A DNA stretch of 37,338 bases, taken from the IMG/VR virus record IMGVR_UViG_3300023179_000269, positions 1 to 37,338 of that record; one strand, 5' to 3'. How positions within the stretch are numbered: position 1 is the first letter of the stretch; each line of letters starts with the position of its first letter. This stretch comes from a virus. This document shows positions 1 through 37,338 of the stretch, one piece after another. A model generated the notes under the pieces. That model searched no databases and was not told where the DNA came from. It saw only the letters and a program-made list of their open reading frames with translations. The position numbers were made by a program, and so were the translations under genes.

Positions 1-299
1 GCGCATTGAGCTCGCTCGCGCGCCGTCTTCGCCTGATGCTCTGAATGCGTGAGCCATTCCGTGTTCGCAGGATCGAGGTCCGCCCCGCCATCCCGCCGCT
101 CGCGCTTGTGATCGAGCACAATGCGCTCGCCCGGCTTGGCCCTAGCCACCGCCGCCGCATAGTCCGTGTCTGCCCGCCTGCGCTCCCGCAGCGCGATCCA
201 TTCGCGCGATTGGTAGAACGGTTCAGCCACCTTCGGCAGCGCAGGCACCTTGACCGCTGGCCGCCCCAGCTTGCCCGGTAGGCCCCGCAATCCCGCCAC
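1..299 (-). CDS. HNH endonuclease, C-terminus cut by window edge
   Basis: Reading leftward from a GTG at 299, the frame stays open to the window edge (99 full codons). It contains an HNH-nuclease core: the LDHKRERRDGG segment with the first His, the ANTEW segment with the Asn, and SEHQAKTAR with the last His. Phage HNH proteins of this size sit beside the terminase genes and assist DNA cleavage in packaging (HK97 gp74 is the studied example). The GTG at 299 follows a GAGAGG ribosome site. A second in-frame GTG at 341 overlaps the stop of the preceding small ORF as GTGA and is an alternative start. The natural stop is not in the window. The small terminase at the opposite window edge lies on the same strand, which fits an HNH-TerS neighbourhood if the ends join. 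Confidence 0.75.
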   Translation of the reverse strand, partial: MAGLRGLPGKLGRPAVKVPALPKVAEPFYQSREWIALRERRRADTDYAAAVARAKPGERIVLDHKRERRDGGADLDPANTEWLTHSEHQAKTARERAQC

Positions 300-337
300 C
301 GTCACCTCTCGCCGACTATACCGAGTCCTACCCCCAT

Positions 338-439
338 TCACCCCCGGAGACGAACACCCAATATTTGACCCCGGAAAGCGGAACACTCTTGACACGTTCC
401 GGGGTATCTTTTCCGCCATTCTCGACTCTCACCACTCAT
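338..439 (-). CDS. possible 33-aa protein with CxxC
   Basis: A 33-residue frame begins with an ATG that overlaps the 3' end of the upstream gene by 11 bases. It ends in a TGA that overlaps a potential GTG start of the HNH gene (GTGA). It is basic and carries a single CQEC pair. I do not recognise it. The overlaps on both sides are the pattern of a coupled operon gene. There is no clear Shine-Dalgarno sequence, and an inverted repeat runs through it, so this stretch may instead be untranslated leader for the HNH gene. Confidence 0.3.
   Translation of the reverse strand: MSGESREWRKRYPGTCQECSAFRGQILGVRLRG
368..405. repeat. nested inverted repeat upstream of HNH gene
   Basis: ACCCCGGAA at 368-376 is mirrored by TTCCGGGGT at 397-405. 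Inside this lies GGAAC (380-384) against GTTCC (396-400). The arms are perfect and about 20 bases apart, so a long hairpin or a dyad binding site is possible. It lies just ahead of the HNH gene on the leftward transcript. No T-run follows on the minus strand, so a minus-strand terminator is not supported. Confidence 0.5.
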
Positions 440-905
440 CACAAGCCGCATCGAGCGCACCCGATCGCGCCGCCCACAGCCGCGCCAGGTCGCGCACCAC
501 GCGGCCATAGCGCATGCGAAATGCGTCCGACGTCTCACCCGATCGGCGCCCGCCCATCGCTTCCCACACGCGTTCCCAACGAAACCCGCCCGGCTCGTGC
601 CGCGTCTTCATCGCCAGCACCAGCGCTACCAGTGGACGGTTCGCCACCGCCACGCTTTCCATCAGGCAGCCCGGCTCCACGAACACCGCATCGCGCAAGG
701 CAATCTCACGCCGCCCGAGCCGCAGCCGCGGCTGTGCCTCGCTATCGGCATAGTCCATCACCTTGTCCCGCACGATCTCCGGCCAGCCAGACCTTGACCC
801 GCTGGCGAGAAACCCGCGCTCCGGATCAGGCGAGCACCGCAGCACCCGCCACGCTTCCATCAGCGTCTCTTCCATCGCTTCGAATTCGGCATCCTTCCTT
901 GCCAT
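429..905 (-). CDS. DUF6362-like phage protein
   Basis: 158 residues. The start is the ATG at 905, placed by an AGAGGAG ribosome site 6 bases upstream. The frame is open further upstream, but that part is the repeat-filled intergenic block. Features include an N-terminal EAWRVLRCSPDPERGFL segment, a GWPEIVRD motif, and a C-terminal half FRWERVWEAMGGRRSGETSDAFRMRYGR that reads like a helix-turn-helix. The combination recalls the DUF6362 family found near phage terminase and HNH genes. The family assignment is from memory and the function is unknown. Its position as the last early gene before the packaging genes would suit a late-transcription or packaging regulator, which is inference. One of the TGGAGCA repeats covers its start codon. 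Confidence 0.7.
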   Translation of the reverse strand: MARKDAEFEAMEETLMEAWRVLRCSPDPERGFLASGSRSGWPEIVRDKVMDYADSEAQPRLRLGRREIALRDAVFVEPGCLMESVAVANRPLVALVLAMKTRHEPGGFRWERVWEAMGGRRSGETSDAFRMRYGRVVRDLARLWAARSGALDAACDEW

Positions 906-1205
906 GCTCCACTCCTCTGTTTGGAAATAGGCGAATGGAGCAAAGTGCTCCATTTTCTGAAACCCTGAAAACCCATTATATCCAATAGGATAACTTACCT
1001 TCTCAACCCTTGGAAAAGAGGAATGGAGCAAATGGAGAACCAATCTGGCCCCAGTCCTTTGGCAAAAGCGTTTTGCATTGCTTGTGGCCGGTAGCCGGAA
1101 ATCCTGCTCCAAATGCTCCACATCGCTCCAAACCCGCAGAAATCTGCGGTTTTCCATGCTCCATTTTCGCAGAACCGGCATGATCGCGCCGCGCTCCATG
1201 GAGCA
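905..1205. other. dyad/iteron cluster, candidate replication origin
   Basis: This gene-free block holds eight exact copies of TGGAGCA or its complement TGCTCCA: 905-911, 936-942, 946-952, 1024-1030, 1105-1111, 1114-1120, 1157-1163 and 1199-1205. Three one-mismatch copies lie at 1033-1039, 1124-1130 and 1192-1198. Two pairs form perfect dyads: 9-bp arms around AAG at 934-954, and a gapless 12-bp palindrome at 1193-1204. Further palindromes lie at 1062-1076 (GCAAAA-GCG-TTTTGC) and 1134-1149 (CCGCAGA-AA-TCTGCGG). An A/T-rich stretch sits at about 966-1000. It directly follows the primase-helicase gene. Iterons plus an A/T-rich segment beside a replication gene is how many phage and plasmid origins look. 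A multi-operator control region is the alternative. Confidence 0.6.
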
Positions 1206-1230
1206 CACCGGCAGGCCCAAGCCATTGAAA

Positions 1231-3153
1231 TCACTTGAAGCCGGGGTCTTCCCACCCGCCCAGCGGATCGGCATTTTCACCCCCGATTTCAGGCCCCGGC
1301 GCATCCTCTTCCGGCGGCGGCCAGCGTCCGCTCTGGATCGCTTCCACGCTCGCGCCGGGCAGCGGGCGCACCTTCACCCACCATTCGCCGTTCGAGGTCT
1401 TCCGCTCGAACCCCTTGTCATGCATCGCATTGTTGAAGCCGCGGTTCTGCCACCCTTCGCCCTCGCTGGCCTTGGCCCACGCCTGATAGAGCGCATAGAG
1501 CTCGGACACGCGCACGCGCACAACCTTGGCATCGCCGCCCACCTCGCAGCACTGCGAAAGAAACCGGCCCAGCTCGTCACTCTTGTCGCGATAGGCCTGC
1601 GTCGCCTTGCGCACCTCGGCAGGCTCGATCAGCCCATGCTGGCGCCAGTCGCACAGCCCTTCCAGCAAGCGGTTGAGGATGCCGCTGGCTTCCTTGTCGC
1701 GCATGCGATCCTTCAGCTTGGCATCGATCTCATCCTTCGGGATCGTCACGGCCCAGGGCACTAGCTGCATGCGCCGCCAGATGCCTTCGGAGGTATCCTT
1801 GATTTTCGGCTTGTTGTTGCCGCTGATCGTCATCTTGAAGCTGGGCAGGAAGGTAAAGAACCCCTTGTTCAGATGCCGCGCATCCACCGGATCCTCGCCG
1901 GTCACCTGCTTGACTAACCCCTCGTTCAGTGTGCTGCCCTGCGCCGGTTCGGAAACCCGCAGGAAACGCACGCCAGGCAGCCGCGCGATATCGGGCGTGG
2001 CCTGATCGCCGCGCTTGTTCGCGCCCGTCTGCAGAAAGCTCTCGATGGGAATCGAACCGGCATAGTCCCCGGCGATATGCGCCACGGTTTCCACCCATGT
2101 GCCCTTGCCGTTTCGCCCGCTGCCATAGAAGAACGCCAGCTTCTGCGCGCTGGTGTTGCCCGTCAGCGATAGGCCGCCCCACTGGTGGATGAACCGCCGC
2201 ATCGTCGCATCGGGCTGCACCCGCTCGATAAAGGCATCATATTCTGGGCACTTGGCGCTGGGCCGATACTCGACCGCGCAAATCTTCGTCATCAAGTCCG
2301 CGCGGTCATGCTTGTCGAGCCGCAGCTTCCACCCCGTGGTATGCCATTCGCTCGCCCCGGCCTCGATCTCGGCCTGCGTGCGCTTCTCGGATCGCCGCAC
2401 AAGCCGCAGCGTGCCGTTCTGCACATTGATCGCCATCCGGTCCCGGTCAAAATCATCCGGCTGCACCGCGATCATCGGGAACGACTTCGCCAGCGCTGCC
2501 ACCATGGCAATCTTGCCGCCGCCCTCGCTGGTCCGCGCCCACGCGGCCAGCACATCGCTCTGCAGCTTGCGCTTGGTCAGATCGATCAGCCGGTCCGCCC
2601 GCTCGAGGCCATTGAGCCACGCCGCCACATCATCGCGCCGCTCGGCATTGATCCCGCGCAGATAGGCTGCATGGCCCTGATCCTCTTTCGCTGATCGCAG
2701 CGATTCCCACGCCATCATTGCCCGATCGCCCGAAAGCGCCTCCGGCTCCATGCCGCCCGTCGCCGCCAGCAGCTTCGCTTCCCAGCCAATGGCGCGCACC
2801 GTGGCATAAACGCTCTGCATCACCCGCGCCGGCGCCCGGTCCTTTTCCTCGCTCAGCAGATGCCAGCGCCGCCCATCCCACGCAAACCAGCCAATCTCGG
2901 CGCAAAAGCGAAAGTTGTGCCCATGCCGCATCAGCCACCGCTCGGCATTGCCCAGATCAGTCAGCGGCAGGCGCAGGCAGGCCCAATCACGGTCTGGATC
3001 GGCACCTGGCCTGATCCTCCCGTCCTGCCCACCCTGATCACCCCCCGCACCCCCACCAGATGCAGGCGCGGAAGGTCCACCCGGAGCAGAACCCGAAATT
3101 CCCGCTGGGGGCGGGGGCCCATCGCCCGCCAGTAAGTTGCGTCGCCGTGTCAT
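1231..3153 (-). CDS. D5/P4-type phage primase-helicase
   Basis: 640 residues. After a Gly/Pro-rich N-terminus (about 1-50) comes a D5_N-like region beginning near RWLMRHGHNFRFC. An SF3-type helicase follows, with Walker A GSGRNGKGT (344-352), an acidic segment RFLRVSEPAQG (397-406) and the sensor-like GNNKP (445-449), then IWRRMQLVPW. The family (P4-type phage/plasmid primase, D5 helicase) unwinds DNA at replication initiation. No PrimPol domain is visible at the N-terminus, so primer synthesis may come from another protein. The ATG overlaps the preceding stop (ATGA). The candidate origin follows its stop. Confidence in the helicase is high; a priming activity is not shown. Confidence 0.92.
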   Translation of the reverse strand: MTRRRNLLAGDGPPPPAGISGSAPGGPSAPASGGGAGGDQGGQDGRIRPGADPDRDWACLRLPLTDLGNAERWLMRHGHNFRFCAEIGWFAWDGRRWHLLSEEKDRAPARVMQSVYATVRAIGWEAKLLAATGGMEPEALSGDRAMMAWESLRSAKEDQGHAAYLRGINAERRDDVAAWLNGLERADRLIDLTKRKLQSDVLAAWARTSEGGGKIAMVAALAKSFPMIAVQPDDFDRDRMAINVQNGTLRLVRRSEKRTQAEIEAGASEWHTTGWKLRLDKHDRADLMTKICAVEYRPSAKCPEYDAFIERVQPDATMRRFIHQWGGLSLTGNTSAQKLAFFYGSGRNGKGTWVETVAHIAGDYAGSIPIESFLQTGANKRGDQATPDIARLPGVRFLRVSEPAQGSTLNEGLVKQVTGEDPVDARHLNKGFFTFLPSFKMTISGNNKPKIKDTSEGIWRRMQLVPWAVTIPKDEIDAKLKDRMRDKEASGILNRLLEGLCDWRQHGLIEPAEVRKATQAYRDKSDELGRFLSQCCEVGGDAKVVRVRVSELYALYQAWAKASEGEGWQNRGFNNAMHDKGFERKTSNGEWWVKVRPLPGASVEAIQSGRWPPPEEDAPGPEIGGENADPLGGWEDPGFK

Positions 3154-3359
3154 GCCTGCTGTGCTTTCGCCTCAGCCCCATGATAAAGCTTCGCCTCAGA
3201 TACGGGGTCTGCATCAAACTCACCGCACCAATCGCTGATATCTCGCTTTGGGAAAGCATGCGGCACCGAACGAATGCGACACTGCCCGAAATCCAAGAGC
3301 GACTCCTCGCCGCCTGCCTTCAGAAAAAACCGGCAAAAGCCGCACATGGAATTGCTCAC
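3150..3359 (-). CDS. small Cys-rich (zinc-knuckle-like) protein
   Basis: 69 residues from a GTG that overlaps the upstream stop (GTGA). Its own TGA overlaps the primase-helicase ATG. Cysteines fall as CGFC near the start, GQCR in the middle and DWCGEF, a spacing seen in small phage proteins that probably bind zinc or an iron-sulphur cluster. The specific role is unknown. Position suggests a replication accessory. An internal ATG at codon 5 is an alternative start. Confidence 0.75.
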   Translation of the reverse strand: MSNSMCGFCRFFLKAGGEESLLDFGQCRIRSVPHAFPKRDISDWCGEFDADPVSEAKLYHGAEAKAQQA

Positions 3360-4000
3360 GCCGCCATCCTCTCTTCATCAGCAGGGCGCACCGCCACCTT
3401 CGGCAGCCCGTCCCATGCCAGCGCGCGGCCCAGCACATCGGCGGCGCGCGCATCCTCGCAGTGCAGCGTCACGCCTGGGCCGAGGCCGCGCAGCTGCCCC
3501 AGCACCGATGGCGCCCAGTCCAGCACGCAGATGCCCGCCCCGCCCGCCACCAGCCACGCCAGTGGAGTCCCGAACACCGGCAGCACATCGTCGATGCCGA
3601 GCACGCAGCGCAGCAGCGCCCGGTGCCCCAGCACCAACCCCTCGCCGCGCAGCAGCGCCCATTCATCCGGCCGGGCAGACTGGACCGCGCAGACGTCGAT
3701 CACCTCGCCCGCCTCGCGCACTGCGAGCAGTAGCGCCGGGGCGCCGCCATCGTCGAAGTCGAACAGCCCGCCTTTGCCGATCGTCACCCGCGCCCGCGCC
3801 AGATCGCCCCGCACCAGCAGCGCATTGATCACCCCGCGCGGTGCGCCCATTTCCTCAAGCGCGACGACTGCCGCAAATGGCATCCGCACCGCCAGCCCCG
3901 CCAGCCAATCCCCCAGCGCGCTCGCCACCAGCCCCGCACTCTCGCGGCGCACCCCGTGGAAAGCTTCCAGCCCATCCGGAAAGGCGCGCCACGCGGTCAT
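3356..4000 (-). CDS. unknown protein of replication operon
   Basis: 214 residues, starting at an ATG that overlaps the GapR-like gene's stop and ending in a GTGA overlap with the next gene. The protein is Ala/Leu/Gly-rich and appears soluble, with a likely alpha/beta core: [33 protein letters not shown] and [17 protein letters not shown] do not recognise a family. The helicase two genes downstream lacks a visible priming domain, so this is a candidate partner, but no catalytic motif can be named with confidence. Similar proteins sit beside primase-helicases in sphingomonad prophages, as far as I recall. Confidence 0.75.
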
Positions 4001-4368
4001 GCCGATGCCTTGGCCTTCTTGCGCGCCGCCGCATTGATCGGCACCACCGGCCCGCCGTTCACCTGCATGGAAATCGCCTCCGGCATGGCATCAAGCCGCG
4101 CCAGCACGTCGCCCATGGGCGTGCCTTCCAGCCCTTCCATGCCCAGCGCCGCCTTGTAGGTGTCGAGCACGGCCTCATATTCGCGCCGGTCATCCGGCTT
4201 CATCTTTCGCAACTTCACGATCTGGCGCATGATCTTCGGATCATATCCGGTCGATTTCGCCTCGGCGTAGACGTCCCTGATATCGTCGCCGATACCCTTT
4301 TTCTCTTCCTCGAGGCTTTCGATCCGCTCGATCAGCAGCCGCAGCCGGTAATCACTCGCTTCCGCCAT
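3997..4368 (-). CDS. GapR/DUF2312 family DNA-binding protein
   Basis: 123 residues. The ATG at 4368 is set by an AAGGA site 7 bases upstream. The N-terminal 75 residues match the family signature: [17 protein letters not shown], then [15 protein letters not shown] and [19 protein letters not shown]. GapR (DUF2312/UPF0335) proteins are alphaproteobacterial, form coiled-coil dimers or tetramers, and in Caulobacter bind overtwisted DNA ahead of moving polymerases to assist topoisomerases. A phage copy inside the replication operon suggests a role in phage replication, or competition with host GapR. The C-terminal ~45 residues ([18 protein letters not shown] onward) look like an extension beyond the usual domain. 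Confidence 0.92.
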
Positions 4369-4540
4369 CGCCTTGTCCTTCCACCAGTCCAAACCAGTCG
4401 GCCACGATGGCCGCCTCGTGATCAATTTCGATGGGATGCAGCACCGCCTGCCGCAGCAGCATCGCGCTCGCGCGCCGCGTGCCCCGCCGCCCGCGCTTCT
4501 CGGCAGCCCTGCGCCGCCGCTGCTGGTCCTTGAAGCTCAC
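4352..4540 (-). CDS. small basic protein, unknown
   Basis: 62 residues from a GTG overlapping the upstream stop (GTGA), with its 3' end overlapping the GapR-like start by 17 bases. The first half is very basic ([17 protein letters not shown]), and the second half holds a short amphipathic stretch around [15 protein letters not shown]. The basic part could bind nucleic acid. I do not recognise a family. Coupling to its neighbours is the main support. Confidence 0.6.
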
Positions 4541-4722
4541 TGGTCTGCCCCCAGAATCGCCCGGATCGCATCAATCTCGGCCTGCGCTTTGATCACATCG
4601 CAACCCGGCCCCTCCGTTGCCAGTTCGGCAGCGCGCCCAGCGCGAAACTGCAGCTCGCGCGCCAATGTGTAGACCCGCCACCGCGGCAGCGCGGTGGGCC
4701 CAATCTCCTGATAGGCTGACAT
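4537..4722 (-). CDS. small helical protein, unknown
   Basis: 61 residues: MSAYQEIGPTALPRWRVY followed by a long helical segment rich in Ala/Glu/Arg (TLARELQFRAGRAAELATEG, then KAQAEIDAIRAILG). The start lies 12 bases after the preceding stop, and the TGA overlaps the next GTG. No known family. Composition fits a small dimerising helical protein. Confidence 0.7.
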   Translation of the reverse strand: MSAYQEIGPTALPRWRVYTLARELQFRAGRAAELATEGPGCDVIKAQAEIDAIRAILGADQ

Positions 4723-4734
4723 GGAAATGTCCTC

Positions 4735-5058
4735 TCAGTCGGAAAACGTATTGCTCTCGCGCACACGCCCGGGCGGCGGCATGGCGGCGTCAGCCGACAT
4801 CAGTACGCCCGGCGGCGACTCCGCATCAGCGGACGCCAAGACTTTGCCCGCATGTTCCAATTCGGATTCCTTGATCGCATCGCCCACGTGCAGGCCCTGT
4901 CGGATCATCTCGATTTGCACCTCGATGCTCTGCGCGATGATCTCGGCCCGCTCGCGCTCATCGGCGTTGCGGCGGGCCACGGTTTCGGCAGCGCGCTTGC
5001 GACTGCACAGAAAGGCGAGCACATCGTCGCGCTCGTCCAGATCGGTCCGCACATCCAT
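4735..5058 (-). CDS. helical protein, unknown
   Basis: 107 residues. The ATG at 5058 shares its A with the stop of the upstream gene (TGATG). The first two thirds are charged and helical (RKRAAETVARRNADERERAEIIAQSIEVQ), probably a coiled coil. The C-terminal third is Pro/Ala/Ser-rich and looks disordered. No function can be named. The frame is open upstream of 5058, but that part is in the wrong frame of the upstream gene. Confidence 0.7.
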   Translation of the reverse strand: MDVRTDLDERDDVLAFLCSRKRAAETVARRNADERERAEIIAQSIEVQIEMIRQGLHVGDAIKESELEHAGKVLASADAESPPGVLMSADAAMPPPGRVRESNTFSD

Positions 5059-5642
5059 CACGCTGCCCGTCCTTCCCTGTCCAGCCCCGGCAGCGCGGCG
5101 CTGCCCGGCTCGTCGGCGGTCCACCGCCCGGTTTCCACGATCTTCACGCGGCGAAAGCAGCGCCCGGCGCCGCTGTGCGCCAGCTCGATCAGGCCTTCCT
5201 CGCCCAGCAGCTTCACGCGGTAGCGCGCCGCATCGGCATCGCGCAGGTGCGCCGCCTCGGCCAGTTGAGCATTGGTCGGGCAGGGCAGGCCAAGGTTCGC
5301 CGCGCGCACCAGCGCCATGTAGATCCGGCCCGCCTCGGTCTCGCGCCAGGCCTCGTCCACGCTCACCCGCGTCTTGCGCCCGCGCTCATCGGCGGCGGCG
5401 CGGCTCTGCGGCCGCGCGCGCTGCAAGGCATAGCGCCACATGCCGGGGCCAAGCCGCACATTGGGCAGCTTCACGATTTCGCCCGTGCGCGCCCATTCGT
5501 TGACCAGTTGCTGCACCGGGTGCGAAGGAATGCCGCTCGGCCCGGTGCCATAGATCGCCTGTTGCCCCGCCGCCGCGCCGGCAAACCATTCCTCGAGCTG
5601 CCCGATATCGACATAGCTCGTGCCCAGAAACGCGCCGTTCAC
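5058..5642 (-). CDS. winged-helix protein, possible replication initiator or regulator
   Basis: 194 residues from a GTG overlapping the upstream stop (GTGA). The N-terminal part (IGQLEEWFAGAAAGQQAIYG, then HPVQQLVNEWARTGEIV) is of unknown fold. The C-terminal part (about 115-180) reads as a winged helix: TNAQLAEAAHLRDADAARYRV gives two helices with a recognition helix, LLGEEGLIELAHS the third helix and turn, and RCFRRVKIVETGRW the wing. This points to sequence-specific DNA binding. It could recognise the dyad cluster downstream, which is inference only. Confidence 0.72.
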   Translation of the reverse strand: MNGAFLGTSYVDIGQLEEWFAGAAAGQQAIYGTGPSGIPSHPVQQLVNEWARTGEIVKLPNVRLGPGMWRYALQRARPQSRAAADERGRKTRVSVDEAWRETEAGRIYMALVRAANLGLPCPTNAQLAEAAHLRDADAARYRVKLLGEEGLIELAHSGAGRCFRRVKIVETGRWTADEPGSAALPGLDREGRAA

Positions 5643-5914
5643 TGCTTGCCCTCCCGCGCAAAAGCCACGGCATGCTCGCGCACCATGGCTTCCAGCGTAT
5701 TGTTGACGACGCCGATCTGATGCCGGTGCCAATGCGCCGGGCCCGATGCGATCACGAAGCCGGTTTCGCCAATCAGCGCGCTGATCGAGGCGGCCTGCAC
5801 ATCGGGAAATGGCAAGCCTTGCGCAAACTGCTCGCGCCCCCAATCGCTCACCACCACGCGCAGCCGCGCGTTGAGGTTGTCCATCATGGACTTGATCTGT
5901 GCCGGATCGCTCAT
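5639..5914 (-). CDS. small protein, unknown
   Basis: 91 residues, linked by ATGA at its start and GTGA at its end to its neighbours. The sequence looks like a compact folded protein (DNLNARLRVVVSDWGREQFA, then GPAHWHRHQIGVVNNTLEAM), with a His/Trp-rich middle. No recognised domain. Its place between the CII-like and winged-helix genes suggests early regulation or replication. Confidence 0.72.
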   Translation of the reverse strand: MSDPAQIKSMMDNLNARLRVVVSDWGREQFAQGLPFPDVQAASISALIGETGFVIASGPAHWHRHQIGVVNNTLEAMVREHAVAFAREGKQ

Positions 5915-6387
5915 CCCCGCCCCCGTTCCCGGATCTGCGCCAGCGCACTGGCCATCTGGTGGCCCACGCGCATCAGATCCTGCAGATGCCCTTCCGCCGC
6001 GCTGGCTTCGGTATCGGTCACCATGCCGTCAGCCAGCGCGTTCGCGATCTCGCCCGAAAGCTGGCCGAGTTCCTTCGAAAGCTGCATCACCAGCCACGAA
6101 AGCGAACCTTCATCCGCCGCCAGATCGACATGCGGGACAAACAGCCCGCCCAGCAGCTTGCACATCTGCTCGGTCACCACCGGGCGCGGCGCGATCAGTT
6201 CAAGGTTCACCAGATCGGCCACATTGATGAAGTGATCGGGATCGTTGCGGTTCGCCCAGCGCCCGACGACGCTCTTGCCCTTTTCAAGGCTGGCCGCAGC
6301 CCCCTCGATCCCGCCGAGCGAGCCCACCAGCTCGCCCGTCGCCAGCTTGAGCGCCCGCGCCCGCGCATCCCGCCCCAGCGCGCTCAT
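5911..6387 (-). CDS. phage CII-type regulatory protein (CP76-like)
   Basis: 158 residues; the start overlaps the stop of the small ORF before it (ATGA). The N-terminal ~75 residues resemble the phage regulatory protein CII/CP76 family: a helix-turn-helix in GSLGGIEGAAASLEKGKSVVGRW followed by NVADLVNLELIAPRPVVTEQM. The C-terminal half is helical (SWLVMQLSKELGQLSGEIANA) and may oligomerise. Such proteins control early or lysogeny promoters. The family call is by pattern and moderately certain; the target promoter is unknown. Confidence 0.75.
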   Translation of the reverse strand: MSALGRDARARALKLATGELVGSLGGIEGAAASLEKGKSVVGRWANRNDPDHFINVADLVNLELIAPRPVVTEQMCKLLGGLFVPHVDLAADEGSLSWLVMQLSKELGQLSGEIANALADGMVTDTEASAAEGHLQDLMRVGHQMASALAQIRERGRG

Positions 6388-6578
6388 TCCGCTGCGTCCG
6401 GAAAATCGGTTGCCGTCTCTCCGGCTGTCACGTCTGCACCTGGACGTTCACGTTCAGCTCTGAGGGTATCGGCTGACTGCCTCCGGGCGGCATCCCTTGG
6501 CCCTGCAACGCTCAACCGCCCGTCGGTCCCCGGAGGCTGCAGGCAAATCGTTGCCGTCTCTCCGGCTGTCACGTCCAT
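6384..6578 (-). CDS. small low-complexity protein with repeated DVTAGETAT
   Basis: 64 residues from the ATG at 6578, which lies inside the end of the HTH gene (10-base overlap), to a TGA overlapping the CII-like ATG. It exactly fills the space between two real genes and carries the peptide DVTAGETAT twice, from a 25-bp in-frame direct repeat. Otherwise it is Ala/Arg/Pro/Thr-rich with no predicted fold. It may be a real coupled gene, or a repeat-bearing control region that happens to stay open. An earlier in-frame ATG at 6635 is less likely because it lies deeper inside the HTH gene. Confidence 0.45.
   Translation of the reverse strand: MDVTAGETATICLQPPGTDGRLSVAGPRDAARRQSADTLRAERERPGADVTAGETATDFPDAAE
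6410..6575. repeat. pair of 25-bp direct repeats
   Basis: The segments 6410-6434 and 6551-6575 are identical over 25 bases, beginning TTGCCGTCTC and ending GCTGTCACGTC. They are 141 bases apart, a multiple of three. The second copy spans the stop of the HTH gene and the start of the 64-residue ORF. Both lie between the early HTH gene and the CII-like gene, so they could be protein-binding sites as well as peptide repeats. Confidence 0.85.
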
Positions 6579-7129
6579 TCTCTCAGACGTTGCAGCAGCT
6601 GACCGCCCAGCTGCAGGCCTACTAACGCGCTCCACGGCAAACTCATCGTGGCCTGCCGCTTCATCACGCGCTTTCGCTCGGGATTCCTGAAATGCGCTTT
6701 CCCAGAGGCGCTTCCATCGCCCCCGGGGTCCGCCGCGCCGGCCGGGAGGGGCACCGGCGAGCCCTGATCGAGGCGAGCGGGGAAATTATCCCCCGCATTT
6801 CCCCGCGAAACTTCCGCCATATTGGCGCTATCAGCAGCGCCATGGATACCGGCCCACTCCACCCCGCGCGCCTTGGCGATGATCTCGTTGAGCCCCGAGG
6901 CATTGATAGCCCCGCCCGAAAGCGCCTCGATCGCCAGCGCCTGATCCGGAGTCGGCACCACCACGCCGCGTTCGATTTCGCTCATCCGGCCCTTGGAACC
7001 CACGCCGATCAGCCTGCCGAACGCCTCCAGCGTTTCGCCGCGCGCACTGCGCAGCGCCTGAATCTGCTCATGGGGAGATAGCGCCATGGCCATCGCCGCA
7101 TTGCCGGTTGGTTCGAAGCTTTCTGACAT
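6569..7129 (-). CDS. Cro/CI-type HTH regulator, first gene of leftward operon
   Basis: 186 residues. Residues about 20-80 form an XRE-type helix-turn-helix: QIQALRSARGETLEAFGRLI, then GSKGRMSEIERG and PTPDQALAIEALS. The remaining ~100 residues look poorly ordered, rich in Gly/Ala/Pro, ending in a short hydrophobic stretch (SLPWSALVGLQLGGQLLQ). It is transcribed away from the repressor at 7224 from a promoter that carries the 17-bp operator. This is the position of a Cro-like protein. The start is the ATG nearest the operator, with no clear ribosome site, so a leaderless message is possible; internal ATGs at codons 13 and 15 are alternatives. Confidence 0.8.
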   Translation of the reverse strand: MSESFEPTGNAAMAMALSPHEQIQALRSARGETLEAFGRLIGVGSKGRMSEIERGVVVPTPDQALAIEALSGGAINASGLNEIIAKARGVEWAGIHGAADSANMAEVSRGNAGDNFPARLDQGSPVPLPAGAADPGGDGSASGKAHFRNPERKRVMKRQATMSLPWSALVGLQLGGQLLQRLREWT

Positions 7130-7137
7130 GGCGTTTA

Positions 7138-7167
7138 GTTCCGATTATTGGAACGCCAAGTCAAGCC
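7138..7167 (-). promoter_or_regulatory. leftward early promoter with 17-bp operator
   Basis: On the minus strand TTGACT (7164-7159) is a good -35 box. Four bases later comes the imperfect dyad GTTCCAATAATCGGAAC (7154-7138), with GTTCC/GGAAC arms and an A/T-rich centre. The gene start is only 8 bases further on. The same 30-base module, with two differences, lies ahead of the rightward operon. The -10 box is unclear. A repressor on the dyad would cover the promoter spacer and -10 region. Confidence 0.8.
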
Positions 7168-7206
7168 CCCTCTATCCGTTTTATGTTCGATACGCCGGAA
7201 CGGCTG

Positions 7207-7223
7207 TTTCCTATAATCGGGTC
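7207..7223 (+). promoter_or_regulatory. repressor promoter (TATAAT) with degenerate operator
   Basis: A perfect TATAAT lies at 7212-7217, six bases before the repressor ATG, so the transcript would begin at or very near the AUG and be leaderless. The 17 bases at 7207-7223 match the operator at 13 of 17 positions, including TTCC and ATAATCGG. This suggests weaker binding of the repressor to its own promoter. No strong -35 box is seen; TTCGAT at 7186-7191 is too far for a standard spacing. Confidence 0.6.
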
Positions 7224-7559
7224 ATGGCTATTTCGATCCGGCACGATTGGTATCTCGAAGCCTGGATGGATCATTTCCACCTCGATCAGGCTGGCCTTCG
7301 CCGAATCACCGGTTGGTCAAAGCGCAAGGCATCGGATCTGGTGACCGGGACGCAGCGCTATAACCGCGATGTGCTCAACGAAGCATCGTCCGCCATGCAC
7401 CTCGCGCCGTTCGAGCTGCTGATGCATCCGGATGACGCCTATGCCATCCGCAACATGCGCGCCGAGATAGAGCGGCAGGCCGTGCGCCTGGTCGCGGAAC
7501 GCGGCCCGGTGTTCGAAACGCAGGCGCCCGATCCCGATCGCAATAGCGCGACCGGCTGA
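7224..7559 (+). CDS. phage repressor, HTH family
   Basis: 111 residues from the ATG at 7224, chosen because the open frame upstream runs through the operator region. The N-terminal half holds an XRE-like helix-turn-helix: AWMDHFHLDQAGLRRITGWS, then KRKASDLVTGTQRYNRDVLNE, then SAMHLAPFELLMHPDDAYAI. This pattern is common in small alphaproteobacterial HTH proteins. There is no peptidase (LexA-like) C-terminal domain, so RecA-driven self-cleavage is unlikely. It is divergent from the leftward HTH gene and lies between two copies of the same operator, the classic position of an immunity repressor. The role is inferred from position. Confidence 0.85.
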   Translation: MAISIRHDWYLEAWMDHFHLDQAGLRRITGWSKRKASDLVTGTQRYNRDVLNEASSAMHLAPFELLMHPDDAYAIRNMRAEIERQAVRLVAERGPVFETQAPDPDRNSATG

Positions 7560-7573
7560 TCACGCACCGTGCG

Positions 7574-7978
7574 CTATTCGCGCTCGATCCCGCTAGCTGT
7601 CAGCATGTCTATCCGCTTGCCGCTGCGATAGCCATAGGCGACGACATATTCGTCGGCGGGCGGCGCCGTCCGGCCCCAGACGTCGCAGGCCACTGCGCCC
7701 AGCGTGACCTCCTTGGTTCGGGCATCGAGCTCGCGCCACGCGGAATCCTCCACATCGATTCGGTTGGGCGCCGGGCGCCCCCGGATGATGCCGGCCTTCA
7801 TGCCCTTGTCCAGCAAGCTGCGGCAGGTGGCCACGGCATCGGCGCTCAATGCCAGATTTGCACCCGCGTCCGCCGTGGATGGCGGCGCAGATCCGGTCCC
7901 GCTCCCTGCCAGCGCCGCGCCGATTGCAAGGATCGCCAGCGCGCCCACAACGATCTGATTGTTTGTCGGCCCCGCCAT
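7574..7978 (-). CDS. membrane-anchored or exported protein, unknown (possible moron)
   Basis: 134 residues with a hydrophobic segment at about 9-26 (IVVGALAILAIGAALAG), then a soluble part with Cys at ATCRSLL and VACDVWG. A GGGAGG ribosome site lies 5 bases before the ATG. It is convergent with the repressor and divergent from the rightward operon, so it is a separate unit. A membrane protein next to the repressor suggests expression from the prophage, for example in superinfection exclusion. That is inference from position; no family is recognised. Confidence 0.75.
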   Translation of the reverse strand: MAGPTNNQIVVGALAILAIGAALAGSGTGSAPPSTADAGANLALSADAVATCRSLLDKGMKAGIIRGRPAPNRIDVEDSAWRELDARTKEVTLGAVACDVWGRTAPPADEYVVAYGYRSGKRIDMLTASGIERE

Positions 7979-8081
7979 CGCGCCCTCCCTTGATGAAGGC
8001 AGTCTACCGCGCGCGAGTCGGCTTGCAATGTTGGATTTCGGAACCCATCATCACCCCGCCGCAAGGCACGTTTGCCGCCAC

Positions 8082-8098
8082 GTTCCACAAAGAGGAAC
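8082..8098. promoter_or_regulatory. operator-like dyad, variant centre
   Basis: GTTCCACAAAGAGGAAC has the same GTTCC-N7-GGAAC arms and 17-base length as the two identical operators but a different centre. It lies 45 bases upstream of the rightward operator, between the divergent membrane-protein gene and the early promoter. Because ATTTTTG follows, it could also form a short terminator-like hairpin on the plus strand (6-bp stem). Confidence 0.5.
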
Positions 8099-8113
8099 GA
8101 TTTTTGTCTGACC

Positions 8114-8146
8114 GGCTTGACTTTACGTTCCAATAATCGGAACAAT
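8114..8146 (+). promoter_or_regulatory. rightward early promoter with 17-bp operator
   Basis: TTGACT at 8117-8122 is the -35 box. The dyad GTTCCAATAATCGGAAC lies at 8127-8143, and AACAAT at 8141-8146 is a possible -10 with an 18-base spacer. The stretch 8114-8143 matches the leftward promoter module at 28 of 30 bases. The first gene starts at 8174 with a strong ribosome site. The remaining ~195 bases of this gap (7979-8173) hold only this module and the variant dyad. Confidence 0.8.
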
Positions 8147-8173
8147 GGCCCCCGTTCAATCGGGAGGCCGAAA

Positions 8174-8413
8174 GTGCTCAAGACCCCAGCAGACTATCCC
8201 CATCCCGGCAGCACGGCCTATGTCGCGCCGCACGGCGAACGGGTGCGCGTGATCCAGCAGAATGCGGACGGCAGCTTCCTGCTCGCCCGCCAGCGCCATC
8301 CGATGATCATCGGCAGCGCCAGCGACACCTACCGCGCCGAACCCGATATGGTTTACCCGACCGAGGAATCCGCCATCGGCCTCAAGCCGAAGCGCCGCCG
8401 GAGGGCCGCGTGA
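8174..8413 (+). CDS. first gene of rightward operon, unknown
   Basis: 79 residues from a GTG preceded by GGGAGG 6 bases away. The sequence looks like a small beta domain (HPGSTAYVAPHGERVRVIQQ, then DGSFLLARQRHP) with a basic tail KPKRRRRAA. No family recognised. First-gene products in such operons are often host-takeover or anti-defence proteins, but nothing in the sequence shows this. Confidence 0.78.
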   Translation: MLKTPADYPHPGSTAYVAPHGERVRVIQQNADGSFLLARQRHPMIIGSASDTYRAEPDMVYPTEESAIGLKPKRRRRAA

Positions 8414-8628
8414 TGGCTCGCAAGATAACCCACCAGTTTACTTGTGATCGGTGTTCAACCTCTGTCGAGCTGGACTCATCGGAGCGTCCGGAAAAATGGG
8501 ACGTTATCTATCCGAGCGGTACGGGATTGGGGTCGGATCTCTGTCCTGAGTGCCATGCTTCTTACAGGCAATGGTATGCCGAAGCCGAGGCATCGTTTCG
8601 GCGATGGCTAGCGATGGTCGGCGAATGA
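8413..8628 (+). CDS. zinc-ribbon-like small protein
   Basis: 71 residues; the ATG shares a base with the preceding stop (TGATG). Two Cys pairs, CDRC near residue 11 and CPEC near residue 44, give a typical two-knuckle zinc ribbon, with WDVIYPSGTG between them. The C-terminus is helical (RQWYAEAEASFRRWLAMVG). The likely role is nucleic-acid or protein binding; no specific family. Confidence 0.8.
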   Translation: MARKITHQFTCDRCSTSVELDSSERPEKWDVIYPSGTGLGSDLCPECHASYRQWYAEAEASFRRWLAMVGE

Positions 8629-9146
8629 CCGTCGCCCCGCTCGCCACCCTCGCGCTCGAGGAATTCCGCCGCCGCCAGACCAAGGCCCGCGTCATTGTCG
8701 CCGCGCGCCGGATGCCGCTGGCCGAGGCCGAGGCGCACTTGCGCCCATGGGCGGCCATCGCCACCCACTGTGGCGCTGATCTGCCCGAAGCCGCCGAGCT
8801 GCGCGCCGATATCATGGCCGAAGCAGAACCGGCAGGCTGGAATCCCGGCGCGGTCCGCTGGCTCATCGCAGAGGAGCTTTGCCCTCGCGCGCGCTGGGCC
8901 CCCGTCCTCACCGCCGCGCGCGATCTGGCGTTTGATCGGCTGCATCCTGCGGTTGCGGAGCGGAGCGAAGCAGAGCCACGCAATGCTCACGAAAGCGCCG
9001 AGGCTGTCGCCACCGCCGCCGCGCTCCACCGCATCGCCATGGCCCTCGCCCACGATGTGAACGGCCAGCATCCCATCCCCGGTTACGACGCCGCCCGCCG
9101 CATCGAACGCGCGCGCAAGGCCGAGCCCGAAAGGAAAGCCGCATGA
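8625..9146 (+). CDS. unknown helical protein
   Basis: 173 residues, starting at an ATGA overlap with the preceding gene and ending in an ATGA overlap with the next. It is strongly helical and Ala-rich (LEEFRRRQTKARVIVAARRM, AEAHLRPWAAIATHCGADLP, AEAVATAAALHRIAMALAHD). No motif allows a function to be named. The same gene position in related prophages usually holds unknown proteins. Confidence 0.75.
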   Translation: MTVAPLATLALEEFRRRQTKARVIVAARRMPLAEAEAHLRPWAAIATHCGADLPEAAELRADIMAEAEPAGWNPGAVRWLIAEELCPRARWAPVLTAARDLAFDRLHPAVAERSEAEPRNAHESAEAVATAAALHRIAMALAHDVNGQHPIPGYDAARRIERARKAEPERKAA

Positions 9147-9229
9147 AGGCTTATCTGGTCCTGATCGGCTTCACCGCGATCTACCTCGCGCAGCTGCTGT
9201 TCGAAGCCGCCACGCGGGTGCCGGCATGA
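9143..9229 (+). CDS. 28-aa single-pass membrane peptide
   Basis: MKAYLVLIGFTAIYLAQLLF followed by EAATRVPA: one hydrophobic helix with a Lys near the N-terminus and a short C-terminal tail. The ATG overlaps the preceding stop and the TGA overlaps the next ATG (both ATGA). That tiling strongly suggests it is translated although it is very short. Confidence 0.6.
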   Translation: MKAYLVLIGFTAIYLAQLLFEAATRVPA

Positions 9230-9348
9230 TCGCGCCTGATCCGGATCCGCTGCCGCCCATCCTCACCGATGCGCGGCTTCCGCTTGCCGCGTTCCTGCTG
9301 GCGCTGGCGCTCGCCGTGCGCGTCTTCGCCCAGTTCATCGGAGCCTGA
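9226..9348 (+). CDS. 40-aa membrane peptide
   Basis: Starts on an ATGA overlap. A Pro/Asp-rich N-terminus is followed by a hydrophobic helix LPLAAFLLALALAVRVFAQF and a stop. It is probably a single-pass inner-membrane peptide. No family recognised. It is the second of three consecutive short membrane proteins. Confidence 0.6.
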   Translation: MIAPDPDPLPPILTDARLPLAAFLLALALAVRVFAQFIGA

Positions 9349-9351
9349 TCG

Positions 9352-9567
9352 ATGCCCCTTCTTTTCACCGCGCAGACCGGCGCCGCCTTGCTGATCGGCA
9401 ACCTGATCGGGCTCAACATCGGGTTTGTCATGGGCGCCTGGTGGCATGCCGTTCGCAGCGAGGCGCGCGATAGGCCCGCCCCCGATGCCACCCGCGCCTA
9501 TCGCGGACCCTGGCCGATCCGCGATCACGCCACGCTCGCCGAAACCGATCGGGATGCGCAATCATGA
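9352..9567 (+). CDS. small membrane protein
   Basis: 71 residues; GGAG lies 8 bases before the ATG. A hydrophobic segment at about 8-30 (QTGAALLIGNLIGLNIGFVM) is followed by a charged cytoplasmic tail (WHAVRSEARDRPAPDATRAY). Third of a run of short membrane proteins in the early operon; the joint role is unknown. Early membrane peptides in phages can act in exclusion or host membrane takeover (inference). Confidence 0.72.
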   Translation: MPLLFTAQTGAALLIGNLIGLNIGFVMGAWWHAVRSEARDRPAPDATRAYRGPWPIRDHATLAETDRDAQS

Positions 9568-9887
9568 CAGCCTCGCGCGGCCTGCGCCCCGCCATCGCGC
9601 GCGACGTGCCGATGAACGCACCGGGCGAACCCGGCTATGCCGCGCAGGCCGAACGCCGCGCCTTGCGCCAGTTCCTCGCCGATCTGCCCGATCCGCGCGA
9701 AACCGCGCTGGCGCTGCCGGCCCCGCTGCTCGAGGCGCTGATCACCACCGTGCGCGGGCAGGAAGGCCGCCGCGTGACGGACTTGGCCCAGCTCCCCGCC
9801 CTGCGCCGCCACGGCCTCGCCGATATCCGCCAGCCCTATCTCACCGCATTCGGCAACGCCGTCCGCCGCGCCGCCATGGAAGGTTGA
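9564..9887 (+). CDS. unknown protein
   Basis: 107 residues from an ATGA overlap. It is helical (YAAQAERRALRQFLADLPDP, APLLEALITTVRGQEG, LAQLPALRRHGLADIRQPY). No recognised domain. It ends 4 bases before the ParB-like gene and supplies that gene's ribosome site (GGAAGG). Confidence 0.75.
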   Translation: MTASRGLRPAIARDVPMNAPGEPGYAAQAERRALRQFLADLPDPRETALALPAPLLEALITTVRGQEGRRVTDLAQLPALRRHGLADIRQPYLTAFGNAVRRAAMEG

Positions 9888-9891
9888 AGCC

Positions 9892-11634
9892 ATGAACGCA
9901 ACCGTGAACGCCGGCCAGTTTCAGCGCGTGGCCAAGGGCCCGCAAGTCGGCGCGCCGCCCAGCCTCGAACAAGTGCCGCTGGATCGGCTGCAGGTGGATC
10001 CAGCTTATCAGCGCGCCACCGATGGCACCCAGTCGCGCCGCATCATCAACGGGATGATCAAGCAGTGGGATTGGTCGCTCTGTCAGCCTCTCGCCGTCTC
10101 GCGGCGGTTGGATGGCGGGCTTTATGTGCTTGATGGCCAGCACCGTCTGGAAGGCGCCCGGGCGCGCGGCGATATCCACTATCTGCCCTGCGTTATCAAC
10201 GCCGGGCTCGATCTGGCGGGCGAGGCACGCACCTTTGTCAAGATCAACACCGAACGGCAGAAGCTCAGCGATAGCGATGTGTTTCTTGGCATGCTTGCTG
10301 CCGGTGATGCCGATGCCGTGGCCGTCCAGGCGATCATGGAAGGCACGGGCTGGTCGCTCGCGCGCACCAAGAACAGCGCCATCTGGAAGCCCGGTCAACT
10401 GATCTGCGGCGCGGTGCTGGTGCGCATGTTGAAAATGCGCGGCGAAAATGCCGTGCGCTTTGCGCTGGCCACGCTGCGCGCGGCCTATCCTGAAACACCT
10501 GTCACTGTCACCGCCACCCTGCTTGCTGCTTTGGGCGAGATTTTCGATGGCGATCAGATGGCCGGGCTTTCCACCGCCGCGCTGGCCGATGCGATCGGCG
10601 CGGTCGAACCGCGCAAATGGCGCATCCGTGCCGCCAAACGCCGCGAACGCTTCACCGGCGAAAGCGAGCAGACCGCGCTGGCGCAATGCATGATCGCCGC
10701 CGCCAAGGGGCAGGGCGAAGCAGCCTATGAACGCCCGGCGGCGCCGACACCCAGCACAGGGCACCCAGCCATTGCTGCGCGCACTGGCGCCGCCCCGGCT
10801 CTGGCAGTCAAGACAACGCGCATCACCTTGCCTCCAAAAAGCGCCTTCGGCACCGAAGGCAAAGGCTGGTGCGATCAGTGGCTGGTGCGACCAGTGCGAG
10901 CAGCTCCGCACCCGCGAAGCCGCCGCCGCTTGCATCAGCCGCTTCTGCAAGCTGCGGGGCCTTGCGTGAGCGCGGCCCGCATCCTCATCGCCTGCGAGTT
11001 TTCCGGCACCGTGCGCCGCGCGTTCACCGCGGCGGGCTTCGATGCCTGGTCCTGCGATTTGCTGCCCGCCGAGGATGGCAGCAACCACCACATCACCGGC
11101 GACGTCCGCGACGTGCTGGGCGAGGGCTGGGATCTGCTGATCGTGGCGCACCCGCCGTGCACCCGGCTCTGCAACAGCGGCGTGCGCTGGCTGACAACGC
11201 CGCCGCCGGGCCGCACGCACGCCGATCTGTGGCGCGAGCTCGATGAAGGCGCGGCGCTGTTCTCCACGCTCTGGAATGCGCCGGTGCCGCGCGTGGCAGT
11301 CGAGAACCCGGTGATGCACAGCCACGCCAAGCGGCGCATCACTGGCTATCAGCCCGCCGCGCAGAGCGTGCAGCCGTGGCAGTATGGCGATTGGGAAACC
11401 AAACGCACCTGCCTCTGGCTGCGCGGCCTGCCGTCGCTGGTGCCCACGTTTGGCACGATCGATGCCGCACGCGCCGCCCTCAACCAAACCGGCCAGCCCA
11501 TCGCCCGCGTTCACCGCATGCCGCCGGGTGTGGGCCGAGCGAAAGAACGCAGCCGCTTCTTCCCCGGCATCGCCGCCGCCATGGCCGCGCAATGGGGCCC
11601 GCTGCTCGCCGCACAAGAAGCCGCCGCCGCATGA
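9892..11634 (+). CDS. ParB-like (DUF6551) domain fused in frame to cytosine-methyltransferase-like domain
   Basis: 580 residues as read. Residues about 20-260 are a ParB/DUF6551-type domain: VPLDRLQVDPAYQRATDG, then the DGQHRLEGARARG motif typical of ParB N-terminal folds, then VKINTERQKLSDSDVF. Residues 260-358 are a linker. From 359 on the protein is a C5-cytosine-methyltransferase-like fold. The linker contains a 16-bp tandem duplication (10864-10895). Without it, the ParB frame would run into a zinc ribbon and stop at 10969, leaving the methyltransferase as a separate gene. The fusion may therefore be recent, or a sequencing error. The ParB-like domain is common in phages beside DNA methylases. 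Confidence 0.75.
   Translation: MNATVNAGQFQRVAKGPQVGAPPSLEQVPLDRLQVDPAYQRATDGTQSRRIINGMIKQWDWSLCQPLAVSRRLDGGLYVLDGQHRLEGARARGDIHYLPCVINAGLDLAGEARTFVKINTERQKLSDSDVFLGMLAAGDADAVAVQAIMEGTGWSLARTKNSAIWKPGQLICGAVLVRMLKMRGENAVRFALATLRAAYPETPVTVTATLLAALGEIFDGDQMAGLSTAALADAIGAVEPRKWRIRAAKRRERFTGESEQTALAQCMIAAAKGQGEAAYERPAAPTPSTGHPAIAARTGAAPALAVKTTRITLPPKSAFGTEGKGWCDQWLVRPVRAAPHPRSRRRLHQPLLQAAGPCVSAARILIACEFSGTVRRAFTAAGFDAWSCDLLPAEDGSNHHITGDVRDVLGEGWDLLIVAHPPCTRLCNSGVRWLTTPPPGRTHADLWRELDEGAALFSTLWNAPVPRVAVENPVMHSHAKRRITGYQPAAQSVQPWQYGDWETKRTCLWLRGLPSLVPTFGTIDAARAALNQTGQPIARVHRMPPGVGRAKERSRFFPGIAAAMAAQWGPLLAAQEAAAA
10864..10895. repeat. 16-bp tandem duplication causing a frame change
   Basis: GGCTGGTGCGATCAGT at 10864-10879 is followed at once by GGCTGGTGCGACCAGT at 10880-10895 (one mismatch). 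Sixteen is not a multiple of three, so the second copy shifts the frame. The upstream frame reads GWCDQW and runs on to the methyltransferase. The frame opened by the second copy reads GWCDQCEQLRTREAAAAC and ends at 10969. Confidence 0.88.
10880..10969 (+). pseudogene. displaced zinc-ribbon segment
   Basis: In the frame starting at 10880 the DNA encodes GWCDQCEQLRTREAAAACIS followed by RFCKLRGLA and a TGA that overlaps the methyltransferase GTG. CxxC plus two later Cys is a complete zinc ribbon of a kind often seen in small phage proteins. It is cut off from the ParB-like frame by the 16-bp duplication. It could only be made now by a separate upstream start in its own frame (ATG at 10727, with an implausible basic N-terminus) or by frameshifting. 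Confidence 0.5.
10966..11634 (+). CDS. DNA cytosine methyltransferase-like protein (internal start)
   Basis: 222 residues if started at the GTG that overlaps the zinc-ribbon stop (GTGA). The SAM-binding motif I is ILIACEFSGTVRRAF (6-20). The acidic end of a second strand is FDAWSCDLL, and the catalytic-loop-like motif is HPPCTRLCNSG with PPC at 63-65. The fold and PPC motif match C5-cytosine methyltransferase relatives carried by phages. The usual target-recognition region is short. The product may methylate phage DNA to avoid host restriction. It is uncertain whether it is translated separately or only as part of the 580-residue fusion. Confidence 0.65.
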   Translation: MSAARILIACEFSGTVRRAFTAAGFDAWSCDLLPAEDGSNHHITGDVRDVLGEGWDLLIVAHPPCTRLCNSGVRWLTTPPPGRTHADLWRELDEGAALFSTLWNAPVPRVAVENPVMHSHAKRRITGYQPAAQSVQPWQYGDWETKRTCLWLRGLPSLVPTFGTIDAARAALNQTGQPIARVHRMPPGVGRAKERSRFFPGIAAAMAAQWGPLLAAQEAAAA

Positions 11635-12338
11635 CGCACCCCTTCGCCACCCTCCCACGCCGCGATTACCGGCTCGTGCTGATGGACCCGCCATGGGCTT
11701 TCCGCACCTTTGCCGGCAAGGATCGCACGCCCACGCAGAAGAATTTCCGCGAGGAGGAGGATCACTATCCCACGATGAGCCTCGCCGCGATGCAGGCGCT
11801 GCCGGTGGCCGATATCATGGCGAAGGATAGCTGCATCGCCATGTGGGTGGTCGGCAGCCACTGTGATGCCGCGCTCGCCCTGGCCGAGGCATGGGGATGC
11901 CGCTTCATCACCGATCTGTTCTACTGGGCCAAGCAGAAGCTGGTCGATGCCGATCAAATCGATCTGTTCACCGGCGATATCCCGCCGCCGCGCATTTCGA
12001 TGGGGTATTACACGCGCAAGCAGATCGAACCCTGCTGGCTGTTCAAGCGCGGCAAGGGCCTGCCGGTTCTCTCCCACGATGTGCGCCAGCTGATCCTCGC
12101 CCCCACGCGCGAACACAGCCGCAAGCCGCCCGAGCAATACGATCGGCTAGAGGATCTGTTCGGCCCGCTGACAGGCGATGATGGCCAACCCCGCCGCGCC
12201 GAACTCTTCAGCCGCACCACGCGCCCCGGTTGGGATAGCTGGGGCAACGAAACCGGCAAGTTTCAGGAGGAAGCCGCATCATGGAAGCCGACGAATGCCC
12301 GTGCCCCCAGTGCCAAGCCGCGCGCGAGATTTCACTAG
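11631..12338 (+). CDS. MT-A70 family N6-adenine DNA methyltransferase
   Basis: 235 residues from an ATGA overlap with the preceding gene. The catalytic motif DPPW is at residues 19-22, followed by YPTMSLAAMQALPVADIM, then MWVVGSHCDAALALAEAWG and FYWAKQK, the usual MT-A70 order. The family transfers a methyl group from SAM to adenine N6. With the adjacent cytosine-methyltransferase-like domain it gives the phage two possible modifications, probably protection from host restriction. The C-terminal ~20 residues overlap the next gene in another frame. Confidence 0.92.
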   Translation: MTHPFATLPRRDYRLVLMDPPWAFRTFAGKDRTPTQKNFREEEDHYPTMSLAAMQALPVADIMAKDSCIAMWVVGSHCDAALALAEAWGCRFITDLFYWAKQKLVDADQIDLFTGDIPPPRISMGYYTRKQIEPCWLFKRGKGLPVLSHDVRQLILAPTREHSRKPPEQYDRLEDLFGPLTGDDGQPRRAELFSRTTRPGWDSWGNETGKFQEEAASWKPTNARAPSAKPRARFH

Positions 12339-12532
12339 GCTCAGAGAGCGAGGCAATAAAGCCCTGTCCATGCTGCGGGGCTGATGCACACCTTGTGCCT
12401 TTTGCCGTACCGAAAGCCATCCGCTTCTATGTTCAGTGCGAGCATTGCGGCCTCCGGACTGCTTTGATTAGCACCGAGAGTGAAGCTGTTACTTTATGGA
12501 ACTGCCGCTTCATGGAAGGACCAAAGGCATGA
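12281..12532 (+). CDS. Lar-like restriction-alleviation zinc ribbon
   Basis: 83 residues; AGGAGG lies 10 bases before the ATG. The core KPCPCCGADAHLVPF, then VQCEHCGLRTALISTESEAV and LWNCR, is the Lar family pattern (CxxCG ... CxxCG ... WNxR). Lar of Rac prophage modulates type I restriction in E. coli. An extra CPCPQC pair precedes the core. It overlaps the MT-A70 gene by 58 bases, unusual among the 4-base overlaps around it, and ends in an ATGA overlap. The family resemblance is good; a function in this phage is inferred. Confidence 0.78.
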   Translation: MEADECPCPQCQAAREISLGSESEAIKPCPCCGADAHLVPFAVPKAIRFYVQCEHCGLRTALISTESEAVTLWNCRFMEGPKA

Positions 12533-12900
12533 TCCCCGCTCTCGCCTACGCCGCCGCCGCGCTCTGCCTGTCGCCCACGGTCCACGATGGCGATACGATC
12601 CGCTGCGGGGCCGAGCGCATCCGCATCAGCGATATCGACGCGCCAGAGCTGCCCGGCTCACCGCGCTGCGATGCATATCGCGTCCGCGAGCTCGCCCACA
12701 GCCGCAACCCCGCCTGGTGCGATACCGCCAAGGGCGAACAGGCCCGCGATGCCCTGCGCGCATTCCTCGCCACCGGCCCGGTGATGATCCGCCGCCTCGG
12801 CACCGATTCCTACGGCCGCACGCTGGCCCTCGTCTCGGTGCGCGGCATCGACGCCGGCGCCATGCTGCGGCGGGCGGGGCTGGCACGGAGGTGGAAATGA
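12529..12900 (+). CDS. thermonuclease-like (SNase) protein
   Basis: 123 residues from an ATGA overlap. A short hydrophobic N-terminus (IPALAYAAAALCLS) may be a signal peptide. The SNase core follows: VHDGDTIRCG, RIRISDIDAPELPG with the Arg and Glu of the active site, and DSYGRTLALVSV with the second Arg. The family cleaves DNA and RNA with calcium. Export would place it in the periplasm, where it could degrade incoming or released DNA. This is inference, and similar proteins are frequent in sphingomonad prophages. Confidence 0.88.
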   Translation: MIPALAYAAAALCLSPTVHDGDTIRCGAERIRISDIDAPELPGSPRCDAYRVRELAHSRNPAWCDTAKGEQARDALRAFLATGPVMIRRLGTDSYGRTLALVSVRGIDAGAMLRRAGLARRWK

Positions 12901-13127
12901 TCAAACAGATCCGCATCGCCGCAGCACTGTATGCGGCAATCGCCATTGCCACGTTCGGCCACGCAGCCAGCAAATCAGAAAAAGCTGTCAACGCTGATTA
13001 TGCTGAATGTCTGCGCAATCCGCCAAAAACGGGCATCTGCTGGCGTGATGATAGCAGGCCAGTCGGCGTGGGCTCATTCGCCGCTGTTTTCTGGCCGCTT
13101 TATTGGTCATGGGTAGCTTGGCAATGA
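12897..13127 (+). CDS. exported or membrane protein, unknown
   Basis: 76 residues, start overlapping the nuclease stop (ATGA). The N-terminus is signal-like (IRIAAALYAAIAIATFGHAA, with a possible cleavage after HAA). Two Cys follow (AECLRNPP and GICWRDD), and the C-terminus is hydrophobic and aromatic (FAAVFWPLYWSWVAW). It is probably envelope-located; no family recognised. It is co-transcribed with the nuclease. Confidence 0.68.
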   Translation: MIKQIRIAAALYAAIAIATFGHAASKSEKAVNADYAECLRNPPKTGICWRDDSRPVGVGSFAAVFWPLYWSWVAWQ

Positions 13128-13300
13128 CCGCCCCCGCGCGATTCCGCGAAGCCGATCTCAAGCGAGCCGCCAAGGGCCTGCTGCAGGCGGGCGTCGGCAT
13201 CGCGCGGATTGAGATAGACCCGAGCGGCAAAATCGTGATCATCCCCGGCCAGCCCGATCAGGCCGGAGATTCGAACGAATGGGCAGACCTCGAACAGTGA
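13124..13300 (+). CDS. small protein before integrase
   Basis: 58 residues from an ATGA overlap. The sequence FREADLKRAAKGLLQAGVGI then ARIEIDPSGKIVIIPG reads as one or two helices followed by a beta hairpin. Small proteins of this type often precede integrase in alphaproteobacterial prophages and could act in excision, but there is no clear winged-helix excisionase signature. The gene overlaps the integrase start by 22 bases. Confidence 0.7.
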   Translation: MTAPARFREADLKRAAKGLLQAGVGIARIEIDPSGKIVIIPGQPDQAGDSNEWADLEQ

Positions 13301-14370
13301 GCAAGGCGCTCCCCAGATACGCAAGCGCCTTTGCCGATCGGCATGGCAAGCAGCGCATTCGCTTGCGCCGGCAGGGCTGGTCCACGGTCTACATCACCGC
13401 CGAGCCCGGCAGTGCCGAATTCACCGAAGTCTATCATCGCTGGCTGAAGGAAGGCCGCATCGATATCGGCGTTGCCAGCATCAAGCCCGGCAGCTTCGAT
13501 GATCTGATCGCCCGCTTCTATCGTTCGAAGGATTGGGCCTCGCTCAAGCCCACCACGCGCGAAACCTATAGCGGGATCTATGAGCGGTTTCGCGCCAAGT
13601 ATGGCGATCGGCAGGTATCGACGATGACCGCGCGCCACGTCGCCAATCTCGTCAGCAAGATGGCCGATACGCCCGCCGCGGCGAACAACTTGCGCAAGCG
13701 GCTCAACCAGATCTTCAACTTCGCGATCCTGCAGGGCTGGCGCGCCGATAATCCCGCAGCCGCCGTGCGCGGCATCCGCCAGACGGGCGATGGCTTCGCG
13801 ACATGGCAGGAAGCGCAGATCGCGCAGTTCGAAGCGCACTGGCCCATCGGCACCATGCCGCGCCTCGCCTTCGATCTCGCGCTCTACACCGCCCAGCGCC
13901 GCAGCGATATTCGCCTGATGGGCCCCCAGCATGTCGAAGATGGCATGATCCGCGTGCGCCAGATCAAGACGGGCGAGCCAATGCGGATCCCCATCGACCC
14001 GCGCCTCGCGAAAAGCATCGCCGCCACCAAGACCGGCCACCTGGCCTTCATCATCGCAGATAGCGGCAGGCCCTTCACTGAAGACGGCTTCGGCATGTGG
14101 TTCATGCGCCGCTGCCGCGAGGCCGGGATCACCGGCTATTCCATGCACGGCCTGCGCAAAGCCGCCGCCCGCCGCATGGCCGAAAGCGGCCTATCTAACC
14201 AGCTGATCAAGTCGATCACCGGCCATCGGACAGACGCCGAAGTCAGCCGCTACACCCGAGAAGCCGAACAAACCCGCATGGCCAAACTCGCGATGGCGCA
14301 GATGGCAAAGGCTAACCTCCCAAATCCCGATTTGGCTAACCCAAATCAACACATTGAAAATGCCGGATAA
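13279..14370 (+). CDS. int: tyrosine integrase
   Basis: 363 residues; GGAGA lies about 9 bases before the ATG. An N-terminal arm-binding part and a core-binding SAM-like domain (about 70-165) are followed by the catalytic domain with Arg in YTAQRRSD (207), Lys in QIKTGEP (230), HGLR (His290, Arg293), GHRTD (His316) and the nucleophile Tyr325 in SRYTREA. All catalytic residues are present. The C-terminal codons contain two of the four GGCTAACC arm sites, so the gene end is part of attP. It carries out integration and, with an unknown directionality factor, excision. Confidence 0.96.
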   Translation: MGRPRTVSKALPRYASAFADRHGKQRIRLRRQGWSTVYITAEPGSAEFTEVYHRWLKEGRIDIGVASIKPGSFDDLIARFYRSKDWASLKPTTRETYSGIYERFRAKYGDRQVSTMTARHVANLVSKMADTPAAANNLRKRLNQIFNFAILQGWRADNPAAAVRGIRQTGDGFATWQEAQIAQFEAHWPIGTMPRLAFDLALYTAQRRSDIRLMGPQHVEDGMIRVRQIKTGEPMRIPIDPRLAKSIAATKTGHLAFIIADSGRPFTEDGFGMWFMRRCREAGITGYSMHGLRKAAARRMAESGLSNQLIKSITGHRTDAEVSRYTREAEQTRMAKLAMAQMAKANLPNPDLANPNQHIENAG

Positions 14371-14492
14371 TTTTAGCGATGTGGTGGGCCCGGCAGGAAT
14401 TCGGTTTCTCAATAAAATCAACGGCAACCAAGGGCTAACCCACCGAAATCACGCACGCAATCCTGCGGGGGCCGGGTTCGGTTTGGCTAACC
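14310..14492. other. attP: four arm-type sites flanking a tRNA-like core
   Basis: GGCTAACC occurs four times in the same orientation: 14310-14317, 14334-14341, 14433-14440 and 14485-14492. Between the two pairs lies 14382-14400, whose minus strand reads ATTCCTGCCGGGCCCACCA, the 3' end of a tRNA (end of T loop, T stem, acceptor strand, discriminator, CCA). The rest of the tRNA is absent, so this is not a tRNA gene. A core that restores the 3' end of a host tRNA, flanked by integrase arm sites, right after int, is the standard attP layout. The 145-base gap between int and the lipoprotein gene holds nothing else. Confidence 0.8.
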
Positions 14493-14515
14493 TTTTTTGG
14501 GTAGATCGCGGCTGA

Positions 14516-14824
14516 TCAATAGCAGCGCCGATAGCGTGGTGTAGCGGGCTGCGAACCTTTCTGGATCGTGACGGTGCTGCCATTGCCTTCCGGGCGAACC
14601 GTGAAGCTTGCGATAGTCGCGCCGAACGATGACTTAGCCAGCACGACTTTCGCACCATCGCGATCCATGGCAGGAGCGTCCGTCTTGTTCTGAAGGCAGA
14701 ACACCACACTTTCGGCCGAGCGCTGCGAGTGAATGACGGCCAATGGGCTGCTCTCAAGCACCTGATCGGTGGAAGCGCAGCCGCAGAGCAGCAGAGTAGA
14801 GGCAAGGGCAAAGCGCTGGCGCAT
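14516..14824 (-). CDS. lipoprotein, possible lysogenic-conversion gene
   Basis: 102 residues. The signal sequence FALASTLLLCGCAS has the lipobox LCGC, so the mature protein would start at a lipidated Cys and sit in the envelope. The mature part is small and beta-like (GAKVVLAKSSFGATIASFTV, then GSTVTIQKG) with two later Cys. It has its own candidate promoter and lies next to attP at the end of the late gene array, a favoured place for prophage-expressed accessory genes. No family recognised. Confidence 0.8.
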   Translation of the reverse strand: MRQRFALASTLLLCGCASTDQVLESSPLAVIHSQRSAESVVFCLQNKTDAPAMDRDGAKVVLAKSSFGATIASFTVRPEGNGSTVTIQKGSQPATPRYRRCY

Positions 14825-14829
14825 GCCGC

Positions 14830-14859
14830 GTTATACCACGGATCTTCACTTGGCAGCAA
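14830..14859 (-). promoter_or_regulatory. candidate promoter of lipoprotein gene
   Basis: On the minus strand TTGCTG (14859-14854) and TATAAC (14835-14830) are 18 bases apart. Five bases separate the -10 box from the ATG, so the transcript would be nearly leaderless, as proposed for the repressor. The gap 14825-14931 contains no other recognisable element. Confidence 0.5.
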
Positions 14860-14931
14860 TCTCACCCATGTTCTTTGAAGCGAAACTTCCGTAGGTGACG
14901 CATCCGCTTCAATGACAAAGCTCGACGCACT

Positions 14932-15120
14932 ATGCAGACCGAATCCCTCCACGACCGCCTGCAGGGCCTGTTCGACCAGATCAAGGACTTCCCCGAGGCC
15001 GGGCGATGCGAACATGGCACGCACCTTAAGCCCGCAGCCTTTGCTACGTTCCTCGATATGCGGCAGCTGATCGAGAAGGAAGTGCTGCCACTGCTACATC
15101 GGATCGAGGGGCAGCGCTGA
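14932..15120 (+). CDS. small protein on the opposite strand to late genes, unknown
   Basis: 62 residues: MQTESLHDRLQGLFDQIKDF, then EAGRCEHGTHLKPAAFATFL and MRQLIEKEVLPLLHRIEG. It reads as two amphipathic helices around a Cys/His-containing turn, with sensible composition. No minus-strand frame here looks like a protein, which supports this one. It lacks a clear ribosome site. It is divergent from the lipoprotein and convergent with the spanin gene, consistent with an accessory gene. Confidence 0.5.
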   Translation: MQTESLHDRLQGLFDQIKDFPEAGRCEHGTHLKPAAFATFLDMRQLIEKEVLPLLHRIEGQR

Positions 15121-15450
15121 TCAGAACAGCCGGCGCTTCGCCTTCTGCACCGCTGCCCTGTCCCGCGCCTCGCACCGCTCCACAATGCCGATGGCGGCGA
15201 GAGTGCGGTCGTTGGCCTTGTCGAGCTGGCCGGTCTGCTGATCGCCGAAGCTGATCCAATCAGCCACAGTTGAGCCTTCGGGCAGGGGTGCACCCGGGAC
15301 CGGCGTGCGCCAGGTATCAGGAAGCAGGCTTGCGCAGGCAGCGGGGATCGAGGCGATAGGCGGCGCGCAGGCAGAGAGCGTTGCGGCCAGCGGCATCAAC
15401 AGCAGCAGGCACACCCTGATCGGCGCCGGCGGCTTTGTGGATCTCGGCAT
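15121..15450 (-). CDS. outer-membrane spanin subunit (Rz1-like lipoprotein)
   Basis: 109 residues with a signal sequence VCLLLLMPLAATLSACAP carrying the lipobox LSAC. The mature part starts Pro-rich, then TVADWISFGDQQTGQLDKAN and a helical end. It overlaps the preceding gene by 134 bases in another frame, the classic Rz/Rz1 arrangement. Together the two would span the periplasm and fuse the membranes at lysis. Sequence identity to known Rz1 proteins is not claimed; the call rests on architecture and position. Confidence 0.75.
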   Translation of the reverse strand: MPRSTKPPAPIRVCLLLLMPLAATLSACAPPIASIPAACASLLPDTWRTPVPGAPLPEGSTVADWISFGDQQTGQLDKANDRTLAAIGIVERCEARDRAAVQKAKRRLF

Positions 15451-15673
15451 CGTTTGTCCTTCCGGTTGCGTCTATGGCGGCTTCGCTGGCGCCTACGCTG
15501 CCCACGGTGCCCACAGCATCGCTGCCGCTCTCGACGGCCGCGCCAGCGACATTGCGGCTTAGCGCAGCGTCAGCGCCTGCGGTGCGCGCGTGCTGGCACT
15601 GGGCGAGCAGGAACAGCGCCAGCACCAGCGCGATCGCGCCCGCGATCAAGGTAGAGCGAAGGCCCATGATCAT
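15317..15673 (-). CDS. inner-membrane spanin subunit (Rz-like)
   Basis: 118 residues from the ATG that overlaps the tail gene's stop (ATGA). One N-terminal transmembrane helix (STLIAGAIALVLALFLLAQC) is followed by a periplasmic Ala/Gly/Asp-rich region and the C-terminal segment VDAAGRNALCLRAAYRLDP, which recurs in alphaproteobacterial phage Rz-like proteins as I recall. The overlap with a lipoprotein gene supports a two-component spanin. Confidence 0.75.
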   Translation of the reverse strand: MIMGLRSTLIAGAIALVLALFLLAQCQHARTAGADAALSRNVAGAAVESGSDAVGTVGSVGASEAAIDATGRTNDAEIHKAAGADQGVPAAVDAAGRNALCLRAAYRLDPRCLRKPAS

Positions 15674-17838
15674 CCTGTCCAACTCCCGAGTTTCGCCTTG
15701 AGCGGCCCCATCAGCGGCGCGACCAGCGCCACGGCCGGCGCGGACCAGTGCAGGCCGACAACGCCCGGCTGCCCATCAGCCGTGTAGATCTGATAGACCG
15801 GCGCACCGGCCACGCGCGGCGGATAGGTGCCCGAGCTGCTGCCGGGGATCGATGTGCAGGTCCACGGCCCCGTGCCAGTTACGCCGGAAATCAGGCGCGC
15901 GTCGGCGTTGACTGTGGCCGTCACCGTGCCCGATGCGGTGCTCAGCGTATTGCTCACCGTGAAGGTGCTGTTCGCGCCGCTGTTGGTGACGGACAGGATC
16001 GTATAGCGCGTGCCCGCCGTCAGGCCGCCGATCGATGTTGCCGGCGTGAAAGTCTGCCCTGCCAGAATGCCCAGTGTCGTGAAATTGGCCGTCGTGGTGA
16101 CGGTATTCGTGCCGCTGGTCGTGTTGGTGATCGTGAATTGCGTCAGCGCGGCATTTGTGCCGTTGAGCGCAACGGACATGCCAACTGTCGGCGCGGTCGA
16201 TCCCGCGAGCACCAGCGTGCTGCCGCTGCCGGTATCCGTCGCATCGATGGTCCATGCGCCGGGCGCCTTGGCGATCTTGTCGCGGTTCGTCGTCGTGTCC
16301 CAGCCCAACGGGGCATAGGTATTGACGAAGTAGTCAGCGCCCGAAGGTGGCGATGCGCCGAGGTACAGGTCATTGACAAGGAACCGATTTCCGCCGGTCT
16401 GGTCAATCGTCTGGATGCTCTGGTTGGAAGTGGTCTGGAACATGTCAGACGAGGTGCCCTTCTGCAGCATCGTCGTCTGGATCAGCGGCGTGTTGTGCCA
16501 CGCCTTCTGCCATGCCCAGAGGCCTTGCATCATCGGAATGAAGGTTGCCGTCAAGTTGTACGGCGTGCCGTTGCTGTTGGTCCCGTGTTCCGAAATGGCA
16601 TGCGTAAAGGGCTGCGGCTTAGTGGCGCCCAGCGCGATATTGAGCGCTGTCACCTGATCGATAAGTGCCCGCTTGAGCTTTGAAATGTCGGGATTGTAGT
16701 TTGCATCGCCCGAATAGGCGTACTGCGGCTGCGATGAGGCAACGCAGGTATTGATGATCGGGATGCGGAAACCGCCGTTCGACGTATCGGCGCACATAGC
16801 CTCAAGGATGCCCATGATGCCATCGGGCGCGATCGAGCTATCCATGCCCTTGCCGAAACCGATGCTGTTGCCAAAGGCGAAAAAGATCGGGCGACCATCC
16901 GCGCCAAAGAAGTACCCGCACGTTGGCGCCATAAGAAAGCCATTGATCGTGCAGTTACCCGAGCCGCCGACGACAAGGCTGGCGCGCGTGGCAAGCTGCG
17001 TGGCAAAGCTCGCGGTGCCGCCGCGCCCGGCAGTGCCGCCGCCAGTCGCGTTATTGCCTTCGCCCGTACCGGTGCGCAGGGCCGGGCCGCCGAGAAGCAT
17101 CTGGCCCGAAGTCAGCGTCCTGCTTGTCAGCGTGCCCTGCGCGGTGGCGAGGGCATACGTGCCGGTGCTACCCGTACCGGTCGTGCCGCTGGTGCCATAG
17201 GCCTGAATGGCCGTGCCCTTGATTGCATAGCCGCTGTCGTCATCGGTGATGCCCGTCCCGGTGACAAGATGATTGGGCGTGATCGTCCCCGCCGAAACCG
17301 CCGAGACAGTCATGATATTGCCGCTCACCGATGCGGTGAACGATGCCCCGGCTTCGACTTGCGATTCCAGAGCGTACCAGAGATCGGTCCACGGCGGCAT
17401 ATCGGCGGGCAATGGGTCGGTGATGCCGATCACGCCGCCGGTGGTTCCGTTCGTCGTCAGAACACCGCCATTCGACCACGTAGCGGCAACGGCGCGCCAT
17501 GTGCCGCCTGCATCCTGATAATGGACGTAGGCAGCCCCCATCGTGATGGGCTTCAGCAGGCGCCCTTCATTGAGGTTAGCCGGTGCTTCACGGTTGTAGA
17601 TTTCGGACATGCTGAACACATGGGGCTTACCGGCCGGAACCCGCCAAGGCGGGCTTTTGCGGATCACGTAGTTCGCATAGTAGTTCCACAGATACGGCGT
17701 CGTTCCGGTCAAGGCTGCAGCGCGGTTCGGCCAGCGCAGCCCGATTGAGCCAGCGTAATACTGGTTCGGGTTCGAATAGCTCTGCCGGACCTTCGCCTGC
17801 CGTCTGGCGAAGCCCAGGCTGAAACCGAAGCCGGGCAT
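15670..17838 (-). CDS. large tail protein with SGNH-hydrolase-like domain
   Basis: 722 residues; the start shares a base with the upstream stop (TGATG). An N-terminal ~150-residue particle-binding part is followed by a Thr/Gly-rich insert (about 165-245). An SGNH-type core then has FGNSIGFG (Ser325) as block I, SEHGTNSNG (Asn421) as block III and VGLHWSAP (His697) as block V. A second Thr/Ser/Asn-rich beta insert (about 530-650) separates blocks III and V. SGNH domains on phage tails deacetylate or cleave surface polysaccharide, so this is probably a receptor-binding or depolymerising fibre. GNS replaces the usual GDS, which makes activity less certain. Confidence 0.75.
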   Translation of the reverse strand: MPGFGFSLGFARRQAKVRQSYSNPNQYYAGSIGLRWPNRAAALTGTTPYLWNYYANYVIRKSPPWRVPAGKPHVFSMSEIYNREAPANLNEGRLLKPITMGAAYVHYQDAGGTWRAVAATWSNGGVLTTNGTTGGVIGITDPLPADMPPWTDLWYALESQVEAGASFTASVSGNIMTVSAVSAGTITPNHLVTGTGITDDDSGYAIKGTAIQAYGTSGTTGTGSTGTYALATAQGTLTSRTLTSGQMLLGGPALRTGTGEGNNATGGGTAGRGGTASFATQLATRASLVVGGSGNCTINGFLMAPTCGYFFGADGRPIFFAFGNSIGFGKGMDSSIAPDGIMGILEAMCADTSNGGFRIPIINTCVASSQPQYAYSGDANYNPDISKLKRALIDQVTALNIALGATKPQPFTHAISEHGTNSNGTPYNLTATFIPMMQGLWAWQKAWHNTPLIQTTMLQKGTSSDMFQTTSNQSIQTIDQTGGNRFLVNDLYLGASPPSGADYFVNTYAPLGWDTTTNRDKIAKAPGAWTIDATDTGSGSTLVLAGSTAPTVGMSVALNGTNAALTQFTITNTTSGTNTVTTTANFTTLGILAGQTFTPATSIGGLTAGTRYTILSVTNSGANSTFTVSNTLSTASGTVTATVNADARLISGVTGTGPWTCTSIPGSSSGTYPPRVAGAPVYQIYTADGQPGVVGLHWSAPAVALVAPLMGPLKAKLGSWTG

Positions 17839-18101
17839 CAGACCAGGCCGTGAATGACGGAAACGGTGGTGCCCGATGCGCGGATGTAGCGCGCGCGCAC
17901 GGCGATCACCTCGCCGGCCGAGACGTTGATCGTCACATCGGCGCCGCTGTCTGCCGCCTGCAGAACGATCACGCCCGCACCATCGGCGCGGATGGCCTTG
18001 GGCAGCGGGTCGATTTCATTGGTGGCGTGCGGCGTGATCAGGAACATCTTGCGCGCGGGCGCGATGATCGAATCGCTCGAGATCTGGAAAGGATCGGCCA
18101 T
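17838..18101 (-). CDS. spike base protein (RcGTA rcc01079-like)
   Basis: 87 residues, all beta in appearance: MFLITPHATNEIDPLPKAIR, then GVIVLQAADSGADVTINVS and VIAVRARYIRASGTTV. The motif ITPHxTN followed by RAxRADGAG is characteristic of the spike base protein of the Rhodobacter gene transfer agent and related phages, which links a head or tail spike to the particle. Its TGA overlaps the SGNH tail gene start, so the two are probably assembled together. Confidence 0.82.
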   Translation of the reverse strand: MADPFQISSDSIIAPARKMFLITPHATNEIDPLPKAIRADGAGVIVLQAADSGADVTINVSAGEVIAVRARYIRASGTTVSVIHGLV

Positions 18102-18128
18102 GGTCTTTTCTCCGGTCAGGTCAGGAAA

Positions 18129-18719
18129 TCACGCGTCTTTTAGGCAGGCGGCGCGCTCGCGCTGGCGGCGGGCGGTGAGGCCTTTGACGGGGCGCAGCAC
18201 GCCGTTCACGCGAGCCTTGTCCCAAGCCAGAAAGGCATCGCAGGCAGCGCGGATTTGGCCGGCATCGACCAGCTTGCGCGCCGAACTGCCGCACCAGGCG
18301 CCCACGCCGATATTGTAGGCCATCGAGATCGCAGCAAAGCGCACGTTGTCGCGGTGCGGCTTGTCGAGCGCGAGGCCGGGCGAGCAGCGCATCACCCCGG
18401 CAGCGTGCTCGATCAGCGCCGCCTCGAGCCGCGCGGTGCACTGCTCCGGCGTCGAGACGTCGCCCATCTGCACGCCTTTGGTCAGTCCGTCGCAATCGGT
18501 CGGGATCCCGGCGATATCGCGATAGGCCTTGAGGTACTGGGGGCCGCTGATGTGGGTGAGGTGCGCGGCGCCGTCGACGCCGAAATCCACCGTGACCTTG
18601 CGGCCCGACTCCTCGGCCGGCACCGCGTTGAACAGCAGCCCTGCCGTGCCCAGCCCCACCAGCGCGGCCAGCGTGCCCTTGCGCAAGCGCTGCGGTGCGG
18701 GCGGCGGGTTACTGGCCAT
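18129..18719 (-). CDS. GH24-type endolysin with N-terminal anchor
   Basis: 196 residues. A hydrophobic segment at about 16-33 (TLAALVGLGTAGLLFNAV) would act as a signal-anchor, as in SAR endolysins. The lysozyme domain follows: ISGPQYLKAYRDIAGIPT with Asp68 and Thr74 at the family's catalytic spacing, CDGLTKGVQMGD, NVRFAAISMAYNIGVGAWC and CDAFLAWDKARVNGV. The position of the catalytic Glu (nine residues before the Asp) is Gly59. It is encoded with membrane proteins in a lysis block. It probably cleaves peptidoglycan, but the missing Glu leaves the mechanism open. Confidence 0.87.
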   Translation of the reverse strand: MASNPPPAPQRLRKGTLAALVGLGTAGLLFNAVPAEESGRKVTVDFGVDGAAHLTHISGPQYLKAYRDIAGIPTDCDGLTKGVQMGDVSTPEQCTARLEAALIEHAAGVMRCSPGLALDKPHRDNVRFAAISMAYNIGVGAWCGSSARKLVDAGQIRAACDAFLAWDKARVNGVLRPVKGLTARRQRERAACLKDA

Positions 18720-18942
18720 CGGGCTTGCTCAGCGCCGCCTGCGGCTTCGTACGCAGCCAAGTCGGGAGGACGGTAAACAGAACGAAGGTTGCCCCCATGC
18801 GCTCCAATGGCGTCATGCTCGCGAGAACGGGCTCAATATCGTGGCGATGCTCGACGAGGAACGCCATCGCTGGCCCGGCCACGGCAGCCAGGCGCACGGA
18901 ATTGTGGCGCGCCCAAAAGCGCACCTTCTCGATCAGGTTCAT
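18709..18942 (-). CDS. holin candidate 1
   Basis: 77 residues: a short basic amphipathic N-terminus (NLIEKVRFWARHNSV), two hydrophobic segments (RLAAVAGPAMAFLVEH and LERMGATFVLFTVLPTWL) and a charged tail. Size and topology suit a two-helix holin. It overlaps the endolysin start by 11 bases. The frame is open far upstream, but the ATG at 18942 fits the gene order. Confidence 0.7.
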   Translation of the reverse strand: MNLIEKVRFWARHNSVRLAAVAGPAMAFLVEHRHDIEPVLASMTPLERMGATFVLFTVLPTWLRTKPQAALSKPDGQ

Positions 18943-18946
18943 CGGT

Positions 18947-19243
18947 TCACCCCTTTTTGAAAAACGCCGCGATATCGATCCGCTCGACCGCTTTGAGCAG
19001 TCCTTCGGCAATGCCGATGCAGCCGATCCCCGCGATGGCCGAAGCAACCTGCATCTGCAGGTGCAGCCAGGCCGCCACATCATCGCCGAACAGGAAACCG
19101 CCCGAAATGCACAGCGCGGTGGCCAGCACCCGCTTCTGCCAGCCCACGGCCGGGCGCAGATATTCGCGCGCACCGGCGGCAAAGACGCCGCCGCTAAGGC
19201 TTGCGGCGGTTTCGCTTCCGAGGCCGTACTGCTCTGGGTTCAC
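18947..19243 (-). CDS. membrane protein, holin candidate 2
   Basis: 98 residues from a GTG overlapping the upstream stop (GTGA). Hydrophobic stretches (QKRVLATALCISGGFLFGDD and VASAIAGIGCIGIAEGLLKA) indicate two membrane helices, with a polar N-terminus and a basic end. Its place directly upstream of the two-helix protein and the endolysin suggests a role in lysis, as holin or antiholin. Confidence 0.72.
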   Translation of the reverse strand: MNPEQYGLGSETAASLSGGVFAAGAREYLRPAVGWQKRVLATALCISGGFLFGDDVAAWLHLQMQVASAIAGIGCIGIAEGLLKAVERIDIAAFFKKG

Positions 19244-19704
19244 GGCGTCGCCGCCAGATTTCGAGCAGCGCGAGCGAGCCGAGGGTGTAAGCTATCGAGC
19301 CAATGATCAGCACGGCGAGCCCACTCATCGATCAGACCCCCGGCGATCAGCAACTGCGCAATCACCGCACAATTGATCGCCACCGCATAGGTATAATGAC
19401 CCATATACGGGACAATGACACTGCTGGCCGTGCGCCAGAGGATCATCGAAAGCGCGATCAGAGCGACGAACTTTTCCTGCGGCCCCACCGGCAATTCGCG
19501 CAACCCGATGATGGTGAGCAGATCGACCACGATCATGGCCACCGCCCGATCATTCCCGGCGAAGAGTTCACCAATCCACCACGATAGCGCCAGATTAGCC
19601 GCCAGCACGGCCACCGCGGGCCGCGCGCCCACGCGCCAAAGCGCCACCACCCAGAGCGTGCCTTGCAAGCCATAGACGGCCAGCGTTTCCTGCAGCGTGC
19701 CCAT
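19240..19704 (-). CDS. multi-pass membrane protein
   Basis: 154 residues with about four or five hydrophobic helices (TLWVVALWRVG, AVAVLAANLALSWWIGELFA, AVAMIVVDLLTIIGL, FVALIALSMILWRTASSVIV, YAVAINCAVIAQLLIAGGLI). No recognised family. It is the first of three consecutive membrane proteins before the endolysin, so it may belong to the lysis block. Confidence 0.72.
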   Translation of the reverse strand: MGTLQETLAVYGLQGTLWVVALWRVGARPAVAVLAANLALSWWIGELFAGNDRAVAMIVVDLLTIIGLRELPVGPQEKFVALIALSMILWRTASSVIVPYMGHYTYAVAINCAVIAQLLIAGGLIDEWARRADHWLDSLHPRLARAARNLAATP

Positions 19705-19718
19705 CGCGCCCGTGCCCC

Positions 19719-19931
19719 TTACTTGTGCTTGGGTTCGGAGGCGAACGCGATCGTCGGCGCATCGAGGCCGAGCTGCGCGCCGTGATCGGCCAGCAGCTCG
19801 GTCAGCAGCGCGCAGCGCCGGGCATGGATCGCCGCGATGGCTTCGTGCGGCTCTTCATTCGCCAGCATCCTGGCTTCGACCGCACCCAGCTTTGCGATGC
19901 GGGTAACGATGGCATTGGGTTCGCAGGCCAT
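19719..19931 (-). CDS. small protein, unknown
   Basis: 70 residues, helical: NAIVTRIAKLGAVEARMLAN, then PHEAIAAIHARRCALLTELL and a short tail. It lies between the tail-fibre genes and the membrane proteins. No function can be assigned. Confidence 0.72.
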   Translation of the reverse strand: MACEPNAIVTRIAKLGAVEARMLANEEPHEAIAAIHARRCALLTELLADHGAQLGLDAPTIAFASEPKHK

Positions 19932-19965
19932 GGATCAGGTTCCTTTTGTTGAAAGAGGCTCGGCG

Positions 19966-20754
19966 TCAGCCCGCGCTCACGCTGAAGCCGGAAAGGATCG
20001 CGCGCAGGCCTGCCTTGATCGCAAGGCGCTCTGCCGAGGTCAGCCGGCGGTTATAGAACAGGATCGCCACGCCGCGCGTGTCGAGCGTGGTCACCGTCTT
20101 GGTGAAGAGGTTGAAAGCCGGGCCGCCCAGCGTGCGCGATCCGGTGCCGCCGATGGCCGAACCGTTTGCCTCGGTCACGGTATCGCTCACCGAACGGAAG
20201 CCCGAATCCTGCGTCAGCGAGTAGCCCGCCGAAAGCATCACATAGCTGCTATCGCGCGCCGAAGAGACCGAAAGCAGGTTGGTGTTATAGCCCGCTACGT
20301 CGTCGAACTGCGTGAGCGCGGTATCCCATGATGCCGTTGCGTCGAAAGCCACGCGCCGGGTGTTGCCGCTGATCGAACCAGTGAACAGCGCGATGCGGCT
20401 TGTGCTGGTAGTCGGAAACTTGCCCACGGCGAAGATTTCGAATTCGTTGGCCGTTCCAGCTGCCGCCAGGGCATCGGCGGTGAACGGCGTCATCAGGTAA
20501 TTCGAATTGTTGCCGATGAACTCGGTGGCCTGCACGCCCTGCGAACCTGCCACCGTCGAGCCGACTTGCGTCAGGTTACGGCCATTGTTCGAAAGATCCT
20601 TGAGCGCGTTGCTGACGTATCCGGAGCCGGTCAGATAGCCCGCATAGAGCGGGTTCGATCCATCGGCATTGCGGATGAAGGTCAGCGCCGAACGCTTGCC
20701 CAGCACCGGGCTTGAAATGGTGCCAGCAACTTTGATCACGGGAGAGCCGGGCAT
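19966..20754 (-). CDS. tail-fibre protein with LamG/concanavalin-like domain
   Basis: 262 residues, beta-rich, with the layout of a concanavalin-type sandwich: KDLSNNGRNLTQVGSTVAGS, TANEFEIFAVGKFPTTSTSR, ALFTGSISGNTRRVAFDATA and a C-terminal AILFYNRRLTSAERLAIKAG. The final pattern (strand, then RxLTxxE) is usual in LamG-like phage proteins. It is probably a carbohydrate-binding fibre in host recognition. It stands between a second SGNH fibre and the lysis block. Confidence 0.72.
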   Translation of the reverse strand: MPGSPVIKVAGTISSPVLGKRSALTFIRNADGSNPLYAGYLTGSGYVSNALKDLSNNGRNLTQVGSTVAGSQGVQATEFIGNNSNYLMTPFTADALAAAGTANEFEIFAVGKFPTTSTSRIALFTGSISGNTRRVAFDATASWDTALTQFDDVAGYNTNLLSVSSARDSSYVMLSAGYSLTQDSGFRSVSDTVTEANGSAIGGTGSRTLGGPAFNLFTKTVTTLDTRGVAILFYNRRLTSAERLAIKAGLRAILSGFSVSAG

Positions 20755-20757
20755 AAG

Positions 20758-22113
20758 TCAGAATCCTTTCGCAATGGTGCGGGCGCCGACGATCGTGCCC
20801 ACGGCAGCGTATCCCGCCGCGCCGAGGTGCAGTTTGTCGCTGGCGGGATTGTCGAGCAGGCTCGACGGGATATTGTCGGTGCCGATGTTGGTCGTATCGG
20901 TCGCGGTCGGGCTGATGCTGGCCAGCGCGAGGCCGTTGACGATCAGATCCTTGCGGATATCGACAAAGGCGCCGGGGTAGAGCGTGGCGAGCTGGTTGTT
21001 GAGGCTGATGATCGCATTGAAGACGTCGCTTTTGCTGCCCGCGTTTTCATCGAGCGCATTGATCACGCCAAGGATGAGGCATCGCCGCAGATCGAAGCGC
21101 TGCACCATGGCTGCCACTTCGGCGAGGATGGCCGCGATCGCATTGTTGAACGCCGTGGTGCCCGCGCCCGTGGCGGGCAGATCATTGCGCCCGACCCAGA
21201 TCACGCAGGGTTGCAGATCCTGCCCATCCACATCGATCCGCAGCGGAGTATCATCGGCCACCGCCACCGAGGTGACGCCCGAAGGCAGCGAATCCGGCGT
21301 GAAGCTATAGGCCTCCACCCCTGCCGAGCTGGTGCGCGTGACGGTGCCTTTCAGGCCGTTGATCCGCGCGCGGCAGGTATTGGTGCTGGTATTGGACGGG
21401 GTGGAAAGGAACAGCGCGGCGCTCTTGGTCGCGGTGCTCAGGCCCTGCCAATAGGCAATGGTCTGGCCGTCGATATAGGTGATGGTGTTCGCCCCCGCCG
21501 CGATGGCCCCGCCCGAGAAGCGCACCGTGCGCGCCCGCGCCCCGGCCCGCGTCGAAATCTGGCCCGCCGCTTGCCCGGGAATGGCCTGCACATTGACCGT
21601 GCGGCCCAGCGCCGTCGCCATGACCGAGCCCGGCGTAGGATAGGACGGGAAACCGGCGCTCAGGCTGTCGCCGTACCAGTTCATCGCCGTCTTGCCCTGC
21701 AGCGCCGCGATGGCGGCCGCCATGGTGATGATCTGCGGGTGATCGATGCGATCGGGCAGCACTTCGCCCAGCAGGTTGCCCGCGCTGTCCTCGATCGGCA
21801 GCCGCGGCGCGCCGAGCAGGTCGTAATAGACCGTTTCGCGTGCCGGAGTATTCAGCACATCGTTTGCCGCAAGGCCGATAATCTGCGGGTGCGTGACCGT
21901 GCTGCCTGTCACTTCCATCAGCGAATTACCCGCTGCGTCCTCAAAGGACACGCGCGCTTCGGCGCCGAGCGTATCGAAATAGCCGAAGGTGCTGGCGGAA
22001 TTGGCGGCAGCCGTGGCCGATGCAGCGGCGGCGGCGGCATAGACGGCAGAAAGCTGAGTATTGTCCCCCAGCTTCAAGGCGCGCGTCGTGCCGTCGAGAA
22101 TGATATCAACCAT
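20758..22113 (-). CDS. tail fibre with SGNH/GDSL esterase domain
   Basis: 451 residues. The N-terminus (1-45) is an Ala-rich helical stalk. Two related ~35-residue modules follow, one ending THPQIIGLAAND and the other DHPQIITMAAA. The SGNH domain has NWYGDSLSAGF (Ser150) as block I, VIWVGRNDLPA as block III and DKLHLGAAGYAAV as block V, so the catalytic set is complete. Such fibres remove acetyl groups from surface sugars. It is the second SGNH protein in the genome and is more canonical than the one at 15670-17838. Confidence 0.85.
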   Translation of the reverse strand: MVDIILDGTTRALKLGDNTQLSAVYAAAAAASATAAANSASTFGYFDTLGAEARVSFEDAAGNSLMEVTGSTVTHPQIIGLAANDVLNTPARETVYYDLLGAPRLPIEDSAGNLLGEVLPDRIDHPQIITMAAAIAALQGKTAMNWYGDSLSAGFPSYPTPGSVMATALGRTVNVQAIPGQAAGQISTRAGARARTVRFSGGAIAAGANTITYIDGQTIAYWQGLSTATKSAALFLSTPSNTSTNTCRARINGLKGTVTRTSSAGVEAYSFTPDSLPSGVTSVAVADDTPLRIDVDGQDLQPCVIWVGRNDLPATGAGTTAFNNAIAAILAEVAAMVQRFDLRRCLILGVINALDENAGSKSDVFNAIISLNNQLATLYPGAFVDIRKDLIVNGLALASISPTATDTTNIGTDNIPSSLLDNPASDKLHLGAAGYAAVGTIVGARTIAKGF

Positions 22114-22116
22114 GGG

Positions 22117-22536
22117 TCAAACCTTTCCGACAAGCGTGAAAGCGCCGCCGAACAGCAGCGATTGCGAGCCCCCTGATGGCGTGAACAGGAAGCTGATCGG
22201 GAACTTCTCCACGCCATCCCCATCGGTATCGGCGGGCAGGGCGCCGGTGGAATTGGCCCCCGTGCCGCTGGCGAGCGTGGCCGTCCATGTCGTGTACCCG
22301 CTGGCACTATCGAACGTGCCGCCGGTGATGCTCAGCGTGGCCAGCGCGCTGGCAGCATCGGGCGCCGCACGGATGGCCCCCGCCAGCGATGCGGTAGACC
22401 AATTGCCCTGCAGCGCGATGGGTAGGGACCAGGCCAACCCGCGCGTTGCAGGCGGCAGGTCCGTCGCCGTCAGCGCGGAGCCGCCCTTTCCGGCCGCAGC
22501 GAGCTGCTGCAGCCAGGCATCGAATGTCGTCGACAT
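22117..22536 (-). CDS. structural protein, unknown (tail fibre region)
   Basis: 139 residues: a helical N-terminus (TFDAWLQQLAAAGKGGSALT), then Gly/Ala/Thr-rich strands and DTDGDGVEKFPISFLFTPSG near the C-terminus. The DTDGDG stretch resembles a calcium-binding loop. Probably part of the distal tail or a fibre connector, inferred from position. Confidence 0.68.
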   Translation of the reverse strand: MSTTFDAWLQQLAAAGKGGSALTATDLPPATRGLAWSLPIALQGNWSTASLAGAIRAAPDAASALATLSITGGTFDSASGYTTWTATLASGTGANSTGALPADTDGDGVEKFPISFLFTPSGGSQSLLFGGAFTLVGKV

Positions 22537-22546
22537 GTGGTGTTTC

Positions 22547-22981
22547 CTACTTGGCGGCCCAGCCCGTGTTGCCGGAGCCGGTTTCCTTCACATAAAGCGT
22601 GGTGCCCGCGCCGCCGTCCGTGCGCAGAAACAGCGTGCCCACCGGCGCGGTGACGGCGCCTTCGGGCGTGCCGGTGCCGGTGCGCGGCAGGGCATAGCCG
22701 CTGGCGAGCTGCACCGTGATCGTATCGGCAGGATCGTTGACCACCACCTGCAGACCGGTGCCCGCTCCCAGCGCAGCGCCGATCACATCGCGGATCGTTT
22801 CGGCATTGCTGCCATCGAAATAGGCCAGGCTGTTCCACCGCGTGGAGCCGTTGCCCACCTTCAGCTTGCCAGTATCGCTTTCGTATCCAAATTCGCCCAG
22901 CGAAAGCAGCGAGTTGGCCGTAGCCCAGTTTGCCGCCGTATCGCGCGCGGCAGCGAACCGGACCTTGACCGTCGTCGTCAT
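22547..22981 (-). CDS. tail fibre with tropism-determinant N-terminal-like domain
   Basis: 144 residues. The N-terminal 60 residues (RDTAANWATANSLLSLGEFG, then YESDTGKLKVGNGSTRWNSL) match the repeat found at the N-terminus of phage major tropism determinant and many fibre proteins. The rest is beta-rich (ITVQLASGYALPRTG, GTLFLRTDGGAGTTLYVKE). It probably forms a trimeric fibre segment. It overlaps the tail-tip gene (ATGA). Confidence 0.8.
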   Translation of the reverse strand: MTTTVKVRFAAARDTAANWATANSLLSLGEFGYESDTGKLKVGNGSTRWNSLAYFDGSNAETIRDVIGAALGAGTGLQVVVNDPADTITVQLASGYALPRTGTGTPEGAVTAPVGTLFLRTDGGAGTTLYVKETGSGNTGWAAK

Positions 22982-24561
22982 GGAATGTCGCCCGAAGTGC
23001 CGCCGTCATAGATCACATCGGTGCGCGGCAAGCGGGCATAATCGGCAATGCTGTCGCGGTCCGCCCCGCTCATCGTGCCGCTCACGGCGCTGGGCGGCGT
23101 GCCCGTGGCGGCAAGCGCGGTGGTATGTTTCGATGCCGTCTCGCTGCGCAGCGTGACCTTGACCGTGAAGTTCGTGGGATCGAGCTCGCGCTTCAGCACG
23201 ATCGCATCGGTATCGAGGCCGAGTTCGGGCAGCGTCACGTGATAGCATTCGCCCGGCCGCACCATGCGCCATTCCGGATTGAGCACCAGTTCGATCGGCC
23301 CTTCCTCCCGGCTGTTCAGGATCCGATAGCTGGCAAGCTGCGCCGCCTGATCGGCATCCTTCACCAGATTGAACGGATATTCCTGCCGCCGCTGTTCGCC
23401 ATCATCGGTGACAAGGCTGCTCATCACGATCGGCTGAAGGCTGACCAGTTCCCAGTTGCTGCCCGGATCGATGCACTTGGGCACCACCGTGTTGATCCGC
23501 GCGGCATAGGGCTGCATCTTGGTCGTTGAATAGGTGCCCTCAGCCAGATCGTCGCGCGTGATCGTGCCGAGCGAGACTTCTGGCGCATCATAGCGTACAG
23601 AAAGCAGCGCGCCGGAAAATACCGGTTCGCCGCTGCCTGCGATGGCGATTTCCTTGAGGTTCGCCCAGCGGTCCCCCGGTTCGAACACGCGCCCAAAGAT
23701 CGTCCAGCCATTGGCATCGCAGACGTTCGCCCAAGCCGCGATCGCTGCCCAATCCACGCCATCGACCGGGAAGCCCACGCCCATCACCGGCTTGCCGTTC
23801 TGGATCCGGCCATAGGCATAGGTGCCAAAATGCAGCGCCGGGTTCTCACTCCAGGTATAGGTGCTTTCGGTGCCGAGCCGGTGCGAGCCCGAACCACCCG
23901 GGAACGTGCTGTCAAGCCGGGGATCATAGACCTTCACCCATTTGCCATAGGCACCCATCACCGGCAGCCCGCCCGCGAAGCGCTTGCCATCCTTGTCAAA
24001 CTTCACGTTCCACGCGATGGCCGCGCAGCCTGAAAGCTTGGCCGATGATCCCCAGCCCGGCGCGCCCGCCCAGGTCAGCGCCAGCGCCGAGCTTTCCGGA
24101 CAGGCACCGAGCTGCGTCGATGTGCCGAGGAAGCCCGAATAGTAGCTGCTATCGGGGACGCCATAATCGAAGCGCGGCGCGATCGAATCGATGGGCCCGT
24201 GCCCGCAATAGACGTCCACGAACAGCCGGTACGGGTTCGGCACATCGTCCACCGTTCCGCCATAGGCACGATCATAGCGCCGCACCCCGCCGACATAGCC
24301 TTCGCCCATCACGTAAGGGCGCGGCGGCTCGACTTCGATCAGCACCTGGTTGGGGCTGCCGCGCGCGGGTGGCGGCTTGGCGAGGAGCTGCGCGGCAAGG
24401 CCTGCAATTCCGGCGATGGCGCCAGCAATTCCGGCAATGCCGCTCAGCGCCCCTGCCGTCGCGCCAAACAGCGTGCCTGCACCGGCCAAAGCTGCGCCGC
24501 CCGTCGCCACAATCGCAACTGCACCCGCGATCACGGCGATCACGCGCAAAATCTTGCTCAT
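22978..24561 (-). CDS. tail tip / host specificity protein
   Basis: 527 residues. An N-terminal hydrophobic Gly/Ala-rich segment (about 5-60) is followed by a beta-rich body (PPRPYVMGEGYVGGVRRYDR, VDVYCGHGPIDS, WNVKFDKDGKRFAGG, VMGVGFPVDGVDWAAIAAWA) and a C-terminal domain (ELVLNPEWRMVRPGECYHVT). The size, the hydrophobic start and the position after the DUF6950-like gene match the central tail-tip proteins (J-like) of long-tailed phages, which bind fibres and let DNA pass. The start overlaps the upstream stop. Confidence 0.85.
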   Translation of the reverse strand: MSKILRVIAVIAGAVAIVATGGAALAGAGTLFGATAGALSGIAGIAGAIAGIAGLAAQLLAKPPPARGSPNQVLIEVEPPRPYVMGEGYVGGVRRYDRAYGGTVDDVPNPYRLFVDVYCGHGPIDSIAPRFDYGVPDSSYYSGFLGTSTQLGACPESSALALTWAGAPGWGSSAKLSGCAAIAWNVKFDKDGKRFAGGLPVMGAYGKWVKVYDPRLDSTFPGGSGSHRLGTESTYTWSENPALHFGTYAYGRIQNGKPVMGVGFPVDGVDWAAIAAWANVCDANGWTIFGRVFEPGDRWANLKEIAIAGSGEPVFSGALLSVRYDAPEVSLGTITRDDLAEGTYSTTKMQPYAARINTVVPKCIDPGSNWELVSLQPIVMSSLVTDDGEQRRQEYPFNLVKDADQAAQLASYRILNSREEGPIELVLNPEWRMVRPGECYHVTLPELGLDTDAIVLKRELDPTNFTVKVTLRSETASKHTTALAATGTPPSAVSGTMSGADRDSIADYARLPRTDVIYDGGTSGDIP

Positions 24562-24989
24562 GCCCGCCAGCTCCCTACCACCGCATCGAGCGGGGCTTCC
24601 ATTTCAATCATCCCGTTCGGCCAATCCTGATGCCAGCCCAGCAGCTTGTGCCGTCCGGCGTTGATCACGATCCCATCGAACCCTTCATCCGCCGGCAGAA
24701 CGGCCAGATCGCCCACCAGCATCGCCGCCGGGGCAATCCGCGTGAGCCTAGGCTGCGCATCGAGCATCGCCGCCACATCAGGCCAGCCCCGTTCGGCCAG
24801 CACGCGGCGCGCGCCGATCGGCCCGCGCATCCGGGGCAAGGCTTCCACCTGATGGCCCATCGCGCGCAGATGAAACCGCGCCATGTGCACGCAGGTGACG
24901 CCCTTTTTCCAATCGAACGCGAGGCTGCGATATTTCGCCAGCGTGGCCTCCGTAGCCCGCTTGCGCCGAAGGAGATCATGCTCCGTCAT
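24558..24989 (-). CDS. NlpC/P60-like tail protein (DUF6950-like)
   Basis: 143 residues. FDWKKGVTCVHMARFHLRAM carries a Cys in the position of the NlpC/P60 nucleophile, and GRHKLLGWHQDW supplies later His residues. The family is found in tail tips between the hub and J-like proteins and may trim peptidoglycan during DNA entry. DUF6950 is my recollection of the family number. Confidence 0.78.
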   Translation of the reverse strand: MTEHDLLRRKRATEATLAKYRSLAFDWKKGVTCVHMARFHLRAMGHQVEALPRMRGPIGARRVLAERGWPDVAAMLDAQPRLTRIAPAAMLVGDLAVLPADEGFDGIVINAGRHKLLGWHQDWPNGMIEMEAPLDAVVGSWRA

Positions 24990-25573
24990 TGAAACCGGTT
25001 TCCGCCGAAGTAGCCGCGTCCGACCGGGACTTGCCCGCTGGTCGCAACCGATTCGGTGCCCCAGGTGACCGAGATCGTCAGCCCGTTGGCCTGATCGTGC
25101 CCAGTCTCGCCCGACCAGATCGACTTGTGGAACGTGGGCGAAAGCGCGTTGCCCGATGCCCGGTTGAACAGGCGTTCGGCCATCGAGACCACCGTGGTTT
25201 CGAGCTCGCGCTGGTCCTTGCCCAGCCTCAGCACCGTCTGATCAAGCTGCCCGTCAAACTGCGGCGCGGGCGTGCCGATCACAGCCGAGGTAGTCGGATC
25301 GACTTCCGCGATCCACAACCGGATCCGCGACGTCTGAAAGCCCGGCTGCGAAAGCTGCGTCGGCGTGGCATCGCCCGCGGGTAGCAGCGTCATTGTCAGC
25401 GCGGGCACTTCATCGCCCACGCCTTCGCCCAGCGCATCGATCGCACCCAGCGTGCCGAATACCCCATCACGCGCGGTGAAGGTTTCACTGCCCCACTTGA
25501 CCAGGCCGCCATCGCACAGCCGCACCGTGCCCGTGGGCAGTTCCAGCTTGGCGAGCGCGGCCAGCGTCACCAT
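24986..25573 (-). CDS. tail protein (DUF2163-like)
   Basis: 195 residues from the ATG sharing a base with the upstream stop (TGATG). Beta strands VRLCDGGLVKWGSETFTARD and RIRLWIAEVDPTTSAVIG are followed by FDGQLDQTVLRLGKDQRELE and SMAERLFNRASGNALSPTFH, a pattern of the hub-type tail proteins of GTA-like phages. Probably part of the baseplate hub. An apparent N-terminal extension up to 26011 is a frame shadow of the gene before it. Confidence 0.76.
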   Translation of the reverse strand: MVTLAALAKLELPTGTVRLCDGGLVKWGSETFTARDGVFGTLGAIDALGEGVGDEVPALTMTLLPAGDATPTQLSQPGFQTSRIRLWIAEVDPTTSAVIGTPAPQFDGQLDQTVLRLGKDQRELETTVVSMAERLFNRASGNALSPTFHKSIWSGETGHDQANGLTISVTWGTESVATSGQVPVGRGYFGGNRFQ

Positions 25574-26166
25574 CAGCGCAGTTCCTCGATCGTGAAGCTG
25601 GGCAGGCTGATCAGCTTGCCCACCGGGATCTCGAAATTCACATCGCTGGTCAGCAGCCCTTCGATCACCGGACGCGCGATCAGCACTTCGGAATTGTTCG
25701 CCAGTGCAGTGCGCAGCGGCACGCCGAGCGTGAGCACGGCCTTGCCATCCGATCCCGCGCGAACGGGCCCCGCTACATCGTGCAGATAGCGGACGCCGTC
25801 TGCATCGGTCACGTTCAGCCAGTAGCCTTCGCGCGCCATCCAGCCCGGGGTCAGGCCCTTGAGCTTCAACGTGGTGCCCGCGCTGTCTGTCCCATCCACC
25901 ACCGGCACGCCGGGGCTGCCCTGCAGGCCCTGCGCCAGCGGCATCGGCATGCGTAGCGCATCGGACTTTGCCCGCGTCAGCCGCGCCTTGACCACGCGCG
26001 CCACTTCCCATTCAAGCACGGGAAGCGTGAATTCCACAGTGTAACGGCTGCCAAGCCGGTTATACCGCTGCGCCGGCGCACCCGAGGCCGGGCGCACAGT
26101 GAACCCGAAATCGAGCAGCATCGGCTTGGCACTGCGCGGATAGACAGTGGCGGGCAGCTCGATCAT
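25573..26166 (-). CDS. tail protein (distal tail region)
   Basis: 197 residues, beta-rich: AKPMLLDFGFTVRPASGAPA, SRYTVEFTLPVLEWEVARVV, WMAREGYWLNVTDADGVRYL and VLTLGVPLRTALANNSEVLI. Position directly after the tape measure gene is that of the distal tail protein in long-tailed phages. No detailed family assignment. Confidence 0.76.
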   Translation of the reverse strand: MIELPATVYPRSAKPMLLDFGFTVRPASGAPAQRYNRLGSRYTVEFTLPVLEWEVARVVKARLTRAKSDALRMPMPLAQGLQGSPGVPVVDGTDSAGTTLKLKGLTPGWMAREGYWLNVTDADGVRYLHDVAGPVRAGSDGKAVLTLGVPLRTALANNSEVLIARPVIEGLLTSDVNFEIPVGKLISLPSFTIEELR

Positions 26167-27860
26167 GCCGAAAGGCTCCGCGAACCGGCGCGCCGCACCT
26201 TGTTATAGCCCACCTCGCCCCCCGCGCTGGCAATAGCCGGCGCCGCCCGCAGCACGCGCCCATCGACCACCACATCAAAGTAGGGGCTGGGAATTACCTG
26301 TACTTGCGAGCCACCGCCCGGCCCGGTGCCATTGCGATAGACCGCCGAGCCGCGCGGCAGGCTTACCAGTTCCGGCCCGCGCTCGCCCACCAGCGCGAGG
26401 CCGCCGGGGTGGAACCCGGTGCCGCCCGCATAGTGCGGCACGCTGTTGACTCGGGTAGCCAGCGTCTTGCCGAACAGACCGGTTCCGGCGAGCTGCGTGA
26501 AGAGGCCGATCGCGCTGCTCAGGATCGAAAGAAAATCACCGCTGCGGATCGAGTTTGCCATGTTCTGCAGCGCTGAGACGGTATCCTGCGCCATTTCGCC
26601 AAACGACTTGGCGATGCGCACCGTCTGCGTCTCGGTCTCGTCCGCCGTATCGTTGGCGGCTTTGTTGACCGTGGCGAACGACTTCTGGATTTCCTCGCTC
26701 TGATAGAACAGGTTTTCAAAGATCGGGCTGCGCTGCCCCGGCGCCAGTGCCGCCAGATCGCCCGCCGTACTTCCCAGCGAAAAGCCGCCGCTGCCTGAAA
26801 GCCGCGTCAGCGGGCCCTTGCCGGGGGTGAACACGCTGCCGGGCTTCAGCGGTCCGCCCAGCGTGGCACCGTTCCATGCCGCCGGATTGGCAGGCGGGGT
26901 CCTTGGTGTCGGAACCGGCGCCGCGCCGCCTTGCCCCGTCTGATCGAGCAGGACGCCGCCTATCGAAGTTACGGGATTGATCTTGTTCGCCACATCGTTG
27001 AGCCGCGAAAGGAACTTGCCCGCCGGACTGTTGGCGAACTTGGTCATCGCATCGATCAGCTTGAAAAACCGGTCGACCAGTCGATCGAGCGAATCCACGA
27101 TCTTCTCGATATCGCCCGCGTGCTCGGCGACGGCGACGTTCCACTTCATTTCCAGCTTGCGCTGCAGGAACACGATCTTGTCCGAAGCGGCATCGGCCTT
27201 GTCGGCGAGATCCTTGGAAATGATGATACCAGCATCGGCCGCCTGCTTCATGAAGCTGCGGATCGCCGCCTCACCCTGGCCGAGCAGCGGCTCGAGGTCC
27301 TGCCCGCTCTTGCCAAACAGCGCGACTTCATAGCGCGCGCGCTCTGCCGGGCTGGCAACCTTGGCCAGCGCGCCGGCGATTTCGGGCAGGATCTGGTCCG
27401 CCGTTTTCAGATGACCGTTGGCATCGCGGACCGAGAGGCCGAGCTCGCTAAAAGCCGTGCTCTGTTTCTTGCCGCCCGCCGCCGCCTCACCCATCGAGCG
27501 GGTGAGCTTTTGCAGCGCCTTGTCCATCGTTTCCTGTTCGACGCCGTTCTGTTCGGCGAGCAGGCGGAACTGCTGCAGCGATTCGACGGTGACGCCCATC
27601 TGCTGCGCCGCTTCGGAAAGCGAGCTGGCATATTCAAGCGCGCCGGTGACGGCCTCTTTCAGCGTCGAGACAATGGCCGTGCCAGCGAATGCCGCCGCGC
27701 CGGCCACCAGCGCCTTTGCCATCGAACCGACCTTGAAACCCGCCGCCTCGGCCTTGCTGCCGAAGGTATTGACCTCGGCCGCGGCGCGCTTGGCGCCGGT
27801 TTCGAACGCGGCGCTATCAAGGCCCAGCGAAATCCGCAGCTGGCCGATAAACGTGCTCAT
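26163..27860 (-). CDS. tail tape measure protein
   Basis: 565 residues. The N-terminus (FIGQLRISLGLDSAAFETGA) is typical of tape measure proteins. A hydrophobic stretch follows (MAKALVAGAAAFAGTAIV), then long helices (LQKLTRSMGEAAAGGKKQST, ALAKVASPAERARYEVALFG), a middle membrane-like and helical part, and a Gly-rich C-terminus. At roughly 0.15 nm per residue this implies a tail of about 85 nm, in the siphovirus range (inference). The ATG overlaps the chaperone stop. Confidence 0.92.
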   Translation of the reverse strand: MSTFIGQLRISLGLDSAAFETGAKRAAAEVNTFGSKAEAAGFKVGSMAKALVAGAAAFAGTAIVSTLKEAVTGALEYASSLSEAAQQMGVTVESLQQFRLLAEQNGVEQETMDKALQKLTRSMGEAAAGGKKQSTAFSELGLSVRDANGHLKTADQILPEIAGALAKVASPAERARYEVALFGKSGQDLEPLLGQGEAAIRSFMKQAADAGIIISKDLADKADAASDKIVFLQRKLEMKWNVAVAEHAGDIEKIVDSLDRLVDRFFKLIDAMTKFANSPAGKFLSRLNDVANKINPVTSIGGVLLDQTGQGGAAPVPTPRTPPANPAAWNGATLGGPLKPGSVFTPGKGPLTRLSGSGGFSLGSTAGDLAALAPGQRSPIFENLFYQSEEIQKSFATVNKAANDTADETETQTVRIAKSFGEMAQDTVSALQNMANSIRSGDFLSILSSAIGLFTQLAGTGLFGKTLATRVNSVPHYAGGTGFHPGGLALVGERGPELVSLPRGSAVYRNGTGPGGGSQVQVIPSPYFDVVVDGRVLRAAPAIASAGGEVGYNKVRRAGSRSLSA

Positions 27861-28581
27861 GCGTCAGGGTTTCCCAGAGGTTCGGTTTCGGTAACAGGCG
27901 CTTCCGGCGGCACTGCCATCTGGCCCTCGCGCGCCATGATCGCCCGCTTCCAGGCGCGCAGATTGGCAAGACGGCGTTCGGCAGCTTCCTCCGGATCTTC
28001 AGGCGGGGCGGCCACGTCCATCATCACATGCAGTTCGGGCAATTGGTCCGCGCGCGGCAGCACGGCATTGTGCCAGACTAGCCACCCCCGGCGGCGGCGA
28101 TAGCCATGGATCAGCGCGAGGATCGTGCGCGGGGTTTGCTTCCAGAAGTCTGACGGCTGCCCGCCGGCTTCGCACCAGTTGACAAGGACGGCATCCCAAT
28201 CCCAGGCGTCTGGGGCTGCGCCTTTCCCTCCGCACTCGGATCGCTATCGACCTTGGGCCCATCCACCTTGGGCCCATCCACCTTGGGCATCGCGTTGTTG
28301 AAGGCGCGCATCAGCGCATCGCGCGCATCATCGCAGAGCATCAGGATATCGGCGGCATCCTTGCGCGAGACCAGCTTGCCGGGCGCTTCATCCACCGCTT
28401 CATGCATGGCATGGCGGAACAGCGTTGCCAGCCAGCCTATCCGATCCAGCCCGCCGACCAGCGATTCAAGCCCGACGCCGATCTCGTCCTCCGCCTTCAG
28501 CAGCACATTGCTGTTGATGCAGATCGCGATGATATCGCCTTCGAACGCGAATTCGGCCTCACCCTGCAGACGGTTCGCCAT
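27857..28581 (-). CDS. tail assembly chaperone fusion (lambda G-T-like, by -1 frameshift)
   Basis: If ribosomes slip back one base at GGGAAAG (28228-28222), 120 residues of the upstream frame join 121 residues of the next frame, which ends at 27857. The second part begins GAAPDAWDWDAVLVNWCEAG, then FWKQTPRTILALIHGYRRRR and LANLRAWKRAIMAREG, a sensible folded sequence with no good start of its own. This is the lambda gpG/gpGT arrangement, where the long form recruits the tape measure and tail tube proteins. Slippage itself is predicted, not shown. Confidence 0.8.
28111..28581 (-). CDS. tail assembly chaperone, short form (G-like)
   Basis: 156 residues without frameshift. The N-terminal 115 residues are a GTA gp10/lambda G-like chaperone (GEAEFAFEGDIIAICINSNV, EDEIGVGLESLVGGLDRIGW). 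After the slip site the frame continues 36 residues with a low-complexity, Ser/Gly/Lys-rich tail. Just before the slip site is a triple PKVDG repeat. It begins 1 base after the tail tube gene's stop. Confidence 0.85.
   Translation of the reverse strand: MANRLQGEAEFAFEGDIIAICINSNVLLKAEDEIGVGLESLVGGLDRIGWLATLFRHAMHEAVDEAPGKLVSRKDAADILMLCDDARDALMRAFNNAMPKVDGPKVDGPKVDSDPSAEGKAQPQTPGIGMPSLSTGAKPAGSRQTSGSKPRARSSR
28222..28228 (-). promoter_or_regulatory. -1 ribosomal slippery heptamer GGGAAAG
   Basis: On the minus strand the bases read G-GGA-AAG in the zero frame, the X-XXY-YYZ form, and are the same seven bases used by phage lambda G-T. The -1 frame after the site is open for 121 codons to the stop that overlaps the tape measure ATG. 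It lies in the right gene pair and codon register. Confidence 0.85.
28243..28287. repeat. three 15-bp tandem repeats before the frameshift site
   Basis: CCCATCCACCTTGGG occurs at 28258-28272 and 28273-28287, with a diverged copy at 28243-28257. It encodes PKVDG, PKVDG, PKVDS in the chaperone gene. The repeat is a probable flexible linker and would be prone to slippage in copy number. Confidence 0.88.
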
Positions 28582-28582
28582 A

Positions 28583-28999
28583 TCAGAGCAGCGGGCCGGA
28601 GAGCTTGATCGTCAGCTTCGACGACTGCTTGCCCTTCACCTGCAGGTTGTCCACCTGATAGCTGGCGATCACGCCTGCCGAGGTCATCGTGTCGCTGCCG
28701 CTTGCCGCGTTCTCGGTCCACTGGACGTAGATCAAGCCGCCCGCAAGGAACAGCGCATCGATCGCGGCATCGGTGCTCGATCCGCTGATGTGGTTCAGCG
28801 TCACCACCAGATCGCCGGGATCATAGACCCCATCCGGAATGTACTCCATCGCGCCGCCCGAGCTGCTGTGATCGGTGACGTCTACTGCATCGCGCGCCCG
28901 GTTGGGCGGCGCCACATCGGTCACGCGCGAAAGCGTCGTCGTCGGCGGATTGGCGGAGCCGATCTTGACGATCGCGCCGAATGCAGTCTTGCCAGCCAT
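28583..28999 (-). CDS. major tail tube protein
   Basis: 138 residues, beta-rich: FGAIVKIGSANPPTTTLSRV, AVDVTDHSSSGGAMEYIPDG, DPGDLVVTLNHISGSSTDAA, GVIASYQVDNLQVKGKQSSK. This is the usual pattern of siphophage tail tube proteins (lambda V/TP901-like). It lies between the tail terminator and the chaperones, as expected. Confidence 0.88.
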   Translation of the reverse strand: MAGKTAFGAIVKIGSANPPTTTLSRVTDVAPPNRARDAVDVTDHSSSGGAMEYIPDGVYDPGDLVVTLNHISGSSTDAAIDALFLAGGLIYVQWTENAASGSDTMTSAGVIASYQVDNLQVKGKQSSKLTIKLSGPLL

Positions 29000-29012
29000 T
29001 GCTTAGGCCTCC

Positions 29013-29414
29013 TTAGATAGCCGAGTGGTAAAAGGTGAAATCAAGGCTCACCCGGTAGAGCCGCTGCCCCCCATCCTGTTCGCCTTCGGTGAAGCTGTTT
29101 TCGCTTTCGAGGAACCCGGGCCCGAAGCGGCTGCCGCCCCAGACGCCTGACCCTTCCATTTCATCGCGCACCGCCAGCGCCAGCGCATCGGCCTGCACAT
29201 CGGTGGTGCCGTAGCAATCGAACTGGATGCGCGGATTATCGAGCCCATCGGGCCCTTCGTGCGTATAGTCCCGCCCCGGTTCGATCGTGTTCAGGATCAG
29301 GCAGGGATAGCCATCCGCGCGGTTCTTCTCGAACCAGCTCACCGCATTGCCGACCAGCGCGGCGATGGCCGTATCGGCCGCAAGCCGCGCCCGCAGATCC
29401 GCTTTCAGGTTCAT
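29013..29414 (-). CDS. tail terminator / DUF3168 protein
   Basis: 133 residues: LRARLAADTAIAALVGNAVS, RADGYPCLILNTIEPGRDYT, RIQFDCYGTTDVQADALALA. The layout fits DUF3168 tail completion proteins that cap the tail tube and join it to the head. The start overlaps the gp10-like stop (ATGA). Confidence 0.86.
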   Translation of the reverse strand: MNLKADLRARLAADTAIAALVGNAVSWFEKNRADGYPCLILNTIEPGRDYTHEGPDGLDNPRIQFDCYGTTDVQADALALAVRDEMEGSGVWGGSRFGPGFLESENSFTEGEQDGGQRLYRVSLDFTFYHSAI

Positions 29415-29968
29415 CGGGCAGCCTTCCCGCCATAGCCGATCCCGCGCAGCAAGCTGCCCTTGCCTTGCGCGATGCGCTCGGCCTCGCGTTCAAGGCCCTG
29501 GCCGAGCAGCCGACCGATCTTGTCGAGCGCCACTTGCCCGCCTTCCGCCGCCCAGGCCTGCCGCATCCACGGATAGGGCGGCATGCCATGCGCCGGCGCC
29601 CCGAATTCGAGGAAGGCGCCATAGACTTCGGGCGTCGTCCCGATCTGATAGGGATAGCGCGGCGGGCCTTTCTTGCCCTTGACCGTGCTCTGCCGATCCG
29701 ATTTGCGCGGGCGGTACTTGGCCACCCGCTTCACCTGCACCGAGGCGAACAGTTTCGACCGGTCCCGCCCGCGATCGACCTTGACGATCACGTTCTTCGC
29801 CAGCTCGCCCGATTTCTTGCGCACCCGTTCGCGCGCGATCGTGCGGATATCGCCCGCCGCCTTGCGCAAGGCGAACCGCCCCACGCTCTGCGCCGATTTG
29901 GTCGAAAGCTCGAGCAGCGAGGCCTGCACTTCGCGCCCACCGCTGAACGTGATGTGCTGGCGTGCCAT
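29411..29968 (-). CDS. HK97 gp10-type head-tail joining protein
   Basis: 185 residues from the ATG sharing a base with the upstream stop. The N-terminal helix (SLLELSTKSAQSVGRFALRK) is followed by basic segments (RTIARERVRKKSGELAKNVI) and YGAFLEFGAPAHGMPPYPWM with the EFG/PxP pattern of the HK97 gp10 family. It probably works at the neck. Confidence 0.85.
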   Translation of the reverse strand: MARQHITFSGGREVQASLLELSTKSAQSVGRFALRKAAGDIRTIARERVRKKSGELAKNVIVKVDRGRDRSKLFASVQVKRVAKYRPRKSDRQSTVKGKKGPPRYPYQIGTTPEVYGAFLEFGAPAHGMPPYPWMRQAWAAEGGQVALDKIGRLLGQGLEREAERIAQGKGSLLRGIGYGGKAAR

Positions 29969-30306
29969 CAGCCGAGACTCGCCATGACCGTGAATTCCAG
30001 TTCCTGCGGGGCCGGGCCGCCGATCGGCGCCACGCCGGTGATATCCCAGGTTAGGCCATCGCACTGCACCCGGTCTTTCATCGTCACTGCCCGCGCCGAC
30101 GGATTGGCAAGCACGCGGATCGTGGCCGATTGCACCGCCTGTTCGCCCGCTGCGGCACGCCGTTCCGCGCTGGTGCCATACCGGATCGTGGCAAAGGCGC
30201 TGAACAGATCGGACCAGCTTTCCGCCGCACCCCCGCCCAGCGCGCTGCGCCCGGCGCCGTTGCGCTGGAACGTGGCGCGCTTGTTGCGAAGGCCTGCGGC
30301 AAGCAT
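29968..30306 (-). CDS. head closure / head-tail adaptor protein
   Basis: 112 residues: LRNKRATFQRNGAGRSALGG, then SWSDLFSAFATIRYGTSAER and LTWDITGVAPIG. The pattern of a short beta barrel starting with RxxxxFQR is that of SPP1 gp16-like (PF05521) head-closure proteins. The ATG shares a base with the upstream stop (TGATG). Confidence 0.84.
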   Translation of the reverse strand: MLAAGLRNKRATFQRNGAGRSALGGGAAESWSDLFSAFATIRYGTSAERRAAAGEQAVQSATIRVLANPSARAVTMKDRVQCDGLTWDITGVAPIGGPAPQELEFTVMASLG

Positions 30307-30716
30307 CACAGCGCCGTCGATGCAGCCGTGATATCGAGGTTCAGCACCGTGGTCGAAAGCGCAATGCCGAGCAGCGCCGGATAATCGCCGGTCACGTTGT
30401 CTGCCGCGGGCCGGATGCCGCCGGGCGTGCCGGATGCATAGTAGGCCGCGCCGAGCGTGAGCGTAGCGCCGATGGTGATCTGCCCGCCCGTCTGGAACAG
30501 GATCGGCTGCCCGGTGCTGGCGGCATGAAGCGCGATGCCCACCGGCACCCGCTGCCAGGCGCTGGCGCTGTTGACGTCAGCCAGCTTGTACGTTGCCGTG
30601 CTGCTGTCATAGGCCAGCACCTGCCCGGCCGTGATCGCCGCCCCGGCCGTGCCGGAATCGCGCCGCGTATCCGTCCCCGCGATGACACTCGCGGCGGTAA
30701 TCGAAAGGTCCGCCAT
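30306..30716 (-). CDS. capsid decoration-like (DUF2190-like) protein
   Basis: 136 residues, nearly all beta with small residues: AAITAGQVLAYDSSTATYKL, PVGIALHAASTGQPILFQTG, GQITIGATLTLGAAYYASGT, DYPALLGIALSTTVLNLDI. This layout occurs in small capsid-stabilising proteins. Its place between the connector and closure genes rather than next to the capsid is a little unusual, so a neck role is also possible. Confidence 0.65.
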   Translation of the reverse strand: MADLSITAASVIAGTDTRRDSGTAGAAITAGQVLAYDSSTATYKLADVNSASAWQRVPVGIALHAASTGQPILFQTGGQITIGATLTLGAAYYASGTPGGIRPAADNVTGDYPALLGIALSTTVLNLDITAASTAL

Positions 30717-30740
30717 GTGAGGCTCCTATGTGTTGAAAGG

Positions 30741-31289
30741 TCAGGCGAAGCCCCAGTTGCCGCCGCGCAGATCGAGCATTTCGGCCACACCGACCGGAAG
30801 ATCGGTCGTCTCGCGCGTTTGAAACCAGGCCGCTACAGTGGTGCGGATGGCTTGCAGGATCTTGGGCGGAATCGTCGTGTAGCCGCTGGTGAACTGCACA
30901 GTGATGGCATTGGGGCGGGTTTGAGCAGCCGGCCAGCTTAGGCCCGGTACCGGTACAAGCCGGGCAGGATTGCTGATGAGATCCACCAGATACTTCGATG
31001 CATCGAGCGTCTGTTCGGTGCCAGTGGTATCGTAATACTTGATCCATGCCACCGCCGTGACGGGGCCCTTCGGCAATTCAATGCTATCGGGAAAGGTATC
31101 GAGTGCGAGATTCCAAGTTTGCGCGCCAAATGCCTTGCCAGACATATCCTCGATGCGGTTGTTTGCTGCAGCGATCAGATTGGTCAGATCGCCATCGAAG
31201 CTGGTGTCACTGGCATCGATAGAGCACACACTGCGCAGATCGGCCGCCGTCAGCGGGGCGGAAGCGCCACTGATCTGCTGAATGCCCAT
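30741..31289 (-). CDS. head-tail connector (HK97 gp6-like)
   Basis: 182 residues: TAADLRSVCSIDASDTSFDG, then LTNLIAAANNRIEDMSGKAF and ILQAIRTTVAAWFQTRETTD. The helical DLTNLIxAAxxxIE segment and C-terminal helix are typical of gp6-like connector proteins (PF05135) that form a ring under the portal. Confidence 0.88.
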   Translation of the reverse strand: MGIQQISGASAPLTAADLRSVCSIDASDTSFDGDLTNLIAAANNRIEDMSGKAFGAQTWNLALDTFPDSIELPKGPVTAVAWIKYYDTTGTEQTLDASKYLVDLISNPARLVPVPGLSWPAAQTRPNAITVQFTSGYTTIPPKILQAIRTTVAAWFQTRETTDLPVGVAEMLDLRGGNWGFA

Positions 31290-31307
31290 AGCGTGCCCTG
31301 TTCTTGC

Positions 31308-31490
31308 CTAGTGCTGCTGCTTGCCGCGCCGCTGGCGCGGAGCAGGCTGATCTTCGACGATTTGTGCATCACCGCACGCGAGCAGATCGCTTGCGGAAAT
31401 GCCGAATACGCTGAGTTCTTCTTCGGTCAGAATATCGCCGGAGCCGAACCGGCGTTCAGCAGGCGGCACCCAAAGAACCTGGATTTTCAT
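31308..31490 (-). CDS. small protein between capsid and connector, unknown
   Basis: 60 residues from the ATG at 31490 (an upstream in-frame start at 31502 is less likely). MKIQVLWVPPAERRFGSGDI, then LTEEELSVFGISASDLLACG and a basic tail. Small acidic proteins in this position are common in HK97-type phages, but no role is known. Confidence 0.68.
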   Translation of the reverse strand: MKIQVLWVPPAERRFGSGDILTEEELSVFGISASDLLACGDAQIVEDQPAPRQRRGKQQH

Positions 31491-31538
31491 GAACGCCCCC
31501 AAGGGAATGGGGCGGGTGACGACACCCGCCCCAAACCA

Positions 31539-32756
31539 TTACGATGCCGCGTTGACGAACAGCTTGACCGCGCCCGTATCGACGAGGTTGCCGCCCGAGC
31601 GCATCCACGCGAGGAACGCCACCTGGCCGAGCTTCGCATAAGCGCTGTCGGTAAAGCGGAACATCGTGACGTCCATCACATCGCGGATCTTGTAGAAGCT
31701 GAAATCGCCGAACAGGATCGACTTTGCGCTGGCTGCCATGACAGCCACATCCTGGTTGATCGTGATCGGCGAACCGAGCAGCGTATCAGGCATGCCGCCC
31801 GGAACGCCGACTTCATACCCGGGCACGAAGATCGGACGATTCTGGCTGTCCTTCATCTTGCGAATTTCGCGCAGTGTCTGATCGTTGAACATCCACCCGC
31901 AGTTGCCGAGCTGGCGATAGGCCGGATCGACCGAGTGCTGCAGGTTGATCAGCGAATCGTAGATCACCGCGGTGACCTGCGAGGTGCTGTTTGCTGCCGT
32001 CACGCCGGTGGTAGCGGCCGTTACCACGCCGTTGGGCTGAGAGGAACCGGTGCCGGTGGTGAAGTACGTGTTGGTCGCGCGGCCGAGGCGGGTGCGCAGC
32101 CGGTTCATCACGAAAGCTTCGATATCGATCTGGCTGTCCTGCAGCAGTTCGAAAGGAACCGCCACAATCTTCGAGCTGAACTTGTAGACCGGCAGCGCCA
32201 CCGTGCCGAAGCTGGGATCGGCAGCCGTGGCAGTGGTGTTTTCACCGATGAGTTCGCCGGTTTCCGACGTACCATCCGAAGTGGGATAGGACAGCGGATT
32301 GCCCATCGCCGTTGCGAACACATCCGAAACGGCGCGCATACCGCCATAGGCCTTGAGCGAATCGATCAGCTGGGCCGCAACTTCGGACTGCACCGTGTAG
32401 CCGCCCTGCGAGCTGGTGCCGACCGACATGGTGTTGAGGATCTTCTGCCGATCTTCGGCGCTTGCGCCTTCCACACCCTTGCGCAGATATTCGGCGAAGA
32501 GCCGCGAACCTTCGCTGCGCTGATCCTTAGCAACGCGGTGCGCCGCATCGATCACGCCTTCCAGTTGGTTTTCTTCGACCAGGCGTTCATTCGCATCCTG
32601 AATGCGCGTAATCTGGCCATCGATGCCCTCGAGCTCGGCGATGCCGGCATCATAGACCGCGTTGTCGGTGGCGGGGTTATAGTCCGGACGGTTGACGAAC
32701 TCGTTCAGCGTCCGTGCCTTTGCCGCGCGCTGCTCGCGGAGAGCCTGAATGCTCAT
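31539..32756 (-). CDS. major capsid protein (HK97 fold)
   Basis: 405 residues; GGAGAAG lies 6 bases before the ATG. Residues 1 to about 105 form a charged helical delta/scaffold domain (ALREQRAAKARTLNEFVNRP, AHRVAKDQRSEGSRLFAEYL). The fold then follows: SQGGYTVQSEVAAQLIDSL, PLSYPTSDGTSETGELIGEN, FGTVALPVYKFSSKIVAVPF, ELLQDSQIDIEAFVMNRL and SILFGDFSFYKIRDVMDVTM. The N-terminal domain is probably removed by the protease encoded next door. An intrinsic terminator sits between the two genes. Confidence 0.95.
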   Translation of the reverse strand: MSIQALREQRAAKARTLNEFVNRPDYNPATDNAVYDAGIAELEGIDGQITRIQDANERLVEENQLEGVIDAAHRVAKDQRSEGSRLFAEYLRKGVEGASAEDRQKILNTMSVGTSSQGGYTVQSEVAAQLIDSLKAYGGMRAVSDVFATAMGNPLSYPTSDGTSETGELIGENTTATAADPSFGTVALPVYKFSSKIVAVPFELLQDSQIDIEAFVMNRLRTRLGRATNTYFTTGTGSSQPNGVVTAATTGVTAANSTSQVTAVIYDSLINLQHSVDPAYRQLGNCGWMFNDQTLREIRKMKDSQNRPIFVPGYEVGVPGGMPDTLLGSPITINQDVAVMAASAKSILFGDFSFYKIRDVMDVTMFRFTDSAYAKLGQVAFLAWMRSGGNLVDTGAVKLFVNAAS

Positions 32757-32770
32757 CTTTGCTTCTCCAT

Positions 32771-32794
32771 AAAAAAGCCCCGCCAAAGCGGGGC
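32771..32794 (-). terminator. intrinsic terminator between protease and capsid genes
   Basis: On the minus strand GCCCCGC (32794-32788), loop TTTG and GCGGGGC (32783-32777) are followed by six T. This is a strong hairpin plus U-tract, ending 15 bases before the capsid ATG, with the capsid ribosome site immediately after it. Confidence 0.85.
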
Positions 32795-32818
32795 CGGTTG
32801 ACTGTCTGGCGCGGCGCG

Positions 32819-33856
32819 TCAGGCAGGAGTGTGGAGCATCAAGGCCGCGGTACGGCGCTTGCGCTCGATTTCGTTGGTAATCCGGGCAGTAGCCTCGTTG
32901 GCTGCCGCTGCACCCTGCAACAGGTTTTCGGGAATGATCCACAGCTTGCAGACAGCTTCGGGTTCGATATCGCCAGCCACCACTTCGCAGGCGCGCGCAC
33001 CATCATAGAACGCGCAGTTCGCACACTTGATACCTTCACCGGCAAAGGGATTCGCGGCCATATAGTGCGCGCCATTGGCGCCGCTGGTCTGATCGAACTG
33101 GCCAAGCTCGCTGGCCACTTCCTCGACCGCCTCATAGAGTTGTGCCTGCCGCGCGCTCATGTCGGCGGTGACGTCCGCGCGCGGCTCGACCACCAGAGCA
33201 GCAACTGCCGGCGCATTGTCATAGGCCGAAAGATCCCACTGCACCGCAGCGCTGGGCGCGGCATCTGCAGCCACTTCATCGGCGAGGCCAAGCTCAATCG
33301 CTTCGGCACCGGTGAGCCATGTTTCCGCTGCCATCATCGCCGCAAAATCGGCAGGCTTGATGCCGCGCCGTTCGGCGGCAGCGGAATAGGTCTGCACAAT
33401 GGTGCCGTCGATCTTTTCGAGCAGCGAGGCTGTTGCGGCAAAGTCGTCCGCATTGCCCATAGCAATCGACCAGGCCTTGTGGATCATGATCATGCCGCCT
33501 TGCGACACTACCACCTTGTTTGAAACCGAAGTGATAAACGACGCCGCGCTGGCGGCGTATCCGTCGACATAGGCGGTAACGTTGCCCGGATAGTCGCGGA
33601 TGGCCTGCGCCATGGCGCGAGCGGCGAACACATCGCCGCCGGGCGAATTGATGCGGATCGCGACGTCGCCGCTCATGCCGCGCAGGGTCTGCACGAAAGT
33701 CTCGGCATCCACGCCGCCCCACCATTCGGCATCGGCCTTGCTCGATACGATCACGTCATAGAGATAGATCGTGCTGGCCTCTGCCGTCGCTTCGGCGCGG
33801 AACTGGCCCTTCTTTGCGTTTCGGGCAAAGAGGTTAAGCAGCTTGTTGCGGTGCAT
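32819..33856 (-). CDS. ClpP-like head maturation protease with C-terminal Cys motif
   Basis: 345 residues from the ATG at 33856. The ClpP/S49-like core has IRINSPGGDVFAARAMAQAI, the Ser nucleophile region TAYVDGYAASAASFI, then GGMIMIHKAW with the catalytic His. It cleaves the capsid scaffold domain. Beyond about 230 there is a separate C-terminal part with CANCAFYDGARACEVV and AVCKLWIIPENL, four cysteines in a pattern seen in small metal-binding domains. The start overlaps the portal gene by 23 bases. Confidence 0.9.
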   Translation of the reverse strand: MHRNKLLNLFARNAKKGQFRAEATAEASTIYLYDVIVSSKADAEWWGGVDAETFVQTLRGMSGDVAIRINSPGGDVFAARAMAQAIRDYPGNVTAYVDGYAASAASFITSVSNKVVVSQGGMIMIHKAWSIAMGNADDFAATASLLEKIDGTIVQTYSAAAERRGIKPADFAAMMAAETWLTGAEAIELGLADEVAADAAPSAAVQWDLSAYDNAPAVAALVVEPRADVTADMSARQAQLYEAVEEVASELGQFDQTSGANGAHYMAANPFAGEGIKCANCAFYDGARACEVVAGDIEPEAVCKLWIIPENLLQGAAAANEATARITNEIERKRRTAALMLHTPA

Positions 33857-35096
33857 TGCCTGATCCCGTTGACTGGCCGGTGGAAAGCGCACCATCGCTT
33901 GGCGTACGCTTCAGGTTGAGTTTGCGGCGAACTTCCTCGGCGGTCATAAAGCCCGGCTCGCCCGCACGGCCCACGCCGATGCGGAACGATTCAAACATCG
34001 TCTTCATATCCGCGCGCTCGAGCTCGAACGTATCGAATTCCGCCACCTTGCCGGCAGAGCGGAAAAACTTGCGGTTGATCTCGGTCTGGAACTTGTGAAG
34101 GTGCTGGCGAAGGGTGAAACGGACAAAGCCCTGGCCCATGGATTCCACGCCGCTGCCCCAGCTGGTGGTCTTCTCCACATGGCCGATCATGAAAGGCGGC
34201 ACGCCATAGATCCGGGCGATTTCCTCAATCTGAAATTTGCGCGTTTCCAGAAGCTGCGAATCTTCGGCCGACATGGTGAGCGGCATGATCTTGGCGCCAT
34301 TGCCGAACACTGCTGGCTGATGAGCATTCGTATATCCCGAATAGAGCTGCATCCAACGGGCCTTGAGCAGCTCGGCCTTTTCCTGGTTAAGTTCCTGTTC
34401 GGTGGTAATCACCACATCGGGACGCGCGCCATTGGTGAAAAACCGCCCGGCATAGTCCTGCATGGCCAGCGCCACGCCGCCCGAAACAGACAAGGCATGG
34501 CGAAGCGGGCTTAGCCCGCGGAACCCGTTGAACCCAAAGCCGGGAACATGCAGCATATCGTCCTGATCAAAGACTTCGAAACCGCCGAATTCTCGCTGCA
34601 CATTGTAGACAAGCCGCATGCGATCGGGCGTGACATAGACTTCGACCAAACGCGGATGCACCGGCTCGATCCCGACGATCTTGCTGCCGCGCCGAATGAT
34701 TGGCGCGAAGGCATCACCATGGAAGAGCAGCGAGGCAGCGAGATATTCCCAGCCTGTTGCCGCTGACCAGCGCGGCATGAATTGCTCGTTAAGCAGCCAC
34801 CACAGATCATCATTATAAAGCTGATCCCGGTCGCCGCTGGCCGTTTGGTTAAAGATATTGACCGGCAGGGCCGAAATCGCGCCGGCGATGAGATTAACGC
34901 AAGCGTAAGCTGCGGTGATCTGCATCACCGAAAATTCGGTCACCTGCGGCAGGCCCGCGATCGGCGCGAAAAAGTCAGCCCATGTGCTGGAATTGGTGGT
35001 GATCTGCGGCAATGGCGTCTGCGGCCGATCCGCTGCTTGCACGGGTGCCGCATCCGGCCAGCCCAGCACGGCAAGGGTGCGATCCCAAAGGCTCAT
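33834..35096 (-). CDS. portal protein (HK97 family)
   Basis: 420 residues from an ATGA overlap with the terminase gene. The portal signature is present: ITAAYACVNLIAGAISALPV, LASLLFHGDAFAPIIRRGSK, DMLHVPGFGFNGFRGLSPLR, FQIEEIARIYGVPPFMIGHV and SMGQGFVRFTLRQHLHKFQT. It forms the dodecameric DNA channel. The tail end (GALSTGQSTGSGNAPQQ) is low-complexity. Confidence 0.95.
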   Translation of the reverse strand: MSLWDRTLAVLGWPDAAPVQAADRPQTPLPQITTNSSTWADFFAPIAGLPQVTEFSVMQITAAYACVNLIAGAISALPVNIFNQTASGDRDQLYNDDLWWLLNEQFMPRWSAATGWEYLAASLLFHGDAFAPIIRRGSKIVGIEPVHPRLVEVYVTPDRMRLVYNVQREFGGFEVFDQDDMLHVPGFGFNGFRGLSPLRHALSVSGGVALAMQDYAGRFFTNGARPDVVITTEQELNQEKAELLKARWMQLYSGYTNAHQPAVFGNGAKIMPLTMSAEDSQLLETRKFQIEEIARIYGVPPFMIGHVEKTTSWGSGVESMGQGFVRFTLRQHLHKFQTEINRKFFRSAGKVAEFDTFELERADMKTMFESFRIGVGRAGEPGFMTAEEVRRKLNLKRTPSDGALSTGQSTGSGNAPQQAA

Positions 35097-36820
35097 ACGA
35101 AGACCTGGAGCTCTTTCGGTGCAGCTGCCGCCACCGGGCCTTGCTCGAGCATCTGCACGGCGTTGAACAAGGCGATCAGGGGATCGATCTTGCTTGCGCC
35201 GGCGCTCTGCTTGCTGATGTACAAGTTGCTGCCCCTTAGCTCTGCCTTGGCGTTGGAGACGCACCAGGCCATCAGGTTCGATCCGTCATGCAACAGCATG
35301 CCGTCGCCCAGTTTGAATTCGATCGTCTTGATCGTGCCCGTGAGGCCCACGCCCTGCCGCACCGGCAGGATCGAGCCGCCGCGCTTCGTTACATCGTCGT
35401 AAGTCTCGAACCCGGCGGCGACCAAGGCTTCCACCAGCGTGCCGACGCCCCATGCGTCAACGCCGATTGCGCCGACTTCGGGCATCAGTCCCGTATCTTT
35501 CACCCGTCGCGCCAGCGCTGCCACCTGGTCGACGATCTCCTGCCCGGTCTCGGTCAGCGTTAGATCGCCGTCAGAGGCGAAGCCCAGCAGCGTGGAGGCG
35601 ATGCGCTTGCGCACATCGAGCGCAGAGCGCAGCGCCCAGGCATGTGCCCAGGTGAGCCACCGGCCCGTTTCCTTTTCGCGGCCCGCCACGCAGGCACCGA
35701 ACAGATCGTCACGCCCACCACTATCGATGCCCATCACCGCCACTTCGCAGCGCGCGAGCAGGGCATCGAGCGTGAGCCCCGGTTCGGCGGCATCCAGCCA
35801 AAGGTTAGCCCCGCTCCACCGATCGCGCCGCAGCCGCATGCCGATCTCGACATTCAGGTACTTGGCAAAGACCACCTGCAGCGAGGTATCCTCGCCTTCG
35901 CCTTCACCGGCTTCGGCCTGCGCGATCTTGCGCTGGATGAATTCGGCGCTGGTCGATTTGCCGATGTTCGGGTTCGTGACGTAGAAATTCGCCGGTTCGC
36001 GAAAGGTTTCGCTTTCCAGCATCTCTTCAGGCCATTCGTAAAGCATGGGCAGCGACGTCGGATCTTCGATCACGCCGTCGCGCACATCGCGCATATAGGC
36101 CAGCTTCTTCTTGAACACGCCCGCAGGCGGCTCATCGCTATGCGTCGTCAGCCAGAGCGTCCAGCCTTCTGGCCGGGCGGCCTGTCCGCCGGTGGCTTCC
36201 TCCACCATCGATTCGGCGCCAGCCATCTTGCCGAACAGCCAGGCTTCATCGAACAGCACGAACCCGGCCTTCTTGCCCCCGACCACGCCGCTATCGGCGG
36301 CCACGATCTTGAGTTCGGCCTTCGTCACCTGGTGCTGGATGATGCGGCGGTTCTCGATGATCTTGAGCAGCGCGCTCAGTTCGGGATCCGCGCGGACCAT
36401 CTTGGCCGCGGGACCGAACGAATTGCCCGCGATCTCTATCGTCGGCGCGAGCACCAGCAGCTCGGCACCGTGGCGCCAGTTGAGGATCAGCGCCGTCAGC
36501 ATGATGCCGGCGGCGATGGTCGACTTGCCGTTCTTCTTGGAGATGAGCAGCATGGCTTCCTTGACCATGCTGGCGCCCGTCTCAGGGTTTTGCGAACCGA
36601 ACAGGGCCCGGACCAGATCGAACACGAAAGGCTCGCAGACCTCGCCCATCGTGGGCCAGGTGCCGTCGCGCCGCATCGGCATGTCGGTCATCTGCAGCGA
36701 ACAGAAGACGCCCAGCGCTTCCTCGCCCCGATCGGGGAAAGGCGGCGGGCAAGGGATCAGGCTTTCGCGCGCAACGATACGTTCCCGCCAATCAGGACAG
36801 GCGGTCGTCCAGGCGGGCAT
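35093..36820 (-). CDS. terminase large subunit
   Basis: 575 residues. The ATPase has Walker A SKKNGKST (94-101) and Walker B GFVLFDEAW (Asp191, Glu192), then coupling-type LTTHSDE. The nuclease domain has MGIDSGGRDD (Asp366) and IGVDAWGVG (Asp455). It belongs to the HK97-type large terminases, usually paired with cos-type packaging. The ATG lies 6 bases after the small subunit's stop. Confidence 0.96.
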   Translation of the reverse strand: MPAWTTACPDWRERIVARESLIPCPPPFPDRGEEALGVFCSLQMTDMPMRRDGTWPTMGEVCEPFVFDLVRALFGSQNPETGASMVKEAMLLISKKNGKSTIAAGIMLTALILNWRHGAELLVLAPTIEIAGNSFGPAAKMVRADPELSALLKIIENRRIIQHQVTKAELKIVAADSGVVGGKKAGFVLFDEAWLFGKMAGAESMVEEATGGQAARPEGWTLWLTTHSDEPPAGVFKKKLAYMRDVRDGVIEDPTSLPMLYEWPEEMLESETFREPANFYVTNPNIGKSTSAEFIQRKIAQAEAGEGEGEDTSLQVVFAKYLNVEIGMRLRRDRWSGANLWLDAAEPGLTLDALLARCEVAVMGIDSGGRDDLFGACVAGREKETGRWLTWAHAWALRSALDVRKRIASTLLGFASDGDLTLTETGQEIVDQVAALARRVKDTGLMPEVGAIGVDAWGVGTLVEALVAAGFETYDDVTKRGGSILPVRQGVGLTGTIKTIEFKLGDGMLLHDGSNLMAWCVSNAKAELRGSNLYISKQSAGASKIDPLIALFNAVQMLEQGPVAAAAPKELQVFV

Positions 36821-36826
36821 GCGCTA

Positions 36827-37318
36827 TCAATTGAGCAGCGAGGGCGGGGCTTCGCGCGGAGCGAAGCGGCCCCGGACATTATGCGCGGCGTCGCGGGCCT
36901 GTTCCTTCTTGCCTTGCGGTGCCGACATGGCGGGGCGGCGGCCGCGATCGCGAACATGATCGCCAAGAAGGCGCTGCTGTTCGGCCTGGATCATTTCGGC
37001 CAGCGCCTTTTCGGCAGTGACATTACCGCCGATGGCTCGTTCGGTTAGGCGGGCGAGCTGATCGGCCTTGACCTTGAGGGCCATGTGATCGCGCTGCTGC
37101 ACCTCTGAAAAGTAAACCTTCCGCAGGGTTGGTTGCGAAAGACCAATGACGGCAGCGACGGTTTCAACGGCGTGGCCGCAAGCGAAGAGATTGCAGATAC
37201 GCACGGAATTCTGCCGATTCCAGACATGCGCGGGCCGTCCCCGGCCACGCACACGCTCTGCAGGCTGCGGGCCGAACAGTCCATCGACCATCGGCACCGG
37301 CTGAAATTCCGAACTCAC
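36827..37318 (-). CDS. terminase small subunit
   Basis: 163 residues from the GTG at 37318, which follows GGAG by 9 bases. A TTG at 37333 is in frame but lies on the ribosome site. The N-terminal HTH (NSVRICNLFACGHAVETVAA, then VIGLSQPTLRKVYF) is followed by a helical oligomerisation part (LKVKADQLARLTERAIGGNV, ALAEMIQAEQQRLLGD) and a basic Pro/Arg tail. It recognises the packaging site and precedes the large subunit, as expected. Confidence 0.88.
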   Translation of the reverse strand: MSSEFQPVPMVDGLFGPQPAERVRGRGRPAHVWNRQNSVRICNLFACGHAVETVAAVIGLSQPTLRKVYFSEVQQRDHMALKVKADQLARLTERAIGGNVTAEKALAEMIQAEQQRLLGDHVRDRGRRPAMSAPQGKKEQARDAAHNVRGRFAPREAPPSLLN

Positions 37319-37338
37319 AAAAAAAATCTCCAAAGGGC

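Follow-up and report, generated by a model that had tools for sequence, protein, structure and literature searches.

The DNA between positions 905 and 1230 of a 37,338-base virus record is very probably the replication origin of a siphophage, of the type known from P4 alpha and SaPI Rep, bound by the phage's own primase-helicase. The whole record is the window analysed here, and the genome equals the window. Terminase, portal, major head, tape-measure, tail and endolysin genes all lie within it, which identifies the virus as a siphophage. At the proposed origin there is an array of a seven-nucleotide repeat, or iteron. The place and layout of such arrays are conserved among relatives, their repeat words fall into dialects, and the dialect co-varies with the wing of a winged helix, the predicted fold of the primase-helicase C-terminus.

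The array and its operon

The array sits where the operon opens a gap. In minus-strand order, 325 nt separate the primase-helicase stop (1231) from the next gene, 429-905, and the array fills the space between that stop and the start codon at 905 (Table 1). A first-pass annotation had described eight exact TGGAGCA/TGCTCCA words in about 300 bases behind the primase-helicase gene, with three near copies, two perfect dyads and an A/T-rich segment, and each of these was located. The exact copies are at 905-911(-), 936-942(+), 946-952(-), 1024-1030(+), 1105-1111(-), 1114-1120(-), 1157-1163(-) and 1199-1205(+); one-mismatch iterons are at 1033-1039, 1124-1130 and 1192-1198. One dyad, AATGGAGCA-AAG-TGCTCCATT, spans 934-954 and the other is the palindrome at 1193-1204. 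In the first iteron set the spacings are 10 and 9 nt, and its orientation is away from the primase gene. The A/T-rich segment contains the lowest-GC 100-nt stretch of the window (918-1017, 39% against 64.5% overall), and iteron sets at 1024-1205 and 905-954 flank AT-rich 955-1023. The spacer holds a palindrome, GCAAAAGCGTTTTGC, at 1062-1076. Another palindrome, CCGCAGAAATCTGCGG, stands at 1134-1149 right before the first iteron set, and several relatives have a TTTCTGCG-like element ahead of the doublet; judging from their sequences, these could be the site of a second protein.

Could such an array be fortuitous? The window contains nine copies of the word; the only one outside the array is at 32832, so the motif is not equally common elsewhere in the genome. 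Dinucleotide shuffling predicts 5.28 copies per whole window, or about 0.04 per 301 bases, which matches the chance expectation given at first pass. Over 300 first-order Markov simulations, the densest 301-nt stretch reached 2 copies, against the 8 seen. We found no point in favour of reading the array as chance or low-complexity repeats without function, and the conservation of arrays across phages with different words refutes it; we give this reading almost no credence.

The gene that precedes the array encodes an SF3/D5-type helicase, the proposed initiator. Its protein matches PF08706 (D5_N, E 1.7e-17) and PHROG primase/helicase families (phrog_1156, E 9.9e-123), and PDB profiles for the primase 7ola and for ASFV C962R. 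Family profile searches recognised no primase domain in front of the helicase in the window protein. In homologues such domains are fused ahead of the helicase and winged helix: CHC2/DnaG-N/Toprim (DnaG-type) domains in L100 and a PrimPol-type domain in L107 (L numbers denote our loci). The 214-aa protein encoded upstream at 3356-4000 was considered as the missing primase domain: it matched no family in profile searches, and no such domain was detectable in it.

Three other features of the window deserve mention. The operon also encodes, ahead of the primase-helicase at 3997-4425 (-), a GapR-like DNA-binding protein (PF10073, E 2.1e-33). In cells, GapR binds to DNA that is overtwisted near replication forks, and the phage copy may serve the same origin as the primase-helicase. 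The sequence TTCCGATTATTGGAA at 7139-7153 has its exact reverse complement, TTCCAATAATCGGAA, about 1 kb away at 8128-8142; the pair flanks small genes near 7.2-8.2 kb and, as sequences, the two look like the repressor operators of a lysogeny switch. In a 580-aa protein encoded at 9892-11634 (+), the N-terminal part is ParB-like (phrog_1033) and the C-terminal part resembles a DNA methyltransferase (phrog_757).

Table 1. Positions of the proposed origin, its parts and the neighbouring genes in the window
Feature	Position	Strand	Basis
Next operon gene, phrog_6836, function unassigned	429..905	-	profile match
Iteron array, 8 exact TGGAGCA/TGCTCCA and 3 one-mismatch copies; proposed replication origin	905..1205	.	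word count
Distal iteron set: dyad 934-954 and iteron 905-911	905..954	.	sequence
A/T-rich stretch adjoining the inverted doublet; proposed melting region	918..1023	.	base composition
Second (inverted) iteron doublet of the core: 1024-1030 and 1033-1039, spacing 9	1024..1039	+	sequence
Spacer between the inverted iteron doublets, 65 nt	1040..1104	.	sequence
First iteron set of the core, in tandem: 1124-1130 (TGGAGCG), 1114-1120, 1105-1111	1105..1130	-	sequence
Proximal iteron pair with perfect 12-bp palindrome GCTCCATGGAGC (1193-1204), beside the primase stop	1192..1205	.	sequence
Primase-helicase, D5_N and SF3-type helicase, 640 aa; proposed initiator	1231..3153	-	profile matches
C-terminal winged-helix domain of the primase-helicase, about residues 549-597	1363..1509	-	AlphaFold
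Wing residues N588-G589-E590, co-varying with iteron positions 3-5	1384..1392	-	alignment
Helix 570-579 of the winged helix, possibly tracking iteron positions 6-7	1417..1446	-	alignment, AlphaFold

Dialects and layout in relatives

Relatives of the primase-helicase were gathered from viral contigs, genomes and named phages; one of them is a prophage locus of Novosphingobium kunmingense (L033). A refined caller, working on DNA only, found a clear repeat word in 95 of 109 loci, at the same place behind the primase-helicase; a first-pass caller had been misled by GCGCGC runs. By the first-pass calls, each phage's own repeat occurs on average about 7 times per 420 nt after the primase gene and about 0.7 times elsewhere. 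Words were called from the candidate set G[GC][AG]NNN with at most 3 changes from GGAAGG, so that position-4 bases other than A and G are not callable. Used loosely, the candidate set reached 4 copies in some control window inside or upstream of the gene in 26 of 116 loci; for this reason only the enrichment of each phage's own word was used afterwards. Unbiased 7-mer counts gave arrays of TGGAAGG, CGGAAGG, TGGGAGG, TGCAAGG, TGGAGAG and TGGAGCA over a near-zero background.

The array recurs in relatives, but the word itself is not fixed. TGGAGCA is shared with L032 and L009 and absent from most other relatives; it is one dialect of a family that includes TGGAAGG (the commonest), TGGAGAG, TGGAGGM, TGGGAGG and TGCAAGG. 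Distant named phages have other words, AGGGACG in RcapNL and GGGAGGC in AmM-1. In the L015-L028 clade the repeats are mixed (TGGAGGA, GGC, GCA, GCC), so the clade's dialect is poorly defined. No array was seen near the gene of four distant homologues (L144, L145, L147, L225), and no clear one in L034, L036 and L194, in the flanking DNA examined. Two loci, L012 and L037, have asymmetric doublets made of two words (TGGAACC then TGGAAGG), which, from their sequence, may be intermediates in a change of dialect. Two phages whose records name Microcystis, Mae-JY04 and Mae-JY28 (L222, L223), encode a primase 56% identical to the window's. Over the portion compared, their winged helix does not differ from that of L008, and Mae-JY28 has a TGGAAGG array behind its primase. 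Either the family extends to cyanobacterial hosts or the recorded host is wrong.

Relatives also share an order of parts: two iterons, a spacer of about 65 nt, two inverted iterons, an AT-rich stretch and more iterons. The inverted-doublet core is present in 58 of 77 non-redundant loci, with a median spacer of 69 nt (mostly 61-75), tandem iterons mostly 8-9 nt apart within doublets, and extra single iterons and dyads on both sides. Beyond the inverted doublet the mean AT content climbs to about 0.63-0.65 and then drops to about 0.4. This layout agrees with the description of PICI origins (PMC6092414), plus the inverted-doublet core. The spacers of relatives are often alternating GC-rich (GTGCGCGCGC...).

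Do the inverted doublets form the stem of a hairpin? Such an origin, with a 21-nt stem and a 58-nt loop, has been proposed for pRN1 (PMC4234260), a type in which the structure of the hairpin is conserved and its sequence is not, and the arms of 15-16 nt around a spacer of about 65 nt are of similar size. The spacings in the two arms match in 52 of 54 loci, and the central spacers fold somewhat better than shuffled sequences (mean z -2.07; better in about half of the loci). However, the arms are complementary mainly within the iterons (96%); the figure is 68% for the spacer separating the iterons and 44% for the flanking bases, a pattern that protein sites would give and a selected stem would not. 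Numerous iterons fall beyond the stem, and the repeat word tracks the wing of a predicted duplex-binding domain. A hairpin origin is accordingly very unlikely, and we prefer to read the doublets as sites for the primase-helicase.

Co-variation of the wing with the repeat

What would read the repeats? Tables of repeat against protein gave the first pointer to the C-terminal winged helix of the primase-helicase. AlphaFold models this domain with a pLDDT of about 97, with S587-N588-G589 at the tip of the wing hairpin and a helix at 570-579. Foldseek with the predicted domain returned no match below E 0.001, and sequence comparison with solved structures gave only weak matches to ASFV C962R. A second alignment, with VIA-align, matched the DNA-binding domains of RFX5 and RFX1 (Z 9.2 and 9.0, rmsd 2.0-2.1, 69-70 residues) and the P4 origin-binding domain 1KA8 (Z 8.7, 80 residues, rmsd 3.1). 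A Z of 8-9 between a model and a structure would not by itself prove a relationship. RFX1 and RFX5, the best structural matches, are eukaryotic transcription factors; we propose a shared fold and possibly a shared reading mode, and do not suggest descent from one ancestor. RFX1 stands as the established example of a domain whose wing, in place of the helix, reads the major groove (PMC4333399), in keeping with the wing as the co-varying part here.

We compared residue and base identity over 77 non-redundant proteins and 530 alignment columns, with overall protein similarity removed. For iteron position 4 the best column is residue 589, with a partial r of 0.90; the next of the 530 reaches 0.68. 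Gly589 accompanies A at position 4 in 61 of 61 cases, and G at position 4 goes with a residue other than Gly in 16 of 16. When traits were simulated on a tree from which the winged-helix domain had been left out, the value of column 589 was matched by any column in 1 of 1000 runs and by a winged-helix column in none of 1000. Among phages with A at position 4, residue 590 is hydrophobic (Met, Ile or Val) in 49 of 49 with A at position 5 and in 0 of 12 with G. Class separation this perfect arose in some column in 5.8% of simulated runs and in a winged-helix column in 0.6%. At residue 588 the three TGCAAGG phages have His and the single GCGAGG phage has Arg; all others have Asn, Asp or Ser. From these alignments, residues 588, 589 and 590 appear to line up with iteron positions 3, 4 and 5; the case is strong at 589 and good at 590, but thin at 588.

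Close relatives switch residue and base together. L111 has Val589 and CGGGAGG where L116 has Gly589 and CGGAAGG; L235 has Val589 and GGGAGG where L249 and L284 have Gly589 and GGAAGG. Co-change counts on the tree found 589 in 3 of 4 changes and another column slightly better; this counting was set aside as too coarse for single columns. The helix 570-579 may track positions 6-7: in L250 (GGGATA) and L253 (GGGATG) an altered helix accompanies altered positions 6-7, while Val589 and G4 are kept. We make no claim for these positions because repeats are mixed and, in the scan of 77 proteins, their associations are not separable from ancestry.

Since column 589 came from scanning, a blind set matters. 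Among 47 further distinct primases, 43 had a clear word, and 40 of these 43 kept the 589 rule; 37 of the 43 are non-Gly with G, so mainly one side of the rule was tested. The rule-breakers, L281-L283, are one lineage with a rearranged wing, N-S-G instead of S-N-G. Seven distant, low-scoring phages that have arrays (L148, L149, L150, RcapNL, Pthi1, Pan4 and AmM-1), their register set by eye, have G4 and a residue other than Gly at 589.

The product of the separate downstream gene was considered as the reader. That gene's phrog_6836 family follows the array in 64 of 77 loci, and its best column for position 4 reaches 0.44 (next 0.22), compared with 0.90 for the primase wing. We therefore rejected the downstream protein as reader; the primase-helicase itself is the likely one. 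The same figures weigh on the proposal that the array is an operator, through which a regulator, or the primase-helicase, controls gene 429-905 and the operon rather than replication. Iteron 905-911, the last, does overlap the start codon (905) of that gene. Moreover, in L017, L044 and L047 an extra gene separates primase and array, and the TGGAAGG array, in the predicted dialect, lies 0.8-1.1 kb further on, still ahead of the usual downstream gene. But the downstream family is missing from 13 of 77 loci that still bear arrays, and at least 8 sites together with an inverted-doublet core and an AT-rich stretch are more than an ordinary operator has. We consider an operator in place of an origin unlikely; autoregulation may exist beside origin function.

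The array might instead serve packaging, as a pac or cos region to which terminase binds. An HNH gene at the window's left end is no more than about 0.9 kb away, and the RcapNL array stands between the primase gene and the cohesive end. Against this, the dialect follows the primase-helicase wing, in co-variation scans that covered the primase-helicase and the downstream protein, and across loci the place of the array is set by the primase gene. A packaging site is highly improbable.

Known origins and the proposed code

Several known systems resemble the proposed origin. P4 alpha is a primase-helicase initiator whose C-terminal winged helix binds origin repeats (PMC4234260), and the window protein, with the structural match noted above, is likewise a primase-helicase with a predicted C-terminal winged helix. 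P4 alpha fuses primase and helicase, whereas the window protein has no recognised primase domain ahead; P4 is a satellite, whereas the window element is a complete siphophage that carries head and tail genes of its own. The repeat word of the P4 origin and crr is said to differ from the window's. In Streptococcus thermophilus phages the Sfi21-type ori adjoins a primase gene. Extra copies of that ori protect cells from phages.

The origin of a PICI follows directly on the 3' side of rep; its AT-rich region is bracketed by two sets of iterons, and clones of rep with its ori replicate (PMC6092414). SaPI Rep and Cch2 have a C-terminal domain that recognises iterons directly downstream of their own genes, and for SCCmec Cch2 the isolated domain binds direct repeats in the gap after the gene (PMC7581432). 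With the SaPIs and PICIs the window shares an origin directly 3' of the initiator gene and two iteron sets around an AT-rich region. The window type differs in its occurrence in phages of Alphaproteobacteria and related contigs, its inverted-doublet inner core and its nearly fixed spacer of about 65 nt. SCCmec Cch2 has three AAGTG iterons only, a word unlike the window's, and the account drawn on here describes no dialect series.

By analogy with SaPI Rep, Cch2, PICI Rep and P4 alpha, we infer that the primase-helicase binds the array, assembles into rings, melts the DNA and fires replication. The C-terminal winged helix would bind the TGGAGCA iterons, with wing residues 588-590 reading the middle of the repeat and the neighbouring helix probably its end. 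The two inverted doublets 65 nt apart and the iterons on either side would bring helicase rings together and set their orientation; the A/T-rich stretch would then melt, the SF3 helicase unwind and priming follow. The candidate iteron origin put forward at first pass is thus supported by conserved position and layout, by co-variation of the wing and by the analogy with SaPI Rep, PICI Rep and Cch2, initiators that have been studied by experiment.

Because downstream origins are known for SaPIs, PICIs, SCCmec and pRN1, the origin type is a known one. What looks new is the presence of this type in these phages, together with the inverted-doublet layout and the wing 'code': a literature search in which subscription journals were thinly covered found no account of the array, the inverted-doublet core or a residue-level code in these phages. 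A broader proposal, on whose being right or wrong we place about equal weight, is that these phages are a natural library of initiator-origin codes. In each, an SF3 helicase with an RFX-like winged helix would use wing residues 588, 589 and 590 to read, respectively, iteron positions 3, 4 and 5. Whole arrays of 8-13 sites would have been rewritten repeatedly in step with the protein, and the origins of related prophages would be mutually orthogonal.

For these alphaproteobacterial phages, a large group that has had little study, the finding supplies a probable origin and its initiator, together with a predicted recognition code. The code is testable by changing one to three residues in a small domain together with the matching repeat bases. 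It also poses an evolutionary question: how does an array of a dozen sites change its word in step with its reader? The driver may be the avoidance of cross-talk between co-resident prophages or satellites. If truly orthogonal, the initiator-origin pairs would be useful as compatible replicons for these bacteria.
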